39,017 bases of DNA, from positions 1 through 39,017 of the forward strand of contig CANQDG010000017.1 in assembly GCA_947591495.1 (NCBI GenBank), in the 5' to 3' direction. Positions 1 to 39,017 of this stretch are shown one piece after another. Under the pieces are notes generated by a model that made no database searches, was not told the DNA's origin, and saw nothing but the letters and a program-made list of their open reading frames with translations. Origin of the DNA: an uncultured Bacilli bacterium. Lineage in GTDB: Bacteria; Bacillota_I; Bacilli_A; ML615J-28; CAG-313. A program made the position numbers and the translations under genes. Position 1 is the first letter of the stretch. Every line of letters begins with the position of its first letter.

Positions 1-3
1 TAA

Positions 4-48
4 AACCTGTGAAAATGTATAGGGAGACCCTACACTTCTTCACAGGTT
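4..48. other. Imperfect long hairpin at the window edge
   Basis: Positions 4-24 pair with 28-48 around a 3-nt AGA loop, with three mismatches; the outer ten bases (AACCTGTGAA/TTCACAGGTT) pair perfectly. On the + strand no T-run follows it. On the - strand it runs into TTTTA at the window edge, so it could be a terminator for a leftward transcript or a bidirectional one. The left context is missing, so the role is unresolved. Confidence 0.5.
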
Positions 49-115
49 CCTAAAACCCTACAGAAATTCACATATCCGAACTTTTTTATTAAGTATAGAT
101 AAAAAGATAAAACAA

Positions 116-144
116 TTGAAAAAAAAGTCATTTTAGCATATAAT
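116..144 (+). promoter_or_regulatory. Sigma-A-type promoter of the GDPD/InlB lipoprotein gene
   Basis: TTGAAA at 116-121 and TATAAT at 139-144 are separated by exactly 17 bp. The start codon at 172 follows, with an AAGGA ribosome-binding site at about 155-159. No operator-like symmetry is evident. Confidence 0.75.
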
Positions 145-171
145 TGTAATGAAAAAGGATGATGAGTTCGA

Positions 172-2034
172 ATGAAAAAATATATTATTAGTTTATGCTT
201 TATTTTTTTAACAACTTTATTACTTACTAGTTGTCATAAAAAGGTGGTTATTAATTATTTAGTTGAAGATGATGAGTTTATAAATGCTTCAATTAATCAA
301 GAACCAAAAATGGGTGACAATCTGTATGAAATTCTAAAAGATGTAACTGTTAATAAAAAGGGACATGAATTTCTTGGCTGGTCACTCGATGGTGAAACGC
401 TAATTTCAACTAATCAAAAGATTACAACTAAAAAAATAGATGTTAAACCACTTTTTGCCAAATTAAAATATACGATAACTTATATTATTGGTGATGAAGA
501 AGAAGTGGAAACTTATGAATATCAAGAAGCAATTGTTCCACCTACCACCCCAGTTAAAATAGGTTATAATTTTATTGCTTGGGATCAAGAAATTCCATCG
601 GTTATGCCAGATGAAGATTTGGTTATTACAGCTTTATTTGATGATGCGCTTTTTACGATAACTTACATAATTGATGAAGAAGAAACCGAAGTAGTATCAT
701 ATAAATATCAAGAAACAATTAGTAACTTTGTTCCACCTGCTAAAACCGGATATACATTTAGTGGTTGGGATCAAGAAGTTCCAGCTGTTATGCCTGCTAA
801 AAATTTAACATTTAAAGCCATATATCGCAAAAACACTTATACGATAACTTATCAAGTAGCCGGTGTAACTTATTTAACAGAAACTTATGAATATGGCGCT
901 CCAATTATAAAGCCCCAAGATCCCCAAAAAGAAGGAAATACCTTTACTGGTTGGAGTAATCCTATTCCAGATGTCATGCCTGCCAAAAATTTAATTTTTA
1001 AAGCCAAATTTACGATTAATAATTATACGATAACTTATCAAGTTGAAGGTGAAGAAGATACCATTAGAACTTATCAATATGGTTCACGCATTGGAATGTT
1101 TAAACCATTTAAACAAGGATTATCATTTGTTGATTGGGATGAAAAATTACCTGAAACGATGCCCGCAAGAAATTTGGTTGTCAGTGCTATTTTTGAAGAA
1201 TGGAAAGTGGCAAAGGAGGCAAATGGCAGTAAGTTAATGTTTATTGGGCATGCGGGAAGTTATTTAGGGATCATGAATAGTGAAGAAGCTATTTTAAATG
1301 GTATCAAAGTTAAAGGATATGATGCCATTGAGTGTGATATTAAACAAACAAGTGATGGTGTTTTTGTTTTATGTCATGATGATACTTTTAATGGATTAAA
1401 TCTTGCTAGTACCAATTGGGCTAATTTAAAAGATGTTGAATATACGGCTAAAAGAGGTAATGTTTATACAACTAAAATTTGTACACTAGAAAGATATTTA
1501 GCAATTTGTAAAGAATATTCAGTATATGCGGTTATTGAATTAAAATCATCAAAAGGAATTACATCAACTGATCAATCAAGAATGGCGGCCTTAATGGAAG
1601 TTATTGAAAAAGCTGGAATGTTAGATTATACCATTTTACTAACCTCACAATGGGAATGCCTTAAATGGGTAAGAGAAAATGGGTATGATTATATTCCTTG
1701 TCAATATTTAGTTAATTCAGCTGATAGTGAAACGATTTTAAATCGTTGTATCGAATGGAATTTTGATGTTAGTTTTAATATTTCATCAACTAATACCAAA
1801 GAATGGATCGATCGTTATCATGAGGCAGGATTAAAGGTTTCAAGTTATACTTATACCCAATATGTTGAAGCTATAGTGCTACAAGAGTGGATTAATAAGG
1901 GGGTTGATTTTGTAACTTGTGATGTTTTAACAAGAAATGATGTAACAATTCCTGATCAAACAAGTAATTCAACTTCGGTATTAAACAATTTAAAAAAACA
2001 AGTTAACATAATTAAAAAAATGAATAAATTATAA
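172..2034 (+). CDS. Lipoprotein with InlB B-repeats and a C-terminal glycerophosphodiester phosphodiesterase (GDPD) domain
   Basis: The N-terminus is a lipoprotein signal (hydrophobic stretch ending LLTSC, lipid Cys at about residue 21), so the protein should sit on the outer face of the membrane. Residues about 25-350 are a chain of InlB/Listeria-Bacteroides beta-grasp repeats, each starting TITY and carrying a G-x-x-F-x-x-W-D motif and an MPAKNL-like turn. From residue 356 a GDPD domain begins: HAG (H360), then IECDIKQTSDG, CHDD and VIELK, matching the family's HRG, E-x-D and HD metal and catalytic motifs. GDPD enzymes cleave glycerophosphodiesters to an alcohol and glycerol-3-phosphate. 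A surface form could act on lipid head groups or teichoic-acid-type polymers; that substrate is inference. ATG at 172 fits both the RBS and the signal peptide. A terminator follows at 2047. Confidence 0.85.
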   Translation: MKKYIISLCFIFLTTLLLTSCHKKVVINYLVEDDEFINASINQEPKMGDNLYEILKDVTVNKKGHEFLGWSLDGETLISTNQKITTKKIDVKPLFAKLKYTITYIIGDEEEVETYEYQEAIVPPTTPVKIGYNFIAWDQEIPSVMPDEDLVITALFDDALFTITYIIDEEETEVVSYKYQETISNFVPPAKTGYTFSGWDQEVPAVMPAKNLTFKAIYRKNTYTITYQVAGVTYLTETYEYGAPIIKPQDPQKEGNTFTGWSNPIPDVMPAKNLIFKAKFTINNYTITYQVEGEEDTIRTYQYGSRIGMFKPFKQGLSFVDWDEKLPETMPARNLVVSAIFEEWKVAKEANGSKLMFIGHAGSYLGIMNSEEAILNGIKVKGYDAIECDIKQTSDGVFVLCHDDTFNGLNLASTNWANLKDVEYTAKRGNVYTTKICTLERYLAICKEYSVYAVIELKSSKGITSTDQSRMAALMEVIEKAGMLDYTILLTSQWECLKWVRENGYDYIPCQYLVNSADSETILNRCIEWNFDVSFNISSTNTKEWIDRYHEAGLKVSSYTYTQYVEAIVLQEWINKGVDFVTCDVLTRNDVTIPDQTSNSTSVLNNLKKQVNIIKKMNKL

Positions 2035-2046
2035 AGTAAAATAAAT

Positions 2047-2083
2047 AAAATGTGCACCTCAAAAGGCACATTTTATCGTTTTT
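2047..2083 (+). terminator. Rho-independent terminator after the GDPD lipoprotein gene
   Basis: A perfect 9-bp stem AAAATGTGC/GCACATTTT (2047-2055 with 2066-2074) is followed by a T-rich tail. It separates the first gene from the YczE-like gene. Confidence 0.75.
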
Positions 2084-2104
2084 AAAGACTTTTAAAGGAG
2101 AAAT

Positions 2105-2113
2105 TGGTATAAT
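2105..2113 (+). promoter_or_regulatory. Extended -10 promoter of the YczE-like/phosphoesterase/WG-repeat operon
   Basis: TGGTATAAT (TATAAT at 2108-2113 preceded by TGG) gives an extended -10. No good -35 lies 17 bp upstream. The RBS GAAGGGA follows at about 2124-2130, ahead of ATG 2136. Confidence 0.6.
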
Positions 2114-2135
2114 ATTATAAAAAGAAGGGATTAAA

Positions 2136-2789
2136 ATGAAAATATGTAAAAAAATAACGGGCGTTCTTTTAGGAACCATTTTATTAGGTTTAGGCGTTAG
2201 TTTTTATAAATTATCATCACTTGGCCAAGACTCATTATCGGCGATGGTTTATTCAGTTATGTATTTAGTTAACAATGAACACCTTCCTTATATGTTTTGG
2301 TATATTTTAATTAATTTTCTCTTTTTAATTGTTATGCTATTTACTTTGCGCAAAAAAATAAATATCGGAACTATTATTAATTTTTTATTAACAGGCGTTT
2401 TTTGTGATCTTTTTGTGCGTTTATTTTTAATTTGCAACTTAGATAGCAATTTATGGTTTATTAAGGGGCTTTATGGTATTTTAGGACTTATTATTATAAG
2501 TATGGGAATTGCTTTATATGCCGGGGCTAATTTAGGAGTTGCTCCATATGATAGTATGCCTCTAGCTTTAGGCAAACTATGCCCTAAAATATCATATAAA
2601 TATACAAGAATAATAGTTGATTTATTATGCACTTTAATTGCTTTAATTATTGGCGTTTTTATTTTAAGACGCTCCGATATTATTGGTTTTAATACCATTT
2701 TAACCTTTATTTTTATGGGACCTTTAATTACTTTATTTAGTAAATTTTTTAGTAAATATTTTTATCAAGAGGAGCAAGCATTTAAATAA
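2136..2789 (+). CDS. YczE/YitT-like integral membrane protein
   Basis: This 217-residue protein is almost wholly hydrophobic, with about five or six predicted transmembrane helices: an N-terminal helix, two around residues 50-100, one near 105-130, and two at 160-205. The motif G-A-N-L-G-V-A-P-Y-D-S near residues 129-139 resembles the glycine-rich G-x-x-P-x-D signature of YczE/YyaS/YitT-type Bacillota membrane proteins, whose function is not established. Its stop overlaps the next start by one base (TAATG at 2787-2791), so it is translationally coupled to the phosphoesterase. An AAGGGA ribosome-binding site and an extended -10 promoter support the start. A function as a transporter would be guesswork. 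Confidence 0.7.
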   Translation: MKICKKITGVLLGTILLGLGVSFYKLSSLGQDSLSAMVYSVMYLVNNEHLPYMFWYILINFLFLIVMLFTLRKKINIGTIINFLLTGVFCDLFVRLFLICNLDSNLWFIKGLYGILGLIIISMGIALYAGANLGVAPYDSMPLALGKLCPKISYKYTRIIVDLLCTLIALIIGVFILRRSDIIGFNTILTFIFMGPLITLFSKFFSKYFYQEEQAFK

Positions 2790-3232
2790 TGAAAATAGTT
2801 GTTGTTAGTGATTCCCATGGAAATAGGGAAATTTTGCAAAAGATTGTTAATGATAACCAAGATGCATCTTTATTCATTCATGCCGGTGATAGTCAAGTGT
2901 TACCACAGGCTATTGATCCTTTTAGAGCTGTTAAGGGCAATTGTGATATCGGTTATGATTATCCAAAAGAATTATACATAGAAACCCCATATGGTAATAT
3001 TTATGTAACTCATGGTCATCAATTTTATCAAATTACGAAAGACTTTATTAAGAGTAAACATTGTAAAATTTTTATTTTTGGGCATACCCATAAACATTAT
3101 TTAGAAAAATGCGAAGATAGTTATGTTTGTAATCCTGGATCAGTTACTAGACCACGTGATAAAACTAATGGGACATATCTTGTTATTAATCTTACCCAAA
3201 ATGATGTAAATTTTGATTTTAAATATTTGTAA
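2789..3232 (+). CDS. YfcE/MJ0936-family metallophosphoesterase
   Basis: A single-domain calcineurin-like phosphoesterase of 147 residues, close to the usual length of the COG0622 family. The metal-binding motifs appear in order: D-S-H near residues 8-10, H-A-G-D near 34-37, G-N-C-D near 52-55, T-H-G-H near 76-79, and G-H-T-H near 99-102. Family members hydrolyse phosphodiesters in vitro (bis-pNPP, sometimes 2',3'-cAMP); the physiological substrate is unclear. ATG at 2789 overlaps the upstream stop by one base and has AGGAG at about 2770-2774. The protein has no signal peptide and should be cytosolic. The RBS of the next gene overlaps this gene's stop codon. Confidence 0.85.
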   Translation: MKIVVVSDSHGNREILQKIVNDNQDASLFIHAGDSQVLPQAIDPFRAVKGNCDIGYDYPKELYIETPYGNIYVTHGHQFYQITKDFIKSKHCKIFIFGHTHKHYLEKCEDSYVCNPGSVTRPRDKTNGTYLVINLTQNDVNFDFKYL

Positions 3233-3242
3233 GGAGGAAATA

Positions 3243-4589
3243 ATGAAAATAGTTAAGAGAACTTTTTTAAGTGTTGTTTTATTAATATTATGTTTAAGTG
3301 TTTCAAGTTGTAGCATTAATCAAACAAAAAAAACGTATAATAAACAAATGCAACTGTTTTCTGATGGCTTATTACCAGTAGCAAACGCCGAAGATAAATG
3401 GGGCTTTATTAATAAAAAAGGTCATACTAAAATTGCTTTTGCGTATGATGATGCCCGTGCTTTTCATGATGGTCGCGCAATAGTTGAACAAGATGATGAA
3501 TACTTTTTAATTAACAAAAAAGGCCGTAAAGTGACTAGTAGTTATGATAAATTAAAATATGATGAAGAAACTGGTCTATACATTTATAAAGATGATAATG
3601 ATAAATATGGTCTTATTAATAAAAATGATAAAAAAATTGTTGATGCTGAATATGACGATATTGACTATTTTTCTGAAGGACTTGCAATTGTTGAAAAAAA
3701 TAATATTTATGGCTTTATTAATAAAAAAGGTAAAATGGTAATTGATTTAAAATATAGTGATGCGCAAGCTTTTAATTGTGGTTTAGCCCCTGTTCAGTCA
3801 GCTAGTGGTAAGTGGGGATACGTCAATCAAAAAGGTAAAGTAGTTGTTGAATGTATATATGATTATGCTAATGCTTTTGAAAATGATTTAGCATCATATG
3901 CTAGAAAAGATTTTACGACTAATGAAATTACAAGATTTGTGATAAATTCTAAAGGTAAAATTCTTTTTGAAGAAAATGACAAACAAAAATTATATGATTT
4001 ATATAGTGGATATTATAGCGTTGGTAATCAAGATACAAAACAAATAACCGTTTATAATCAAAAAAATCATCCAATCTTATCCTTTGATGATTCATATTAT
4101 TTAGAACTATCTTATATAAACCTTGGCATCATTGTTACTAGTAATGAGGATCATTTTGTTATATATAATACTTCTGGTAAAATGCTATTTGATTTGAATG
4201 ATCATCATGAATTAAATTATAAAACAATGAATTTGTCTTTTATTGATTTTTATGATCAAAAAATATATTTTTATGTTAAAAATGAAGAAGAACTAAATAG
4301 TTATTATATAAAAGGTTCAAAGCTTCAAAAATTACCTTTTTTAGGAATTGTCCAGTTTGCGTATAAAAAATATTATGTTGTTCAAAATGAAGCATCTTTA
4401 TTAGGTGTTATTGATAATAAAGGTAAACTTATTATTGATTATGATGAATATGAAGGCATTAGTATATCAAGTGATGGTTTTATTATAATGTTAATAGATG
4501 GTAAGTTTACGATTGCGACGCTTAAAGGACAAGTAATCGCAAGGGATTTAGAATATTTAGAAAGTCCTAGCTATAGTGAATTACTATAG
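3243..4589 (+). CDS. WG-repeat lipoprotein
   Basis: The start is ATG 3243 because AAGGAGG at 3231-3237 lies at ideal spacing and the product then begins with a clean lipoprotein signal (MKIVKRTF..., lipid Cys after VSS). A start at 3213 would add ten residues with no signal role. The mature protein carries at least four WG repeats (K-W-G-F-I-N-K-K-G, K-Y-G-L-I-N-K-N, I-Y-G-F-I-N-K-K-G, K-W-G-Y-V-N-Q-K-G), each followed by a Y-D-D/A segment. More diverged copies extend to the C-terminus. WG-repeat proteins are probable binding scaffolds; no ligand can be named. The gene is third in the operon starting at 2136 and is followed by a strong terminator. Confidence 0.85.
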   Translation: MKIVKRTFLSVVLLILCLSVSSCSINQTKKTYNKQMQLFSDGLLPVANAEDKWGFINKKGHTKIAFAYDDARAFHDGRAIVEQDDEYFLINKKGRKVTSSYDKLKYDEETGLYIYKDDNDKYGLINKNDKKIVDAEYDDIDYFSEGLAIVEKNNIYGFINKKGKMVIDLKYSDAQAFNCGLAPVQSASGKWGYVNQKGKVVVECIYDYANAFENDLASYARKDFTTNEITRFVINSKGKILFEENDKQKLYDLYSGYYSVGNQDTKQITVYNQKNHPILSFDDSYYLELSYINLGIIVTSNEDHFVIYNTSGKMLFDLNDHHELNYKTMNLSFIDFYDQKIYFYVKNEEELNSYYIKGSKLQKLPFLGIVQFAYKKYYVVQNEASLLGVIDNKGKLIIDYDEYEGISISSDGFIIMLIDGKFTIATLKGQVIARDLEYLESPSYSELL

Positions 4590-4613
4590 TAAGTTTTAAT
4601 AATCAAAATAATA

Positions 4614-4657
4614 AACCTTCTATGTTTATCGTTTATTAAACTTAGAAGGTTTTTTCA
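4614..4657 (+). terminator. Rho-independent terminator after the WG-repeat gene
   Basis: AACCTTCTA (4614-4622) pairs with TAGAAGGTT (4643-4651); an inner GTTTA/TAAAC stem extends it across one mismatch, and a run of T follows. It ends the 2136-4589 operon. Confidence 0.9.
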
Positions 4658-4701
4658 TCTTTAATAAACTAATCAAATTGTAAGATTTTTCCCCTAAAAA
4701 A

Positions 4702-4710
4702 TGGTATAAT
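4702..4710 (+). promoter_or_regulatory. Extended -10 promoter of the M18 aminopeptidase gene
   Basis: TGGTATAAT, with TATAAT at 4705-4710, and no convincing -35. The leader to the start codon at 4789 is about 70 nt and carries AAAGGAG at 4774-4780. Confidence 0.6.
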
Positions 4711-4788
4711 TATTACAAATATATGGAAAATTTAATAATAGTATAGAATGCCATATATTGTAAAAAATAAGTAAAAGGAGTGATTTTA

Positions 4789-6153
4789 ATGTACGCAAAA
4801 AATATTTGGAAAGACGCTAGTGAAGAAAAAATGCAAGCTATTATGGATTTTTCTGAAGGATATAAAAAATTTATTACAAAAGGTAAAACCGAAAGATTAT
4901 GTGTTCAAGAAGCCCTTGAACTTGCTAAAGCAAAAGGTTATCAAGACTTAAGCAAGGTTAAAACGTTAAAAGTAGGCGATAAAGTTTATTTAACAAATAT
5001 GAATAAAAATCTCGTTTTATTTCAAATTGGTAAAAAACCAGTTGTGGAAGGATTACGTGTTTTAGGTGCTCATATTGATTCACCTCGCCTTGATCTTAAA
5101 CAAAATCCTTTATATGAAAAAAATGATTTTGCTTTACTCGATACCCATTATTATGGCGGAGTAAAAAAATATCAATGGGTTACTATTCCACTTGCAATTT
5201 ATGGTGTAGTTGTAAAAAAAGATGGAACTTTAATCAATGTGGCAATTGGTGATGATGAAAATGATCCAGTTTTAGGTATCAGTGATTTATTAATTCATCT
5301 TGCAAGTGAACAATTACAAAAAACGGCTGCTAAAGTTATTGAAGGTGAAGATTTAGATGTAACTTTTGGTAGCATTCCTTTAAAAGATACTGAAAAAGAT
5401 GCGGTTAAAGCTAATATTTTAAAAATATTAAAGGATAAATATAACTTTGAAGAAGAAGATTTTTTATCAGCTGAATTAGAAGTTGTTCCAGCAGGTAAAG
5501 CGCGTGATTATGGCCTTGATCGTAGTATGATTGCGGGATATGGTCATGATGATCGGGTTTGTGCTTATACATCTTTAATGGCTCTTTTAGATAGTAAACC
5601 ATCTGATTATACAAGTTGTTGTATTTTAGTCGATAAAGAAGAAGTAGGTAGTATTGGCGCAACCGGTGCTCAATCTGTTTTCTTTGAAAATGCGATTTTA
5701 GATTTATTAACGCTTCAAAATAACACCAGTTTAAAAGATTTACGATTAGCTCTTGCTAGAACTAAAATGTTATCAAGTGATGTTAGTGCAGGTTTTGATC
5801 CATTATTTGCTGGAGTAAACGATGCTAAAAATGCCGCATATTTAGGTAGAGGTATTGTTTTTAATAAATATACTGGTTCTAGAGGTAAAAGTGGTTCTAA
5901 TGATGCTAATCCTGAATATATTGGTTGGGTTCGAATGGTTATGGATAAGAAAGATATTCATTTTCAAACAGCTGAACTTGGCAAAGTTGATCAAGGTGGC
6001 GGTGGCACCATTGCCTATATTTTAGGTAATTATAATATGAATGTTTTAGATGCAGGAATTGCCGTTTTAAATATGCATGCACCAATGGAAATTGTTTCCA
6101 AAGCTGATGTTTATGAGGCTTATAAAGCATATCAAGCCTTCTTAGAAGAATAG
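4789..6153 (+). CDS. M18-family aminopeptidase (aspartyl aminopeptidase-like)
   Basis: A cytosolic dinuclear zinc exopeptidase that removes N-terminal (often acidic) residues. The M18 signatures are present in order: A-H-I-D-S-P-R (H95), Y-G-H-D-D-R (D254/D255), D-K-E-E-V-G-S (E284/E285), S-S-D-V-S-A-G-F-D-P (D331), G-S-R-G-K-S-G-S-N-D, and M-H-A-P-M-E (H430). These correspond to the metal ligands and catalytic Glu of the family. At 454 residues it has the usual length and is complete. ATG 4789 is chosen over GTG 4780 because AAAGGAG at 4774-4780 then sits 8 nt upstream; the GTG would overlap the RBS. The downstream ribokinase gene follows after 22 bp without a terminator. Confidence 0.9.
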   Translation: MYAKNIWKDASEEKMQAIMDFSEGYKKFITKGKTERLCVQEALELAKAKGYQDLSKVKTLKVGDKVYLTNMNKNLVLFQIGKKPVVEGLRVLGAHIDSPRLDLKQNPLYEKNDFALLDTHYYGGVKKYQWVTIPLAIYGVVVKKDGTLINVAIGDDENDPVLGISDLLIHLASEQLQKTAAKVIEGEDLDVTFGSIPLKDTEKDAVKANILKILKDKYNFEEEDFLSAELEVVPAGKARDYGLDRSMIAGYGHDDRVCAYTSLMALLDSKPSDYTSCCILVDKEEVGSIGATGAQSVFFENAILDLLTLQNNTSLKDLRLALARTKMLSSDVSAGFDPLFAGVNDAKNAAYLGRGIVFNKYTGSRGKSGSNDANPEYIGWVRMVMDKKDIHFQTAELGKVDQGGGGTIAYILGNYNMNVLDAGIAVLNMHAPMEIVSKADVYEAYKAYQAFLEE

Positions 6154-6175
6154 GAAAAAATCGCATAGTGAAAAT

Positions 6176-7102
6176 ATGTTAAAAATAGCCGTTATAGGCC
6201 TTAGTGGTCAATCAATTTTTCTTAATCTTAACCATTTACCAAAGCCATCTATCACAAGTTTTGCACAATCTTATCATCAAGAACCCGGCGGTAAAGGTTA
6301 CAATCAAGCAATAGCTTTAAAGAAAATGGGTTGCGATGTAAGTTATTTATCGAAAGTTGGAAATGATCAAAATGGCTTAGAATGCCAAAATTATATGGAT
6401 AAGTATCATATTAATCATTATTTTATTAAAGTTAATCAAGCAAATACGCCCGTAGGGGTTATATTAACTGATAAGCAAGGTGAAAATGAAGTAATTGTTT
6501 ATCAAGATTTGCAATTAACTTTAACATATGATGATTTAAAAATCTTTGAAGATGAAATCAAAAAGGCGGATGTTTTGTTAATTCAGTATGAAATTGATCA
6601 AAAAATTTTGAAAGAGGCCATTAAAATAGCAAAAGAAAATCATACTAAAGTTATTTTAAATCCCGCTCCTGCTCATTATCAAGATTTATCATTATTAAAA
6701 ATGGCTGATATTTTAACCCCTAATCTTGAAGAAGCTAAAACGCTCTTTGCAATACCAAATAATTATACTTTAGAAGAAATTGCAAGATATTTAATGCCTA
6801 AGATTACTAATACTTTAATCATTACGCTAGGTAAATTAGGAGCATTATTGATAAATCAACATACTTATCAATTTTTTGCGCCATATGAAGTTGAAGCTGT
6901 TGATACAACCGGTGCTGGCGATACATTTAATGCGGGCCTTGCAAGATGTATTTCTTTAGAAATGCCAATTGATGAGGCAATTAAGTATGCGATTGTTGCT
7001 TCGGCTTTAAGTGTTACTAAACCTTATGTGATGGATGCTATTCCAACCCATGATGAAATTTGTAAAGTTCTAAAATTATATAACTTGAAACAAAAAAGCT
7101 AA
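6176..7102 (+). CDS. rbsK: PfkB-family carbohydrate kinase, ribokinase-like
   Basis: This 308-residue kinase matches ribokinase length and layout. An N-terminal substrate-side G-G-K-G-Y-N-Q-A motif lies near residues 39-46. The C-terminal ATP/anion-hole signature D-T-T-G-A-G-D-T-F-N-A-G starts at D243, with catalytic base D249. PfkB kinases phosphorylate sugars or nucleosides from ATP; ribose to ribose-5-phosphate is the likeliest reaction here. No ribose transporter is adjacent to confirm the substrate. It follows the aminopeptidase closely with only a weak SD (AGGAAAA, far upstream), so coupling is likely. The promoter of the next gene overlaps its last codons. The symbol is tentative. Confidence 0.8.
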   Translation: MLKIAVIGLSGQSIFLNLNHLPKPSITSFAQSYHQEPGGKGYNQAIALKKMGCDVSYLSKVGNDQNGLECQNYMDKYHINHYFIKVNQANTPVGVILTDKQGENEVIVYQDLQLTLTYDDLKIFEDEIKKADVLLIQYEIDQKILKEAIKIAKENHTKVILNPAPAHYQDLSLLKMADILTPNLEEAKTLFAIPNNYTLEEIARYLMPKITNTLIITLGKLGALLINQHTYQFFAPYEVEAVDTTGAGDTFNAGLARCISLEMPIDEAIKYAIVASALSVTKPYVMDAIPTHDEICKVLKLYNLKQKS

Positions 7103-7113
7103 TATGGTATAAT
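7085..7113 (+). promoter_or_regulatory. Sigma-A promoter of the MurQ/GCKR-like gene
   Basis: TTGAAA at 7085-7090, a 17-bp spacer and TATAAT at 7108-7113, with TGG just before the -10. The -35 lies inside the 3' end of the upstream kinase gene. Confidence 0.8.
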
Positions 7114-7159
7114 ATTTTGGCTAAATTGTAAAAATCAAAAGAATAAAGGAGATATTATT

Positions 7160-8992
7160 GTGATTTACAAGACAATTACTAATTATAAAGAAGCAACAAA
7201 AGACTTTTTAGAAAATGAAAAACAATTTCATTTAGGAGTAATTCCTACGGAGCAATCTAATCCACTTACTAAAAATTTAAGTGCAACAATTGCTAAAGAT
7301 ACAGCTCAAGGTGTCAAAACAATTCTTAGCGCTGATAAAAATATCGCTAAAGTAGCACGTGGACAATTTGAAACAGCTGAATTTAAAGCTTTTGTTGATG
7401 ATATTAAAAGATGTATGGACGAAAGAAAAAAAGTTGTTTTTTCAAGCGTTGGTGCATCAGGTAGAATGGCGATTCAAATGGATGGCGCATGGCGTAGTTT
7501 TTGGCAAGGACTAGTAGATAAAATTCCTGCTCATCGTTTTGAATTTTTAGAAATGGCTGAAGTTGTAAGTAGTTTTACAACTGGTGGTGATCGAGCTTTA
7601 GTCCGTTCAGTTGAAAACTTCGAAGACTATATGACATTTGGGGCAAGACAAGTCGATGAGGCTAATATTGGTCCTGGTGATGTTCTAGTTGCTTTATCAG
7701 AATGTGGGCTTTCTGCAAGTATTAATGGTTCAGCAGTTAGAGGTTATGAATTAGGCGTTAAAACTTATTATTTATTCTGCAATCCGGAAAAGATTTTAAG
7801 AAAACATTTAGATCGAGCACGTGCTGTTTTTGAATGCTTAGATGAATATCAAAAAAATCAAAAGAAGGGCATTGATAATGGTAAATATATCGTTAAAATC
7901 CCTCTTTATGTTGGCAATATGGCCGTTTCAGGTTCAACTCGTATGCAAGTTACAACAGTTGAATTGCTTGCGGCAGGTGCAGCCTTAGAAGTTGCAGCAA
8001 ATCGCTGGTTACAAGAAAACTTAACTGAACAAGAATTAGCAGTTATCAATAAACAAGTACTTACACTTAATGAATATGCTGATGCCTTTGTTATGTTAAA
8101 TAAACAATTATCAAGTGGTAAAGCTTTAAAAGGACTTGCACAAGCTGTTGATTTTGAAGTAAATACTTATAACCAAAAAGGTCTTGTTACTTATGTAACG
8201 CATGATTATTTACTCGATATTATGACTGATACAACTGAGCGTCAACCAACCTTTACGCTTCCACCATTTAGAAAATTTAATGACAAGCAAAGTGAAGTTT
8301 CATGGGCTTATATTAAAGATCCGCTATATCCTAATGAAGTTGCATGGCAACATGTTTTCCGTCGTCCAATTAAAGGTTTAGAGTGGACCAAAGAAGATTA
8401 TATTACAATGAAAGCTAGCGAAGATATTATTAATAATCCACCAAAAGTAAGTGGTGAAGAAGTTTTAGAATATGTTATTGGTAATGAAGATGATCCATCA
8501 AGATATTCAAGACCATGTTCACAACTTGTATTGATTGATATTAATGGTTCCGCAACTCCTGAAGTTGTCGCTTGGTATAATCGTGAACTTAGCAAATATA
8601 GCGGTGGTAAAGTTATTCGTTTTGGTCAAATCCCCGCAACCAAAATTGCTAAAGATGAAATTAGAATACCAGTTGAACTTCCAAGAACTTGTACTGATAT
8701 TATGTATCATTTACTTGTTAAAGTTGCTTTCAATGCTTTAAGCACTGGTACAATGGCTAAAATGGGTAGAGTTTATGGTAACTGGATGGTTCAAGTTTTA
8801 CCAACTAATAAAAAATTAATTGACCGTTCATCTAGAATAATTGCTAATCTTGCTAATATTCCTTATGAAAAAGCGGTTGAAGAATTTTTCTATTCATATT
8901 ATAATCGTAAACCAGCTGATGAATATCGTGAATCATATGTTGTTGAAACTTTAAATCGTCTTGGTTTTGATCCTAAAGCAGATATAAAATAA
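7160..8992 (+). CDS. MurQ/GCKR-like double-SIS-domain protein
   Basis: This 610-residue protein shares features with N-acetylmuramate-6-phosphate etherase (MurQ, about 300 residues) but is twice as long, like the glucokinase regulatory protein GCKR. The N-terminal half has T-E-Q-S-N-P-L-T, G-A-S-G-R (98-102), G-G-D-R-A-L (142-147), S-V-E-N-F-E-D (150-156) and G-S-T-R-M (258-262). After about 250 extra residues, probably a second SIS unit, the MurQ-like tail returns with S-T-G-T-M, V-Y-G-N-W-M-V and P-T-N-K-K-L. The residue aligned by eye with catalytic Glu83 of E. coli MurQ is Ala110, while the Glu114 equivalent (E155) is kept. It may therefore bind sugar phosphates rather than act as an etherase; this is inference. 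GTG 7160 is the start, with AAAGGAG at 7145-7151. Confidence 0.75.
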   Translation: MIYKTITNYKEATKDFLENEKQFHLGVIPTEQSNPLTKNLSATIAKDTAQGVKTILSADKNIAKVARGQFETAEFKAFVDDIKRCMDERKKVVFSSVGASGRMAIQMDGAWRSFWQGLVDKIPAHRFEFLEMAEVVSSFTTGGDRALVRSVENFEDYMTFGARQVDEANIGPGDVLVALSECGLSASINGSAVRGYELGVKTYYLFCNPEKILRKHLDRARAVFECLDEYQKNQKKGIDNGKYIVKIPLYVGNMAVSGSTRMQVTTVELLAAGAALEVAANRWLQENLTEQELAVINKQVLTLNEYADAFVMLNKQLSSGKALKGLAQAVDFEVNTYNQKGLVTYVTHDYLLDIMTDTTERQPTFTLPPFRKFNDKQSEVSWAYIKDPLYPNEVAWQHVFRRPIKGLEWTKEDYITMKASEDIINNPPKVSGEEVLEYVIGNEDDPSRYSRPCSQLVLIDINGSATPEVVAWYNRELSKYSGGKVIRFGQIPATKIAKDEIRIPVELPRTCTDIMYHLLVKVAFNALSTGTMAKMGRVYGNWMVQVLPTNKKLIDRSSRIIANLANIPYEKAVEEFFYSYYNRKPADEYRESYVVETLNRLGFDPKADIK

Positions 8993-9009
8993 ATGTAAAT
9001 AACTAAAAT

Positions 9010-9031
9010 AAAAAACTATAATTAGTTGGGG
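9010..9031 (+). repeat. Dispersed repeat, left copy upstream of the CRISPR array
   Basis: The 22-bp segment begins AAAAAACTATAA and ends TTAGTTGGGG. Its reverse complement recurs at 11533-11556 with a 2-base insertion. The two copies thus form inverted repeats flanking the array. Confidence 0.6.
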
Positions 9032-9100
9032 ATCATGAAAAAACAATAAACTTTTGATTTCCAAAGAATTTTATAATAAAAAACGTTTTAAAATTATTAT

Positions 9101-9178
9101 ATAATATCGACCATCTCAATAATTTTGCTAAAAAAAAGCTTAATTTTTCTAATCAAATACATAGATGGTCGATATTAT
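9101..9178. repeat. Perfect 16-bp inverted repeat with a 46-nt loop upstream of the array
   Basis: ATAATATCGACCATCT at 9101-9116 is the exact reverse complement of 9163-9178. The intervening 46 nt are AT-rich. It could be the termini of a tiny MITE-like insertion, an RNA hairpin or a protein-binding site. No clear target duplication flanks it. Confidence 0.7.
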
Positions 9179-9211
9179 TAACTACTATTATTAAAAAAAT
9201 TATATAAAATA

Positions 9212-9239
9212 TTGCTAAAAATGATAATTAGCATATATT
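9212..9239 (+). promoter_or_regulatory. Possible leader promoter of the CRISPR array
   Basis: TTGCTA at 9212-9217, a 16-bp spacer and TATATT at 9234-9239 would start transcription shortly before the first repeat at 9257. In such AT-rich DNA chance matches are common. Confidence 0.35.
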
Positions 9240-9256
9240 TTTTCAAATAAAACCTT

Positions 9257-11146
9257 ATAACAATTGTTCCTTTATAGGAATTGAAACTAATATAACCATA
9301 ATCATATATAGCATTTGTTTTTTCATAACAATTGTTCCTTTATAGGAATTGAAACTATGGACACAAGAACACTTAAGAAAGAAATTAATGAATAACAATT
9401 GTTCCTTTATAGGAATTGAAACCAGTGTAGTACACAGCCCTCTCTTTGTTACTTTCAGAATAACAATTGTTCCTTTATAGGAATTGAAACTAAATCGTTC
9501 TCTCCAATATTATATTTTTAAAAATCATAACAATTGTTCCTTTATAGGAATTGAAACTCTTTTTCGTTTTGAAACATTGTAAATCCATCATTTAATAACA
9601 ATTGTTCCTTTATAGGAATTGAAACCATTTTACCACTCTTTCAAACCTATACAGTTATAAATAACAATTGTTCCTTTATAGGAATTGAAACACTTCATTT
9701 AAGAAGTCAATTGGATTAACTTTTTGATAACAATTGTTCCTTTATAGGAATTGAAACCATAGAATACCAAACGTCTTTGTTCGATATTATAATAACAATT
9801 GTTCCTTTATAGGAATTGAAACAAAGTTTGCTCCATCTAAACCACTACAGATAAATGATAACAATTGTTCCTTTATATGAATTGAAACTGTGTCAGTGCT
9901 ATAAACGATATTCAACAAATTCCTAATAACAATTGTTCCTTTATAGGAATTGAAACATCAATATTGACCCAAAAGGAAGATGGATCGATATTATAACAAT
10001 TGTTCCTTTATAGGAATTGAAACTACATATACATTTAGTGGTAGCGGAGAACATAATTAATAACAATTGTTCCTTTATAGGAATTGAAACTTTCTTTTCC
10101 TTTCTTATTTAATTATTTTCTTTATTATAACAATTGTTCCTTTATAGGAATTGAAACATCGGTATATGTATTACTCTTTTGCCAGTAGTAAATATAACAA
10201 TTGTTCCTTTATAGGAATTGAAACATCGGTATATGTATTACTCTTTTGCCAGTAGTAAATATAACAATTGTTTCTTTATAGGAATTGAAACTTATTGAAT
10301 AGATAATCAAACTCATTGTTTATTTATAACAATTGTTCCTTTATAGGAATTGAAACATTAATATGTCTCCAATTTAATTTATTTATTTAATAACAATTGT
10401 TCCTTTATAGGAATTGAAACTACTAGGTTTTAAAATCATTAAATTTTTAATATTATATAACAATTGTTCCTTTATAGGAATTGAAACTTGCTCATATGTG
10501 CAGACATAAGTAAACCCAGACTATAACAATTGTTCCTTTATAGGAATTGAAACCTTCCGTCCTTTGTTTTCAACTCTCGTGAATAGATATAACAATTGTT
10601 CCTTTATAGGAATTGAAACTTGCTCATATGTGCAGACATAAGTAAACCCAGACTATAACAATTGTTCCTTTATAGGAATTGAAACACAACTTTATCTATG
10701 AAATTTATCATAGTTTGTTTATATAACAATTGTTCCTTTATAGGAATTGAAACATTAAAATTCGATTTTGATACGAAGTACAATTAGTATAACAATTGTT
10801 CCTTTATAGGAATTGAAACCTATACCCCCCCTCTCTATCCGCATAGCTGAATAACAATTGTTCCTTTATAGGAATTGAAACTTTAGAATTGCAGATGCTA
10901 TTGCATCAAACTCTTCTTATAACAATTGTTCCTTTATAGGAATTGAAACAGTATATGTAAACACTATTTGAAAATTATAATTAATAACAATTGTTCCTTT
11001 ATAGGAATTGAAACTATAAGAGAAATCTTTTATCACTCTTTCGGGTTTAATAACAATTGTTCCTTTATAGGAATTGAAACAAATTTTGATGGGCATTATC
11101 ACAAGTAAAATAAAAATAACAATTGTTCCTTTATAGGAATTGAAAC
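9257..11146 (+). CRISPR. CRISPR array, 29 repeats of 31 bp and 28 spacers, no adjacent cas genes
   Basis: The repeat begins ATAACAATTGTTCC, continues TTTATA and ends GGAATTGAAAC; it recurs every 64-68 bp from 9257 to 11146. Spacers are 31-37 bp, mostly 34-37. TTCC/GGAA within the repeat can form a short stem around TTTATA. The 3' end ATTGAAAC matches the 8-nt crRNA handle of many type I-B and type III arrays, which implies + strand transcription. All repeats are identical except the tenth (9858-9888, G to T at 9878) and the sixteenth (10261-10291, C to T at 10273). Spacers 14 and 15 are identical, and spacers 19 and 21 are identical. No cas gene lies within 9 kb upstream or 28 kb downstream, so processing and interference must depend on cas genes elsewhere, or the array is a relic. 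The last repeat is intact and a terminator follows 64 bp later. Confidence 0.97.
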
Positions 11147-11209
11147 TGTTTTTAGCTACTATTAATTAGTTTGGATTTTGATAAAAAGACTTAGAGACTT
11201 TTGAAAGTC

Positions 11210-11246
11210 AAAAAGAGGTCGTTTCTAAGAAAACGGCCTCTTTTTA
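11210..11246 (+). terminator. Strong terminator just after the CRISPR array
   Basis: Left arm 11210-11224 pairs with 11231-11245 over 15 bp with one G-U wobble and a 6-nt loop. The arm cores are AAAGAGGTCGTTT and AAACGGCCTCTTT, and T-runs follow. With A-runs on the other side it could work in both directions. It is placed to end the CRISPR transcript. Confidence 0.9.
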
Positions 11247-11252
11247 GACTAG

Positions 11253-11268
11253 ATAGAATTAGTTGGAG
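11253..11268 (+). repeat. Dispersed repeat copy between two terminators
   Basis: ATAGAATTAGTTGGAG is the reverse complement of 11533-11548 except for one base. The two copies bound a 296-bp segment like the terminal inverted repeats of a small non-autonomous element. Confidence 0.5.
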
Positions 11269-11279
11269 TGTAAAACCTA

Positions 11280-11320
11280 AAAAATGGTGATAATAGATGA
11301 ACTCTATATCACCATTTTTG
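11280..11320 (+). terminator. Second hairpin terminator downstream of the array
   Basis: A perfect 13-bp stem AAAAATGGTGATA/TATCACCATTTTT (11280-11292 with 11307-11319) has an inner TAGA/TCTA pairing in its loop and ends in a T-run. No gene lies between it and the previous terminator. Confidence 0.8.
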
Positions 11321-11532
11321 TTTATTCATTTTATTAGAAAGTATAAAATTAATAGCTGAAGGACTTATTATTAATGATACAAAATTTGAAATAATATCAT
11401 ATAAAAACTATTAAATGTAGTAATAAAATATTTGATATCAAACAAAATGATATACGTTAAAATAATAAGTAATTAAAGATAGTTATACAAAAACAAATGC
11501 ACAAATGATAATCAATAATCATCATAATCATA

Positions 11533-11579
11533 CCCCAACTAATTCTATAGTTTTTTAGAAACCCCAACTAAAACTATAG
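11533..11579 (-). repeat. Two tandem copies of the CCCCAACTA-family repeat
   Basis: CCCCAACTAATTCTATAG starts at 11533 and CCCCAACTAAAACTATAG at 11562, a period of 29 bp. Both are inverted relative to the copies at 9010 and 11253. The first shares 22 bases with the 9010 copy, allowing a 2-base insertion. Confidence 0.6.
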
Positions 11580-11832
11580 AGCCTTTTTTATAAAATTAAT
11601 TAAATTATTTATTTAAACAATTATATTTAGTAAAAAATTATGATATTTTGATAATAAAAATACATTAGTATAAAATAACTTATAAATAAAGTTTGGATTA
11701 CTCTAAAAAGGTTTATATAACCTAAAAGTTTAAAGAGATTTTATTTTATGTTAAAAAAGGATAATTTGGTAAAAAATAATTATTATTTAATAAGTTAATC
11801 ATTTCTAATTACTAGCATTTTTAATAATAAAA

Positions 11833-11841
11833 TGATATAAT
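11833..11841 (+). promoter_or_regulatory. Extended -10 promoter of the GHL10 gene
   Basis: TGATATAAT with TATAAT at 11836-11841. The start codon lies 50 bp downstream, preceded by GGAGG at 11880-11884. Confidence 0.6.
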
Positions 11842-11891
11842 ATATCTAAATTATTTTTAATAATTTAAATATAATTGATGGAGGACAACTA

Positions 11892-14800
11892 ATGAAAAAA
11901 GTTATTCTAACTATAACTTTAATGATAATAACGTTTACTTGCAGTATAACATTATTCACTAAAAAAATGACAATTTCAGCTGCTGAGGATTCTACAATCA
12001 ACTATGATCCTGAATTAAGAGCTGCTTGGGTTAGTTATTTTACGGGTGATATTAGATATACAAATCAAGCGGATTATTGTAAAAGTATTGATGAAATTTT
12101 AGATGCGTTAGAGTATTATAATATGAATGCCATAATTTTCCATGTGCGCGCAAATCATGATGCATGGTATAAATCGGAATTAAATGTTGTTAATTCTCAA
12201 CTTGCGCAAGTAAATTTCGATGAATTTGATCCGTTAGAATATGTAATAACCGAATCGCATAAAAGAGGTATTGAATTTCACGCATGGCTTAATCCTTATC
12301 GCTTAGGAACATCTTCTAAATATCCTACTGCCGCAGGCACTGCCACAAATTTTAGTCAATATCGTAATAACCCTGCTAGTAAAGCTAGCAATATTCTTGT
12401 AGGTAATACCCTTACGATTCTTGATCCCGGAATTCCTAGTGTTAGAGAGTTTTTAATAAATACTTGCTTAGAACTTGCGGAAAACTATGATATTGATGCG
12501 ATTCATTTTGATGATTATTTTTATGCAGCAGGTATTAATGATAATAATACTTATGAAAAATATAATACAGATCGATTATCAGTAGATGATTTTAGAAGAC
12601 AACAAGTTGATATTTTTATTAAAGATTTAAAAGATAGTTTAGATGAATTTAATAAAACTAATCATCGCTTTGTTCAATTAGGTATTGCCCCAACTGGCGT
12701 TTATAAAAATGCCGATAGTCAAACCGAAGCAAATACTCCTTTATCATCTTATCGTTATGATACAAATGGTAATTTAACATATCCAAAAGGTGCAACCCTT
12801 GGATGTCAAATGCATTATGGATCATATTTATATTGTGATACTTTAAAATGGGTTAATAATGAATGGATAAATTATATCCTTCCTCAAACTTATTGGGCAA
12901 TTGACCATGATCGTGCTCACTTTGATAAATTAATAAATTGGTGGGCAAAAGCCGTTAAAAATAAAAATGTTAATTTATATGCTGGTATGGGCATTTACAT
13001 GTGGCTTAATTGCAAAGAAAATGGCCGAAGTGATGAAGCCTATGAACAATTACAAATTACTAAAGGCTTATCAAATGTTAAAGGAACCTCCATCTATAGT
13101 TATGAACAAGTAGGAGAAGCTTATAAAAATAAAGATAAACCAGCTCCTAGTGGCTATGGTGCTCAAGTTCAAATGACTGAAGTTAAAGAAAAAGTTTGGT
13201 ATAATAAAGCTATCTTACCAGAAATTGCGGGCTTTAGTAGTGAACAAATTGGTAGTGTTAAAAATTTCAAACAAGATGATCATACAATTACTTTTGATCG
13301 ATTAGATAATGCTAAATTCTATATTGTTTATCGTGATGTCAATGCGATTAATTATAGTGATGATGAAATTGTGGCCATTTTTGGTAGTGATGATGATGTA
13401 ATAGTTTGGAGTGATCAAGAGGCTGAAGGTAATTACATTTATGATGTTGTCCCACTTTCTTATACAAATACATTAGGAAAGCCAGTTGCTAAAGTCGTTA
13501 ATTATGTTAGCGGTAATGTTCAATGTCAAGTAGCTTTAGATGAGCTTCATAATGATGTTTTAGACTATAATGAAGTTATAAATCTTAATTTAAATAATGA
13601 AACAAATGCTTATTTGTATTTTGGTGAAGATTCAAGCGAACAACTTACTGATTATTTATGGACATCTAGTCAACCAGATGTTCTAGAAGTAAATGGTGAA
13701 GGTGTGATTAATTTAAAAGCGCTTGGTACAAGTGTCATTGAAGGTAAATCTAAAACACAAGATGATAAAATTTGTAAAATAACAATTAATGTTTATAATG
13801 ATGAGACCATTCTTGATAAGAAATATACCGTTAAATTTGTTAATGTTAATGGTGAAACTTTAAAAACTGAAAGTGTTCAATATGGACATTCGGCTACACC
13901 ACCAGAAAATCCAACGGTTGATAGTAACGAAAAATATATTTATACTTTTGCTGGCTGGGATAGCACTTATTATAATATTACTGAAAATACAACCATTAAT
14001 GCAATATATAATTTAGATTTCCAAATTTATCATGTTATATACAAAAATTTAAATGGTGATATCCTTAAAGAAGAAGATGTTAAATATTCACATGCATCTA
14101 CTCCACCAGAGGATCCAACAATGGAAGCAACTTATCAATATACTTATACTTTTGCTGGCTGGGATTATGATTATAATAAAATTACTTGTGATGTTACAAT
14201 TAATGCTTTGTATAATACGCGTGATAAAACATATTATATTCATTTTAATGATGGCACTAATACTAGTAGTTACCGTTATTATCATTATGAAGAAGTTTAC
14301 CCTGGAGAAAATCCAGTTAAAGACGGATATCTTTTTGCGGGCTGGTATTATGATCAAGAATATACTGAACCTTGCCAATTCCCGCTTAAGTTAAAACAAA
14401 ATACAACTGTTTATGCTAAATGGGATGAAAAAGTAGAAGTATCATTCTATGATGAAGATGAAAATCTAATTGAAACAAAAGCAGTTGCTAAAGGTAGTAT
14501 TGTTACTGCTCCTGATTTAGATGATATTGATGGCTACAAATTTCTTGGTTGGTCAGTATCTGGTAATCCAGATGAGTTATATGATTTAACGGATCCTATT
14601 TTAGAAGATTGTGATTTATATGCGGTATATGGTCAAGTCTTTATTGTTCGATTCTATGATTATAATGGTAAACTCATATCAGAACAAGAAGTTTTAAAAG
14701 GAGATAGTGCGATAGCTCCTACGCTTGATGATAATGGCAAAAATCGTTTTGCGGGTTGGAATCAATCGTTTGATAATGTAAATGATGATTTAGATATTCA

Positions 14801-14915
14801 TCCAGTAATTAAAAAGGGTTGTTCATGCAAACAAAGTGCTTATGTCCTAATTGCAGTTTCTGTTTTTACCGCTTTAGGTAGTATCCTAGTTGTTTTTAAA
14901 AAACGTAATTATTAA
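11892..14915 (+). CDS. Secreted GHL10-family glycoside hydrolase with Ig-like and InlB repeats, C-terminally membrane-anchored
   Basis: An N-terminal signal peptide is followed from about residue 42 by a GHL10 (DUF187/YngK-like) TIM-barrel domain. Its motifs include L-R-A-A-W-V-S-Y, F-H-V-R-A, F-H-A-W-L-N-P-Y-R, I-L-D-P-G, I-H-F-D-D-Y-F-Y and L-P-Q-T-Y-W. Family members act on or bind cell-wall and other glycans. After a linker region, a bacterial Ig-like (Big_2) unit at about 555-640 is recognisable by S-S-Q-P-D-V-L-E-V-N-G-E-G. Several InlB beta-grasp repeats (YTFAGWD, LFAGWYYD, KFLGWS) run to about residue 975. The C-terminus has a hydrophobic helix and K-K-R-N-Y, a membrane anchor rather than an LPXTG motif. 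It starts an operon that continues with the prenyl synthase 22 bp later. Confidence 0.88.
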   Translation: MKKVILTITLMIITFTCSITLFTKKMTISAAEDSTINYDPELRAAWVSYFTGDIRYTNQADYCKSIDEILDALEYYNMNAIIFHVRANHDAWYKSELNVVNSQLAQVNFDEFDPLEYVITESHKRGIEFHAWLNPYRLGTSSKYPTAAGTATNFSQYRNNPASKASNILVGNTLTILDPGIPSVREFLINTCLELAENYDIDAIHFDDYFYAAGINDNNTYEKYNTDRLSVDDFRRQQVDIFIKDLKDSLDEFNKTNHRFVQLGIAPTGVYKNADSQTEANTPLSSYRYDTNGNLTYPKGATLGCQMHYGSYLYCDTLKWVNNEWINYILPQTYWAIDHDRAHFDKLINWWAKAVKNKNVNLYAGMGIYMWLNCKENGRSDEAYEQLQITKGLSNVKGTSIYSYEQVGEAYKNKDKPAPSGYGAQVQMTEVKEKVWYNKAILPEIAGFSSEQIGSVKNFKQDDHTITFDRLDNAKFYIVYRDVNAINYSDDEIVAIFGSDDDVIVWSDQEAEGNYIYDVVPLSYTNTLGKPVAKVVNYVSGNVQCQVALDELHNDVLDYNEVINLNLNNETNAYLYFGEDSSEQLTDYLWTSSQPDVLEVNGEGVINLKALGTSVIEGKSKTQDDKICKITINVYNDETILDKKYTVKFVNVNGETLKTESVQYGHSATPPENPTVDSNEKYIYTFAGWDSTYYNITENTTINAIYNLDFQIYHVIYKNLNGDILKEEDVKYSHASTPPEDPTMEATYQYTYTFAGWDYDYNKITCDVTINALYNTRDKTYYIHFNDGTNTSSYRYYHYEEVYPGENPVKDGYLFAGWYYDQEYTEPCQFPLKLKQNTTVYAKWDEKVEVSFYDEDENLIETKAVAKGSIVTAPDLDDIDGYKFLGWSVSGNPDELYDLTDPILEDCDLYAVYGQVFIVRFYDYNGKLISEQEVLKGDSAIAPTLDDNGKNRFAGWNQSFDNVNDDLDIHPVIKKGCSCKQSAYVLIAVSVFTALGSILVVFKKRNY

Positions 14916-14937
14916 TTAAAAATAAAGCGAGGCCTTT

Positions 14938-15747
14938 ATGGAAAACAAAATTGAATTATATCGAAGTGCAATTATAAAACGATTAACTGAAATAAAAAAG
15001 TTATGGAATGATAAAACACCACTTAGTGATAGTATTAATTATACGCTATTTAATAGTGGCAAATTAATTAGATCAGTAGTTGTTTTATTAGGCTTAGATA
15101 ATTTAGGTTTTGATTACCTTTTAGGCCTCGATTTAGCTTGTGCGATTGAAATGATTCAATCATACACCTTGATACATGATGATTTACCGGAAATGGATAA
15201 TGGTCAATTTCGAAGAGGTCAAAAAGCTAATCATTTGGTTTATGGCCAAAATATTGCTTTACTTGCCGGCGATGCCTTATTAACTGATGCCTTCTTGGTG
15301 TTAGCTAATGCTAATTTATTAGATAACACAAGGGTTGCTTTAATTAAATTATTAGCAACTAAAATTGGTACGGGTGGCATTTGCTTTGGTCAAGCCCAAG
15401 ATGTTACGATTAAACAAGTTAATACTTGGAATGAAGTCGCAAAAATGATTGAAAATAAAACCTGTGCTCTTTTTGAATTTTCCTTAATGTCTATTGGAAT
15501 TATAGCCTCTTTAGAAGAAGAAAAAATGAGTAAATTAAATTTGCTAGGTCGATATTTTGGTCTTGCTTTTCAAATTAAAGATGATTTAACTGATGGTGAT
15601 TCGAAAGGCTTAGCATATCATCAAATATATGGTCTAGAAAATGCCAAATTAAAAATTGAACAATTAACAATTAAGATTGCTCAATTATGTAAAGAAATAT
15701 TTGGTTCAAATAATCAAATATATTCATATTTAAAATCATTTATATAA
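14938..15747 (+). CDS. ispA: Short-chain polyprenyl diphosphate synthase (farnesyl/geranyl diphosphate synthase type)
   Basis: This condenses isopentenyl diphosphate with allylic diphosphates to make farnesyl or geranylgeranyl diphosphate, the precursor of undecaprenyl and quinone chains. Both Asp-rich motifs are visible: D81-D-L-P-E-M-D87 in the bacterial FPP-synthase form, and D215-D-L-T-D219 (family DDxxD). G-K-L-I-R-S upstream matches the conserved GGKR(L/I)RP segment, with the final Pro missing. At 269 residues it is somewhat shorter than the usual 290-300, mainly in loops. It lies in an operon with guanylate kinase and a metalloprotease. The chain length of the product cannot be read with certainty, so the symbol is tentative. 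Confidence 0.85.
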   Translation: MENKIELYRSAIIKRLTEIKKLWNDKTPLSDSINYTLFNSGKLIRSVVVLLGLDNLGFDYLLGLDLACAIEMIQSYTLIHDDLPEMDNGQFRRGQKANHLVYGQNIALLAGDALLTDAFLVLANANLLDNTRVALIKLLATKIGTGGICFGQAQDVTIKQVNTWNEVAKMIENKTCALFEFSLMSIGIIASLEEEKMSKLNLLGRYFGLAFQIKDDLTDGDSKGLAYHQIYGLENAKLKIEQLTIKIAQLCKEIFGSNNQIYSYLKSFI

Positions 15748-15762
15748 GAAGGAAATTTTAAA

Positions 15763-16299
15763 ATGTTAGTAGTAATTGGACCTAGTGCCTCGGGCAAAAC
15801 GCAAATAGTTAATCATCTCATAAAAGATTATAAAATGCAAAAAATGGTTACTTATACAACTAGACCTATGCGAGTTAATGAAGTAGATGGTCTAGATTAT
15901 CATTTTATTAGCAAGGATGCTTTCTTAAAAAAAATAAAAGAACATTTCTTCTTAGAATATGTTTATTATAATGGTAATTATTATGGAACAGCTAAAAATG
16001 ACTTAACGAAAGAAAAAGTTGTTATTATTGAAAAAGATGGGCTCAAAGCATATCTTAAAGAAGCAAGAGATAAAATTAAAATTATCTATATTCAATGTTC
16101 TAAACCAATTAGACGATTAAGAATGATTGAAAGAAAAGATGATGAAGCAAGCATAAATAGGCGTTTAGCAAATGATGATTTAGTTTTTGATCAAGAAGCG
16201 CGAAATTTAGCAGATTATATAATTGATACTTCTAATAGTAATGTATATGATGATGCTAAGAAAGTATATGATTTTTATCAATCATCTTATCAATCATGA
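15763..16299 (+). CDS. gmk: Guanylate kinase (divergent)
   Basis: This phosphorylates GMP to GDP with ATP in the cytosol. The P-loop is G6-P-S-A-S-G-K-T13. The GMP-binding segment Y-T-T-R-P-M-R-V-N-E-V-D-G-L-D-Y matches the family's T-T-R-x-x-R-x-x-E-x-x-G-x-D-Y, and Y-N-G-N-Y-Y-G-T matches the x-G-N-x-Y-G-T motif. At 178 residues it is shorter than typical Gmk (about 200), and its lid and C-terminal parts are diverged (R-R-L-R-M-I-E-R-K-D-D). No second gmk is visible in the window, so whether it is the essential enzyme or a paralogue cannot be said. Its TGA stop overlaps the next ATG by four bases (ATGA). Confidence 0.82.
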   Translation: MLVVIGPSASGKTQIVNHLIKDYKMQKMVTYTTRPMRVNEVDGLDYHFISKDAFLKKIKEHFFLEYVYYNGNYYGTAKNDLTKEKVVIIEKDGLKAYLKEARDKIKIIYIQCSKPIRRLRMIERKDDEASINRRLANDDLVFDQEARNLADYIIDTSNSNVYDDAKKVYDFYQSSYQS

Positions 16300-16997
16300 A
16301 TAAAAATCCTTTAAAAATTGCTATTTTAGAAAACAATCAAATTAAATATCAAATTAAGTTAAGTCGTGGCCGTAGTTTTCGTATGCATTATAACGCCAGT
16401 GGCATTTTACTTATTAGTTACCCTGCTGGTACTAAAATAAGTAGTTTAGAACAATTTGTTGAAAAAAATATTGATTGGATATTAGCCAAAGCCAAAGTTC
16501 TTGAAACAAAAAAAGTATCATACGAGAATAATAGTACACATTTATTCTTAGGTAAAGAATATTTATTAAAAGTAAATTTTTCTAAAACAAATCGTCTTGA
16601 TGTTGTTGGTAATGAAATTTGGGTATCAGTAAGTGATTTAAATAGGGTTGCTAAATTAATGATTGAGTGGCGTTTAAACGAGGCTACGATTATTTTTGAA
16701 GAATTATTATATCAATGTTTCATCAAAATGAATCAATTATTAAAAATTTATCCCAAGCTAATCATCAAGCCTTCTAAGTCAAAATGGGGCTGTTGCTATT
16801 TTAATGAAAACAAAATAATGTTAAATGTAGCTCTAACCCAAGTGCCTATTTATTTAATTGAATATGTTATTTTTCATGAATTAACTCATTTCGTTGTTCA
16901 TAATCATTCAAAAGAATTTCATTTAGTTCTTTCTTCCTTTGTTCCCGATGAAAAAGCTAGAAGAAAGGAATTAAAAAAATATAGTAATATTTTATAG
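16296..16997 (+). CDS. YgjP-like (DUF45/WLM) zinc metallopeptidase
   Basis: This 233-residue protein has the zincin motif H194-E-L-T-H198 followed by V-V-H-N-H-S-K-E-F-H. Upstream are K-S-K-W-G-C-C-Y and I-M-L-N-V-A-L, the typical YgjP order W-G-x-C ... L-N ... P ... Y-V-x-x-H-E-L-x-H ... H-x-x-x-F. No signal peptide is present, so it should be cytosolic. Family members are poorly characterised putative proteases, often near restriction-modification or housekeeping genes. The start overlaps the guanylate kinase stop, implying translational coupling. The terminator stem begins inside its stop codon. Confidence 0.85.
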   Translation: MNKNPLKIAILENNQIKYQIKLSRGRSFRMHYNASGILLISYPAGTKISSLEQFVEKNIDWILAKAKVLETKKVSYENNSTHLFLGKEYLLKVNFSKTNRLDVVGNEIWVSVSDLNRVAKLMIEWRLNEATIIFEELLYQCFIKMNQLLKIYPKLIIKPSKSKWGCCYFNENKIMLNVALTQVPIYLIEYVIFHELTHFVVHNHSKEFHLVLSSFVPDEKARRKELKKYSNIL

Positions 16998-17041
16998 CAA
17001 TAAGTTATCAAAGTTTTTTTCGATAATTTATTGCTTTTTTC
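16996..17041 (+). terminator. Rho-independent terminator of the GHL10-ispA-gmk-metalloprotease operon
   Basis: AGCAATAAGTTATC (16996-17009) pairs with GATAATTTATTGCT (17022-17035) with one G-U wobble, then TTTTTT. The left arm overlaps the TAG stop. Confidence 0.9.
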
Positions 17042-17226
17042 ATTATAATTCGTCTTTTATCTAGAAAGAATAAGGTTTTAATTGAAAAAGCAAAAAATTA
17101 TCACCAAAATAATAAAAAAAATGACGAAATAACAAGAATAAAAGAACACAAATAAAAAATTTGAGGAAATGAGTTTACAAAAAAAATAAAATGACTAAAA
17201 TAAATGGTGTAATGTAATTAAAAAAA

Positions 17227-17235
17227 GGGGGGGGG
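17227..17235 (+). promoter_or_regulatory. Nine-G tract serving as ribosome-binding site of the XRE/TPR regulator
   Basis: An uninterrupted run of nine G at 17227-17235 sits 7 nt upstream of ATG 17243, where the Shine-Dalgarno sequence should be. Such tracts change length by slippage, so expression could switch. No other SD is present. Confidence 0.65.
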
Positions 17236-17242
17236 AAATTAC

Positions 17243-18496
17243 ATGAAAATTGATTCAAAATTTCAAAGTGAATTAACCGAAAATTATCAAACTGAATTAG
17301 CAAGAATTTTAAAAGCTAAAAGATTAGAACAAGGCAAAAGCTTAATGGAAGTTGCTAGTGGAATTTGTAGTGTAAGCTATTTATCAAGACTTGAAAATAA
17401 TCAAATTAAATTTCAAGATCCTTATCTTAAAATGTTATTTGAAAAATTAGCGATTAATTATGATGAATTAAAAAAAGCACGTAAACAAAATTTATTTTTA
17501 AGTTTAATTAAGAAAAACTTATTACATCAAACAATAGCTTATAAAGAAATGCTTAATGAAATGGTAAAATCTAATAATTATTTAGATGTTGAACGAGAGC
17601 TTGTTTTATTATACGATAATTTGTTAGAAAATAATTTTGATGAAGCAACGTTTATTATGGCTAAAATTGATGCTAATAATTATTATTATTCTAATATGGA
17701 GAAGATTTTTTATATTTATTTGGTGGTTTTATTTTATTACAAAACAGGACAAATAAATATGGCCTATCGTCATTTAAAAGTCTTATTATCATATAAAATT
17801 GATGATGAAATCTTATATTGGGTTATTTTTGAACTTACGATGGAAATTAATTTTGAATTAGGTAAAAATACTATTTATATTCGTGATTATATGCGCTTTA
17901 TCAAAGATGCACCTGCTAATTATTTTACCAATCATTTTATTTGCCATAAATTTAAAATGATTTATTTAGAATCGATGGATGCTTTTAGCCAATCAGTTGA
18001 TAAAATTAAAACTTATTTTTCAGAATTAAATACTAGTGATGAAAATATTAAAGAGGCCTATTATTATTGTTTAGGATTAATCTATTTACAAGCCAATAAA
18101 TATGAAATGGTTTTACAACTTTTAAGTGAAGTTAAATTGCGACCACAAATTGTTAAATTGTTAGTTATTGCTTTGATGAATGTGGAGAATGCGACTTCAT
18201 ATTATCATATTATTAAAATGCTTAATAATTATCCGTTTAGTAAATATGATGAATTAATTAAAAATTTATACGATTATACGATGTTAAAAATTGGTAATGC
18301 CAATGCTTTTAAGATGAATAGTCTTTTAAAAAATAAAATTTATAATAATTTACAATCTTATTTTAATCAAATTGCTTATCAAGCTATTATTAAAGAGTTG
18401 TTGTTATTTGATGTTAAAAATAGTAAGTATAAAGATGGTTGCCATTTAATGATTAATTACTTTAATAAATTGAAAAATCAAATTATTGATGAATAG
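17243..18496 (+). CDS. XRE-type HTH regulator with TPR-like helical C-terminus (RRNPP-like)
   Basis: Residues about 17-75 form a helix-turn-helix of the XRE family (L-A-R-I-L-K-A-K-R-L-E-Q-G ... Y-L-S-R-L-E-N-N). The remaining 340 residues are all-helical and rich in Tyr, Leu and Asn, with spacing typical of tetratricopeptide-like repeats (F-D-E-A-T-F-I-M-A-K-I; Y-Y-C-L-G-L-I-Y-L-Q-A-N-K-Y). This is the layout of RRNPP/Rgg-like peptide-responsive regulators, but no peptide gene is visible next to it. The gene stands alone between a terminator and the promoter of trmR. Its ribosome-binding site is a nine-G tract, suggesting variable expression. The target genes are unknown. Confidence 0.75.
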   Translation: MKIDSKFQSELTENYQTELARILKAKRLEQGKSLMEVASGICSVSYLSRLENNQIKFQDPYLKMLFEKLAINYDELKKARKQNLFLSLIKKNLLHQTIAYKEMLNEMVKSNNYLDVERELVLLYDNLLENNFDEATFIMAKIDANNYYYSNMEKIFYIYLVVLFYYKTGQINMAYRHLKVLLSYKIDDEILYWVIFELTMEINFELGKNTIYIRDYMRFIKDAPANYFTNHFICHKFKMIYLESMDAFSQSVDKIKTYFSELNTSDENIKEAYYYCLGLIYLQANKYEMVLQLLSEVKLRPQIVKLLVIALMNVENATSYYHIIKMLNNYPFSKYDELIKNLYDYTMLKIGNANAFKMNSLLKNKIYNNLQSYFNQIAYQAIIKELLLFDVKNSKYKDGCHLMINYFNKLKNQIIDE

Positions 18497-18505
18497 TCAT
18501 TTCTC

Positions 18506-18534
18506 TTTTAAAAAAATCACAAATATTGTATAAT
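18506..18534 (+). promoter_or_regulatory. Promoter of the tRNA-modification gene cluster
   Basis: TATAAT at 18529-18534 with a weak TTTTAA 17 bp upstream. AGAAGG precedes ATG 18567. Confidence 0.5.
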
Positions 18535-18566
18535 AATAGATAGATAATTATGATTAGAAGGTCTAT

Positions 18567-19190
18567 ATGAATAAATATTTAGAAAATTTAAACAATCAAA
18601 AAATAACAATTGATAGCACTCCTTTATTAGAATATGCTAAAGCTTATAATATTCCCATTGTAAAATATGAATCATTACAAATCATTTTAAGTTTTATTTT
18701 AGCTAAAAAAGTTGAAAAAGTTTTAGAAATAGGAACGGCCATTGGCTATTCGGCTATTCAAATGGCAAGTATCAAAAAAGATCTTAAAATTGATACCATT
18801 GAAAAAGATTTAACAATGTATAATTTAGCTATCAAAAATATTCAAACTTATCAATTAGAATCGCAAATTAAAGTTTGGTTAGCCGATGCTAGAGAAATTG
18901 ATTTGGCCGTTTTACAAAAAGATTATGATTTAATTTTTATAGATGCGGCTAAAGCCCAATCACAGAAGTTTTTTGAACGTTTTAAAGACCTTTTAAAACC
19001 TAATGGCATTATTATTACCGATAATATTTTATTTCATGGCTTAGTTGAAAATCAAGAAGGCCTAACTAAAAATGTCAAAAAAATGGTGGAAAAAATAGAT
19101 GCTTATAATAAATATCTAGCTACGCTTCCTGATTATCGAACCATTTTTTTAACCACCGGTGATGGCCTTGCTATAACGATGAGGAATTAA
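18567..19190 (+). CDS. trmR: SAM-dependent O-methyltransferase, TrmR/YrrM-like
   Basis: A class I Rossmann methyltransferase of 207 residues in the COMT-like O-methyltransferase family 3. The SAM-binding motif E-I-G-T-A-I-G-Y-S lies near residues 54-62. The acidic motif D-L-I-F-I-D-A-A-K-A is near 119-128, and I-I-T-D-N-I-L-F-H-G near 150-160. In Bacillus the yrrM product TrmR methylates 5-hydroxyuridine at the tRNA wobble position to 5-methoxyuridine. Genes for the hydroxylation enzymes (TrhP1/TrhP2) follow directly, as in Bacillus, which makes this assignment stronger than family membership alone. Confidence 0.85.
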   Translation: MNKYLENLNNQKITIDSTPLLEYAKAYNIPIVKYESLQIILSFILAKKVEKVLEIGTAIGYSAIQMASIKKDLKIDTIEKDLTMYNLAIKNIQTYQLESQIKVWLADAREIDLAVLQKDYDLIFIDAAKAQSQKFFERFKDLLKPNGIIITDNILFHGLVENQEGLTKNVKKMVEKIDAYNKYLATLPDYRTIFLTTGDGLAITMRN

Positions 19191-19191
19191 A

Positions 19192-20055
19192 ATGAAATAT
19201 CTTTTTGAACCAGTGAACTTAACACAACTTGTAAAGTTTTTAAAAAATCCCCAAATAACTGATCTTTTAATTGGAATTGAAGACTTAACACCGGGCTTTA
19301 TTTTAAAACTTTCGGTTGCTAAAGTTAATCAATATTTAACAAGGAAAAATCAAGGGAAAATATCTTTAAAAATTACAAGAATTTTTCATGAAACCGAATT
19401 AGAAACCTTAGAAGAAACTTTAAAAAGCATCAAATTAGAAAATGTTAAATTTATTTTTTATTCTGATTTAGCGGTATACCAAATATTAAGGGCGATGGGA
19501 TATGCGAATAAACTCGTATATGATGCTTATACTTATACGACTAATTTATTAGATTGCAATTTATATAGTCAATTTAATCGATATATTACAATTTCTAACC
19601 AAATTTCTTTTGATGAATTAAATGCCATTTTAAATCAAATGTCAACTCCAGCCATTATTTATGGTTTTGGTAAATCAATAATTTTTTATTCACGGCGACC
19701 ACTTTTAAAAAATTATTTTCTTTACCGGAAACAAGAATATGATGAACATGCTAAAAATTATTATTTACAAGAAGAGTTTAGAAAAGGAAAACACCATCTT
19801 TATGAAGACTTAAATGGCACATATCTTTATGAAGAAAATTTCTATTATTTATTTAGTGAACTTACCCAATTAAAAATGGTTGATTATGCTATTATTGAAT
19901 CAGTTGATTTAAATAGTAAAACTTATGATTTAGTTGTAGATGCTTATTTAAATAAGCGTTTTGCTATATTGGAGCAAGCGCATCTTCCTTTGTATAAAGG
20001 GATGCTTTTAGAAAAATCCATTTTGTTAAAAGGAGATGGCTTACTCGATGAATAA
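19192..20055 (+). CDS. U32-like protein, TrhP1/YrrN-type
   Basis: A 287-residue protein between trmR and a canonical U32 peptidase-family gene, the position of yrrN (trhP1) in Bacillus. Weak U32-like features are visible. The segment F-Y-S-D-L-A-V-Y-Q-I-L-R-A-M-G resembles the family's barrel strand and helix. I-I-Y-G-F-G-K-S-I-I-F-Y-S-R-R-P occupies the place of the C-A-S-Y-S-G-R-C segment, without cysteines. TrhP proteins work in prephenate-dependent tRNA U34 hydroxylation. The missing cysteines suggest a non-catalytic partner of the downstream protein. The start has GAGGAA upstream and lies 1 bp after the trmR stop. Confidence 0.7.
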   Translation: MKYLFEPVNLTQLVKFLKNPQITDLLIGIEDLTPGFILKLSVAKVNQYLTRKNQGKISLKITRIFHETELETLEETLKSIKLENVKFIFYSDLAVYQILRAMGYANKLVYDAYTYTTNLLDCNLYSQFNRYITISNQISFDELNAILNQMSTPAIIYGFGKSIIFYSRRPLLKNYFLYRKQEYDEHAKNYYLQEEFRKGKHHLYEDLNGTYLYEENFYYLFSELTQLKMVDYAIIESVDLNSKTYDLVVDAYLNKRFAILEQAHLPLYKGMLLEKSILLKGDGLLDE

Positions 20056-21253
20056 AATTGAATTATTAGCTCCAGCTGGCAATTTAGAGAAGGCTAAAAT
20101 TGCGTTACTATATGGTGCAGATGCCGTATATGTGGGTGGAAAAAGTTTAAGCCTTCGCGCAAGAGCATCCAATTTTAGTTTAGATGATCTTAAAAACCTT
20201 GCTACCTTTGCTCATCAATTAAATAAAAAAGTTTATGTTACAACAAATATTATTCCTCATGATGAAGATCTAACGACCTTAGATGAATTTTTAATAGGCT
20301 TAAAAGAAGCAAAAGTCGATGCAATTATTACATCTAGTCTTGCTATTATGACAAGAGCTAGTCAATTAGCACCACAAATTGAAAGACATGTTTCAACTCA
20401 AATGTCAATTACTAATAGTCAAACAATAGCTTTTTATGAAAAACTAGGTATTACCAGAGTGGTGCTTGCAAGAGAAGTTAGTTTAGCAGAAATGGCCCTA
20501 ATTCGTAAACACACTAAGCTTGAATTAGAAGTTTTTATTCATGGGGGAATGTGTGCAAGTTATTCAGGACGCTGTGTTTTAAGTAATCATTTAACAAGAC
20601 GTGATGCTAATCGGGGTGGATGTGCTCATTCTTGTCGTTGGAATTACCAACTATTTAAAGGAACCAAAAAATTAACTACTAAAGAGCAATTCTTTAATAT
20701 GGGATCGAAAGATTTAATGGCGCTTTGTACAATTCCTACGCTTATTAATATGGGAATTAATTCTTTAAAAATTGAAGGGCGAATGAAATCAGCTTATTAT
20801 TTGGCAACGGTTGTTAGATGCTATCGCCAATTAATAGATGAATATAATCAATATCATCAAATTCCACCTGATCATTTAGAAAATTATATTGAAGAAATTA
20901 ATAAAGCTGAAAATCGGTTAACTAGTATCGGCTTTTTAAAGGGAATGCCAACAATTAATGAACAATTATATGATACTAGAACTGAACACCCAACCAAAGA
21001 ATATGTTGCTCATGTTTTAGATTATGATGAAAAAACGCAAATGGCTTTAATTGAGGAGCGTAATTATTTTGTTAAAGGCGATTTGGTTGAAGCATTTGGC
21101 CCAACTTTAGAAAATACGAAATTTTACATTACTGAAATGTATGATTACGAAACCAAAGAAGTACTTGATGTTGCAAGACATCCATTACAAAAGATTTTAA
21201 TTTATCTACCTTTTGTTGTAAAAAAAGATGATATGATTAGAAAAGTTAAATAA
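20048..21253 (+). CDS. U32 peptidase-family protein, TrhP2/YrrO-type tRNA hydroxylation enzyme
   Basis: This is a canonical U32-family protein beginning M-N-K-I-E-L-L-A-P-A-G-N. It has G-A-D-A-V-Y-V-G-G, H-V-S-T-Q-M-S and the cysteine cluster C169-x6-C176 ... C192-x3-C196, typical of the family's probable iron-sulfur or metal site. I-E-G-R-M-K-S follows. In Bacillus and E. coli, relatives hydroxylate tRNA uridine 34 using prephenate. ATG 20048 is chosen over ATG 20036 because AAAAGGAG ends at 20035: the upstream ATG would have no spacing, while 20048 has about 12 nt. The gene overlaps its upstream neighbour by 8 bp. At 401 residues it is about normal length. Confidence 0.85.
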   Translation: MNKIELLAPAGNLEKAKIALLYGADAVYVGGKSLSLRARASNFSLDDLKNLATFAHQLNKKVYVTTNIIPHDEDLTTLDEFLIGLKEAKVDAIITSSLAIMTRASQLAPQIERHVSTQMSITNSQTIAFYEKLGITRVVLAREVSLAEMALIRKHTKLELEVFIHGGMCASYSGRCVLSNHLTRRDANRGGCAHSCRWNYQLFKGTKKLTTKEQFFNMGSKDLMALCTIPTLINMGINSLKIEGRMKSAYYLATVVRCYRQLIDEYNQYHQIPPDHLENYIEEINKAENRLTSIGFLKGMPTINEQLYDTRTEHPTKEYVAHVLDYDEKTQMALIEERNYFVKGDLVEAFGPTLENTKFYITEMYDYETKEVLDVARHPLQKILIYLPFVVKKDDMIRKVK

Positions 21254-21261
21254 TTAATTAC

Positions 21262-21290
21262 TTGCCAAAACAAGAAAAAATTGATATAAT
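21262..21290 (+). promoter_or_regulatory. Sigma-A promoter of greA-mtnN
   Basis: TTGCCA at 21262-21267, a 17-bp spacer and TATAAT at 21285-21290 preceded by TGA (extended -10). AAAGGGTGG precedes ATG 21318. Confidence 0.8.
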
Positions 21291-21317
21291 TAGTTGCAAT
21301 AAAGAAAGGGTGGTAAA

Positions 21318-21809
21318 ATGGCACAACAAAAAGAAATTTATTTAACGCAAGAGGGTTTAGAAGAACAAAGAAAGAAATATGCAGAATTAAAAGAAGCTGA
21401 ACGAAAAAATATTATTGCTTTACAAGAAGCAAGATCACAAGGCGACTTATCAGAAAATGCGGATTATGATGCGGCAAGAAATAATCAAGCAATTATTGCG
21501 GCAGCCTTAAAAGAAGTCGAAAATATTTTAAATAATTATAAATTAATTGAAGGCGAAAAAAATAATCTTGGTAAATATATTACTGTTCGTTTTTTAAATG
21601 ATGATTTCCGCTTAGATCCTGCTGAGGATGAAGAAGAAACTTATAAATTAGTAGGAACAGTTGAAGCTAATCCCTTAGAACAAAAAATATCTGATGAATC
21701 ACCACTTGGTAAAGTTATTTTACATGCTAAAGTTGGTGATAAAGTCTTAGTTAATACCGAAGATGGAGAAAAATTTGAAGTTAAAATTTTAAAAATTGCT
21801 GATGAATAA
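21318..21809 (+). CDS. greA: Transcription elongation factor GreA
   Basis: GreA rescues backtracked RNA polymerase by stimulating cleavage of the nascent RNA. The signature E-A-R-S-Q-G-D-L-S-E-N-A-D-Y-D-A-A-R lies in the N-terminal coiled coil, with the acidic tip residues D and E present. The C-terminal FKBP-like domain includes S-P-L-G-K and G-D-K-V-L-V. At 163 residues it is normal. It has its own promoter and is followed at once by mtnN, as in Bacillus neighbourhoods. Confidence 0.95.
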   Translation: MAQQKEIYLTQEGLEEQRKKYAELKEAERKNIIALQEARSQGDLSENADYDAARNNQAIIAAALKEVENILNNYKLIEGEKNNLGKYITVRFLNDDFRLDPAEDEEETYKLVGTVEANPLEQKISDESPLGKVILHAKVGDKVLVNTEDGEKFEVKILKIADE

Positions 21810-21822
21810 CAAAAATTTAAAA

Positions 21823-22509
21823 ATGAAAACATTAGGAATTATTGTTGCTATGGCAAAAGAAATAGCATACTTAAATAAAATCATTAAAACTCCTAAAACG
21901 CAAAAAATTGGTAATATAACTTTTTATCAAGGCATTTATCAAAATATGCAAATAGTATATGCAACCTCAGGAATTGGTAAAGTGAATGCTAGTATTGCTA
22001 CGATTTTATTAATTGAAAATTTTCAACCAGCGTTAATTATTAATACCGGGATTGCGGGTGGATACGCTAGATCTTTAAAACCGCTTGATCTTATTGTTGC
22101 GACAAAAGTTTTATATGATGATGTTGATATGACAGCACCTGCTGCAGGCAATTATAAAATGGGTCAAATTGAAGGTTTGCCACCATATTTTCTCCCAAAA
22201 GTAGAACTAATAAAAGATTTGAATGATTTTCAAACAGGAACTATTTTAACTGGTGATCAATTTGTTTATGATTATCAAAAGTGTCAACAGTTGGTTGAAA
22301 AAAACTTTAGTAATTATGATGTTATTGCTTTTGATATGGAATCAGGAGCAGTTGCGCAAGTATGCACTTTAAATCAGATTCCTTTTATTATAATTAGGGC
22401 TATTTCAGATATAATAGGAACAACTAATGTTTTTGATTATAATCAATTTGCCGAATTGGCAGCTAATAAGGTTATGGAAGAAGTTCTAAATATTATTAAG
22501 AATTTTTAA
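21823..22509 (+). CDS. mtnN: 5'-methylthioadenosine/S-adenosylhomocysteine nucleosidase
   Basis: This hydrolyses MTA and SAH to adenine plus the thioribose or homocysteine product, clearing methyltransferase inhibitors. The motifs are G-I-I-V-A-M-A-K-E near the start, S-G-I-G-K-V-N-A, N-T-G-I-A-G-G, D-V-D-M-T-A, V-I-A-F-D-M-E-S-G-A-V-A and R-A-I-S-D. The catalytic Asp is in R-A-I-S-D and the substrate-binding Met-Glu in D-M-E-S. ATG 21823 gives 228 residues, the family's normal length and its usual MK-x-G-I-I start. ATG 21802 or TTG 21796, inside greA, would only add a poorly conserved N-terminus. No start has a good SD, so coupling to greA is likely. Confidence 0.92.
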   Translation: MKTLGIIVAMAKEIAYLNKIIKTPKTQKIGNITFYQGIYQNMQIVYATSGIGKVNASIATILLIENFQPALIINTGIAGGYARSLKPLDLIVATKVLYDDVDMTAPAAGNYKMGQIEGLPPYFLPKVELIKDLNDFQTGTILTGDQFVYDYQKCQQLVEKNFSNYDVIAFDMESGAVAQVCTLNQIPFIIIRAISDIIGTTNVFDYNQFAELAANKVMEEVLNIIKNF

Positions 22510-22511
22510 AA

Positions 22512-22540
22512 GCACCATCCAAAGTTTTGGATGGTGTTTA
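22512..22540. terminator. Bidirectional terminator between convergent mtnN and sigK
   Basis: CACCATCCAAA (22513-22523) pairs with TTTGGATGGTG (22526-22536). T-rich DNA lies on the + side and TTTTAAAAATT on the - side, so it can serve both genes. Confidence 0.8.
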
Positions 22541-22543
22541 AAT

Positions 22544-23218
22544 TTATTCATCTTTTAAATAAAGATATAATTTTGTTAAAACCCTTTTTTCAATTCGCGA
22601 AACATAACTGCGACTAATTCCCATACTTTTGGCAATTTCTCTTTGGGTTTCAAGCGGATATCCATCTAACCCAAACCGGCGACAAATAATTTCATATTCC
22701 CTTTTGTTTAAAATTTTTAGGGCTTCATGGATGCGTTTACTACGTTCTTCCTCAATCATAATATGACTAATTGAAGGACTTGGATCTTCAATTACATCAC
22801 AAAGTCTTATTTCATTTCCTTCTTTATCTTCACCAATGGGACTATATAATGATACAATATCTTTTCTTTTTTTGGTGCTTCTAATATGCATTAAAATTTC
22901 ATTTTCAATACATTTGGCGGCATAAGTTGCTAGTTTATTAGTTGCTTCAAAATTAAAAGTATCAACCGCTTTAATTAAACCAAATGTGCCAATTGATAAT
23001 AAATCATCTTTATCAATGCCTGTAGTTTCAAATTTTTTAACGATATGAGCTACTAAACGAAGATTATGTTCGATTAATTTATTTCGGGCTTCAAAGTCTT
23101 TATTTTTCCAAGCATTAAGATATTTTGCCTCCTCCTCAGGCGATAAAACATCGGGGAAATTTTGCGAATTGATAGCTCCTAAAATTGGCAATAACATTAA
23201 AGTCAATAGATCAATCAA
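22544..23218 (-). CDS. sigK: Sporulation sigma factor SigK, with N-terminal pro-sequence
   Basis: Sigma-K directs late mother-cell transcription in sporulation. The sequence follows pro-sigma-K closely: a hydrophobic leader (L-L-T-L-M-L-L-P-I-L-G), then N-F-P-D-V-L-S-P-E-E-E, I-E-H-N-L-R-L-V-A-H-I-V-K-K-F, S-I-G-T-F-G-L-I-K, L-A-T-Y-A-A-K-C-I-E-N-E-I-L-M-H and the region-4 helix I-A-K-S-M-G-I-S-R-S-Y-V-S-R-I-E-K. The leader implies processing by a SpoIVFB-type membrane protease. The gene is uninterrupted, with no skin element. TTG at 23218 is the best start: AAGGAG lies 8 nt upstream, whereas GTG 23227 overlaps that SD. The gene is the only one on the - strand. Confidence 0.88.
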   Translation of the reverse strand: MIDLLTLMLLPILGAINSQNFPDVLSPEEEAKYLNAWKNKDFEARNKLIEHNLRLVAHIVKKFETTGIDKDDLLSIGTFGLIKAVDTFNFEATNKLATYAAKCIENEILMHIRSTKKRKDIVSLYSPIGEDKEGNEIRLCDVIEDPSPSISHIMIEEERSKRIHEALKILNKREYEIICRRFGLDGYPLETQREIAKSMGISRSYVSRIEKRVLTKLYLYLKDE

Positions 23219-23240
23219 ATTAAACACTCCTTAAAACCAA

Positions 23241-23246
23241 ATTATA
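23241..23246 (-). promoter_or_regulatory. Possible -10 of sigK
   Basis: Read on the - strand, 23246-23241 is TATAAT, about 20 bp upstream of the sigK start. It overlaps the -35 of yqeG (23245-23250), so the two promoters would compete. No strong -35 is seen, and whether a sporulation sigma factor is used cannot be told. Confidence 0.35.
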
Positions 23247-23273
23247 GACAAAAACCAAAAATTTTAGTATAAT
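23245..23273 (+). promoter_or_regulatory. Promoter of the yqeG-yqeH-yqeK-rsfS operon
   Basis: TAGACA at 23245-23250, a 17-bp spacer and TATAAT at 23268-23273. AAGGA at 23284-23288 precedes GTG 23298. Confidence 0.75.
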
Positions 23274-23297
23274 ATAACTAAATAAGGATGTGATTTA

Positions 23298-23855
23298 GTG
23301 AATAAATATATACCAACATCTTTAGCTAAGTCTGTTTATGAGATTGACTTTGTTACATTATATGACAAGGGTAAAAGAGTTATACTATTTGATTTAGATA
23401 ATACCCTTGCTACCTATGATGATATAACTCCAACTGCTAAACAACTCGAGCTAAATCAGAAACTAAAGCAAATAGGCTATCAAATATACATTATATCGAA
23501 TAATCATGATAAAAGAGTCAAATTATTTACGCAAGAATTTGTTGTAGATGGCTATTTAGTTCATGCTCGTAAACCTTTTACTAAAAAACTGGCCGCTTAC
23601 ATTGATCAAAATAAATTATTAAAAGAAACGATTATTTTAATAGGTGATCAACTTGTAACTGATATTGCTTGTGCTAATAAGTTAGGCCTTGATAGTATTT
23701 TAGTAAAATCAATTTCACGCTCTACCGAAAAATGGTATACCAAAATTAATCGCTCAAGAGAAAAAGCGATAATCAAAAAAATAACTAGAGAAAATCCCCA
23801 AATGGCAGACGAAATTAAAAAAATAATTGATATAAGAGGTACTGACAATGAGTAG
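23298..23855 (+). CDS. yqeG: YqeG-family HAD-IIIA phosphatase
   Basis: A small HAD phosphatase of 185 residues. Motif I is L-F-D-L-D-N-T-L; motif II lies around I-I-S-N-N; the Lys motif is R-K-P-F-T-K; motif IV is L-I-G-D-Q-L-V-T-D-I. This set and the R-S-T-E-K-W-Y tail match Bacillus YqeG, which always sits next to the GTPase gene yqeH. Its substrate is not firmly known; a phosphatidylglycerophosphate phosphatase role has been proposed for relatives. It starts with GTG and overlaps yqeH by 8 bp. Confidence 0.88.
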   Translation: MNKYIPTSLAKSVYEIDFVTLYDKGKRVILFDLDNTLATYDDITPTAKQLELNQKLKQIGYQIYIISNNHDKRVKLFTQEFVVDGYLVHARKPFTKKLAAYIDQNKLLKETIILIGDQLVTDIACANKLGLDSILVKSISRSTEKWYTKINRSREKAIIKKITRENPQMADEIKKIIDIRGTDNE

Positions 23856-24990
23856 ATGTATTGGTTGTGGAATACCATTACAATTTAGTGATGATAGTAA
23901 ACCTGGTTATGTCAAGGAGATTGTAACTATTGAAAATGGTGAAAATATTTATTGCAAAAGATGTTATGATATAATTCATCATAATTTTCAATATTCGGTA
24001 GAAAATGATTTAAATAAATATTATGATAAAATTTCCAAAATTAAAGATGAAAAAGCTTTAGTTTTGTTAATTGTTGATGTAATGGATCTTTATGGTGGTT
24101 TTATTCCTAAAATCGATGAATGTATTGGAAATAATGAAACCATAATTATTGTTAATAAAGCTGATGTTTTACCAAAAGATTTAAAAGTTAATTTTATTGA
24201 AAAAATAGTTTTAGAAATTGTTAAAAAGACTAGTTTAAAAGTTAATAGTATTTTAATTGGTAGTGTTAAAAATAATGATTTTGTTAAACGCATTGTTAAT
24301 AAAATCGAAAATCTTAAATATCGAACTAATCGAAAAACAAAATATCATCATCCTAAAAGCTTTTTTGATAATTGTTATTTAATTGGTCATGCAAGTGTCG
24401 GTAAATCAACCTTAATGAATCAAATTGGTAAATTATATTTAGGTTATCAAGATGATGTCATTACGACTAGTGCACAATATAATACAACGATTGATTTGAT
24501 AAAATGGCCACTTGACCAAAATAGTTTTATCATTGATACACCTGGGATAGTTAATTATCGTAATTATGGCTATTATTTAGATAATAAATCAATCACTATT
24601 TTAACCCCTAAAAAATATTTAAAACCCCGTGTTTTTCAATTAAATGACGGACAAACAATTTTCTTAGGTGGTTTAGTAAGAATAGATTTTATTGCTAGTA
24701 AGCCTTTTAGTGCTTGCTTTTATGTAGCAAATACGTTATATTTACATCGCACGAAAACAATTAAGGCAGATAAAATATTTGAAGAGCAAGCTATGAAACT
24801 TTTAGTTCCACCATTTAGTCAAACCGAAAAAGAAAAAATAGGTGATTTTGATATATTAGAAGATAAAATTGAACAAGTAGGATTATTGTTTATTTCAGGA
24901 ATTGGTTTTATACGTTTAGTAGGCGATAATTTACTAATCAAAGTTCATATTCCGCGTAAGATTAAAGTTGAGATGGTAAAAGATGTATAA
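23848..24990 (+). CDS. yqeH: Ribosome biogenesis GTPase YqeH
   Basis: A circularly permuted GTPase for 30S subunit assembly. A zinc-finger N-terminus (C4-x2-C7 ... C36-x2-C39) is followed by the GTPase motifs in permuted order: G4 N-K-A-D at 103-106, then G1 G-H-A-S-V-G-K-S-T at 180-188, and G3 D-T-P-G at 230-233. A C-terminal RNA-binding-type region follows. At 380 residues it has the usual length. The start lies inside yqeG and its end overlaps yqeK by 8 bp, so the three genes are tightly coupled. In Bacillus, aroE, yhbY and nadD lie between yqeH and yqeK; none is here. Confidence 0.93.
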   Translation: MSRCIGCGIPLQFSDDSKPGYVKEIVTIENGENIYCKRCYDIIHHNFQYSVENDLNKYYDKISKIKDEKALVLLIVDVMDLYGGFIPKIDECIGNNETIIIVNKADVLPKDLKVNFIEKIVLEIVKKTSLKVNSILIGSVKNNDFVKRIVNKIENLKYRTNRKTKYHHPKSFFDNCYLIGHASVGKSTLMNQIGKLYLGYQDDVITTSAQYNTTIDLIKWPLDQNSFIIDTPGIVNYRNYGYYLDNKSITILTPKKYLKPRVFQLNDGQTIFLGGLVRIDFIASKPFSACFYVANTLYLHRTKTIKADKIFEEQAMKLLVPPFSQTEKEKIGDFDILEDKIEQVGLLFISGIGFIRLVGDNLLIKVHIPRKIKVEMVKDV

Positions 24991-25558
24991 AGAAATATTA
25001 GAAAAAGTTCAAAAAGAATTTACAATTAACCAAAAATTACATCCTCGATATTATCATACAATTGGTGTAATTGAGATGGCTTTAACCTTAAATTATCATC
25101 ACCAGCTTAATCTTGATCCCGCTAAAGTTTTTCTTGCTTCAGCGTTTCATGATATTGCAAAATTATTAGATAAAGAATCAATGTTAACGATTTTACAACA
25201 AAATTTTTTAGAAGAAGCAAATGAATTAAAGGATTATCCAGCTGTATGGCATAGTTTTGTTGGAGCCGTTTATGCTAAAGAAAAATATCAAATTAATGAT
25301 GAAGAAATCTTAAATGCCATTAAATATCATACAACTGGAAGACCTAATATGACTGATTTAGAAAAAATAGTTTTTATTAGTGATTATATTGAAAAAAATA
25401 CGCGAACTGAGGCTTCAATGATTGAAGCACGTAAACTTGCGTATAATAATCTTGATGAAGCTGTTAAAAAAATTCTTATTGATACAATTGCGTATTTAGA
25501 AAAGAATGAAAAATCAATTTATAGATTAACAAAAGATACTTTAGAATTTTATAAATAA
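24983..25558 (+). CDS. yqeK: HD-domain hydrolase YqeK (Ap4A phosphohydrolase type)
   Basis: A 191-residue HD-domain protein. The motif S-A-F-H-D-I-A-K carries the H-D metal ligands, H-P-R-Y-Y-H-T provides the upstream His, and K-Y-H-T-T-G-R-P provides the C-terminal His. D-Y-I-E-K-N-T-R is also typical. Bacterial YqeK proteins hydrolyse diadenosine tetraphosphate symmetrically. NadD usually precedes yqeK, and some genomes fuse them; here yqeH takes that place. It is followed by rsfS after 10 bp with an AAGGGG ribosome-binding site. Confidence 0.9.
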   Translation: MYKEILEKVQKEFTINQKLHPRYYHTIGVIEMALTLNYHHQLNLDPAKVFLASAFHDIAKLLDKESMLTILQQNFLEEANELKDYPAVWHSFVGAVYAKEKYQINDEEILNAIKYHTTGRPNMTDLEKIVFISDYIEKNTRTEASMIEARKLAYNNLDEAVKKILIDTIAYLEKNEKSIYRLTKDTLEFYK

Positions 25559-25568
25559 AGGGGTTAGA

Positions 25569-25895
25569 ATGTATAATAAAATTATTGAAATTTTAAATAA
25601 AGCGGTGGTCAAAAATATTAAAGTTTACGATATGAAAAATTTAACACCTTTTTATGATTATACTATTATAGGTAGTGTCAATACATCTCGTCAAGGTGCT
25701 TCCGCCATTAATTATGTGAAAAAAGAAGCGGAAAATTTAAATTTTAAAATTCGAAGTTTTTCCTCATCTAGTGAAACAACTTGGTTTTTAATTGATTTAA
25801 ATGATATTGTTGTTCATCTTTTTGTTGGTGATGAACGATATCGCTATAATTTAGATGGTATGTATGGCGATAGTCCAATTTTATCAATTGAATAA
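25569..25895 (+). CDS. rsfS: Ribosomal silencing factor RsfS
   Basis: RsfS binds ribosomal protein uL14 on the 50S subunit and blocks subunit joining during starvation. The conserved core T-T-W-F-L-I-D-L-N-D-I-V-V-H-L-F and the R-Y-R-Y-N-L-D-G-M-Y tail match the family (W-x-x-x-D-x-x-D-V-V-V-H-x-F). Its 108 residues are typical. It is last in the yqeG operon. No clear hairpin follows, so read-through into the next gene is possible. Confidence 0.92.
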   Translation: MYNKIIEILNKAVVKNIKVYDMKNLTPFYDYTIIGSVNTSRQGASAINYVKKEAENLNFKIRSFSSSSETTWFLIDLNDIVVHLFVGDERYRYNLDGMYGDSPILSIE

Positions 25896-25931
25896 TTAAT
25901 AAAAAAATGTCTAATTTTGTAAAACCTTGCA

Positions 25932-25937
25932 TATAAT
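25932..25937 (+). promoter_or_regulatory. Possible -10 of the YlmC/YmxH gene
   Basis: TATAAT at 25932-25937 lies 21 bp before ATG 25958. There is no good -35 at 17 bp, so it is weak support. Confidence 0.35.
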
Positions 25938-25957
25938 TTGGTGAAAGTGGTGATAAA

Positions 25958-26209
25958 ATGAAATTATCAGATATTTCATCAAAAGATGTCATAAATGATG
26001 AAAATGGCGCAAGGCTTGGCAAAATTAATGACGTAGAAATCGATGTTGCAACCGGTAAAATCTTGAATGTTCAAGTTTATCGCAGTTTTAAATTATTAAA
26101 CTTATTTGGTAATAAAGATATTGTCCAAATTCCTTGGAATAAAATAATGAAAATCGGTAATGATGTCATTATTGTAGAAAATAGTCAAAAAATAAAAGAA
26201 GATACATAA
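25958..26209 (+). CDS. PRC-barrel protein of the YlmC/YmxH family
   Basis: An 83-residue PRC-barrel domain: M-K-L-S-D-I-S-S-K-D-V-I, G-A-R-L-G-K-I-N-D-V-E-I-D and I-P-W-N-K-I-M-K-I-G. YlmC/YmxH proteins are small soluble proteins named after a sporulation gene cluster in Bacillota; their biochemical role is unknown. Together with sigK it fits a sporulating ancestor, although ylmC itself is also kept in some non-sporulators. A weak SD (GTGGTGA) precedes the start. Confidence 0.82.
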   Translation: MKLSDISSKDVINDENGARLGKINDVEIDVATGKILNVQVYRSFKLLNLFGNKDIVQIPWNKIMKIGNDVIIVENSQKIKEDT

Positions 26210-26230
26210 ATAAGAAAAGAGGTAAAAAAT

Positions 26231-27577
26231 ATGAAATATGTACCAACTCTTGAAAAATCATTTAGACCAATGATTTTAGAATTAAGAAGATTTAATGCAG
26301 CTGCTAATGAACCATTTGCCATTTGTGTAGAAAGACAAAATGGTTATCGTTATCGTTATGATATGAAAGTATTTAGTGGCGAACATGAAGAAAATTATGA
26401 AATGGTTGAAAGAGTAATTAAAACAATTCTTTGGGTTGTTGGTGGTTTTAAAATTTACTTAGGTGGTAACGCCTTGGTTGTTAAAAAAATGCAAGAAGTC
26501 TTTTCATTAACAGGCAAAAGAAAATTTGATGTCGATTTTATGTCAAGAGTTTACAATAAACCATTTGAAGTTATTGCATGTGCTTTTGATAAGGTGCCAT
26601 CATCAGTTGAAGCATCACTTCCTGCTGGTGGACATCTTGATGGATGCCGAATTGGTTTTGATGCGGGAGGATCAGACCGTAAAGTTAGCGCCGTAGTTAA
26701 TGGTGAGGTTATTTATTCCGAAGAAGTTGTTTGGTCACCTAAAATTAATGCTGATCCCGAATATCATTATGCCGGTATTTTAGATAGCTTTAAACGTGCT
26801 GCAGCCAAAATGCCAAAAGTTGATGCAATAGGTGTTTCAAGTGCTGGTATTTATATTGATAACGAAGTAAGAGTTGCTTCATTGTTTATTAAAGTTCCTC
26901 AAGATTTATTTGATGAAAAGGTTCGCGATATGTATATTAGAGCGGCTAAAGAAATAGGTGATGTTCCTCTTACTGTTGCTAACGATGGTGATGTAACAGC
27001 GCTTGCTGGTTCACTCAGTCTTAAAGATGGTCGTGTATTAGGAATTGCGATGGGAACAAGTGAGGCCGTTGGATATGTTAATAAAGATGGTAATTTAAAT
27101 GGTTGGCTTAGTGAACTAGCTTTTGTGCCTGTTGATTATAACCAAAATTCAATGGTTGATGAATGGAGCGGTGATTATGGCTGTGGCGTAAAATATTTTA
27201 GCCAAGATAGTGTAATTAAACTTGCAGGATTTGCTCATATTGACCTTGATGAAAATGCCTCCCCTGCCGAAAAACTAAAAGTTATCCAAAAATTAATGGA
27301 AGCTAAAGATCCACGTGCTAAAGAAATATACGAAAATATTGGCGTATATTTAGGATATACAATAGCTTATTATCGAGAATTTTACGATATTAAATATTTA
27401 ATGCTTTTAGGTCGTGTTACAAGTGGTGATGGTGGCGATATCATTATTGCTAAAGCCGAAGAAGTCTTAAAAAATGAATTCCCTGAATATCAAGATATTA
27501 CGATTATGATGCCTGATGAATGGACACGTCGAGTAGGACAATCAATTGCTGCCGCAAGCCTTCCAAAAACGAAGTAA
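26231..27577 (+). CDS. ROK-family sugar kinase with N-terminal extension
   Basis: The ROK/actin-fold ATPase starts near residue 135 with R-I-G-F-D-A-G-G-S-D-R-K, a phosphate-binding loop. V-A-N-D-G-D-V-T-A-L-A-G-S follows (ROK N-D-A-N-A-A-A motif with catalytic Asp). G-I-A-M-G-T-S-E-A-V-G-Y corresponds to the G-T-G-x-G-G motif. The usual zinc motif C-x-C-G-x-x-G-C is absent. The first 130 residues are an extra domain I cannot name. Glucose or another hexose is a possible substrate. Its co-occurrence with the GCKR-like protein at 7160 is suggestive only. The downstream hydrolase starts immediately after its stop. Confidence 0.75.
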   Translation: MKYVPTLEKSFRPMILELRRFNAAANEPFAICVERQNGYRYRYDMKVFSGEHEENYEMVERVIKTILWVVGGFKIYLGGNALVVKKMQEVFSLTGKRKFDVDFMSRVYNKPFEVIACAFDKVPSSVEASLPAGGHLDGCRIGFDAGGSDRKVSAVVNGEVIYSEEVVWSPKINADPEYHYAGILDSFKRAAAKMPKVDAIGVSSAGIYIDNEVRVASLFIKVPQDLFDEKVRDMYIRAAKEIGDVPLTVANDGDVTALAGSLSLKDGRVLGIAMGTSEAVGYVNKDGNLNGWLSELAFVPVDYNQNSMVDEWSGDYGCGVKYFSQDSVIKLAGFAHIDLDENASPAEKLKVIQKLMEAKDPRAKEIYENIGVYLGYTIAYYREFYDIKYLMLLGRVTSGDGGDIIIAKAEEVLKNEFPEYQDITIMMPDEWTRRVGQSIAAASLPKTK

Positions 27578-28195
27578 ATGATTAACGTTGAAAAATTTTG
27601 TGATAATTTTGCTAATGCTAATACTTATCTAGTAACAACTGACAAAATAGCAATTATTGTTGATCCAGCTAATGATTTACGAATTTTAAAAAAATACCTA
27701 AATGGTAAAACGGTTAAAGCGGTTTTTCTAACTCATGGCCATTATGATCATTTTAAAATGCTTGAAGATGTTATAAATGAATATCAAATTCCTTGCTATT
27801 TACATAAAAAAGCGAAAATGAAACTCTTTGATTTAGTAACAAGTTACGCAAAAGATTTTGGCGCATCGCAGATTCCTAAAATAAGTGATGATTTTTTCAT
27901 AATGGTAAATGATAATGATTTAATTAAAATCGATGACTTAGTTATTAAAGTTATGTATACACCAGGCCATACCGATTGTTCAGTTTGTTATTTGCTTGAT
28001 GATTTAATGTTTTCGGGTGATACTTTATTTAAAAATAGCGTTGGAAGAACCGACTTACTTACTGGTAGCACTCTTAAACAACACTTAACAATTGAAAAAC
28101 TAAAGCATCTTAAAACTAATTATCATATTTATCCGGGTCATGATGAAGAAACTACTCTTTTCTTTGAACAAAAAAATAATCCGTATTTCAAGTAA
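27578..28195 (+). CDS. Metallo-beta-lactamase-fold hydrolase, glyoxalase II/YqgX-like
   Basis: A 205-residue metal hydrolase. The metal motif T-H-G-H-Y-D-H at residues 52-58 gives H53, H55, D57 and H58. Y-T-P-G-H-T-D supplies another His, F-S-G-D-T-L-F the bridging Asp, and Y-P-G-H-D-E-E the last His. This set and length fit YqgX-type hydrolases related to glyoxalase II, which cleave thioesters such as S-lactoyl compounds; the true substrate here is unknown. ATG directly follows the upstream TAA, with little SD, so translation is coupled. A strong terminator follows. Confidence 0.85.
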   Translation: MINVEKFCDNFANANTYLVTTDKIAIIVDPANDLRILKKYLNGKTVKAVFLTHGHYDHFKMLEDVINEYQIPCYLHKKAKMKLFDLVTSYAKDFGASQIPKISDDFFIMVNDNDLIKIDDLVIKVMYTPGHTDCSVCYLLDDLMFSGDTLFKNSVGRTDLLTGSTLKQHLTIEKLKHLKTNYHIYPGHDEETTLFFEQKNNPYFK

Positions 28196-28212
28196 ATTAA
28201 AAATAAGGACAT

Positions 28213-28248
28213 AAGAGAATAATTTTTAAAAGAATTATTCTCTTTTTT
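28213..28248 (+). terminator. Rho-independent terminator before the hrcA operon
   Basis: A perfect 12-bp stem AAGAGAATAATT/AATTATTCTCTT (28213-28224 with 28233-28244) with an 8-nt loop and a run of T. Confidence 0.92.
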
Positions 28249-28290
28249 ATTTGGTATAAAAAATAAAAAATGGAAAAAAATATAAAAAAG

Positions 28291-28317
28291 TTAGCACTAA
28301 AGTATTGACAGTGCTAA
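28291..28317 (+). promoter_or_regulatory. CIRCE operator 1 (HrcA binding site) overlapping the -35
   Basis: TTAGCACTA, nine bases, CAGTGCTAA: the CIRCE consensus TTAGCACTC-N9-GAGTGCTAA with one changed base per arm. The -35 TTGACA (28305-28310) lies in its loop and right arm, so HrcA binding would block RNA polymerase. Confidence 0.92.
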
Positions 28318-28333
28318 AAAAAAGTGATATAAT
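28305..28333 (+). promoter_or_regulatory. Consensus sigma-A promoter of hrcA-grpE-dnaK-dnaJ
   Basis: TTGACA at 28305-28310, exactly 17 bp, TATAAT at 28328-28333, with TGA before the -10. Both hexamers are perfect consensus. Confidence 0.93.
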
Positions 28334-28334
28334 A

Positions 28335-28361
28335 TTAGCAGTAAAAGAAAAAGAGTGCTAA
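28335..28361 (+). promoter_or_regulatory. CIRCE operator 2, between the -10 and the RBS
   Basis: TTAGCAGTA, nine bases, GAGTGCTAA. The right arm is perfect; the left arm differs from consensus at two positions. Its end overlaps the SD AAAGGAG (28360-28366), so it could also affect translation of hrcA. Confidence 0.85.
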
Positions 28362-28374
28362 AGGAGAGTTGAAA

Positions 28375-29385
28375 ATGTTAAGTGAACGGCAAAAATTAGT
28401 ATTAATTGCCATCGTTGAAGAATATGTAAAAACGAATGAACCAGTAGGTTCGTTGGCGTTATCAAAGCGTTTGGAACTTAATTTCTCAAGTGCTACTCTT
28501 CGAAATGATATGGCGCAACTTGAAGAAATGGGATACTTAGAAAAAACACATACTTCAAGTGGTAGAATTCCTTCGGAAAAAGGCTATCGCTTATATGTTG
28601 AAGAAATCATTATGCGAAAAGATTCTAAAAATAATAAATTCCCTATGATTGATGAAATTTTTGAGCGTCCAAATATTACACGTGAAGAGGCCATTACTGA
28701 ATCGATGGAGTTAGTTACCGAACTTACTAATTATGCGACGATTGCTCTTGGTAAAACGGCTTATAATTCCCGAGTTAAAAAACTTGAATTTGTATCGTTA
28801 AAAGAAAATTATGCCGTAATTTTAATGATAACTGATCAAGGACATGTTGAAAGTAAAAGAATTATGGTACCAGCTGGTATTAGCATTAGAGAAATCGAAA
28901 AAACCATTAGTATTTTAGATGAAGTTTTACATGATTGTCTTGTTAGTGATATTAAAAATCATTTAATGGATGATATTACAAATGAAGAAATTCGCGATTT
29001 TATTAATTATCACAATGAATTAGTTGATGCTTTTGTTAATGCTTTTTCCGAAATGGCAATGGACAAATATCATGTAAGTGGCAAATATAATATATTGTCA
29101 CAACCGGAATTTCAAAATGTTAACAAAGTGCGAGAATTTTTAAATGCTTTAGAAGGACGCGATATTTTACGAATTGTTAAATCCGATAGTATGGGAATTA
29201 ATATTAAAATAGGACAAGAAAACGAAATGAAAGTTATGAAGGATTGTGCGGTAATAACCGTGCCATACGAAACTAATAGTGGTAGTGTAGGAGCAATTAC
29301 GGTTTTTGGGCCAACAAGAATGGAATATAACAAAGTTATTCCGTTACTTGAATATATTGCAAAAAATATGAAAAAGATTGTGTAG
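28375..29385 (+). CDS. hrcA: Heat-inducible transcription repressor HrcA
   Basis: HrcA binds CIRCE and represses the chaperone genes until heat or misfolding relieves it. The N-terminal winged helix has Q-K-L-V-L-I-A-I-V-E-E-Y, S-S-A-T-L-R-N-D-M-A-Q-L-E-E-M-G-Y-L and H-T-S-S-G-R-I-P-S-E-K-G-Y-R. The C-terminal GAF-like region ends with G-S-V-G-A-I-T-V-F-G-P-T-R-M-E-Y. ATG 28375 is chosen over TTG 28369 because AAAGGAG ends 8 nt before it. With two CIRCE sites at its own promoter the gene is autoregulated. Its 336 residues are normal. Confidence 0.95.
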   Translation: MLSERQKLVLIAIVEEYVKTNEPVGSLALSKRLELNFSSATLRNDMAQLEEMGYLEKTHTSSGRIPSEKGYRLYVEEIIMRKDSKNNKFPMIDEIFERPNITREEAITESMELVTELTNYATIALGKTAYNSRVKKLEFVSLKENYAVILMITDQGHVESKRIMVPAGISIREIEKTISILDEVLHDCLVSDIKNHLMDDITNEEIRDFINYHNELVDAFVNAFSEMAMDKYHVSGKYNILSQPEFQNVNKVREFLNALEGRDILRIVKSDSMGINIKIGQENEMKVMKDCAVITVPYETNSGSVGAITVFGPTRMEYNKVIPLLEYIAKNMKKIV

Positions 29386-29393
29386 GTGAAAGA

Positions 29394-30047
29394 ATGGAAA
29401 ATAATCGTTATCGTGAAGAAGAAAAAGAATTGGAACAAGAACAAACAGCAGATTCTTGCGAAAATGAAGTAGAAACCAAGTTAGAAGAAGATGATGATAC
29501 TATTACTTCTTTAGAAAATGAACTTGAAGAAGCCGAAGACGAATTAAAAAAAGATAATAAATTAAATAAAAAATTAAAAAAGAAAATTAAACACTTAGAA
29601 GAAGAAAATGCAAAATTAATTGAACAAATCAAAGAAATTAATGATCAATTATTAAGAAATCGTGCTGATTTAGAAAATTTTAAACGCCGAACTAATGAAG
29701 AGCGCCTAAAAGAACGAAAATATGCAATGCAAGATTATTTTACCGAAATAATAGACGTTATTGATGTTTTTGATAAAACAGTTAGTGTAAAAACAGATGA
29801 TGAAAAATTACAAAAATATCTAAATGGTTTTGCGATGATTAATACGAGATTAAAACAATCATTAGAAAATTATGGTGTAAAAAAAATTGATTCTCTAAAT
29901 CAACCATTTAATCCAACTTACCATCAAGCAATTGAAGTTGTTGAAAAAGAAGGTGTTGAAAGCAATATTGTTGTTGAAGTGATAATGGAAGGATATTTAT
30001 ATAAAGATCGTGTTTTAAGACCAAGTATGGTCAAGGTTAGTAAATAA
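29394..30047 (+). CDS. grpE: Nucleotide exchange factor GrpE
   Basis: GrpE releases ADP from DnaK. A long, strongly charged N-terminal segment rich in Glu and Lys (residues about 1-85) forms the coiled-coil dimer stalk. Then N-R-A-D-L-E-N-F-K-R-R-T matches the family signature R-A-D-F-x-N-x-x-x-R. The beta-domain ends with G-Y-L-Y-K-D-R-V-L-R-P-S-M-V-K-V. At 217 residues it is a little longer than average because of the acidic tail. It lies 8 bp after hrcA. Confidence 0.95.
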   Translation: MENNRYREEEKELEQEQTADSCENEVETKLEEDDDTITSLENELEEAEDELKKDNKLNKKLKKKIKHLEEENAKLIEQIKEINDQLLRNRADLENFKRRTNEERLKERKYAMQDYFTEIIDVIDVFDKTVSVKTDDEKLQKYLNGFAMINTRLKQSLENYGVKKIDSLNQPFNPTYHQAIEVVEKEGVESNIVVEVIMEGYLYKDRVLRPSMVKVSK

Positions 30048-30079
30048 TAAAAAATTAAATAAAATAGGAGGATAAAATT

Positions 30080-31909
30080 ATGAGTAAAATTATAGGTATT
30101 GACCTTGGAACAACTAATTCATGTGTAGCAGTTATGGAAGGAGGAGAAGCAAAGGTTATTGTTAACGCTGAAGGTATTCGTACAACTCCATCAGTAGTTG
30201 CCTTTAAAGGTGGCGATATTGTTGTAGGTGAAAGTGCAAGACGTCAAGCAGCAACTAATTTAGATACGGTTTTTTCAATTAAAAGACATATGGGAACTGA
30301 TTATAAAGTTCACATTAAATCAACTAATAAAGATTATACCCCTCAAGAAATTTCCGCAATGATTTTACAAAATCTAAAAGCAACTGCTGAAGCATATTTA
30401 GGTGAAAAAGTAACATCAGCTGTTATTACTGTTCCAGCCTATTTCAATGATGCTGAACGTCAAGCTACTAAAGATGCTGGTAAAATTGCTGGCTTAGATG
30501 TAAAACGTATTATTAATGAACCAACAGCCGCTGCGCTTGCTTATGGTATTGATAAAAATACTGATAAAGAACAAAAAATTCTTGTTTATGATTTAGGTGG
30601 AGGTACATTTGACGTATCAATTCTTGAACTTGCTGACGGAACATATGAAGTATTAGCAACCGCTGGTAATAATCGTTTAGGTGGTGACGATTTTGATAAT
30701 CGTGTTGTAGATTACATGGTAAAAGAATTTAAACGTACCCATAATATTGATTTAAGTACTAATAAAAGCGCAATGTTTAGACTTAAATTAGAAGCTGAAA
30801 AAGCTAAAAAAGATTTAAGTGGTATTACAACTACTGATATTAATATTCCATTTATTGCAATGGATCAAGAAGGTAGCCCAGTTCATTTTGATATGAGTTT
30901 AACTAGATCAAAATTTGAAGAATTAATTCGTGATTTAGTTGATTCAACTACTAAATCAGTTCGTCAAGCTTTAAAAGATGCAGGCCTTACAACATCAGAT
31001 ATTGACCAAGTTTTATTAGTAGGTGGTTCAACTCGTATTCCATGTGTTCAAGAATTAGTAAGAAGAGAATTAGGAAAAGAACCTAATCGTAGTATTAATC
31101 CTGATGAAGTTGTAGCAATGGGTGCTGCTATTCAAGGTGGTGTACTTGCTGGCGATGTTAAAGATGTCTTATTATTAGACGTTACGCCACTTTCATTAGG
31201 TATCGAAACCTTAGGTGGTGTATCAACTGTTCTTATTCCTCGTAATACAACGATTCCAACATCTAAATCACAAATTTTCTCAACTGCTGCTGATAATCAA
31301 CCTGCTGTTGACATTCATGTTTTACAAGGTGAAAGAGCAATGGCTGCTGATAATAAAACATTAGGTAGATTCCAATTAAGTGGTATTCCACTAGCTCCTC
31401 GTGGTGTTCCACAAATCGAAGTTAAATTTGATATTGATGCTAATGGTATTGTTCATGTAAGTGCTAAAGATTTAGGTACTGGTAAAGTTCAAACAATTAC
31501 AATTAGTGGTGGTTCAGGCTTAACAGATGAAGAAATTGATCGAATGGTTAAAGAAGCTGAAGCAAATGCGGCTAGTGATAAAGCTAAAAAAGAAGAAGCT
31601 GATTTACGTAATGAATGTGAACAAATTATTTTCGCTGCCAAGAAATCAGTAGAAGATTTAGGCGCTGAAGTTACTGAAGAAGAAAAAACTAATATTGATA
31701 ATGCTACGAAAGAGTTAGAAGAAGCATTAAAAGGCAATAATTTAGATGAAATTAAGGCTAAAAAAGAAGCATTAGAAAAAGTTGCTCAAAGTGTTGCTAT
31801 GAAAGCTTATCAAAAAGCTCAAGAAGAAGCATCTAAAAAACAAGATGGTGGCAATAAACAAAATGATGATGGCACAATAGATGCAAGTTTTGAAGAAACT
31901 AACAAATAA
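30080..31909 (+). CDS. dnaK: Chaperone DnaK (Hsp70)
   Basis: A complete 609-residue Hsp70. The ATPase domain has [33 protein letters not shown] and V-G-G-S-T-R-I-P. The linker is [13 protein letters not shown]. The substrate domain follows, with a helical lid ending in G-T-I-D-A-S-F-E-E. It lacks the N-terminal gap-filling segment of Gram-negative DnaK, as in other Bacillota. GGAGG at 30067-30071 is a strong RBS, and it is co-transcribed with hrcA and grpE. Confidence 0.98.
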
Positions 31910-31940
31910 TAAAACGAAATAAAAAAGAAAGGGGCCTTTT

Positions 31941-33059
31941 ATGGCAACTAAAAGAGATTACTATGAAGTCTTGGGAGTATCGAGAGATGCTTCCCAAGAA
32001 GAAATAAAAAAGGCTTACCGTAGCCTTGCCAAAAAATATCATCCCGATGTTTCAACTGACCCAAATGCAACAGAAAAATTCGCAGAAATTCAAGTTGCAT
32101 ATGATTGCTTAAGCAATCCTGAAAAAAAAGCTAATTATGATCGATTTGGCACCGAAGATATGAATGGCTTTGCCGGTGGTGGAGCAAGTGGTGGAGGTGC
32201 TGGCTTCGGCTTTGAAGACATCTTTAGCAGTTTCTTTTCTGGCTTTGGTGGTGCTCGAACTAAGACTGGTTCTAAACGGGGCCGTGATTTACAAGAAGAA
32301 GTAACAATTTCTTTTGAAGAAGCCGCTTTTGGGGTTGAGAAGAAAATTAATATTGTCAAATTAGATACTTGTTCTAAGTGTGCAGGTCTTGGGGCAGAAT
32401 CAAAAAATGATATTGAAACATGTAAAAGATGTGGTGGTAAAGGAACGGTTGTTACACAACAAAATACATTTCTTGGCGCTATCCGCAGTGAAGTTGTTTG
32501 CCCTGATTGTAATGGTACTGGTAAAAAAATTAAAAAAGTTTGTTCTGAATGTAGTGGAACTGGACGAGTTCGTAAAAACAAATACATTAATTTCAAAATA
32601 CCAGGAGGTATTGGCGATGATCAAATAATAAGATTGGCTGGCGAAGGCGAAGCTGGTGTATTAGGAGGATCACCAGGCGATTTATTAATACATATTAATG
32701 TTAAAAAACATGAATTTTTTGAAAGAGATAACAATAATATTTTATTAAATTTACCAATTACTTTTAGTCAAGCAGCTCTTGGTGCTAATATAGAAGTTAA
32801 CACTTTATATGGTCCAGTTAATCTAAAAATACCATCAGGTATCCAAAGTGGTACTAAATTAAAACTTGCTGGCAAAGGAATTAATAACCAAATAAATGGT
32901 CGTAAAGGTGATCAAATAGTAACAGTAACCGTTGTTACACCTAATAATTTGACCTCAAAGCAAAAGGAAATTTTTGATGAGTTATCAAAGACGGATGAAA
33001 TGAGAAACAATAGCATTTTTGATAAAATAAAAAATTTCTTTAAATCAAAAAACAATTAA
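31941..33059 (+). CDS. dnaJ: Chaperone DnaJ (Hsp40, type I)
   Basis: DnaJ delivers clients to DnaK and stimulates its ATPase. The J-domain at residues about 5-70 carries H-P-D in Y-H-P-D-V-S. A Gly-rich linker with [11 protein letters not shown] follows. The four zinc motifs are [24 protein letters not shown] and C-S-E-C-S-G-T-G. The C-terminal substrate domain is complete (372 residues). The AT-rich RBS AAAGGGG precedes ATG. It ends the heat-shock operon ahead of a long hairpin. Confidence 0.97.
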
Positions 33060-33061
33060 TT

Positions 33062-33121
33062 AAAAACACTCCCATATATTTATTTAATCCTAAATATAAT
33101 ATATTGAAAGGAGTGTTTTTA
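33062..33121 (+). terminator. Long-stem terminator after dnaJ
   Basis: AAAAACACTCC (33062-33072) pairs perfectly with GGAGTGTTTTT (33110-33120). The 37-nt interior is itself a nearly self-complementary AT stem. A T-run closes it. Confidence 0.85.
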
Positions 33122-33243
33122 TTTGTAATTAAATATGGAAAATATCGTTTAGTAAAAAGCAAGTAAATAATTAATAAATTAATTAAAATAGTTAAAAAAA
33201 TTTTGCAAATTAATTTTTTTCTAAAAAAATTTATAATAAAAAA

Positions 33244-33258
33244 ATGAAAACGCTTGCT
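33244..33258 (+). promoter_or_regulatory. Candidate CcpA catabolite-response element (cre)
   Basis: ATGAAAACGCTTGCT fits the cre consensus WTGNAANCGNWNNCW at all defined positions and overlaps the -35 of the giant surface-protein gene, the usual place for repression. This is a motif match only; ccpA is not in the window. Confidence 0.5.
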
Positions 33259-33282
33259 TGTTTTTTTAAAAAGTGATATAAT
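33254..33282 (+). promoter_or_regulatory. Promoter of the giant InlB-repeat lipoprotein gene
   Basis: TTGCTT at 33254-33259, a 17-bp spacer and TATAAT at 33277-33282 preceded by TGA (extended -10). AAAGGAG precedes ATG 33315. Confidence 0.75.
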
Positions 33283-33314
33283 AAAGTGTAATTTAAAATG
33301 AAAAGGAGAATAAC

Positions 33315-35072
33315 ATGTTAAACATTAGAAAAAGATTTTTCATATTATTAACTATTGTTGGCTTATTATTCGGTTTAGCTGCATGTACAAAAAGCGCTGA
33401 TTTCTTAAAGTTATCATTTGATAATGATACTTATGAAATACTTGTTGGCCAAACCATAAATTTAGAGCCAATGGTTAGCAAAGGATCTAGTGTTGGTGAT
33501 GTTCAAATTGAATATACATCATACGATGATTCAATCGCAACTTATTCTGATGGCTTGTTAACAGGTGTAGAGGTTGGTGAAACTACTATTAAAGTTGTTT
33601 GCCCCGACAAACCTGTTGCATATGATACTGCAACCGTTAAAGTAATTTTAACTAGACTTCCTGAAGTATCATTTAGTATTCCTACAGCTTATAATATGGT
33701 AAAAGGTGCAACAAAAGAATTAACTTATACTTTTGTCCCTGATTATGCTAATGCTGTAGTTACATTCCAATCTGCCAATCGAGATGTTGCAACAATAGAT
33801 GAAAGTGGTTTAATTACTGCTGTTGGGGTAGGTGAAGCAATCATAGTCGCTCGCGTTTCTGAACCTGAAACAAATGCTGATGCTGAACATCGCGATTATG
33901 TATTTACTATTACAGTAGTTGAATCAGATTTCACTATTAACTATAACTTAGATGGTGGTACAAATAATCCAGATAACCCTGCTGGATATAATGTATTAAA
34001 TTTACCATTAGAATTAAAAGAACCTACAAAAGAAGGTTATGAATTCTTAGGTTGGTATTTGAATGCTGATTTTGAAGGTGAAGCCATTGAAGAATTATCA
34101 ACAGATACTTATGGTAATGTTGATTTATGGGCAAAATGGAAACAAATAGATTTCAAAATCACATATCATCATAATGGTGGTAGTTGGTATGATAGACCTC
34201 TTCCATACAGTTTGGATCGCCAAGCAATGGTAGATGACTTCTTAAAGGATGCAATGGAAAAATATGGCGTAACTGTAAAACCTGATAATACAGCTAATAA
34301 TCCTGATGATACAGGCTTTGCAAATAAATTTAGTGCCATTTATGGAATTTTCACAGATGAAAAATATGCTGCAAAATGGTCTTGGTTAAAAGATTATTTA
34401 ATAAGTGTATCAAAATATAAAACTGAACTAGAAAAAGGTACAGGTGGGGAAACTTTTTGGCGATACACAATTGGAGCATTCTTATTCCAAGAACACTATA
34501 CCGCTTATCCTAATACAGATGACTTTACAAATGAAGATTTAGCAGATGGTTTCTGGGATAAATTATTAGAAGCTAATGGCATTGAATTAGTAACAGTAAA
34601 AGATACTTATCGTAATGATGAAGAATTTGTATTACCTAAATCTAAACGCCCTGGTGCTACTTTTAAAGGTTGGTACTTAAATGGTGAAAAGATTGAAAAA
34701 ATTGAAACTGGTTCAAAAGGTGATATCGTTTTAGAAGCTGAGTGGGAATTATTAGAATATGATATCACTTATGATTTAAATGGTGGCGATGACGATAAAT
34801 ATCTATATGGTCATAATCGTCAAGCAATGGTAGATGATTTCTTAAAAGACTTTAATGCTTATCTTACTGAAAATAAAAAGGCAACCCTTGCTGATGTTAC
34901 GGCGTTCTTCGGAAATACATATGTAACTGGTGGAAATATTGGTTATGATTTCTTAGTTAAAAGTAAATATAGCAGTAAATGGACATGGCTTTTTGAATAT
35001 ATTAGTTCTGTAAGTAAAACACCTCTAGTAGAAGGATCAGGTGATCAATCTCATATGAGAGGTGATACATAA
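33315..35072 (+). CDS. Giant surface lipoprotein, N-terminal part (frameshifted)
   Basis: The signal peptide ends L-A-A-C, with lipid Cys24. Two Ig-like Big_2 domains follow at about 28-200 (S-V-G-D-V-Q-I-E-Y-T-S-Y-D; A-T-I-D-E-S-G-L-I-T-A-V-G-V-G-E-A). InlB beta-grasp repeats begin near residue 212 (Y-N-L-D-G-G ... E-F-L-G-W-Y-L-N ... L-W-A-K-W). Two of the repeats contain an inserted domain of about 125 residues (Q-A-M-V-D-D-F-L-K-D ... K-W-S-W-L ... F-W-D-K-L-L) that I do not recognise. The frame ends at TAA 35070 in the middle of the second inserted domain, whose remainder (V-A-D-G-F-W-D-K-L-L) continues in the +1 frame. One original gene is therefore split, by mutation or by sequence error. 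Confidence 0.8.
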   Translation: MLNIRKRFFILLTIVGLLFGLAACTKSADFLKLSFDNDTYEILVGQTINLEPMVSKGSSVGDVQIEYTSYDDSIATYSDGLLTGVEVGETTIKVVCPDKPVAYDTATVKVILTRLPEVSFSIPTAYNMVKGATKELTYTFVPDYANAVVTFQSANRDVATIDESGLITAVGVGEAIIVARVSEPETNADAEHRDYVFTITVVESDFTINYNLDGGTNNPDNPAGYNVLNLPLELKEPTKEGYEFLGWYLNADFEGEAIEELSTDTYGNVDLWAKWKQIDFKITYHHNGGSWYDRPLPYSLDRQAMVDDFLKDAMEKYGVTVKPDNTANNPDDTGFANKFSAIYGIFTDEKYAAKWSWLKDYLISVSKYKTELEKGTGGETFWRYTIGAFLFQEHYTAYPNTDDFTNEDLADGFWDKLLEANGIELVTVKDTYRNDEEFVLPKSKRPGATFKGWYLNGEKIEKIETGSKGDIVLEAEWELLEYDITYDLNGGDDDKYLYGHNRQAMVDDFLKDFNAYLTENKKATLADVTAFFGNTYVTGGNIGYDFLVKSKYSSKWTWLFEYISSVSKTPLVEGSGDQSHMRGDT

Positions 35073-38000
35073 TTTCTTAAATGCTTGTAAACCAGGTGAA
35101 AAGGGTGGAAATTCAAGTTTTGGTAGTGATTACTCAGATCCAAAAGTAGCAGATGGTTTCTGGGATAAATTATTAAAAGCAGATTATGCTGATACTAGAG
35201 TTAAGAAATTTAATATTGAAACAGAAGTAGAATTATATACACCTACTAAATATCAATGTGAATTCTTAGGTTGGCTTTTAAATGGCGAATTAGTTCATAA
35301 GCTTGAAAAGAATACTGTTGGTAATGTTACTCTTGTTGCAAAATGGTATGATCCAAATGCAACATTTGATATTGATTATCAACTTGCAGATGGAACACTT
35401 GATCCTAATGCGCCTAAGACATTTGTTGCTAAAGATGGTCTTGCTACTTTACCAACACCAACTAAAGTTGGATATAAATTCTTAGGTTGGTATAAAGAAG
35501 ATACATTAAAGACTAAAGTTGAAAGTATTGAAACCCGCCGCACAGAAGGTATAACTTTATATGCATCTTGGGAAATGATTACATATAGTATTGATTATGA
35601 ATTACATGGTGGTACATTTGTAACGGATAAAGTAGTTTCATTATATGAATCATTTGATGAATTAGTTCAAGCATTCTTAACTGATTATTCTACATTTAAT
35701 AATTTAACAGGCGTAACAGCTGAAACATTCTATGGTAAATCTAGTCAACGTGGTTTATATTCATTCTTCAAGAACGAAGAAATGGCTACTAAATGGAATT
35801 GGTTATTAGATTTTGTAGTTGCTAAAGCTGAAGAAGTAAGATACACTGGTAAAGCTTATTTGAAACTTACAGCTGGTGCTGCTAACTTCAATAAATATGC
35901 AAGAGCAAACTTTGCTGCATTATTACAACAAACACAATTAAAGAACCCTGTATCAATGGATTTTACAGATGTAGATGGTGATGCACTTTGGGCTGTATGT
36001 CCTACAAAACTTGTTCCTGCTGAAATCGAAGCTAAAAAAAGTTATACAGTAAATGATTTACCATTAAAACTTGCAAAACCAGTTAGAGATGATGCAACAT
36101 TTGTTGGTTGGTATACTAATGAAGACCTTAAGAATGGTAGAGTTGATGAAATAACAACTGAAAATATTAATAATTTCAAATTATATGCTAGATGGTCTGA
36201 TTCAGAAATTGAATTTGACACATACACAATCACATATGATCCTCAAGGTGGCGTAATTGATCAAGATTCTCCAGAACAATATGTTGAAGAAACTGGTGTA
36301 AAATTAAAAGGTGCAACTAAGAAAGGTTATACTTTTGCTGGATGGTATTTAAAAGGTACTGAAACATTAGTTACTGAATTAACTAAAGAAGACAAAGGTA
36401 ATAAAGAGTTAGTTGCTAAATGGACTTTAGTAGAATATGAAATTGAGTATGTACCAGGTGAAGGAAAACTTGAAAAAGAAGAAATAAAGATAAGTGGTTA
36501 TGAAAACTATGAAGAATTAAAAGCTGATTTCTTAGAAGATATAATAACATATGTTCGTCGTTTCATACCTTTTAAGCAGGATATAGATCATTATAGTGGT
36601 GGAGATACTGACCACGCATGGGCAAACGTTGTATACCCATCAGCCACATATAATTTTACTAATATAGCTTTATTCTTTGATGATGATGCATATAAAGCAA
36701 AATGGTCTTGGTTAAAAGCATATATCATTTCAAGTGCTGACCCTGCTCTTAAGGCATTGCTTGAAGCAACGGATGCAAACGGTGTTCCAACTGAAAGTAC
36801 ATGGAGATGGGTAATGGGTGCCTTTATCTTTAAAGAAAAGATTCAAAATGTAAATAATGCAACTGATTATACAGATGGAACTATTATGAATGGTTGCTTA
36901 GATCTTGTTAAACCTGAATATAAAGTTGAACCTGATGTATATGATGTTGAACATTTACCAAAAGAATTATTAATTCCTAATGCTCCAGAAGGTAAGAAAT
37001 TCGTTGGTTGGTATACTACTGAAACATTTGATGGTGATCCATGGTATGAAATTCCTGCTGATAAAGCAGAAAACTTAAAGTTATATGCTAAATATATCGA
37101 TGCAGCTGAAGAAGAAAAATATCGTATTGTATATGTTTTAGGTGATGGTGCAAGTCTTGTTGAAACAGCTCCTAAAGAATATGTAAGAGGTACAGGTTTA
37201 GATTTATCAACTGTTATACCTACAAAAGAACATTATGACTTCAAGGGTTGGTTCTTAGATGCTAAATTTGAACAAACAATTACAGCTATATCAGCTGAAC
37301 AATATGGTGTAATTACCTTATATGCTAAATTCGAATTACAAAAGTTTGAAATTGAGTTTAATAGTAATGGTGAAGTTAAAAAAGAAACTTTAGAATATGG
37401 TGCTAAACTTCCAGATGCCGAAAATGGTGAATATGGCTATAAGTTTGCAGGATGGTTCGAAGATGAATCTTGTGAAACTGAAGTTAAAACAACTGTTACA
37501 GGCGCAATGAAACTTTACGCAAAATGGGAAACAACTCCTACATATAATGAAATTGAATATGTATTAGCAGAAGGCGAATTCTTAATTGCTGGTGAATGGA
37601 CAAAATATGACTATTGGACAGGTTTAGTATTACCAGTTGCACTTAAGAAAAACAATAAATTAGTTGGTTGGTCTTTAGAAGCAAATGGCAATAGTCCAAT
37701 TACTAAAATTGAAGCTTTACAAAAACAAAAATATGTTTTATATCCTGTTTGGGAAGAAGTTGAATATGATTGGGTAATCCATGGTAATGCAAAATTATCT
37801 GATGTATTATCACATGTTGCAGCATCAGAAAAAATCTATTTCTATCCAGGAACATATGAAGATAAGGATGTTACTATTTCTGTTAATGGTCTTACAATTT
37901 TAGGACCTAACGCTGGTAAAAACCCTAACACTGCTGTTCGTGATGAAGAAGCTGTTTTAAAATTTGTAATTAAACTTGGTAAAAATATTGATGGTTTAAC

Positions 38001-38913
38001 TATTGATGGTTTAGAATTTACTGGTCGTTCAAGAGTTGAAACTGTTAGTGGTGCTGATAAGATTGTGTTTAAAAATAATAATGTTCATGATATTACAGCA
38101 ACTCCTGATGAAATGAAAAATAAAGGACTAGATAAAGATAATACAGAATATGGTTATAAACCTACTAATCGTGTAAGACAACTTGCTTTCTTAATGATGT
38201 ATGAAGAAGAAAAGACAGGTAACGATTTAATAAAGGATATAACCGTTCAAGATAATAAATTTGTTAATTTACCAGGTGATGTTATGGAATTCTCACGTCA
38301 TGCTGATGGCAAACAAATTTTAATAGATGGTAATGTTATGAAAAATTTCAAAGCTGAAGCAATTCGTTTTGATGGCGGTTATAACAATGGTAATGTCGTT
38401 ATTACTAATAATACGATTGAAAATGATACTTTACAAAGTGGTGCTGGTATTCTATTTAGAGCATATTGTGCAACTAAAGGTAAAAAACAAAATATTACTG
38501 TCCAACATAATACCTTCAAAAATATTGGTGATGTAGAAGAAAATCAACAATTTAATGAATATATCGCTGCTATCGCATTTGATACATACAATGATCATAA
38601 TGTAACAATTGATATTTCTTATAATACTTTTGAAGATTGTAATAGAGGTATATTCGTTAGAACACTTAAATTTACAGGTGATGGTTCTCCAGATTGGATT
38701 GGTACATTTAATTACAACTATTTTAAAGGTATGTTAACTGAATGTTATCGTGAAGCTGATAAATTCGGTATTGCAAAACATAATTATTGCGAAGATGCTG
38801 AAGGAACTCCAATTACAGAAGCTGATGCTCTAGCAAAACAATTTGTTAACGCTAAAACTGCTGATGAATTCTATAATACAAAAGATGAATATTTAGCAGG
38901 TATCCAAGCTTAA
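35062..38913 (+). CDS. Giant surface protein, C-terminal part (frameshifted continuation)
   Basis: This frame completes the protein begun at 33315. It has no signal peptide and only a chance AGAGG ahead of GTG 35062; the frame opens at 35059, just after TGA 35056. It contains the end of inserted-domain copy 2 and two more copies (about 35641-36006 and 36497-36915). Many InlB repeats (G-Y-K-F-L-G-W-Y, G-Y-T-F-A-G-W-Y, L-Y-A-K-W) continue to about residue 905. The last 375 residues form a right-handed beta-helix with N-rich rungs (V-F-K-N-N-N-V-H-D-I; V-I-T-N-N-T-I-E-N; V-Q-H-N-T-F-K-N-I), as in pectate-lyase-like or NosD-like folds. No sortase motif or membrane anchor is seen, so surface attachment depends on the N-terminal lipid. 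Glycan or host-surface binding is inference. Confidence 0.78.
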   Translation: MIHNFLNACKPGEKGGNSSFGSDYSDPKVADGFWDKLLKADYADTRVKKFNIETEVELYTPTKYQCEFLGWLLNGELVHKLEKNTVGNVTLVAKWYDPNATFDIDYQLADGTLDPNAPKTFVAKDGLATLPTPTKVGYKFLGWYKEDTLKTKVESIETRRTEGITLYASWEMITYSIDYELHGGTFVTDKVVSLYESFDELVQAFLTDYSTFNNLTGVTAETFYGKSSQRGLYSFFKNEEMATKWNWLLDFVVAKAEEVRYTGKAYLKLTAGAANFNKYARANFAALLQQTQLKNPVSMDFTDVDGDALWAVCPTKLVPAEIEAKKSYTVNDLPLKLAKPVRDDATFVGWYTNEDLKNGRVDEITTENINNFKLYARWSDSEIEFDTYTITYDPQGGVIDQDSPEQYVEETGVKLKGATKKGYTFAGWYLKGTETLVTELTKEDKGNKELVAKWTLVEYEIEYVPGEGKLEKEEIKISGYENYEELKADFLEDIITYVRRFIPFKQDIDHYSGGDTDHAWANVVYPSATYNFTNIALFFDDDAYKAKWSWLKAYIISSADPALKALLEATDANGVPTESTWRWVMGAFIFKEKIQNVNNATDYTDGTIMNGCLDLVKPEYKVEPDVYDVEHLPKELLIPNAPEGKKFVGWYTTETFDGDPWYEIPADKAENLKLYAKYIDAAEEEKYRIVYVLGDGASLVETAPKEYVRGTGLDLSTVIPTKEHYDFKGWFLDAKFEQTITAISAEQYGVITLYAKFELQKFEIEFNSNGEVKKETLEYGAKLPDAENGEYGYKFAGWFEDESCETEVKTTVTGAMKLYAKWETTPTYNEIEYVLAEGEFLIAGEWTKYDYWTGLVLPVALKKNNKLVGWSLEANGNSPITKIEALQKQKYVLYPVWEEVEYDWVIHGNAKLSDVLSHVAASEKIYFYPGTYEDKDVTISVNGLTILGPNAGKNPNTAVRDEEAVLKFVIKLGKNIDGLTIDGLEFTGRSRVETVSGADKIVFKNNNVHDITATPDEMKNKGLDKDNTEYGYKPTNRVRQLAFLMMYEEEKTGNDLIKDITVQDNKFVNLPGDVMEFSRHADGKQILIDGNVMKNFKAEAIRFDGGYNNGNVVITNNTIENDTLQSGAGILFRAYCATKGKKQNITVQHNTFKNIGDVEENQQFNEYIAAIAFDTYNDHNVTIDISYNTFEDCNRGIFVRTLKFTGDGSPDWIGTFNYNYFKGMLTECYREADKFGIAKHNYCEDAEGTPITEADALAKQFVNAKTADEFYNTKDEYLAGIQA

Positions 38914-38950
38914 GCATAACAATTATTCTTAAGTAATATAGGCTCTCCAA

Positions 38951-39014
38951 AGTTTTTTGGGGATTTTGGGGAGTAAACAATTTTAAAAATAGCTTTTAAA
39001 AAGTTTTTTGGGGA
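38951..39014 (+). repeat. 13-bp direct repeat after the giant surface gene
   Basis: AGTTTTTTGGGGA occurs at 38951-38963 and again at 39002-39014, 51 bp apart. CTCCAAA at 38944-38950 could pair with TTTGGGG just after it, giving a short hairpin. The window ends at 39017, so the second unit cannot be completed. Confidence 0.55.
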
Positions 39015-39017
39015 CTT

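Follow-up and report, generated by a model that had tools for sequence, protein, structure and literature searches.

Four inserts in the InlB-type repeats of a lipoprotein gene were identified as members of a helical domain family that had not been catalogued before. The domain has about 105-140 residues and is here called the KWxWL domain. This assignment is well supported, and so is the conclusion that the KWxWL domain represents a genuine and mobile family that folds independently and is nested in InlB repeats. The gene lies in the window, which is the whole stretch of DNA that was analysed (39,017 nucleotides) and the entire contig C17 within a 1.51 Mb genome. Judged from its placement in protein sequences, the KWxWL domain is a mobile module that occurs mostly inside InlB repeats and also in tandem or elsewhere. 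The family is absent from the public libraries searched, has no detectable solved fold, and occurs in a common class of gut surface protein. For its function, we give slightly less than an even chance to the reading that the domain would be a mobile accessory on the InlB platform that binds walls or surfaces and holds its parent protein at the substrate. The window protein would then be a multivalent binding lipoprotein.

The lipoprotein gene and its four inserts

The features of the lipoprotein gene are shown in Table 1. The genes upstream of it were named from sequence as grpE, dnaK, and dnaJ. In the window gene as in its relatives, the lipobox signal peptide was read by eye.

Table 1. Features of the lipoprotein gene, with positions in the window.
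Feature	Position	Strand	Basis
Lipoprotein signal peptide with lipobox (MLNIRKRFFILLTIVGLLFGLAAC)	33315..33386	+	By eye from translation; identical start in L074 and L077
Lipoprotein gene, part 1: Big_2-like domains, one plain InlB repeat, copy 1, start of copy 2	33315..35072	+	ORF list; Flg_new 1.4e-21, Big_2 5.4e-12
InlB (Flg_new) repeat hosting copy 1, interrupted after strand 1	34152..34745	+	Flg_new positions 1-64 after excision, E 5.6e-8; AlphaFold2 strands flank the insert
Helical insert copy 1	34218..34577	+	Sequence and profile search; AlphaFold2 helices
InlB repeat hosting copy 2, spans the frame break	34761..35346	+	Two-frame alignment to L074 residues 305-566
Helical insert copy 2, frame break at about 35050-35072	34818..35184	+	Profile match with one internal stop; intact in relatives
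Lipoprotein gene, part 2: remainder of copy 2, copies 3 and 4, plain InlB repeats, beta-helix-like C-terminus	35062..38913	+	Flg_new 1.2e-61, 7 stretches; 39% to L074 residues 675-1865
InlB repeat hosting copy 3	35584..36195	+	Flg_new 1-64 after excision, E 1.2e-10
Helical insert copy 3	35656..36006	+	Profile; AlphaFold2 alone pLDDT 94.5, pTM 0.88
InlB repeat hosting copy 4	36436..37095	+	Flg_new 1-65 after excision, E 7e-7; 45-50% identity to equivalent repeat of relatives
Helical insert copy 4, apparently swapped for a copy-1-type insert	36511..36912	+	Profile; tree support 0.994; identity comparison

An earlier note on this DNA had described four related segments in InlB repeats, located after strand 1 and before the GWY part, and all four were recovered where it had placed them, each with a length of about 120 residues. 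The motifs that it had listed were also recovered. The acidic F-L-x-D start reads DDFLKD, DDFLKD, QAFLTD, and ADFLED in copies 1 to 4, and the central K-W-x-W-L reads KWSWL, KWTWL, KWNWL, and KWSWL in the same order. The W-R-x-x-x-G-A-F motif attributed to two copies was located in copy 1 (FWRYTIGAF) and copy 4 (TWRWVMGAF). Copy 1, used as a single query sequence against the genome, retrieved copy 4 (E 3e-11), copy 2 (7e-8), and copy 3 (7e-5). A profile of 19 inserts, which was built with the four window copies among its sequences, matched those copies at 1e-38 to 3e-19. The E-values and the size of the family rule out chance or low-complexity similarity of the inserts.

The gene is interrupted by a frame break inside copy 2, where the ORF at 33315-35072 ends and the ORF at 35062-38913 resumes in a different frame. 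The relatives have a single open frame through the equivalent site. The break may be biological or an assembly error. The C-terminal region of the second ORF has the look of a right-handed beta-helix, judged by eye only, and the Pfam scan of that region gave zero matches. Right after the gene, repeated AAAGTTTTTTGGGGA-like stretches occupy the end of the contig (38945-39017), which may act as a terminator or be a repeat at which the assembly broke off.

The window protein aligns to residues 1-1865 of its relative L074 and ends short of the part of L074 that bears an amidase. Another relative, L077, which matches a 2872-residue frame in genome G002, comes from a metagenome-assembled genome (MAG) labelled Anaeroplasma bactoclasticum that belongs to the same genus as the window organism. 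The window organism is considered Anaeroplasma-like because its same-genus relatives include this MAG, with the label taken as given.

Fold, nesting, and apparent exchange of the inserts

The insert had been proposed to be helical and different from its host fold, and this is what the AlphaFold2 models show, where a separate helical domain is predicted and not a part of the beta-grasp. The model of copy 1 with its host repeat (pLDDT 87) places the helices between strand 1 and the other strands. Copy 3 modelled alone is compact and helical throughout (pLDDT 94.5, pTM 0.88). The insert as a part of the InlB beta-grasp was thus ruled out by the helical models, including that of the insert folded alone. 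Copy 1 and its host were also searched as one model against the PDB with Foldseek. The seven best matches, which are the only credible ones, are InlB B-repeats. They have a probability of up to 0.99, an E of about 0.1, and TM values that are low across the full query. By the same comparison the host repeat has a beta-grasp fold like that of PDB 2y5p, with a weak E.

The proposal that the insert belongs to no named family also stood. The Pfam, NCBIfam, and PHROG profiles gave no match to the insert, and when 19 inserts were compared with them the best E-values were 0.02-0.3, each in 1 of 19 inserts and inconsistent between inserts. A known Pfam, NCBIfam, or PHROG family was therefore rejected. 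The insert alone had no match in the PDB by Foldseek (best E 8.2) or by sequence search (best E 1.1), nor in BFVD by Foldseek. An absence of known fold here means no match in PDB and BFVD. A description of the KWxWL domain was not found in the literature searched.

Copies 1, 3, and 4 were excised in silico, and the rejoined host repeats match Flg_new (PF09479) from position 1 to 64-65 with 33.2, 41.8, and 29.7 bits, respectively, where the curated cut-off is 27. These excised hosts are thus InlB B-repeats by the Flg_new profile. Simple and therefore rough patterns were applied to the 59 distinct copies that have sufficient flank, and a strand-1-like motif was found before the insert in 38 copies and an F-x-G-W motif after it in 42 copies. 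Among the other copies, some are hosted by diverged repeats, some form tandem pairs (L052/L143), and some belong to a BspA-type leucine-rich repeat protein (L036/L147). It could be argued that the inserts are diverged loops of the InlB beta-grasp that are alike by chance or low complexity. Their position within the repeat is all that speaks for this explanation, and its probability is close to nil, given the E-values between copies of down to 3e-11, the helical prediction for the insert folded alone, and the presence of the domain outside InlB repeats.

When the inserts of the window gene were placed in a tree with those of its relatives, copies 1, 2, and 3 clustered with the inserts at equivalent positions in the relatives. 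Copy 4 falls instead among the copy-1-type inserts (support 0.994), although its host repeat has 45-50% identity to its counterpart in the relatives. The copy 4 insert itself has 17-20% identity to the relatives' insert at the same position and 39% identity to copy-1-type inserts, and the inserts of two relatives at the copy 4 position are 69% identical to one another. A conserved host repeat with a divergent insert looks like an exchange of inserts within a repeat that was kept. The copy 4 insert was apparently swapped for a copy-1-type insert, as read from this single case on a long branch of the tree.

Distribution and enzyme partners

The profile of 19 sequences identified the domain in 29 of the order's 43 genomes and in 37 of the 395 genomes sampled from the class, with members in other Bacilli families as well. 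The domain was also found in 15 of the 392 genomes sampled from the phylum, all of them from the same class. A phage or plasmid origin was rejected since relatives were not found in viral contigs (one query), phages, or plasmids. A MAG with the label Gammaproteobacteria contains a close relative of copy 1 (L076) on a 3.8 kb contig that is probably misbinned.

Two further groups of proteins were observed. The first group consists of conserved proteins of about 420 residues that have no signal peptide (L059:2584-3840, L060:2865-4142, L061:2248-3504, L062:2577-3818, and L064:2048-3301). A helical domain is nested in each of their two InlB-like repeats, and the one in the first repeat looks like a different type. 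An OsmC-like gene adjoins them in L059 and L062, with an aminopeptidase-like gene nearby. The second group consists of secreted proteins of about 1000 residues (L067, L096, L097, L100, L111, L113, and L122) that have a common N-terminal region (DPTL..E..PMYIMDSI) and one insert each, with no InlB repeat recognised. The tail of L067 is hydrophobic and basic and resembles a membrane anchor, and the Pfam scan of this one member gave no family above the cut-off.

About 149 unique copies were compared, and four residues are near-invariant, namely D (97%), K (98%), and the two W of W-x-W (95% and 96%). This conservation and the cytosol-like members of about 420 residues with two nested domains would fit a small enzyme, or a regulator that binds peptides, with the D and K as its functional residues. 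Such a function is nevertheless very improbable, given that no constellation of other near-invariant polar residues was found across these copies and that Foldseek gave no match to an enzyme fold in PDB and BFVD.

Amidase_2 was found in five insert hosts by Pfam (E 1e-9 to 1e-15), including L074 (3168 aa) and L077 (2872 aa). A local model detected it in 34 of the 99 insert-bearing open frames, a set that includes some fragments and a few near-identical sequences, and the amidase is always downstream of the insert. The gap between insert and amidase is 258-277 residues in 28 of these 34 proteins, across several families, and within the 28 the median identity is 32% among inserts and 40% among amidases. 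This fixed spacing could have been inherited from one ancestral gene. The other 65 open frames are fragments or carry LRR_5, lamin-tail, Big_2, or nothing recognised. Four other insert hosts have an N-terminal GHL10 domain and the insert near the C-terminus. The GHL10 domain of Cwp19 has been shown to have lytic transglycosylase activity (PMC6016235).

The fixed distance to the amidase could also mean that the insert is a rigid helical knob without a ligand, which sets the spacing or packing of neighbouring InlB repeats. The insert is usually attached to repeat or stalk modules, and its invariant residues (D, K, and W-x-W) could belong to the core or form salt bridges. We regard this structural explanation as quite unlikely, since inserts also occur in tandem and outside InlB repeats and the apparent exchange of copy 4 within a kept host repeat would be uncalled for in a mere spacer.

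Both ORFs of the window protein lack Amidase_2, and none of the four insert-host ORFs in its genome has an amidase. A continuation of the window gene into an amidase beyond the contig end was not supported, as the frame stops at 38913 and the amidase ORFs of the genome have no recognised insert. Across the order, Amidase_2 is present in 40 of the 43 genomes with up to 18 matches each, including genomes where neither penicillin-binding protein (PBP) nor Mur ligase was detected.

A window protein without amidase and with a beta-helix-like end fits an adhesion domain, as the earlier note had suggested, here for ligands from the host or its diet such as mucin, plant glycans, or epithelial proteins, where the linkage to wall enzymes would be secondary. 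The organisms come from gut or rumen, the lipoprotein anchor with Big_2 and InlB repeats is typical of surface proteins, and some insert hosts have LRR_5 or lamin-tail domains. This explanation deserves to be kept in mind, but we consider it somewhat unlikely because the fixed Amidase_2 spacing in 28 proteins and the GHL10 hosts are more easily explained by the handling of bacterial walls. Taken as a whole, the family looks more like an accessory module of surface proteins, peptidoglycan-cutting ones among them, than like a host-cell adhesin.

Proposed role and known systems

The KWxWL domain is often joined to wall-cutting enzymes, hence it probably helps such proteins to hold bacterial surfaces. 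From the partners, their fixed spacing, and the multiple copies, we infer binding to walls or surfaces as well as the ligand and the biological role. In the proposed mechanism, the InlB-type beta-grasp repeat would be the rigid platform of a secreted or lipid-anchored protein, and the KWxWL domain nests most often in the loop after strand 1 of that repeat. The domain would bind a bacterial wall or surface component and thereby keep its parent protein, in many relatives a peptidoglycan amidase or lytic transglycosylase, at the substrate. The window protein would act as a multivalent, membrane-anchored binding lipoprotein that has no amidase of its own. The members of about 420 residues are a poor fit to a surface role because they have no signal peptide.

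PBP transpeptidase and Mur ligase matches were found in the genome of the window and in most of its family. The window organism is thus probably walled, and a wall-less window organism was rejected on the basis of these matches. This pattern is consistent with the report that 40-60% of Anaeroplasmataceae genomes retain peptidoglycan genes (PMC10868615). Neither PBP transpeptidase nor Mur ligase was found in 11 genomes with insert-amidase ORFs (G010, G016, G021, G023, G026, G041, G084, G123, G129, G305, and G371), one of which, G129, is a single 1.5 Mb contig. In these genomes the substrate is likely foreign peptidoglycan, and the insert-amidase enzymes of the 11 genomes probably act on other bacteria. 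The name of Anaeroplasma bactoclasticum derives from the lysis of bacteria.

A broader reading, which we consider unlikely, is that this new fold family provides exchangeable recognition cassettes on the InlB platform, with which mollicute-related gut bacteria, including wall-less ones, would aim the amidases and lytic transglycosylases that they secrete at other bacteria's walls. The domain family itself would explain how InlB repeats, for the most part regarded as simple stalks, can bear functional modules that are exchangeable. It also gives a testable molecular link to a possible attack by wall-less bacteria on walled neighbours, a link drawn from the insert-amidase proteins in genomes without detected peptidoglycan synthesis genes.

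Among known systems, the InlB B-repeat (Flg_new, PF09479; TIGR02543; PDB 2y5p) is the same as the host repeat around each insert. However, known InlB repeats have about 65-70 residues without a nested domain, and the helical insert has no counterpart there. Many related hosts end in Amidase_2 (PF01510) behind Big_2 domains, as in multidomain wall amidases, and in this they resemble autolysins, or bacteriolytic amidases that carry accessory modules for binding. The window protein differs from these in having no amidase, and the insert belongs to no known wall-binding family. GHL10 (PF02638) is joined to accessory modules both in the insert hosts and in Cwp19, where these are the wall-binding CWB2 modules (PMC6016235). 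The insert differs from the latter in matching no CWB2 or other Pfam profile, and its hosts come from another class. LysM, SH3b, CWB2, PG_binding_1, and similar domains are non-catalytic accessory modules on wall enzymes. Although the insert sequence matches none of these Pfam wall-binding modules and membership among them is not supported, they work like the role that is proposed here for the insert.
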